In this document: positions 1 to 19,163 of the stretch, one piece after another
Position numbering within the stretch: position 1 is the first letter of the stretch
Layout: every line of letters begins with the position of its first letter
Origin: a candidate division NPL-UPA2 bacterium
GTDB lineage: Bacteria; NPL-UPA2; JAGMAN01
Length of the DNA: 19,163 nt
NCBI GenBank assembly: GCA_021129695.1
Contig: JAJOKU010000167.1
Coordinates: 1 to 19,163 of the forward strand
Reading direction: 5' to 3'
Notes under the pieces: model-generated
Told to the model about the DNA's origin: nothing
The model's input: only the letters and a program-made list of their open reading frames with translations
The model's database searches: none
Made by a program: the position numbers and the translations under genes

Positions 1-51
1 CCCAAAAAAGAGAGGGGAAGGAGTGTTTATTTGACAGGGAGCGTTTATTTG

Positions 52-80
52 TTGACAAGGACATGTCTTCCGGATATAAT
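52..80 (+). promoter_or_regulatory. Consensus sigma70-type promoter of the rpmH operon
   Basis: A perfect TTGACA (52-57) and a perfect TATAAT (75-80) are separated by 17 bp. A transcript starting 6-8 bp after the -10 box would begin at about 86-88, only 1-3 bases before the rpmH ATG at 89, and no Shine-Dalgarno sequence can fit between them. A second TTGACA lies at 31-36 within a near-duplicate of the same stretch (GTTTATTTGACA, then GTTTATTTGTTGACA) but has no -10 box at a suitable distance. Confidence 0.85.
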
Positions 81-88
81 GGGACAAA

Positions 89-223
89 ATGAAGAGGACT
101 TACCAGCCATCGAATCGAAGGAGGCAGCGTCGGCACGGTTTTCTTGGCCGGATGAGGAGAAGGTCTGGGCGAAAGATTCTTAGCCGCAGACGTTCCAAGG
201 AGCGCGGGAGGCTATCTGTATAG
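89..223 (+). CDS. rpmH: 50S ribosomal protein L34
   Basis: The 44-residue product starts [18 protein letters not shown] and is very rich in Arg and Lys, which is the L34 signature. L34 is a small protein of the large ribosomal subunit. The length is typical of the family, and the invariant MKRTYQPS start fixes the initiation codon. It is the first gene of the rpmH-rnpA-yidD-yidC run, and its stop lies 5 bases before the rnpA ATG. It is too short for most ORF cut-offs. The start codon lies almost at the predicted transcription start, so the mRNA may be leaderless. Confidence 0.97.
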
Positions 224-228
224 AGTCT

Positions 229-576
229 ATGGCTGATTACTCTTTTGGGAAGGAGGAACGGTTGAGGAAGTCCGCCGAGCTCGACTTAGTTTATAGTCGA
301 GGGAGAGTGTTCAGAAGCCAGCCGATCAGCCTTCATGTCTTAAAAAACGCAATCGCTAAAAACAGGGTTGGATTTTCTGTCTCTGGAAAGACAGGAAAGG
401 TAGTGGAGCGCAACAGAATAAAAAGGCTTTTGCGGGAAGCTTACCGACTGAACAAGGGGAAGTTGAAGCGAGGATTGGATATACTTATCGTCGCTAAAGC
501 GGGGGCAGATCAGCTCTCCTTCCACCAGGCGGAGGAAATTCTCCTCAAACTATTCAGGGAAGCCAATTTACTTTGA
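229..576 (+). CDS. rnpA: Ribonuclease P protein component
   Basis: The 115-residue basic protein contains the RnpA signature RNRIKRLLREAYR (about residues 62-74), preceded by the central strand VGFSVSGKTGKVVE. RnpA binds the catalytic RNase P RNA and helps process the 5' ends of precursor tRNAs. Length and position directly after rpmH are typical. The ATG is 5 bases after the rpmH stop and has no strong Shine-Dalgarno sequence, so it probably depends on translational coupling. Family assignment rests on the RNR motif and synteny. Confidence 0.96.
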   Translation: MADYSFGKEERLRKSAELDLVYSRGRVFRSQPISLHVLKNAIAKNRVGFSVSGKTGKVVERNRIKRLLREAYRLNKGKLKRGLDILIVAKAGADQLSFHQAEEILLKLFREANLL

Positions 577-585
577 GGGGTAATT

Positions 586-795
586 GTGAACAGACTGGCT
601 GTGTTCCTGATTGTCTTTTATCAGAAGCTCCTCTCCCCCTTAATGCCGCCCAGTTGCCGCTTTTATCCTTCCTGCTCCCAGTACGCCCGGGAGGCAATCG
701 AGAGGAAGGGAATTAAAAGAGGGAGTTGGCAGGCAATAAAGAGGGTTTTTCGCTGCCACCCCCTGAATCCGGGCGGCCATGATCCGGTGAAATAA
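586..795 (+). CDS. yidD: Membrane protein insertion efficiency factor YidD
   Basis: The 69-residue protein has the YidD pattern: an N-terminal hydrophobic/amphipathic helix ([16 protein letters not shown]), then [15 protein letters not shown] and a C-terminal [12 protein letters not shown]. YidD acts at the inner face of the cytoplasmic membrane and aids YidC-dependent membrane protein insertion. The start is GTG at 586, preceded by GAGGGG, 9 bases after the rnpA stop. It is followed by yidC, the usual partner order. Confidence 0.95.
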
Positions 796-812
796 AGTCG
801 GAGAAAAATCTT

Positions 813-2648
813 ATGGAAAAGAGATTGCTTTTGTTTATCACCCTTTCTCTGTTAGTGCTCTTTGTGTATAGTGCTTATTTCTTCCCCAAGGAGCCTGAGA
901 AGACCCTGGAGGGGGCCGGCCAGCCATGGGTTAAGCCGGAGAGAGGCGAACTGGAAACGATGGGCCCGGAGACCGTCGCTCCGGGGATAGCCACTGCCAG
1001 ACTGGGAGAAAAGGTTGAGAGAAGAGAGGGGAAGGACGTGATTGTGGAGACCGATTTGTACCGGATGGTTCTGACCACCAGTGGGGCCAGGATCAAGAGT
1101 TTCCGGTTGAAGAAATATGAAGAAGCAGAGGTGAAGAAGGAGGTTTTGAAGGAGGAGCTTTCCCGCATAGAAAACCAATTAAGTAGAGAGAAGAAAGTGG
1201 GAGTAAAAAAGAGATTAAGCAGGGAGAGAGATCGGTTGAAATATCTAATAGAAAGGGAATTTCTCCCTGGGGAGGGGGTGGAATTAGTGCCCTTCGATGG
1301 CGACTTTTACGGGGATTATCCTCTCACCCTGACTTTCCCCGCCATTGATGAAGGGGGGGAATTGAACTTTGCCCTTTACCAGTCAAGCCATAGCGAGCTG
1401 ATATTGGACGAGGAGCAGGAATCGGGAACAATAGAGTTTAGTTATGTCACCGCTGAAGGGATTGAGGTAAAGAGGCGGTTTTTTTTCTCCCGGGATTCCT
1501 ATGTCATCGGCCTGGAAATTGTCATTGAGAATAATTCCTCCCGGGCAATAAGGGAGGAGAATTTTCTGGTTGCCTACGGGCCGGGGGTAGGATTGGTGGA
1601 GGAGGCACCCCAGGGGGGCGGGCAACTCGATCCTTTTGTCTCCTGGGTGGGAAGAAGAGTGGTGAGGGATAGAGCGGGTCAGGAGGTGGGAAAGGGATTT
1701 ATCAGGAAGACGACGATGAGGTGGGGTGAACCCAAACCCCTTCCGGGTCCGGTAGGGTGGGTAGCTATGCGGAACCGCTACTTTACCGCGGCCCTCATCC
1801 CTGAGGGAGAAGTGGCCGGGGCGCAGCTTTTGGAAAAAGAGGATGGAAGGCGCTGGATAGCTCTTAAAATGCCCCCTTTTTCCCTTCCCCAAGGAGGGAG
1901 AGTCAGTAAGAGCTTCTCTCTTTACCTGGGGCCCCAGGATATAAAAATGCTTCGCCAGAGCGGTCCTGGCCTGGAGATGGTCGTTGATTTCGGTTTCTGG
2001 TCGATGATAGCCCGGCCGATTCATGCCCTTTTGAAGATGTTTTACGGCTGGTTTGGTAATTATGGATTAAGCATAATATTACTCTCTTTAACGATTAAGT
2101 TAGCTTTCTATCCTTTTACCCGCAAGAGTTTTGAGTCTATGAGGAAGATGCAGGAGGACATGAAATCTCTCCAGCCGGAGCTTGAGGCTCTTAAGGATAA
2201 ATATAAGAATAATCCTCAAAAGCTGAACAAAGCTACCATGGAACTGTACAAGAAGCGAGGGGTGAATCCTTTGGGCGGATGCAAGGGTTGCCTTCCCACA
2301 CTCTTCCAGATGCCGGTATTTTTTGCCCTTTTTCCTGTCCTCAATAATGCTATTGAGTTAAGACAGGCCCCTTTCTTTGGCTGGATAGATGACCTCTCTA
2401 CCCGTGACCCTTACTATGTCCTTCCCATTCTCATGGGAGTGACCATGTTCTTTCAACAGAAGGTGACTGGCATGGGTACAGCCAGCGGTGCCCAGCTGGA
2501 TCAAGCTAAGATGATGAGCATTATAATGCCCATAATACTCACCTTCGTCTTTTTCAACCTTCCTTCAGGGATAGTTCTCTACTGGCTCTGTTTCAATGTC
2601 TTTACTATCCTCCAGCAATCTTTGGTGAAGAAGAAAAGAAGTATATAG
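813..2648 (+). CDS. yidC: Membrane protein insertase YidC/Oxa1
   Basis: A 611-residue insertase that places membrane proteins in the lipid bilayer, alone or with Sec. Residues about 4-23 form the first membrane helix, followed by a long periplasmic P1 domain (to about residue 390) and the conserved C-terminal core with several membrane helices (about 400-605). Core landmarks include the VNPLGGC stretch, LRQAPFFGWIDDLSTRDPYY, LPILMGVTMFF and FFNLPSGIVLYW. The groove residue that is Arg366 in E. coli aligns with Lys429, keeping the charge. The large P1 domain is the form found in diderm bacteria. Residues about 105-155 are a highly charged, probably coiled-coil insertion near the start of P1, which I do not recall in model YidC proteins. 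The ATG follows GGAG with normal spacing. Confidence 0.96.
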   Translation: MEKRLLLFITLSLLVLFVYSAYFFPKEPEKTLEGAGQPWVKPERGELETMGPETVAPGIATARLGEKVERREGKDVIVETDLYRMVLTTSGARIKSFRLKKYEEAEVKKEVLKEELSRIENQLSREKKVGVKKRLSRERDRLKYLIEREFLPGEGVELVPFDGDFYGDYPLTLTFPAIDEGGELNFALYQSSHSELILDEEQESGTIEFSYVTAEGIEVKRRFFFSRDSYVIGLEIVIENNSSRAIREENFLVAYGPGVGLVEEAPQGGGQLDPFVSWVGRRVVRDRAGQEVGKGFIRKTTMRWGEPKPLPGPVGWVAMRNRYFTAALIPEGEVAGAQLLEKEDGRRWIALKMPPFSLPQGGRVSKSFSLYLGPQDIKMLRQSGPGLEMVVDFGFWSMIARPIHALLKMFYGWFGNYGLSIILLSLTIKLAFYPFTRKSFESMRKMQEDMKSLQPELEALKDKYKNNPQKLNKATMELYKKRGVNPLGGCKGCLPTLFQMPVFFALFPVLNNAIELRQAPFFGWIDDLSTRDPYYVLPILMGVTMFFQQKVTGMGTASGAQLDQAKMMSIIMPIILTFVFFNLPSGIVLYWLCFNVFTILQQSLVKKKRSI

Positions 2649-2667
2649 GGCGCAGACAAACGCAGAA

Positions 2668-4149
2668 ATGGTGAGGAAAAGGACGGGAAGGGATACGATT
2701 GCTGCTATTTCTACTCCTCTCGGTGAAGGAGGAATTGGCATCGTGCGCTTAAGTGGCCCTCAATCCTTAGCTATTGCTGAGCGGATATTCCAGGCAAGAG
2801 ATGGGATAAAGCCCTCCCAATCCCCAACCCACAGCCTGCACTATGGCCATATAACTCAGAATGGAGAGATAATAGATGAGGTTCTCCTTACGGTGATGAG
2901 AGCTCCTCGCACTTATACCCGGGAAGACATTGTGGAGATTAACTGCCATGGAGGGATAGTGCCCTTAAGAAAGGTCTTAGATTTGACCCTTAAAGAGGGG
3001 GCCTGTTTAGCCGAGCCCGGTGAGTTCACCAAGAGAGCTTTTCTTAATGGCCGAATAGATTTAGCCCAGGCAGAGGCAGTTGTGGATGTTATCAGGGCCA
3101 AGACCAGCCTCAGCCTGAAAACAGCAATGTCCCAATTAAGGGGCAATTTTTCAAGGAAAGTGGAGGATTTGCGAACATTAGTGGTCAATTTTATAGCTAA
3201 AGTGGAAGCAAATCTCGATTTCCCTGATGAGGATGTGGTGAAACACACACACACACAGCCAAAGGCAATGCCGAAGGCAGCCAAAGGCAATGCTACTCCG
3301 TTGCAGCACCGGCCAAAAGCCGGTGTTGAGAGCCTAAATTGGCAAGAGATGAGAGAGGAGCTCTCAGAGGTGGTGGACAGTCTAAACAAGCTTATAGCCA
3401 CGGCCAAAAACGGAAAGGTCCTCCGGGAGGGAATAAGGGTGGCCATTTCCGGAAAGCCCAATGTGGGAAAATCCAGCCTCTTCAACGCCCTTTTAGGGGA
3501 GAATCGGACCATCGTCACCGCCACTGCCGGGACAACCAGGGATACGATTGAGGAAACAATAAACATAAAAGGAATTCCTCTTAACTTAGTGGATACGGCC
3601 GGGCTGAGGGAGGCTCAAGGAGAGATAGGCAGGCAAAGTGTGGCCAGGAGTCGGCGCAGTATGGGGGAAGCCGACCTCGTTCTCCTCGTCTTGGATGGGT
3701 CTGGGGCCTTGTCCCGCGAAGATAGGACCATCATGGAGGAAGTGAAGGACAGGGCGGCCATCTTAGTCATTAACAAGATGGACCTGCCCCGAGGAATAGA
3801 TATAAGTGAGGTAAAGGAAGCATTGCCCGGTAAGAGGATAGTGAGAATTTCAGCAACTCGCAAGAGCGGTCTTCCCATGTTGAAGAGAGCGATAGTAGAT
3901 ATGTTCTGGCAGGGAAAGGTTCTTTCCCCGGAGACAGCTTTGGTGACCAACGCCCGGCATAAGAATGCTCTCCTCAGGGCTAAGGAGAGCCTACAAAATT
4001 GTAGGAGCAGTCTCCAGTCCCAGGTGCCCCTGGAATTTATTGCCCTGGATCTTAGAGCCGCTCTCAACAGCTTGGGGGAGATAGTGGGAGAGACGGCCAC
4101 TGAGGACATCCTCAACCAGATCTTCTCCCAGTTTTGCATTGGGAAGTAA
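2668..4149 (+). CDS. mnmE: tRNA modification GTPase MnmE (TrmE)
   Basis: MnmE works with MnmG to put the (carboxymethyl)aminomethyl group on C5 of wobble uridine 34 in certain tRNAs. The N-terminal folate-binding domain begins DTIAAISTPLGEGGIGIVRL. The G domain shows G1 GKPNVGKS (from residue 262), GTTRDTIEE, G3 DTAGLRE and G4 NKMD (from about 369), and the chain ends in the catalytic CIGK. At 493 residues it is some 35-40 longer than usual. The excess is a low-complexity insertion, residues about 193-223, in the central helical domain, starting with an (AC)n run and carrying palindromic DNA. The frame stays open, so the protein is probably functional. The partner gene mnmG, often immediately downstream, is not here. 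Confidence 0.96.
   Translation: MVRKRTGRDTIAAISTPLGEGGIGIVRLSGPQSLAIAERIFQARDGIKPSQSPTHSLHYGHITQNGEIIDEVLLTVMRAPRTYTREDIVEINCHGGIVPLRKVLDLTLKEGACLAEPGEFTKRAFLNGRIDLAQAEAVVDVIRAKTSLSLKTAMSQLRGNFSRKVEDLRTLVVNFIAKVEANLDFPDEDVVKHTHTQPKAMPKAAKGNATPLQHRPKAGVESLNWQEMREELSEVVDSLNKLIATAKNGKVLREGIRVAISGKPNVGKSSLFNALLGENRTIVTATAGTTRDTIEETINIKGIPLNLVDTAGLREAQGEIGRQSVARSRRSMGEADLVLLVLDGSGALSREDRTIMEEVKDRAAILVINKMDLPRGIDISEVKEALPGKRIVRISATRKSGLPMLKRAIVDMFWQGKVLSPETALVTNARHKNALLRAKESLQNCRSSLQSQVPLEFIALDLRAALNSLGEIVGETATEDILNQIFSQFCIGK
3242..3326 (+). repeat. In-frame palindromic insertion inside mnmE
   Basis: This stretch encodes the extra segment of MnmE. It has an AC dinucleotide run (about 3243-3257), then GGCAATGCCGAAGGCAG and a second GGCAATGC, then a perfect hairpin CACCGGC-CAAAA-GCCGGTG (3307-3325). 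The GGCAATGCC units resemble the GGCAGTGCC repeat found at 4239-4328, 9772-9852, 14551-14631 and elsewhere, but the copy is diverged. The assignment to that family is inference; the insertion relative to normal MnmE length and the hairpin are directly visible. Confidence 0.55.
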
Positions 4150-4238
4150 GCACGGGCAAGGCATTTTTCTTTACAAAACGATTATTAGATAAACCTTGAT
4201 TTATGAGTAACTTTTTGTTATCGTAGCAACACCGCAAA

Positions 4239-4328
4239 GCACAGCTGGGGCGGTGCCAATTCTCAGGCAGTGCCGTTCGCTTGCCTACGGCTGCCTTACG
4301 GCACTGCTTCGGCTGTGTGCAGCACTCT
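4239..4328. repeat. Large fold-back copy of the GGCAGTGCC palindromic repeat
   Basis: The gap between mnmE and hicB (4150-4366) holds no gene. Its centre is a long self-complementary block: GCACAGC (4239-4245), GGCGGTGCC and CAGGCAGTGCCG on the left face CGGCACTGC and GGCTGTGTGC on the right. On the reverse strand it reads AGAGTGCTGCACA, CAGTGCCGTAAGGCAG and GTAGGCAAGCG, the same words as the copies at 9772-9852 and 14551-14631, followed by an inverted half. It is therefore a fold-back or double copy of the same element. A role as transcript-end structure after mnmE is possible, but there is no clear T-run. Confidence 0.8.
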
Positions 4329-4366
4329 TACGTGTCACAGGCAGCTAGGTTATATGGAGGTGTCCT

Positions 4367-4582
4367 ATGCACAATGAGTTTAATGCTATTATTGAGAAGG
4401 ATGGTGGATGGTTCATAGCCTATTGTCCTGAAATTCCTGGGGCGAATGGTCAAGGACGGACAAAGGAAGAATGTCTTAAAAGTCTCTCCGATGCCATTCA
4501 CTTAATTTTAGAAGATCGCCGAGAGGACGCACTCCGGGGGATTCCTGCAGGGTCTATCCAGGAAATTGTTAGCGTCGAATGA
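4367..4582 (+). CDS. hicB: HicB-family antitoxin
   Basis: The 71-residue protein matches the short HicB/UPF0150 fold: FNAIIEKDGGWFIAYCPEIPGANGQGRTKEECLKSL followed by a helix DAIHLILEDRRED. HicB binds and neutralises the HicA mRNA interferase and usually represses its own operon. The ATG has GGAGG six bases upstream. The stop overlaps the next start (ATGA at 4579-4582), the usual coupling with hicA. No separate DNA-binding domain is seen, so this is the short form. It sits where mnmG might be expected and looks like a mobile insertion. Confidence 0.88.
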   Translation: MHNEFNAIIEKDGGWFIAYCPEIPGANGQGRTKEECLKSLSDAIHLILEDRREDALRGIPAGSIQEIVSVE

Positions 4583-4764
4583 AACATGAAGCATTACTGA
4601 AACATCTGCGTCGACATGGTTGTTACTTTAAACGAGAAGGGAGTTCCCATTCCCTATAGTGCAATCCTCAAACAGGTCATGTTGAAACTGTCCCTCGGCA
4701 TACAGAGATACCAAATAAACTTGCAAAGAAGATTGTTTGGAAATTGTCAATACCAGAAATGTAA
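4579..4764 (+). pseudogene. hicA: HicA-type mRNA interferase toxin, broken by an amber codon
   Basis: From the ATG overlapping the hicB stop, the frame reads MKHEALLKHLRRHGCYFKREGSSHSL, then TAG at 4657-4659, then stays open through CNPQTGHVETVPRHTEIPNK and ends with TAA at 4762-4764. This is HicA end to end, with the active-site His at position 24 (GSSHS) and a stop where the family usually has Trp (SLW), so TGG to TAG is the simplest change. A 26-residue fragment should be inactive. TAG ends several intact genes here (rpmH, yidC, the STAS gene at 17058), so reassignment is unlikely. A sequencing error remains possible. Confidence 0.85.
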
Positions 4765-4819
4765 TTTTGTCTAACTCGCTGCAGCCGACCCGCCTAACGG
4801 CCGGTCAGACAAAATTTCT
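4754..4819. repeat. Imperfect inverted repeat at the 3' end of hicA, attC-like
   Basis: CAGAAATGTAATTTTGTCT (4754-4772) pairs with AGACAAAATTTCTG (4806-4819), differing by a 3-base bulge. Inside is a second hairpin, GACCCGCC-TAAC-GGCCGGTC (4787-4806), with one mismatch. The arms begin GTCTAAC (4769-4775) and end GTCAGAC (4804-4810). An integron attC would have RYYYAAC and GTTRRRY boxes, so the left box fits and the right one differs by one base. The site overlaps the last codons of the toxin gene, where a cassette recombination site would lie. At 42 bp box to box it is shorter than normal attC, so this is a tentative reading. A CCCTTTTTT run follows 11 bases later, so a terminator role is an alternative. 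Confidence 0.4.
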
Positions 4820-4918
4820 GCTTTACCCTTTTTTCTTCCTACGCTCCGTCGGGCGCTGCGCTATACCAGGGCTCGCTTCAAAGCCTTGCTACGCATATGA
4901 GTGGATTGGGAAGCAAAG

Positions 4919-5644
4919 ATGACCAAAGGCCTTGAAAAACTGCTTAAGGAGGGGGCAGAAAGGGTGGGAGCTCCCTTAACGGAGGATAAGGCGGAAAAGA
5001 TTTTCCTCTACCTAAGGGAGCTCATCCAATGGAACGAGAGAATTAATCTTACCTCCACCAGTGAGCGACGCGAGCTCTTGCTAAAGCACTTCATCGATTC
5101 CTTAAGCTGTGTCCCTCTTCTACCTAACCACCGCGAGCTTCGCCTCATTGATGTGGGAACGGGGGCGGGGTTCCCGGGAGTAGTCCTGAAAATATATCGG
5201 CCAGACATAGATTTGGCTCTTTTAGATTCTTCCGAGAAGAGATGCGCTTTTCTTGACCACCTGGTTATGAGGTTAGGGCTTAATGAGACAAAGGTGCTTA
5301 GAGGAAGGGCCGAGGACTATGGAAGGGATCCTGAGCACCGGGAAATCTATGATGTGGCCGTCTCCCGGGCGGTGGCCCATTTAAGGGTTTTGGTGGAATA
5401 CTGCCTTCCCTTTTTAAGGCTCGGGGGAGTCTTTATCGCCCAGAAAGGTCCAAAAGGACAACAGGAAATGGAGGAGGCCAGGAAAGCGATAGAAATCCTG
5501 GGCGGGAAGGTTGCCGTCGTAGAGGAGATGGCCCTTCCAGAACAAAAAGGGAAGAGAATTTTAATTTCCCTTGAGAAAGACAGACCTACTCCTATTAAAT
5601 ATCCGCGCCGCCCCGGAGTGCCGAGAAAAGGCTCCTTACAATGA
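4919..5644 (+). CDS. rsmG: 16S rRNA (guanine527-N7)-methyltransferase RsmG
   Basis: RsmG (GidB) methylates N7 of G527 in 16S rRNA using S-adenosylmethionine. The protein shows the family N-terminus (LRELIQWNERINLTS), a conserved LLLKHFIDSL, and the SAM-binding loop LIDVGTGAGFPGVVLKI followed by LLDSSEKRCAFL; DVAVSRAVAHLRVL is also typical. The ATG at 4919 gives 241 residues and fits the family N-terminus. An in-frame GTG at 4901 would add six residues. Neither has a strong Shine-Dalgarno sequence. It directly precedes parAB, as in many bacteria. Confidence 0.95.
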   Translation: MTKGLEKLLKEGAERVGAPLTEDKAEKIFLYLRELIQWNERINLTSTSERRELLLKHFIDSLSCVPLLPNHRELRLIDVGTGAGFPGVVLKIYRPDIDLALLDSSEKRCAFLDHLVMRLGLNETKVLRGRAEDYGRDPEHREIYDVAVSRAVAHLRVLVEYCLPFLRLGGVFIAQKGPKGQQEMEEARKAIEILGGKVAVVEEMALPEQKGKRILISLEKDRPTPIKYPRRPGVPRKGSLQ

Positions 5645-5654
5645 GCAAAAATAC

Positions 5655-5682
5655 TTGATAGGATGGAGAGATGCTGTATAAT
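5655..5682 (+). promoter_or_regulatory. Promoter of parAB
   Basis: TTGATA (5655-5660) and a perfect TATAAT (5677-5682) are separated by 16 bp, just after the rsmG stop. Transcription would begin at about 5689, inside the parS-like palindrome. The site gives parAB its own promoter. Confidence 0.7.
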
Positions 5683-5697
5683 GTTTCACGGTAAACA
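5682..5697. promoter_or_regulatory. parS-like centromere site
   Basis: TGTTTCACGGTAAACA matches the widely conserved chromosomal parS palindrome TGTTTCACGTGAAACA at 14 of 16 positions, with only the two bases right of centre swapped. ParB binds parS to nucleate the partition complex that ParA positions. Its location, overlapping the predicted start of transcription of parAB, would also allow ParB to autoregulate. The match and location are seen; binding is inferred. Confidence 0.65.
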
Positions 5698-5726
5698 ATT
5701 TGCAGGATGGGTTGGAGGAATTGAGA

Positions 5727-6533
5727 GTGGGCAAAGTCTTTGCCATTGTTAATCAGAAAGGAGGAGTGGGGAAGACAACCACGGCGGTTAATCTGGCTGC
5801 CTGTCTCGCGGCGCAGAATAAGAAGGCATTGCTCATCGATATCGATCCTCAAGGAAATGCTACCAGCGGCTTGGGGGTGGATAAAAACGGAGTTGAGCAC
5901 AGCGTCTACGAGGCTCTGCTTAACCACACCTCCGTTAAAAATTTGTGCATCTCCACAGAGATTCCATGTTTAGATTTAATTCCTTCCAACCGACAACTGA
6001 CCGGGGCCGAGGTGGAGTTGGTGGAGCTTGAGGGCAGAGAGAGCCGATTGAGGGTTGCATTAGAGAAAATTAAGGGTGGCTATGAATTCATCCTGATAGA
6101 TTGCCCTCCCTCATTGGGGCTGCTTACGGTGAATAGTCTTGTGGCGGCTAATGCGGTCATCGTTCCCATCCAATGCGAATACTATGCCCTGGAAGGCATG
6201 AGCCAGCTCCTGGAAGCAATTAGACTGGTGAAGAGAAACCTCAACCCTTATCTAAAAGTGGAAGGCATCGTTTTGACTATGGCTGATGGGAGGATAAGCC
6301 TATCCGGGCAGGTGGTGGATGAGGTGAAGAGATTTTTTGGAGACAATGTCTATCAAACGATAATCCCGCGAAATGTCCGGTTGAGTGAAGCCCCTGGATT
6401 TGGAAAACCGATTGTTCTTTATGATGGTTACTGTGTGGGAGCGGAAGCATATCGGCAATTAGCAAAGGAGGTTATGAACAGTGGAAAGGAGAGTTTTGGG
6501 GAGGGGCCTGGAGGCATTGATTCCCGAAGTTAA
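5727..6533 (+). CDS. parA: Chromosome partitioning ATPase ParA (Soj)
   Basis: ParA is a DNA-binding ATPase whose gradient on the nucleoid moves ParB-parS complexes. The deviant Walker A motif KGGVGKTTT starts at residue 11 and is followed by NLAACLA, the A' box LLIDIDPQGNAT and the Walker B-like FILIDCPPSLGLLT. The chosen start is GTG 5727 (MGKVFAIVNQ), seven bases after GGAGGA, giving 268 residues. An upstream TTG at 5700 is also in frame. The 3' end overlaps parB by 53 bases in another frame, so the two are translationally coupled. The C-terminal tail in the overlap is glycine-rich and not conserved in the family. Confidence 0.95.
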   Translation: MGKVFAIVNQKGGVGKTTTAVNLAACLAAQNKKALLIDIDPQGNATSGLGVDKNGVEHSVYEALLNHTSVKNLCISTEIPCLDLIPSNRQLTGAEVELVELEGRESRLRVALEKIKGGYEFILIDCPPSLGLLTVNSLVAANAVIVPIQCEYYALEGMSQLLEAIRLVKRNLNPYLKVEGIVLTMADGRISLSGQVVDEVKRFFGDNVYQTIIPRNVRLSEAPGFGKPIVLYDGYCVGAEAYRQLAKEVMNSGKESFGEGPGGIDSRS

Positions 6534-7374
6534 AACAAAGGACACGTCTATGAGTGCTGACGCCGCCGAAGGCAGTGCCGATGGCAAGCGAAAGATAGTG
6601 GCTGAACTGAATATAGATGAGATCAGGCCAAATCGCTATCAGCCAAGGCGAGATTTCGGCAACTTAGAGGAGCTTGTCTCTTCCATAAGGGAGAAGGGAG
6701 TGGTGCAGCCAATCCTGGTCAGGGGCGCTGAGGACGGCTATGAATTGATTGCCGGAGAGAGAAGATGGCGAGCGGCCAAGGAGGCTGGTCTGATGACCAT
6801 TCCCGCCGTTGTCAGAGACATCTCCGAGGGGGGGATGTTGGAGGTATCTTTAATTGAGAACATCCAGAGGGAAGACCTAAATCCAATAGAAGAGGCGGGA
6901 GCTCTGCGCTTACTCATGGATGAATTCAATCTCACCCAGGAGGTGTTGGCCCAGCGTTTGGGAAGGCAGCGCTCGACCCTGGCCAATACCCTTCGCCTGC
7001 TAAATCTTCCTCGGGGAGTGCAAGAAGATGTTTCCCGGGGAAGAATCTCGGCTGGCCATGCTCGAGCCCTCCTCGCCCTTAGGAGTGAAAGAGAGCAGAA
7101 GAAGCTCTGCGCCCGCATCATCCGCCAGGGTCTATCGGTGCGGGAAACGGAGAGATTGGTTGAGGAGAAGTCAGTTCTTCGAAGAAAGTCGCCCAAGGCG
7201 ACCAGTCGTGATCCCCAGATTGTGGCGTTGGAAGCAGAGTTGCGGCGGCGCTTTGGGACGAAGGTAGATATAAAAGAAAGAAATGGAGCGGGCAGGATTA
7301 TCATAGAATACTATTCACATGAGGACCTGGGAAGAATCATGGAAATCTTGGAGCTGTCGGAGACTCTCAAGTGA
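6481..7374 (+). CDS. parB: Chromosome partitioning protein ParB (Spo0J)
   Basis: ParB is the parS-binding CTP-dependent clamp. The N-terminus carries the ParA-contacting LGRGLEALIP. The ParB core runs IDEIRPNRYQPRRDF, then GERRWRA (residues 92-98) and ENIQRE (125-130), which belong to the nucleotide-binding site. A helix-turn-helix follows (LTQEVLAQRLGRQRSTLANTLRLL, about 150-173). The C-terminal dimerisation domain ends the 297 residues. GTG 6481 is preceded by AAAGGAGG nine bases away. Residues 26-38 (ADAAEGSADGKRK) in the flexible linker are encoded by a copy of the palindromic repeat. The stop overlaps a GTG of a small downstream ORF. Confidence 0.96.
   Translation: MERRVLGRGLEALIPEVKTKDTSMSADAAEGSADGKRKIVAELNIDEIRPNRYQPRRDFGNLEELVSSIREKGVVQPILVRGAEDGYELIAGERRWRAAKEAGLMTIPAVVRDISEGGMLEVSLIENIQREDLNPIEEAGALRLLMDEFNLTQEVLAQRLGRQRSTLANTLRLLNLPRGVQEDVSRGRISAGHARALLALRSEREQKKLCARIIRQGLSVRETERLVEEKSVLRRKSPKATSRDPQIVALEAELRRRFGTKVDIKERNGAGRIIIEYYSHEDLGRIMEILELSETLK
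6562..6596 (+). repeat. Short in-frame copy of the GGCAGTGCC repeat in parB
   Basis: GCCGCCGAAGGCAGTGCCG followed by ATGGCAAGCGAAAGAT matches the ends of the longer copies (CCGCCGT[T/A]AGGCAGTGCCG and GTAGGCAAGCGGAAGAT) with the middle part missing. It is read in the same frame as in the response regulators, giving GSADGKRKI against GSAVGKRKI. It lies in the linker between the ParA-contacting tail and the ParB core, where an insertion should be tolerated. Confidence 0.7.
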
Positions 7375-7520
7375 CGGCACTGATTAATGGCTCAGCATTC
7401 TTCGCTTTAGTCATCCTCGCCCTCGCCTTTCATTCCTTGAGAAGGGGGGTAGCTACAGGAATTACGATGTGGCTGAGAACGGAGGAAGGACATACAATTA
7501 GTAGATACCCGAGTTTCTAA
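7371..7520 (+). CDS. Small predicted membrane protein overlapping parB stop
   Basis: A 49-residue ORF begins with GTG at 7371, sharing GTGA with the parB stop codon, so it could be translated by coupling. The sequence MTALINGSAFFALVILALAF is one hydrophobic helix, followed by a basic stretch HSLRRG and a short polar tail. I do not recognise a family. It may be a real small membrane protein or the surviving 5' end of a truncated gene. No independent ribosome binding site is present. Confidence 0.4.
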   Translation: MTALINGSAFFALVILALAFHSLRRGVATGITMWLRTEEGHTISRYPSF

Positions 7521-7564
7521 ATTGCACAGGGGTCTCCACGAGAAGCTCAAAAGTTAGTATCTAC
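7501..7564. repeat. Imperfect inverted repeat upstream of the phosphatase gene
   Basis: GTAGATAC (7501-7508) pairs perfectly with GTATCTAC (7557-7564), and just inside them GAGTTTCT pairs with AGAAGCTC with one mismatch, leaving a loop of about 22 bases. The rest of the 7521-7666 gap shows no gene or convincing promoter. The role is unknown: possible operator, RNA structure or repeat remnant. Confidence 0.45.
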
Positions 7565-7666
7565 AAACAGTGATTTTTGTCGACGAGACAAGAATAATTT
7601 TGGAGCTCAGGTAGATAAATTCACCTTTACTCTTCCCAGGGACCTGAGAGCGGAGGAGAAGAAGAG

Positions 7667-9559
7667 ATGCCTGAGATAGTCTTTGCCAACTTTATCCTGG
7701 CCATCTTAGGCGCTTTTATGGCCGGATTTGCGTGGACCGTTACCCGGAGGAGAAGAAATATTTATCTTTTGGCCGCCTTTGGCAGCTTAGCTTTGGCCGG
7801 TTTCTTCCGGATAGCTTCTTCTATTCACCGGGGGCTATCTGCCTTTAGCCCGGGCCTGGAGTCCTGGGGACTCATCCTTCTTGGATTTGGTTTCTTAAGC
7901 CCGAGGGAAATCACGGAGGAGGCAGGAAGGAGAATGTTTCGGCTTGTCATCCTCCTCTCACTTCTATTTCTTCTGATCACCTTCGGCTTAATCCCAATCG
8001 GGGCCGGATACCTGTTCGCCGTAAGATTTTGGCAGACGGCTTTAACGGCCGGGATTCTAGTTCTTGTTCTTAGGGGTCCCCATGCGAACAAGTTATCTTT
8101 GGGGGTCATCTTCTTCCTCTGGCTGGTCATGGCTCTGTCCGGGGGGGATTTCCGAACCGGGATTCAACTACTCATCTATTTGGGGCTATTCCTGCTCGTC
8201 TATAAAAATATCCTTTTTGACTTCCGGGCCCTTGAGGGAGTGAAAAATAGCCTGGTTAAGGAAAAGGAGGTAATCCTCTCCTTCTTGGAGAGAATTGGAG
8301 CCGCCCTGCATGATGCCTTTAATTTAGATGAAGTCTTAAAGATGATCACGAACTACGCTATGACCAGCTCCCAGGCAAGCGCCGGAGCCATATTCCTGCT
8401 GAGCGAGGACAAGAAGGAGTTGACCGTAGATGTGGTAGAAGGGCTATTTCCTCCTCTGCGTAAGACCATTGATAAGACAGCCACCAAAACCAAATACATC
8501 CTGGAGAAGTTTAAGACTGACCGAATAAAGGTGGGGGAGGGAGTGGTTGGCCAGGTAGCTGAAACAGGCCGCCCCATCCTCATTAAGGATGCCGGGCAGG
8601 ACCCCCGCACCCCCCCGGTAGCAGCAGGTTTTTTAGAGATTAAGACCATGGTAGCAGCTCCCTTGAAGATTAAGGAAGAGGTCCTGGGTGTTATTGCTCT
8701 TGTGAACCGTAAAGACGATGGGTTATTCAGCGAGGTTGATGCTTCACTACTGCATGCCCTGGGGAACCAGGCGGCCATCTCCATCAATAATGCTATGTTA
8801 TATCAGGCCTTATCGGAGAAGAAAAAATTGGAGCAGGAGCTACAAATTGCCCGGGATATTCAGCAGCTTCTACTGCCAGAAAGTGCTCCCAAACTGCAGG
8901 GTTTTGAGTTGGCTTCTTTAGCCCGACCGGCTAAGGAGGTGGGGGGAGATTATTATGACTACATCCAGGTGAGCGAGGATGAGTGGGGTTTGGTCATTGC
9001 CGATGTTTCCGGCAAGGGAGTGCCGGGGGCACTGGTCATGGCTATGGTCCGGAGTATGCTACGGGCCGAGGCCATAGGAAACAGCCGGGCGGCCAAGGTC
9101 CTTTCCAAAGTGAACCGGTCCATTTACCCAGACATAAGAGATGATATGTTTATCAGCCTCTTCTATCTCATCTTAAATACCAAGAAGAGGACTTTAAATT
9201 ATGCCCGGGCTGGGCACGACCCCTCTATCCTCTTCCACGCTGATGATGGCAGATATGAGCTTCTCTTCAGCGATGGGATGGCTCTGGGGGTAGATGAAGG
9301 GCCCCTCTTCAACCAGGCCCTGGAGGAGTTGCAGATTGAGCTTAAGTCAGGAGATGCAGTTATCCTCTATACCGATGGGATAACGGAAGCCATGAACGCC
9401 GACAGCGAGGAATTTGGCCTCCAGAGACTTCTCGACATAGCCAAGAAGGGGGAAGGCTCCTCTGACTTAGTAGCTAAAATCGACCGGGAGGTGAGTCAAT
9501 TCACTGGTGGCATTCCCCAGCGGGATGATATAACGTTGGTGGTGCTTACGGTAAAATGA
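7667..9559 (+). CDS. Membrane-bound GAF-domain PP2C-type (SpoIIE/RsbU) serine phosphatase
   Basis: The 630-residue protein has about seven hydrophobic helices in residues 5-190, a GAF sensor domain (about 205-375, with GEGVVGQVAETGRPILIKDA), a short coiled linker ending ARDIQQLLLPE, and a C-terminal PP2C SpoIIE domain (about 395-630). Metal-binding motifs are GGDYYDY (about residue 425), IADVSGKGVPGAL, RAGHDP, YTDGITEAMN (about 568) and the final QRDDITLVVL. Such enzymes dephosphorylate RsbV/SpoIIAA-type antagonists, and two of these are encoded at 17058 and 18128. It is therefore the likely activating input of a partner-switch, sensing at the membrane or through GAF. ATG 7667 follows GGAGGAGAAG. 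Confidence 0.9.
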   Translation: MPEIVFANFILAILGAFMAGFAWTVTRRRRNIYLLAAFGSLALAGFFRIASSIHRGLSAFSPGLESWGLILLGFGFLSPREITEEAGRRMFRLVILLSLLFLLITFGLIPIGAGYLFAVRFWQTALTAGILVLVLRGPHANKLSLGVIFFLWLVMALSGGDFRTGIQLLIYLGLFLLVYKNILFDFRALEGVKNSLVKEKEVILSFLERIGAALHDAFNLDEVLKMITNYAMTSSQASAGAIFLLSEDKKELTVDVVEGLFPPLRKTIDKTATKTKYILEKFKTDRIKVGEGVVGQVAETGRPILIKDAGQDPRTPPVAAGFLEIKTMVAAPLKIKEEVLGVIALVNRKDDGLFSEVDASLLHALGNQAAISINNAMLYQALSEKKKLEQELQIARDIQQLLLPESAPKLQGFELASLARPAKEVGGDYYDYIQVSEDEWGLVIADVSGKGVPGALVMAMVRSMLRAEAIGNSRAAKVLSKVNRSIYPDIRDDMFISLFYLILNTKKRTLNYARAGHDPSILFHADDGRYELLFSDGMALGVDEGPLFNQALEELQIELKSGDAVILYTDGITEAMNADSEEFGLQRLLDIAKKGEGSSDLVAKIDREVSQFTGGIPQRDDITLVVLTVK

Positions 9560-9563
9560 GGGG

Positions 9564-9730
9564 AGTTCCGTGCATCCCTTCGCTCATTCTCGGCACGCTG
9601 GATGCGTGGTAAAGAGCCGATAACAGACATAGTTCCTCTTGCCAGCGTGCCTCCGAGGGTTTTCTTGCCGCTAAGAGCCACTTAAGTCACGGCGGCAAGA
9701 AAAAATCCGCTCAGGGATAGCACGAAACTT
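9564..9730. repeat. Inverted-repeat element with a nested insertion
   Basis: AGTTCCGTGCATCCCT at the left pairs imperfectly with AGGGATAGCACGAAACT at the right, the same hairpin found compactly at 13627-13667. Here the loop is opened by about 121 bp (9587-9707) flanked by CGCTCA at 9581-9586 and 9708-9713. The insert contains two stem-loops: GGCACGCTGG/CCAGCGTGCC (9592-9601, 9642-9651) and a perfect 12-bp TTTTCTTGCCGC/GCGGCAAGAAAA (9660-9671, 9692-9703). The 6-bp direct repeat suggests target duplication, or deletion between repeats in the short copy. Confidence 0.7.
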
Positions 9731-9733
9731 CAG

Positions 9734-10207
9734 GTGGCTGATAGCAATGGTGGGATAATGGCCGGGGACATGAAAGAGTGCTGCACAGCTGTAGGCACCG
9801 CCGTTAGGCAGTGCCGATTCTCAGGCAGTGCCGTAGGCAAGCGGAAGATTCTAATTGTAGAGGATAGTCCCACTCAGCTCCAGATGACCCAGTTCTTCTT
9901 AGAACAGGGAGGATATGAGGTCATCACGGCCACTTCTGGGGAGGAAGGGGTGAGTAAGGCAGAGGAGGGAAGCCCCGGCCTTATCCTTATGGACATTAAT
10001 ATGCCGGGAATGGATGGATGGGAAGCCACTCGTAGAATCAAGGCTAAGGAGGGAGGAAAACCTATCCCTATTGTTATGCTAACTGACCAGGACAGAGGCG
10101 CCGATGTAGAGAAGGCCCATGAGGTGGGAGCAACTGACTATATTGTTAAACCTTTTACTCCACCAGTTTTGTTAGAAAAGGTAAGGAAGATTCTAAGCCA
10201 AACATAA
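9734..10207 (+). CDS. Single-domain response regulator with repeat-encoded N-terminal tail
   Basis: A receiver (REC) domain with no output domain. After a 35-residue tail it reads KRKILIVEDSPTQ (acidic pocket), LILMDINMPGMDG (phosphoacceptor Asp), PIVMLTD (Thr switch) and YIVKPF (Lys). The GTG start at 9734 gives MADSN, parallel to MADTN of the regulator at 14534, though no good Shine-Dalgarno sequence precedes it; an in-frame ATG at 9758 is an alternative. The tail KECCTAVGTAVRQCRFSGSA comes from the palindromic repeat and is not part of the REC fold. It is probably phosphorylated by the histidine kinase encoded at 12521. Confidence 0.88.
   Translation: MADSNGGIMAGDMKECCTAVGTAVRQCRFSGSAVGKRKILIVEDSPTQLQMTQFFLEQGGYEVITATSGEEGVSKAEEGSPGLILMDINMPGMDGWEATRRIKAKEGGKPIPIVMLTDQDRGADVEKAHEVGATDYIVKPFTPPVLLEKVRKILSQT
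9772..9852 (+). repeat. GGCAGTGCC palindromic repeat, copy in response regulator 1
   Basis: This 81-bp block matches 14551-14631 at 78 positions, while the receiver domains that follow have diverged strongly. It contains TAGGCACCGCCGTTAGGCAGTGCCG, capable of a stem through GGCAC/GTGCC, followed by a second CAGGCAGTGCCG and GTAGGCAAGCGGAAGAT. It is read in-frame as the N-terminal tail. Confidence 0.9.
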
Positions 10208-10214
10208 TAAATAT

Positions 10215-10293
10215 CACAGAGAGCACGGAGCAAGAAAAACTTCTGGGGCCGCGGATTTATAGGATTTATATGTATTTCTCTGTATCCTCTGTG
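10215..10293. repeat. CACAGAG/CTCTGTG imperfect inverted repeat
   Basis: CACAGAGAGCACGGAG (10215-10230) and CTCTGTATCCTCTGTG (10278-10293) are imperfect inverted copies flanking an AT-rich centre with GATTTATAGGATTTATAT. The element fills the 100-base gap before the secretion ATPase gene. It resembles an intergenic repeat rather than a promoter or terminator. Confidence 0.5.
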
Positions 10294-10307
10294 GCTGGGA
10301 GGTTATC

Positions 10308-12138
10308 TTGAGAGATAAATTAGCCGATTTCCTCATTAAGCAGGAAGTTCTCACTGAGAAGCAGTTGGAGGAAGCTCTCAGTGAGAGTAAACTAACTGGC
10401 CGGGGCTGGGAGGAAGTGGCCGAGCGGAAGGGCTGGATTTTGGATGAAGAGTTAGCCCGGAAGAAGGGAGAATGCTTCTCCATACCCTATATAAGCTTGG
10501 CGACTTCAATGGTCAATCCTCAAATTGCCCATCTCCTTCCAGAAGATATAGTCCGTAGCCATAAGGCTGTTCCGGTGGCAATCAAGGGAACCCAGCTTCA
10601 AGTGGCCATGGTCTCGCCTCTAAACTTGGCTCTGCAGGATAGGATGAGACTGCTCACCGGTTATAAGATAAGCCCAATGATTGCTACTGAGAAGGCTCTT
10701 GACCAGGCTATAAGTCAGCACTTTAGCATAAAAGAGGCGGCCAAGCAGACCCTCATTGATATGAGGATGGAGGACCTGAGGGTAGCTGAGGAGGGAGGGG
10801 AGCTATCCATTGAGGAACTGAGGCAGGGGGTGGAAGAGGTCCCGGTGGTCCGCCTGGTGAATTCAGTCATCACCGGGGCAATTAACTCCAAGGCCAGCGA
10901 TATTCACTTAGAGCCTCAGGACCCAGAGATGAGATTGAGGTATCGGGTGGATGGAGTGCTCCACAACATCATGACCATCCCCAAACATGTGGAGCCATCG
11001 GTTGTCTCCCGAATAAAGTTGATGGCCGATATGGATATCACTGAGAGGCGCCGCCCCCAGGATGGACACATCTCCATAAAGCAAGATGGGAAGGACTATG
11101 ACCTGCGTGTCTCCACCCTGCTCACCGTGAACGGGGAGAAGGTGGTAATGAGGATATTGGATCGGTCAAGTTTAATTGTGGAGCTTGATAAGTTAGGTCT
11201 GCCTCCAAAAGATGAAGCTGTCTTCAAGGATTTAGTGGCCAAGCCATATGGGATAATCCTGGTTACCGGGCCCACCGGCAGTGGAAAGACCACCACTTTA
11301 TATGCTGTCCTCAGCCAGTTGAACAGCGTAACGGATAACATTATTACGGTGGAGGACCCGGTAGAGTATGGGTTAGACGGGATTAACCAGGTCCAGATCA
11401 ATCCTCAATCCGGAATAACCTTCTCCAGCGGCCTTCGGACCATATTAACCCAACTTCCGCACTTCGCCAGTTTTCATCTGGCTCTCCGACGGAAGAGCTT
11501 GAAAAAGTGTCGGTAACACATTTTGATTTAGAAAAATGCCTCTCCGTCGGTAGTGAATGTTTATGAACGGGAGATCTGCGGAAGTTGGGATATTAAGGCA
11601 AGATCCAAATGTGATCATGGTGGGGGAGATAAGAGATGTAGAGACGGCTGAGATCGCCATCCATGCCGCTCTCACCGGGCATCTGGTTTTCAGCACTCTG
11701 CACACAAACGATGCCCCGGGAGCAATTGCCCGTCTCATCGATATGGGAATTCAGCCTTTCCTGATTTCCTCCTCGGTCATCGGGGTGGTAGCCCAGAGAT
11801 TGGTTAGAACCATCTGCCCGGATTGTAAAGAGGCTTACGAGCCGCCGGAAGAGGTTTTGAGAGAACTGAGCTTAGAGCCAGAGGCCAGGCTTTACCGGGG
11901 CCGGGGTTGCCAGTACTGTTACCAGAGCGGCTTCCGAGGTAGGTCCGGGGTATTTGAGATAATGAAGGTGAGCGATGAGCTGAGGAGACTGGTCCTTGGA
12001 AAGGAATCGGCCGGGGTAATCAGGGAGGCTGCCGTTAAGGAGGGAATGACCAGCCTGAAGAGGGCTGGCCTGGAGAAGGTGCTAGATGGAATTTCTACTA
12101 TTGATGAGGTTAGGCGAGCTGTTTATGTAGAGGAATAA
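10308..12138 (+). pseudogene. Type II secretion/type IV pilus assembly ATPase (GspE/PilB), split by an insertion
   Basis: Two reading frames are pieces of one GspE/PilB ATPase, which powers assembly of a pilus or pseudopilus at the inner membrane. The first part has a MshEN/T2SSE N-terminal domain, then SDIHLEP, RYRVDGVL and Walker A GPTGSGKTTT (residues 321-330), and runs to FSSGLRTIL. The second part, after 11589, resumes [14 protein letters not shown] (Walker B), then the His-box region [16 protein letters not shown] and a CPDC/CQYC zinc site. Removing the 148 bases 11442-11588/9 (141-bp insert plus one 7-bp repeat) restores an uninterrupted frame. The product should be inactive. The TTG start at 10308 follows GGGAGG. 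Whether it is GspE or PilB cannot be decided. Confidence 0.9.
11449..11589. mobile_element. 141-bp MITE-like element inserted in gspE/pilB
   Basis: The insert has perfect 13-bp terminal inverted repeats, CCCAACTTCCGCA (11449-11461) and TGCGGAAGTTGGG (11577-11589), and is flanked by the direct repeat ATATTAA (11442-11448 and 11590-11596), a 7-bp target duplication. It has no transposase and must have been moved in trans. Its right end, read on the reverse strand, matches the sequence starting at 19006 (CCCAA, one mismatch, TTCCGCAGATCT) and shares internal words CTACCGACG and TGTGTTACCGA with it. I cannot name the IS family. Confidence 0.92.
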
Positions 12139-12521
12139 TGGAGCCGTATACTGTTCCTGAGGGTTTATATATTAGCCAGGTGGCCCGGGTGCTTTTTGGG
12201 GTGGCCATGATCGGATTATTCATCCGGCTTTCCAGGTCACCACTCATTAGAGAAAGGGGATGGAGGTTCATCCGGGTGGGAGCCTGTCTCTTCTTTTGGT
12301 GGAGCCTGAATACTTTTCTCCTCTATTTCTCCGAAAGATTTGTTCATCCCCTCAACTTTACTGGTCATGCCGAGGACTGGAGCCAGAAACTGATCATTAA
12401 TGATGCCCCCTCTACCATCTTCTACATAACCGGGCTCCTTGATCCCCTCTTAGTGGTTTCTGCTACGTTCTTCATCTTCTTAGGCTTAAGGAAGCTGCGG
12501 GCACGGCGGGAGGTGTGGTAA
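12138..12521 (+). CDS. Predicted three-helix membrane protein preceding the histidine kinase
   Basis: A 127-residue protein with hydrophobic helices at about 12-30, 46-64 and 97-118 and a basic C-terminus ([10 protein letters not shown]). The ATG overlaps the ATPase stop by one base, and its own stop overlaps the kinase ATG by one base, so the three are one translational unit. No family is recognised. The immediately following kinase also begins with three membrane helices, so this could be a sensory partner. Confidence 0.75.
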
Positions 12522-13612
12522 TGGCAAAGCTTCTTCCCCTGACACCGATCTGGGTTATCAACCTGATTGGGTGCCTTCTTCTGGTTGTCCTCAGTGTCCT
12601 GACAAAGCTTCGAGCCGGTCACCTCTATCAGAGGGAGAGAGAGAACGCTCTCTGGCTTTACCTTAATTGGGTAAGTTTAGCTCTGCTCATCTTTTCTCTA
12701 TCCCGAGCGGCCGGGTATATAGCCGAGAGATTTCTTGTTGCCGCTGGTCAGGTGGAAGTGTGGGAGTTTTTGAAACCTTTCTCCTCTGGAATAAATTCTA
12801 TTAGCTTTCTCATCATTGCCATATTTACCTTAGGTTATAAAAATGCTGAAGAGACACATCAGCATTTATCTGCCCGTAACGCCGAGTTGGAGCAAGCTTA
12901 TGAGAGGATACGTCAGCAAGCCAGGATGAAATCAGACTTCGTCTCCGCCGTTTCTCATGAACTGAGGACACCCCTTACCTCAATCAAAGGTTATGCCTCC
13001 ATTCTCCTTACTGAGAGGTTGGGGAAGATTTCTCCCGTCCAGCGTGAGAGGCTCTCCAAGATAGATAAGCACAGCGATCGATTGACTGCCCTCATCAATG
13101 ACCTCTTAGACCTAGCCCGCATTGAATCCGGAAGAGCAAGGATGGAGATGAAGCCATTAGAGTTGGGAAGGGTAGTTCGCAGCAGCCTCTCCACAGTAGA
13201 AACCCAGGCTGAAGAGCGCGAAATTGAGTTGAAGGCAAGGGTGCCAGAGGGAATATCTGCGGTAATGGCCGATGAGAAAAGCCTGGAACAGATTTTCATT
13301 AACCTCCTGAGTAATGCCATTAAGTATACCAGGGAGGGCGGGGAGGTAACGGTGAGGGCGGTAGAGAACCAGAGTTTCGTCCAGGTGGATGTTGTAGATA
13401 CTGGCATTGGCATCCCGGAGGACTGCCTGGGGAAGGTCTTTGATGAGTTCTTCCGGGTAGGTGGTGAAGCCATGGCCCAGACGAGAGGCACTGGCCTGGG
13501 ATTAGCCCTTGTGAAGAGGATGGTTGAGGCTCATCGGGGGAAGGTCTGGGTGGAGAGCCAGTTGGGGAAAGGTTCTACTTTCAGCTTCACCCTGCCCTTG
13601 GCCCGAACGTAA
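12521..13612 (+). CDS. Membrane sensor histidine kinase (HisKA-HATPase)
   Basis: A 363-residue kinase with three membrane helices (about 10-29, 44-62, 92-106), a coiled linker, and a complete transmitter. The phosphoacceptor His146 lies in [19 protein letters not shown]. The N box is [15 protein letters not shown], the G1 box [11 protein letters not shown], the F box VFDEFFRV and the G2 box [16 protein letters not shown]. No extracytoplasmic sensor domain is visible, so signals may come from the membrane or the preceding membrane protein. ATG 12521 is preceded by GGAGG at seven bases. The nearby single-domain response regulators are the likely phosphate acceptors. Confidence 0.93.
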
Positions 13613-13626
13613 AAAACTGAGTAGGC

Positions 13627-13667
13627 AAGTTCCATACGCCCCTTCGCTCAGGGACAGCACGGAACTT
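13627..13667. repeat. Compact hairpin element related to 9564-9730
   Basis: AAGTTCC (13627-13633) pairs with GGAACTT (13661-13667), with further imperfect pairing of ATACGCCCCT against AGGGACAGCAC around the loop TCGCTC. The same words flank the larger element at 9564-9730, but here CGCTCA occurs once, without insertion. The 13613-13695 gap holds nothing else apart from the next ribosome binding site. Confidence 0.65.
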
Positions 13668-13695
13668 TAGCAGGTGATAAAGTTGGGGGGTTGAG

Positions 13696-14541
13696 ATGAG
13701 AAAGAGCTTGGAAGAGGAAAGGAAGCGTCTACACCAAGAGATAGCAAGCTGTAGCAAGGAGGGGCTGGAGAAGAAACTCTTAGAGTTATCCATTATGTTT
13801 GAGATAGCTCGGGAGGTGAACTCCACCTTAGACCTGGAAGAAGTATTGGGCCTGATCTTAGATCGGGCCGCCGATATCTTAGAAGTAGAACTGGTCTCCC
13901 TTATGTTAGTTGAGGAGGAGACCGGGGAGCTGGTCATCAAGGTGGCCAGAGGCCTGGAGGAGGGGATTGTGAAGACAGCACGGGTGAAGATGGGCGAGAA
14001 TATCTCTGGCTTGGTGGCTGAGAGTGGAGAGCCACTGCTTGTCCCCAACATTGATAAGGACCCTCGTTTTGTCCAGAGAGATGGAGAGAGATACTATAAT
14101 CGTTCCCTGTTGAGCGTTCCCTTAAAGGCAAAAAGGAAGGTGATTGGAGTAATTAATGTCAATAACAAGGCTGATAAAGGGACATTTAATCAAGATGACC
14201 TCCTTCCGCTGACCGCTCTTTCCAACCAGGCAGCCATGGCCATTGAGAATTCCCGCCTGCATGAGCGGGTCCGGAGGAAGGCAGAGGCTCTGGAGGCAGC
14301 CAACCAGGAGTTAAAGAAGGTATCTGAAGAGAAACGAGAATTCGTATCTCAGGTCTCTCATGACCTGAGAACTCCCCTAACTTCCATCAAGGGCTTCACC
14401 TCAATACTTTTAACGGGTAGCTCGGGGGAGCTTACCCAGGGGCAGAAGGAGAAATTAGAGAAGATAGGTAAACACAGCGATCGGTTGACCGCCTTAATCA
14501 AAAACTTAGTAGAGCATTCCAGGGGAGAGAAGGATGGCTGA
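13696..14541 (+). CDS. GAF-HisKA protein without a kinase ATPase domain
   Basis: The 281-residue protein has an N-terminal coiled coil, a GAF domain (about 35-185; GENISGLVAESGEPLLVPNI, LLSVPLKAKRKVIGVINVNN), a second coiled stretch, and a HisKA dimerisation/phosphotransfer domain with His222 in [19 protein letters not shown]. It ends at LIKNLVEHSRGEKDG, exactly where the ATP-binding domain should begin. The HisKA part closely resembles that of the kinase at 12521, including HSDRLTALI. It cannot autophosphorylate by itself; it may be a phosphotransfer or heterodimer partner, or a gene truncated at a domain border. The stop overlaps the next regulator start by 8 bases. ATG follows GGGGGGTTGAG. 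Confidence 0.88.
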   Translation: MRKSLEEERKRLHQEIASCSKEGLEKKLLELSIMFEIAREVNSTLDLEEVLGLILDRAADILEVELVSLMLVEEETGELVIKVARGLEEGIVKTARVKMGENISGLVAESGEPLLVPNIDKDPRFVQRDGERYYNRSLLSVPLKAKRKVIGVINVNNKADKGTFNQDDLLPLTALSNQAAMAIENSRLHERVRRKAEALEAANQELKKVSEEKREFVSQVSHDLRTPLTSIKGFTSILLTGSSGELTQGQKEKLEKIGKHSDRLTALIKNLVEHSRGEKDG

Positions 14542-14980
14542 CACGAACACGAAAGAGTGCTGCACAGCCATAGGCACCGCCGTAAGGCAGTGCCGATTCT
14601 CAGGCAGTGCCGTAGGCAAGCGGAAGATTCTTGTTGTTGATGATGACCCGGATGCAGTGGAGATAATCCGCTTCTTTCTCTCTGATGCGGGCTATGAGGT
14701 GACCTCGGCGAGCAATGGACAGGATGCTATTAAGAAGGCCGAGGAAATTGAACCGGACCTCATTACCTTAGACATCAAGATGCCGGTGATGGATGGCCTT
14801 CAGGTAGCCAGTGCTCTAAGGGCAAGACCAGAAACCAAAAAAATCCCCATTATGGCCATCTCCATTGTAGGGGATGAATTAGAGGAGAAAGAGGGAATTG
14901 ATGAATCGTTATGCAAACCCTTTAGTGGCGATGAGCTTTTATCCAAGGTGAAGAAGCTTCTCAGAGGAGGGCAGGGATAG
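14534..14980 (+). CDS. Single-domain response regulator 2 with repeat-encoded tail
   Basis: A 148-residue REC protein. After the tail MADTNTKECCTAIGTAVR and GKRK it reads ILVVDDDPDAVEII, LITLDIKMPVMDG (phosphoacceptor Asp), IMAISIV and CKPF with the conserved Lys. ATG 14534 lies inside the end of the GAF-HisKA gene and is preceded by GGGGAGAGAAGG. The tail is nearly identical to that of the regulator at 9734 because both contain the same 81-bp repeat. The coupling to a HisKA-only gene suggests a shared phosphorelay. Confidence 0.9.
   Translation: MADTNTKECCTAIGTAVRQCRFSGSAVGKRKILVVDDDPDAVEIIRFFLSDAGYEVTSASNGQDAIKKAEEIEPDLITLDIKMPVMDGLQVASALRARPETKKIPIMAISIVGDELEEKEGIDESLCKPFSGDELLSKVKKLLRGGQG
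14551..14631 (+). repeat. GGCAGTGCC palindromic repeat, copy in response regulator 2
   Basis: Differs from 9772-9852 at three of 81 positions. Identity ends sharply on both sides: upstream codons and the receiver-domain DNA beyond AAGATTCT are clearly diverged. It is in the same frame and orientation relative to the receiver domain. The pattern fits recent copying of the element, or gene conversion, better than inheritance from a duplicated gene. Confidence 0.9.
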
Positions 14981-14981
14981 T

Positions 14982-15097
14982 AATTTCAAAAATCAAAAAT
15001 TAAAATGCAAAAAGACATGACCCACTTCGTTAGTCCCCGAGTTCAAAATTATAGAAGATTTTTGGATTTTGATATGTAATTCTGCATATGCAGAATT
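14982..15097. repeat. AT-rich repeat region ending in a 20-bp perfect palindrome
   Basis: The gap after response regulator 2 is AT-rich. TTCAAAAATCAAAAATT near 14985 is an imperfect inverse of AGATTTTTGGATTTTGA near 15056-15073. It ends in AATTCTGCATATGCAGAATT (15078-15097), a perfect 20-bp palindrome that could bind a dimeric regulator or form a short hairpin. No coding potential or clear promoter is visible. Confidence 0.5.
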
Positions 15098-15100
15098 TGA

Positions 15101-15155
15101 TACAGCCGAAGGCAGTACTGCAAGCGAAGCAGCACTGCCTTGCGGTGCTTCACCG
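15101..15155 (+). repeat. GGCAGTGCC-family repeat upstream of response regulator 3
   Basis: AAGGCAGTACTGC (15109-15121), loop AAGCGAA, GCAGCACTGCCTT (15129-15141) form a hairpin with 12 of 13 pairs. ACAGCCGAAGGCAGT matches words of the parB copy and of the 4239-4328 copy. The frame is open from 15069 through the repeat into response regulator 3 (reading TAEGSTASEAALPCGAS), so it could be an N-terminal tail as in regulators 1 and 2, but no good start codon precedes it. Confidence 0.65.
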
Positions 15156-15167
15156 TATTTGATTTTT

Positions 15168-15562
15168 ATGAACGAGAGGATTTTAGTGGCTGATGATGAC
15201 CCGGACATCGTTGATATCATCCAGACGGTCCTGGAGGGAGAAGGTTTCAGGTTTTAGTGGCCAATGATGGGGAAACTGCTTTAAGGAAACTTAGGGAGGA
15301 GAGGCCAGACCTACTGCTTCTAGACATTATGATGCCCAAATTGGATGGCTGCCAGGTCTGCCAGCATCTTAAGGACGATGCAACTCTCAGCTCCATTCCT
15401 GTGGTCATCATCAGCGCCAGGGGGCAGGAAAGCGATAAGGTTAAGGGGTTTCGCGCCGGGGCCTGCGATTATATTGTTAAGCCTTTTGACCCTTTACAGT
15501 TGCCTGAGATAGTGAGGAAGAACCTGAGAGGTAAAGATGGCCAAGATTTTGGTTGTGGATGA
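15168..15562 (+). pseudogene. Response regulator 3, receiver domain with a single-base frameshift
   Basis: Reading from ATG 15168 gives MNERILVADDDPDIVDII, then EGEGFRF and a TAG at 15255-15257. In the next frame, from GTG 15257, the domain continues ANDGETALRKL, LLLDIMMPKLDG (phosphoacceptor Asp), VVIISARG and YIVKPF. One extra base near 15251 would restore FRVLVAND and a 131-residue receiver. The stop and GTG overlap (TAGTG), so reinitiation is conceivable, but neither half would fold alone. It could equally be a missed G in a consensus sequence. The 3' end overlaps response regulator 4 by 26 bases. Confidence 0.8.
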
Positions 15563-15899
15563 TGAGCCGGACATCGTAGAGATCATTCAGATAACATTAG
15601 AGGCGGCCAATTTCCAGGTTGTTACGGCCGGCAATGGGGAGGAGGCTTTAGAGAAAGCTCGGGAGGAAAGACCTGACCTCATCTTGTTAGATGTGATGAT
15701 GTCTAAGATGGATGGCTGGACAGCTTGCAGTCAGCTTAAGGAGATAGTTGATAGAACCCCGATAGTTATGTTAACGGCCCGGGGGGAGACGGAGGCGGTG
15801 ACCAGGGCCCATCAGGCTGGGGCAGAAGACTATATAGTCAAACCATTTAACCAGGCAGTATTGCTGGGTAAAGTGAAGAAGGCCCTGGAAGGGAGATAA
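15537..15899 (+). CDS. Single-domain response regulator 4
   Basis: The 120-residue receiver domain is intact: AKILVVDDEPDIVEII, LILLDVMMSKMDG (phosphoacceptor Asp; Ser replaces the usual Pro after the MM), PIVMLTARG and YIVKPF. It lacks the repeat-encoded tail. ATG 15537 lies within the end of regulator 3 and follows GAGAGGTAAAG. Its stop overlaps the ATG of the secretion membrane gene by one base, linking signalling and pilus/secretion genes in one unit. It is highly similar to regulator 3 in its first 20 residues, suggesting tandem duplication. Confidence 0.93.
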   Translation: MAKILVVDDEPDIVEIIQITLEAANFQVVTAGNGEEALEKAREERPDLILLDVMMSKMDGWTACSQLKEIVDRTPIVMLTARGETEAVTRAHQAGAEDYIVKPFNQAVLLGKVKKALEGR

Positions 15900-16597
15900 T
15901 GCCTACCTACGCTTACACGGCCAGAGACAGTGTTGGCAAAATGTACCGGGGGACCTTGGAGGCAGTTGATAAAAAGATGCTCCGGGCCCGCCTCCGGGAG
16001 ATGGGCTACTACAGCACCTCCGTTAGGGTATCGCATTCCCTTCTCTCCTGGGGTTCTTCGAAGAAGGGAGGTAGAATAAGGCAGGGGGAGCTGGTCGATT
16101 TCTCTCAGCAGTTTGCGGCCATGATCAAGGCCGGTTTATCATTAACCAGATGCTTATCTGCCTTAGAGGAGCAGAGCGAAAACCTTCAGCTTAGAGAAGT
16201 TCTTCGGGCCATCAGCCTAGATATTGCCGGAGGAGCCACGCTTTCCGAGGCTCTGTCAAAACATCCCCAGACATTTTCCAACTTCTTCGTAACCATGGTC
16301 TGAGCAGGTGAGACAGGAGGGGTTCTCCCCGGTGTCTTAGAGCGCTTAGCTCGGCACTTAGAGAAGGAGGAGGAGTTGCGCCGTAAGGTAAAATCGGCCT
16401 TCGCCTACCCGATTATCGTCCTCTGTGCAGCCACGGTGGTAATCACTTTTCTGGTCATCTTCATTATCCCCATCTTTGCTGATGTCTACGGCAAGCTGCA
16501 TGTCACTCTTCCCGGTCCCACTTTGGCCTTGATAACATTGAGCAATTTCGTCAGAGACTTCTGGTGGGTTATTCTCATCCTTATCATCGCATTTTAA
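15899..16597 (+). pseudogene. Type II secretion/type IV pilus inner-membrane protein (GspF/PilC), internal stop and 3' truncation
   Basis: GspF/PilC is the polytopic platform protein of pilus and type II secretion machines. The start MPTYAYTARDSVGKMYRGTLEA is typical, followed by the first T2SSF domain (FSQQFAAMIKAGLSLTRCLSALEE). At 16301-16303 a TGA replaces the Arg of FFVTMVRAGETGGVLPGVLERLA (CGA to TGA is the simplest change); the same frame then stays open through the first membrane-helix pair to a TAA at 16595-16597. Only about 232 codons remain of the usual 400, so the second T2SSF repeat is missing. With the split ATPase gene this shows decay of the whole locus. Confidence 0.87.
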
Positions 16598-16608
16598 GAG
16601 GGGAAGAA

Positions 16609-16767
16609 ATGCCATATTGGGGTTGGATTGTATTTGCGCTGTTTCTTGTCCTTTTCGCAGGGGACATCGTCCTCGTGATTGTGTTCCTGCTGAGGAAGAG
16701 GCAGGCTGGGGCGAGGTGGAAGAAGGCGACCATTTCCCGGCCCAGGGATGGTTACCGTCACGGCTAA
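16609..16767 (+). CDS. Small single-helix membrane protein
   Basis: A 52-residue ORF whose ATG follows GAGGGGAAGAA at good spacing, 11 bases after the gspF remnant. Residues about 5-28 (WGWIVFALFLVLFAGDIVLV) form one membrane helix, followed by the basic RKRQAGARWKKA. No family is recognised. The overlapping +1 frame contains a longer ORF that ends in the zinc-motif protein below, so this may be the 5' half of a single frameshifted gene. Confidence 0.5.
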   Translation: MPYWGWIVFALFLVLFAGDIVLVIVFLLRKRQAGARWKKATISRPRDGYRHG

Positions 16768-16778
16768 TCCAGTCCAGC

Positions 16779-17012
16779 ATGCTGGAGCACATTCAGTTCC
16801 GGGCAGTAGTGGATGAGAAGGCTTGCCCTGAGTGTCTTAAGCTACACGGGAGGATATTCCCGAAGAGGGAATCCCCCCTCATACCCGTCTGCGAGAATTG
16901 CCGTTGCGAGTATATGGGCGTCCTCGATGAACTCCTTGAAGAAACTCGCCTGGAGGAGAAGAGCCTCCAGGACATAGCCCGGAAGGAATTGGAGAGGAGA
17001 AAGAAGTTATGA
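16779..17012 (+). CDS. Small protein with a CxxC...CxxCxC zinc-type motif
   Basis: From ATG 16779 the protein has 77 residues: MLEHIQFRAVVDEKACPECLKLHGRIF, then PVCENCRCEY and a charged C-terminal helix. Cysteines at 16, 19, 38, 41 and 43 suggest metal binding. The pattern of VVDE-x2-CPECLxLHG-x-IF followed by a CRC resembles the C-terminal segment of phage Mu gpF-like head morphogenesis proteins, a weak resemblance from memory. The frame is open upstream to 16617, and no Shine-Dalgarno sequence precedes 16779, so the start is uncertain. Confidence 0.5.
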   Translation: MLEHIQFRAVVDEKACPECLKLHGRIFPKRESPLIPVCENCRCEYMGVLDELLEETRLEEKSLQDIARKELERRKKL

Positions 17013-17040
17013 TTGAAAAAAATTCAGTTTATGATATAAT
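17013..17040 (+). promoter_or_regulatory. Promoter of the first STAS/kinase pair
   Basis: TTGAAA (17013-17018) and a perfect TATAAT (17035-17040) with a 16-bp spacer lie directly after the zinc-motif gene. Transcription would begin near 17047, just before the GGAGGG ribosome binding site and the ATG at 17058. This makes the partner-switching genes independent of the decayed secretion genes. Confidence 0.75.
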
Positions 17041-17057
17041 CCTGATTGGAGGGCATT

Positions 17058-17438
17058 ATGGTTGGTTGTGAGATCACTACCAGAAGCTATAACGTTGCCA
17101 CTGGCACTGCCTCTGGCGGTGGCAAATTAGTTCAGGTGATTGCTGTCCATGGTTTCGTCGATGCCCATACCTATTCTGAGTTGGCCGAGGTATTAAACGG
17201 CCTGATCGCTGAGGGGAACTATAGCCTGATCCTGGATCTCAAGAAGCTGGAGTATATCTCCAGCGCCGGTTTTACCGTCCTCCTGGCTACGGTCAGGAGG
17301 GTAAGGGAGAAGCAGGGAGACTTAAGGCTGGTGAACCTCCCTCCCAAGATCCGCAAGATTGCTGATGTCTTGGGCTGTTCCAGTATCATTAAGATTTTTG
17401 ATGACCCGAAGGAGGCCTTAGCATCCTTTAAGGTTTAG
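17058..17438 (+). CDS. Anti-sigma factor antagonist, STAS domain (RsbV/SpoIIAA-like), copy 1
   Basis: A 126-residue STAS protein. In the partner-switch, the unphosphorylated form binds the anti-sigma kinase and frees its target. LILDLKKLEYISSAGFTVLL aligns with the SpoIIAA phosphorylation loop FMDSSGLGV, placing the target serine at Ser69. FVDAHT and LRLVNLPPKI are further STAS landmarks. The start is ATG 17058 after GGAGGG; the upstream in-frame TTG would lie at or before the transcription start. Compared with copy 2 at 18128 it has an extra NVATGTASGG segment encoded by a palindromic repeat. The next gene is the cognate kinase. Confidence 0.9.
   Translation: MVGCEITTRSYNVATGTASGGGKLVQVIAVHGFVDAHTYSELAEVLNGLIAEGNYSLILDLKKLEYISSAGFTVLLATVRRVREKQGDLRLVNLPPKIRKIADVLGCSSIIKIFDDPKEALASFKV
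17095..17125 (+). repeat. Short palindromic in-frame insertion in STAS protein 1
   Basis: TTGCCAC (17095-17101) and GTGGCAA (17119-17125) are perfect inverted repeats around TGGCACTGCC. The encoded ATGTASGG has no counterpart in the paralogue at 18128, whose alignment is otherwise nearly gap-free. GGC-ACT-GCC is read as Gly-Thr-Ala, the same frame as in the other coding copies of the repeat family. Confidence 0.55.
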
Positions 17439-17495
17439 AGCGGGAAAGGGAAATTTGGCAGATAAGTTCAGGTGTTGAAATTAGGGGGGCGAAAG

Positions 17496-17984
17496 GTGAT
17501 TGAGCAGAGGAAGGAAGAGAAGGTTCACCTCAAGGTTCCCGGGCAAGGAGTCTATCTGAACCTGGTGAGGAAAGTAATCGTTGACCTGGCCGAGAAGATG
17601 GGATTCCCGGAGGAGGAGGTGGGCAAGATAGAGATGGCCGTGGATGAGGCCTGCAGTAATGTCGTCCAACACGCTTATACCGAGGCCAAGGACATTGAAC
17701 TTAAGGGAGGATTTTTCTCCCGGCGGAAAGAGGATGTGGAGAGACCGATAGATTTGCGGGTGAAGATTGATAGCGAAAAGATAGAGGTTATCGTGACTGA
17801 CCGGGGGGAAAGATTTGATGTGAAGGGCTATGAGCCACCAGACCTTGATAAATATTTGGCCGGCATGAGTGTGGGTGGCTTAGGGGTATATGTCATCAAA
17901 ACATTTATGGATGAGGTTGACTGGACCCATAAGCCGGGAGTGGGCAATATCCTGGTCATGACCAAGTATCTGAAATCTGAATAG
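17496..17984 (+). CDS. Anti-sigma factor serine kinase (RsbW-like), copy 1
   Basis: A GHKL-type kinase of 162 residues. It reads LKVPGQGVYLNLVRKV, the N box IEMAVDEACSNVVQHAY, the G1 region VTDRGERFDV and the G2 region GGLGVYVIKTFMDEV, matching RsbW (for example the GGLGLYLMETLMDEV-type ending). RsbW proteins bind a sigma factor or other target and phosphorylate the STAS antagonist. The chosen start is GTG 17496, six bases after a GGGGGG ribosome binding site; GTG 17472 is in frame but has none. It follows STAS copy 1. No sigma factor gene is in the window, so the target is unknown. Confidence 0.9.
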   Translation: MIEQRKEEKVHLKVPGQGVYLNLVRKVIVDLAEKMGFPEEEVGKIEMAVDEACSNVVQHAYTEAKDIELKGGFFSRRKEDVERPIDLRVKIDSEKIEVIVTDRGERFDVKGYEPPDLDKYLAGMSVGGLGVYVIKTFMDEVDWTHKPGVGNILVMTKYLKSE

Positions 17985-18014
17985 AAAATAAGTAAGTTTT
18001 CTTGTCAGGCTAAA

Positions 18015-18056
18015 CAGCACGATGATATAACTCTCATAGTGCTGAGAGCCGAATGA
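18015..18056 (+). pseudogene. Relic of the C-terminus of a SpoIIE-type phosphatase
   Basis: Between the two STAS/kinase modules, one frame reads QHDDITLIVLRAE then stop. This is the terminal motif of SpoIIE/RsbU-type PP2C phosphatases and mirrors QRDDITLVVLTVK, the end of the intact enzyme at 7667-9559. Nothing recognisable remains upstream, where kinase 1 ends at 17984. The fragment suggests that the second module once had, or was copied together with, an upstream phosphatase gene. Confidence 0.65.
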
Positions 18057-18060
18057 AAGT

Positions 18061-18122
18061 CCTCCTATCTTGCTCCCATGTGAAATGCTTTGCATTTCAC
18101 AAGAAAGCAGGGGGAAAGGAGG
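18061..18122 (+). promoter_or_regulatory. Hairpin leader before STAS gene 2
   Basis: CCTCCTATCTTGCT at the left can pair with GAAAGCAGGGGG at the right, ending directly before the ribosome binding site AAAGGAGG. The loop carries a perfect 9-bp hairpin GTGAAATGC-TTT-GCATTTCAC (18080-18100). The same leader without this inner 20-base addition stands before the kinase gene at 18487-18527. A weak TTGTCA (18002) and TATAAC (18026) just upstream could be a promoter. Structure and repetition are visible; a translational role is inference. Confidence 0.6.
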
Positions 18123-18127
18123 CAGCA

Positions 18128-18484
18128 GTGATTGGCTGTGAGATCTCTACTAGAACTTTTGACCTCGGGGAGAAAATAGTTCAGGTTGTTGATGTCAGCG
18201 GTTTCCTTGATGCTCATACCAGCCCTCAATTGGAGAAGACCCTGAGTTCCCTGGTAGAAGGAGGGAACTATAGCTTAATTCTGGACTTAAAAGGACTGGA
18301 CTACATCAACAGTGCTAGCCTGGGCCTTCTCATGGGAATAGCCAAAAGAGTGCGGGCCAAGGGGGGAGACCTCAAGTTGGTGAATCTATCAGAGAAGATC
18401 AACAAAATTCTCACCATCCTGGGATTCTCTAAAGTTCTCAAGGTGTTCGACCAGACGAAAGAGGCTCTGGCCTCATTTAAATAA
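18128..18484 (+). CDS. Anti-sigma factor antagonist, STAS domain (RsbV/SpoIIAA-like), copy 2
   Basis: A 118-residue paralogue of the protein at 17058. It reads LILDLKGLDYINSASLGLLMG, with Ser62 aligned to the phosphorylated serine of SpoIIAA, and ends LKVFDQTKEALASFK. The GTG at 18128 is chosen because it gives MIGCEIS, parallel to MVGCEIT in copy 1, and is preceded by AAAGGAGG at five bases; an upstream ATG at 18053 would run through the hairpin leader. It lacks the repeat-encoded segment of copy 1 and so shows the ancestral form. It is presumably the substrate of the kinase at 18533. Confidence 0.9.
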   Translation: MIGCEISTRTFDLGEKIVQVVDVSGFLDAHTSPQLEKTLSSLVEGGNYSLILDLKGLDYINSASLGLLMGIAKRVRAKGGDLKLVNLSEKINKILTILGFSKVLKVFDQTKEALASFK

Positions 18485-18486
18485 GT

Positions 18487-18527
18487 CCCCCTATCTTGCT
18501 TTCACAAGAAAGCAGGGGGAAAGGAGG
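18487..18527 (+). promoter_or_regulatory. Hairpin leader before kinase gene 2
   Basis: CCCCCT (18487-18492) pairs with AGGGGG (18514-18519) and GCTTTC (18498-18503) with GAAAGC (18508-18513), leaving loop ACAA and a bulge ATCTT. The stem ends at the AAAGGAGG ribosome binding site (18520-18527) of the ATG at 18533. The leader is a shorter copy of 18061-18122. It sits between two genes of one presumed transcript, so it could set their relative translation. Confidence 0.65.
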
Positions 18528-18532
18528 TGGAG

Positions 18533-19003
18533 ATGGTAGAGGGAAAGATGTTTCTGAAAGTTCCGGGGGAGACAGTTTATTTAGCCCTCATCAGGAAGGT
18601 GATTGTGGAATTAGCCGAGAAAGTTGGTTTTCCCGAGGAGGAGGTGGCCAGGATAGAGATGGCTGTGGATGAGGCCTGCACCAATGTCGTCAAGCACTCT
18701 TATAATGGGCATAAGGAAGCTCAGGTGAAGGCTGGCTACCAGTGGCGCCGAGAGGATGAGGTGGGCCAGCCCATAGACCTTCGGGTTAAGATTAATACTG
18801 AGAAGATATCCATAGTTCTTACCGACCGGGGGAAGGGATTTGACCCTAATCAGTTTAAGCCTGACCTGGATGAGTATTTGAAGAGCATGGAAATGGGGGG
18901 CTTGGGTATATATGCCATCAAGACCTTCATGGATGAGGTCCATTATAGCCACGAGCCGGCCGTGGGGAACGTATTAACCATGGTCAAATACTTTAAAAGA
19001 TAA
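18533..19003 (+). CDS. Anti-sigma factor serine kinase (RsbW-like), copy 2
   Basis: A 156-residue paralogue of the kinase at 17496: LKVPGETVYLALIRKVIV, N box IEMAVDEACTNVVKHSY, G1 LTDRGKGFDP and G2 GGLGIYAIKTFMDEV. The ATG at 18533 is five bases after AGGAGG, while the in-frame GTG at 18527 overlaps the ribosome binding site itself. It completes the second STAS/kinase pair. The presence of two pairs suggests either two separate targets or cross-talk in one circuit. Its stop is followed two bases later by the end of a mobile element. Confidence 0.9.
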   Translation: MVEGKMFLKVPGETVYLALIRKVIVELAEKVGFPEEEVARIEMAVDEACTNVVKHSYNGHKEAQVKAGYQWRREDEVGQPIDLRVKINTEKISIVLTDRGKGFDPNQFKPDLDEYLKSMEMGGLGIYAIKTFMDEVHYSHEPAVGNVLTMVKYFKR

Positions 19004-19005
19004 AT

Positions 19006-19163
19006 CCCAAGTTCCGCAGATCTGTGGGTGTCATTTGATACCTACCGACGATAGGGGATGTAATGCACCACATTTGTGTTACCGAAAAGATTTTTCCAAC
19101 ATTTTTGCACTGAAAAACCGAATCGATTTTTTTCCCCACCCATAACCCCCTCAAAATAGCTTA
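19006..19163. mobile_element. End of an element related to the 141-bp MITE (runs off the window)
   Basis: CCCAAGTTCCGCAGATCT at 19006-19023 matches the reverse strand of the right end of the 11449-11589 insert at 17 of 18 positions. Further in, CTACCGACG and TGTGTTACCGA recur in the same order, though the rest has diverged. This is one end of a related element, possibly the parent insertion sequence with its transposase beyond the window, or another MITE. No ORF is visible in the 158 bases present. Confidence 0.65.

Follow-up and report, generated by a model that had tools for sequence, protein, structure and literature searches.

Scattered through the genomes of a single uncultivated bacterial genus is a family of very short, non-autonomous mobile repeats which is tolerated inside genes and most likely translated, a reading whose probability we put at about 0.83. 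The family came to light in DNA from a candidate division NPL-UPA2 bacterium, where a first-pass annotation had remarked on the almost identical N-terminal tails of two response regulators. That first observation is confirmed and is larger than was described; the interpretation attached to it, of a palindromic, mobile and translation-compatible repeat, is partly supported. Rickettsia and Wolbachia are the best-known sources of coding palindromes. The present family would add a second set of polymorphic coding repeats, one whose base-exact empty sites amount to a natural insertion-tolerance experiment in hosts that include ribosomal proteins, EF-G, a major sigma factor and an aminoacyl-tRNA synthetase. 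It also opens testable questions of how such tiny elements move, and of whether new segments of proteins arise step by step through nested, frame-neutral insertion.

Elements in the window and their distribution

The window is the whole stretch of DNA analysed, 19,163 nucleotides that make up contig C2 of genome G000, itself 909,787 bases in 167 contigs and 69.6% complete. Two further genomes, G001 and G002, are placed in the same genus, and all three are incomplete. The records nearest to the window's MnmE are JAUWHM01 (deposited as a Nitrospirota bacterium; 78%) and JAGMAN01 (an unclassified bacterium; 74%). The repeats comprise a 21-bp seed, S1 (CACGTAAGAGTGCTGCAAGCG), which may be bare or may hold modules nested within it; a second layer of short modules, S2, whose building blocks are GGCAGTGCCG, TACGGTGAAACAC, ACTGGCCAAAGGCCGGTA and words like them, the family blocks being mosaics of short modules; and a sister mini-element, S3. 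The features of the window are as follows.

3237..3331, plus strand: S2 insert in MnmE, its right end placed by eye
4230..4336, no strand assigned: intergenic composite of S2 modules, within which a nested S1 of 57 bp lies reversed at 4278-4334 on the minus strand
6543..6590, plus strand: copy of S3, of the DTSTSADKR type, that lies in the ParB linker and holds a nested module of 24 bp
9758..10207, plus strand: host gene of response regulator 1 (RR1), starting at ATG 9758 or at an ATG inside the element
9769..9843, plus strand: N-terminal nested S1 of 75 bp in RR1, the seed (15+6 bp) enclosing a module of 54 bp; it reads KECCTAVGTAVRQCRFSGSAVGKR, and AAA replaces the TAA of the seed
14534..14980, plus strand: host gene of response regulator 2 (RR2), whose sole in-frame ATG/GTG/TTG before KILVVDD lies upstream of the element
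14548..14622, plus strand: nested S1 of 75 bp at the N-terminus of RR2, with frame and TAA-to-AAA change as in RR1
15101..15160, no strand assigned: intergenic S2 element before response regulator 3
17095..17125, no strand assigned: possible short reversed S2 fragment in a STAS-type gene (17046-17438), by sequence-word match only

The 81-bp blocks at 9772-9852 and 14551-14631 which the first-pass annotation had singled out are indeed 78/81 identical, and the receivers behind them are far more diverged, with 47/116 residues and 207/330 bases identical. Given that divergence, gene duplication alone is an unlikely source of the similar tails; in a G001 NtrC-type regulator, moreover, the corresponding position ahead of KILIVDD holds a bare seed. 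The G001 orthologue of RR2 has 105 bp at the same site. In RR1 no in-frame ATG, GTG or TTG stands between the element's own ATG and KILIVED. The family matches shown for RR1 begin no earlier than residue 36 of its 157-aa frame, and those for RR2 no earlier than residue 28. A search with the RR1 tail among candidates of similar length found only the window's own protein. Nothing marked the tails as conserved domains of distant species, and inserts of the family are missing from the distant homologues compared.

The remaining copies listed in that annotation, apart from the one in the STAS-type gene, stand with revised limits. The intergenic fold-back copy at 4239-4328 belongs to the block 4230-4336, which folds better than its shuffles (z -2.4), and the one at 15101-15155 before regulator 3 extends to 15160 and is likewise intergenic. 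For the mnmE copy, put at 3242-3326, the same site has other contents in G001 and G002 and no insert in five more distant homologues aligned; the MnmE model TIGR00450 matched in two stretches. The parB repeat given as 6562-6596 is real, but is only the inner part of the longer S3 insert at 6543-6590; the site holds a bare S3 in G001 and none in G002 and G003, and the four S3 copies in nine genomes all lie at parB genes. In the STAS-type gene only a short reversed word matches, and no orthologue was found among the loci fetched, which leaves this copy a possible one.

What did not survive was the picture of a single unit with a Gly-X-Ala core: Gly-X-Ala comes from the nested module and GKRK from the right end of the seed in one phase, and the sequence that had gone unrecognised is a composite of seed and nested module. 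The description 'palindromic' suits two S2 elements, which fold strongly (z -4.7 and -3.8 against shuffles). It does not suit the 81-bp block (z -1.1) or the seed of 21 bp (z +0.4), and on these folding results the reading of everything as one palindrome was rejected.

Copies of the repeat lie on many contigs; their absence from the rest of the genome would have spoken against the annotation. Within its own genome, blastn with window positions 9768-9865 gave 50 matches at E <=10, 27 of them with E <0.01, and GGCAGTGCCG occurs 53 times against once for the reversed pattern. With up to three mismatches, the 18-mer ACACGTAAGAGTGCTGCA is found at 24 places in G000, 28 in G001 and 9 in G002 (61 in all), the reversed word at none, and neither G003 nor G004 has a match. 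An 85-mer matched in 3 of 60 genomes, all three of the genus. Among 386 genomes searched with the 21-mer, multiple copies (18, 17 and 4) occur in three only, again those of the genus; outside it, 10 of 383 genomes have one three-mismatch match each, and the reversed control matches 15 genomes (own count). Judged by such sequence matches, the family is dispersed and genus-specific. Rfam gave no match within the window at gathering scores, and in the passages returned by a literature search neither the S1 family nor a 21-bp frame-neutral unit was found described.

Of the 61 places, 59 were taken as S1, two (G000 C27:2613 and G001 C72:3559) being dropped for want of the seed's right end. Coding calls, genic tallies and the collapsing of orthologues were made by hand, and masking of repeated words over 121,676 bases around the matches gave 79 blocks, some of which are unrelated low-complexity words. 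A repeat of such high copy number invites the suspicion that the window and its relatives have been misassembled around it, since contigs C13, C63, C72, C43, C96, C119 and C40 begin or end inside the repeat, G000 lies in 167 pieces and one AspRS insert spans an N gap. Separate genomes, however, agree on where the inserts lie, even as the contents differ, and on the intactness of the genes to either side. The MnmE and YchF sites agree in three genomes, and two or three genomes agree on those of CoaE, MurG, Nnr and others, which leaves misassembly exceedingly improbable.

The S1 seed and its exact insertion

S1 is non-palindromic, has little internal symmetry and carries a stop in only one of its six frames. 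At 21 bp, a length divisible by three, a bare copy is unable to shift the frame of its host. It enters A^AARG-like sites in either orientation. Across 49 target sites, eight orthologous copies having been removed by hand, position -1 is A in 47 (a count favoured by the search word, which contains that A), +1 is A in 39, +2 is A in 43 and +4 is G in 41, for a consensus of A^AA(A/G)G; these sites are not fully independent, four of them sharing their flanks within S2 modules and three standing before receivers that resemble one another.

Exactness is seen where filled and empty sites can be set side by side. In a comparison resting on G000, G001 and G002, the L15 gene of G001 has ATTATCA plus 21 bp, and the other two are without exactly those 21 bp. 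CoaE offers two sites: G000 is empty at site A and filled at site B, G001 has 21 bp at A and is filled at B too, and G002 has 45 bp at A with B empty. YchF reads HVRVLQA in G000 and G002 and has 24 residues in G001; that of P0005 and five outgroup rows is without exactly the seven residues HVRVLQA (of 7997 YchF relatives 120 were listed; nine were checked residue by residue, and 44 served only as a summary alignment for the structure model). EF-G of G003 and G008 is seven residues shorter at the insert site, and a search for EF-G in G002 met only a 43%-identical paralogue. At MurG, Nnr, MnmE, an activase-like protein and RR2, the same site has different contents in different genomes. Target-site duplication is not visible at the empty sites of L15 and CoaE, and no inverted ends were found by eye in the 21-mer, so that both hallmarks of a MITE, terminal inverted repeats and duplication, are missing. 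Filled and empty orthologous sites support the gain or loss of the repeat between related species, and to that extent the earlier claim.

Nested modules and growth

Lengths were taken for 57 S1 copies, a further two in G000 (C58:4197, with an N gap, and C110:3193, with no end found) having been dropped. Thirty-four measure 21 bp and the other 23 range from 33 to 105 bp, and every one of the 57 lengths is divisible by three. All 23 nested copies have their extra sequence at one point, the seed's 6-bp right end being kept and its 15-bp left end differing by no more than two changes, and this fixed entry point is GTGCTG^CAAGCG. What enters depends largely on the genome: nested units in G002 are 12 bp, of CCTTTAGGGCTG and TCCACAGGACGC types, and modules in G000 and G001 are mostly of GGCAGTGCCG type (CACAGCC...GG), with one G001 copy (C8:16047) holding a G002-type module. 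Five G001 copies, four genic and one intergenic, carry an extra 51 bp made of a 24-bp base and pieces of 10 and 17 bp; either piece alone breaks the frame, and the pair keeps it. Only two nested copies lie outside genes (G000 C2:4318 and G001 C128:994), so the multiples of three among nested copies are seen almost wholly in genes, where selection may have kept them. S2 blocks are placed very differently: in the repeat-holding stretches of G000, to which this tally was limited rather than being genome-wide, 10 of 43 are genic, the other 33 including 7 at contig ends (hand tally), against 21 of 23 S1 copies (Fisher 8e-8, for groups that overlap in two S1 within S2 blocks).

Could the family have spread with no transposition at all, through gene conversion or template switching at short homologies, and grown by slippage? 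The RR1 and RR2 copies are almost identical and only 4.8 kb apart, the pieces of 10 and 17 bp have the look of duplications within elements, and S3 is confined to parB genes. Homology-driven copying does not, however, give base-exact entry of S1 into unrelated genes that share few target bases, and as an account of the whole family we consider it unlikely. Growth within elements may well proceed by homology copying or slippage.

Host genes, reading frames and probable translation

By hand tally, 51 of the 59 S1 copies are genic, 7 are intergenic and 1 is unclear, the genic share being 21/23 in G000, 22/27 in G001 and 8/9 in G002. Genes cover 89% of the window (hand gene list), so S1 is genic about as often as random landing would make it. 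Twenty host proteins were scanned: 14 S1 hosts, four with S2 only, ParB (S3) and IspH (seed fragments). Fourteen of them pass a curated cut-off, for a named full-length model or a domain pair, despite the insert, namely MurG, MurC, CoaE, L25, RpoD, IspH, trigger factor, FabD, ThrC, Nnr, TrpE, L15, EF-G and MnmE. MoeA and ParB match a domain model only, and among the cut-offs shown none was passed by a GyrA fragment, an AsnB-like protein, RR1 or RR2. Solved structures could be aligned with EF-G, thymidylate kinase, L15 and AspRS, and in L15 the alignment leaves a gap of seven residues where the insert lies. Host names beyond those checked by models or structures are what we take these genes to be. 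The earlier notion of a frame-compatible repeat in housekeeping and signalling proteins is supported.

By our own tally S1 is read in four phases, three of them sense and one antisense. In the phase that brings the seed's TAA into frame, 5/5 copies (RR1, RR2, the G001 orthologue of RR2 and two NtrC-type regulators) have AAA instead; elsewhere the first base of that triplet is T in 48, A in 5 and C in 1 (n=54). The difference is significant (Fisher p 9e-5, or 8e-4 with orthologues collapsed), for genic copies that were recognised by their open frames, such that a stop-bearing copy in a dead gene could escape notice. Among 43 collapsed genic sites, 24 read TRKSAAS, which is hydrophilic, 9 HVRVLQA, 4 TKECCKR and 6 the antisense FACSTLTC, and two frames are unused; the preference for TRKSAAS (24/43) and that for sense over antisense (37 to 6) have p values of 2e-7 and 2e-6. 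The one unclear copy (G001 C128:8356) would read in a different antisense frame. Hydropathy accounts for the choice of frame in part and not wholly, given that the unused LRLQHSYV (-0.19) resembles the used HVRVLQAK (-0.14), and that the used antisense FACSTLTC is hydrophobic (+1.40). The bias may also partly reflect the phase of the target.

An insert might be present in DNA and mRNA and never reach the protein, through ribosome bypass or splicing. Skipped elements would be expected to sit in housekeeping genes with just such precision, and the strong folding of two S2 elements is compatible with them. Skipped inserts, however, need neither lengths in multiples of three nor freedom from stops, and here the counts are 57/57 for the former and 5/5 for mutation of the in-frame stop, so we regard bypass as very improbable. 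Translation of the inserts, giving ordinary proteins extra loops and tails, is most likely from the evidence of frame and length. An AlphaFold2 model of G001 YchF (mean pLDDT 82.5) places the insert, residues 156-179, mostly in coil between helices 121-153 and 175-196, with pLDDT <50 over 161-172.

Proposed mechanism

The scheme that we propose begins with two steps shown by comparison of the sequences. The 21-bp S1 inserts precisely at its A^AARG-like sites, in either orientation and with no visible target duplication, and the inserted seed then acts as a landing pad, modules that differ by species entering at GTGCTG^CAAGCG. Selection would presumably purge insertions that introduce a stop or fall within a folded core, so that loops and tails remain in proteins that still work. 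Insertion beside a short target with no target duplication recalls IS200/IS605 or REP/RAYT movement, and the clean entry of the seed may resemble such single-strand transposition. Growth within elements may instead be slippage or template switching.

The analogy can be pressed further, with the modules as plain REP elements moved by a RAYT transposase and the genic copies as chance landings. The modules are short, clustered, palindromic and mostly outside genes, and intragenic REPs are on record in passages of PMC3733652. A search for Y1 transposases (Y1_Tnp) nevertheless found none in G000 (69.6% complete) or G002, and the single one in G001, also incomplete, is flanked by an unrelated repeat with no link to S1 or S2. 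S1, moreover, has no stem-loop and is genic in 51 of 59 copies, whereas REPs are mostly intergenic in the account of PMC3733652. Plain REPs are on balance distinctly unlikely, and we keep to a genus-specific family of tiny non-autonomous elements.

A bolder version of this preferred reading adds a dedicated insertion mechanism to make a system of two storeys, in which a frame-neutral seed would settle in essential genes and lineage-specific modules would then be added in codon-sized steps, with selection acting on the peptides. We hold it tentatively, at somewhat less than even odds; if it were true, proteins across the genus would have been lengthened stepwise.

Comparison with known systems

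Rickettsia palindromic elements (RPE) are, in passages of PMC10969869, about 150 bp long, with 44 in R. conorii of which nearly half lie in reading frames, and Wolbachia-type palindromic elements (WPE) are placed in frame in addA, addB and priA by passages of PMC4224334. The likeness to the Rickettsia elements proposed in the first-pass annotation holds as an analogy: on those accounts both are short dispersed repeats, many of them in frame in unrelated genes and varying between related genomes, and in-frame insertion into unrelated conserved genes is found here too. A palindrome of about 150 bp is not (z +0.4 for the 21-bp S1, z -1.1 for the 81-bp block), and, going by the descriptions, S1 is set apart by its length, its non-palindromic sequence, its several phases, its docking point and its other lineage.

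Intragenic GTAG/CGTC-tagged REPs of Opitutus terrae, Thauera, Rickettsia conorii and others encode 20-82 residues, single or grouped, according to passages of PMC3733652, and so resemble the present family as small repeats, alone or in groups, inside proteins. They differ in that no linked tyrosine transposase was found here (within G000, G001 and G002, all incomplete) and that S1 is mostly genic and lacks a stem-loop, a feature seen in the folded S2 elements. The PARCEL repeats of Mollicutes are described in passages of PMC2996958, which also cite a Methanocaldococcus case, as palindromic coding repeats thought to derive from mobile DNA; PARCELs form tandem arrays that make up repeat proteins, in contrast to the single insertions with nesting found here. 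Passages of PMC6649704 describe coding palindromes in nematomorph mitochondria and, in those of Magnusiomyces, palindromes bypassed in translation. These are long perfect inverted repeats or skipped elements, unlike a dispersed 21-bp seed. Nowhere in the passages on RPE, WPE, REPs and Methanocaldococcus is a fixed 21-bp frame-neutral docking seed described, and what sets the family apart from those accounts is a non-palindromic, frame-neutral seed that acts as a landing pad for lineage-specific modules.

Other repeats and disrupted genes

Small genes, gene breaks and further repeats in the window
4365-4763: two small genes, immediately 3' of the intergenic composite element (4230..4336)
11440-11598: interruption of a putative ATPase gene by a stop and by a repeat whose ends form an imperfect inverted pair (33 nt, 79%)
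15166-15562: response regulator 3, frame disrupted near 15250, within the receiver
15899-16598: gene with an in-frame TGA near 16301 and a premature end
18095-18122 and 18500-18527: perfect 28-bp direct repeat, TTTCACAAGAAAGCAGGGGGAAAGGAGG

The small genes may form a HicB/HicA-like pair, the second member of which contains an internal stop, and the frame break in response regulator 3 reflects either gene decay or an assembly error. The two copies of TTTCACAAGAAAGCAGGGGGAAAGGAGG, a further small repeat, stand 5' of two adjacent genes. In a second genome of the genus, locus L288 (G001:C78) holds a 234-aa frame for a RAYT-like Y1 transposase, whose flanks carry a different repeat of their own, AAATGGTCGCTGTCCCTATTT. 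Residue-level comparison of YchF, an S1 host protein, revealed that the first ~140 residues of the 505-residue homologue P0006 (ENA source) are doubled in tandem, possibly as an assembly artefact.

The pilus/secretion cluster looks decayed, because the gene at 15899-16598, which we take to be GspF/PilC-like, is truncated and the one with the interruption at 11440-11598, assumed to encode a GspE/PilB-type ATPase, is broken. The interrupting repeat, to which a stretch beginning at 19004 is partly similar, is an unrelated one and, in contrast to S1, looks like an ordinary MITE disrupting its host gene.
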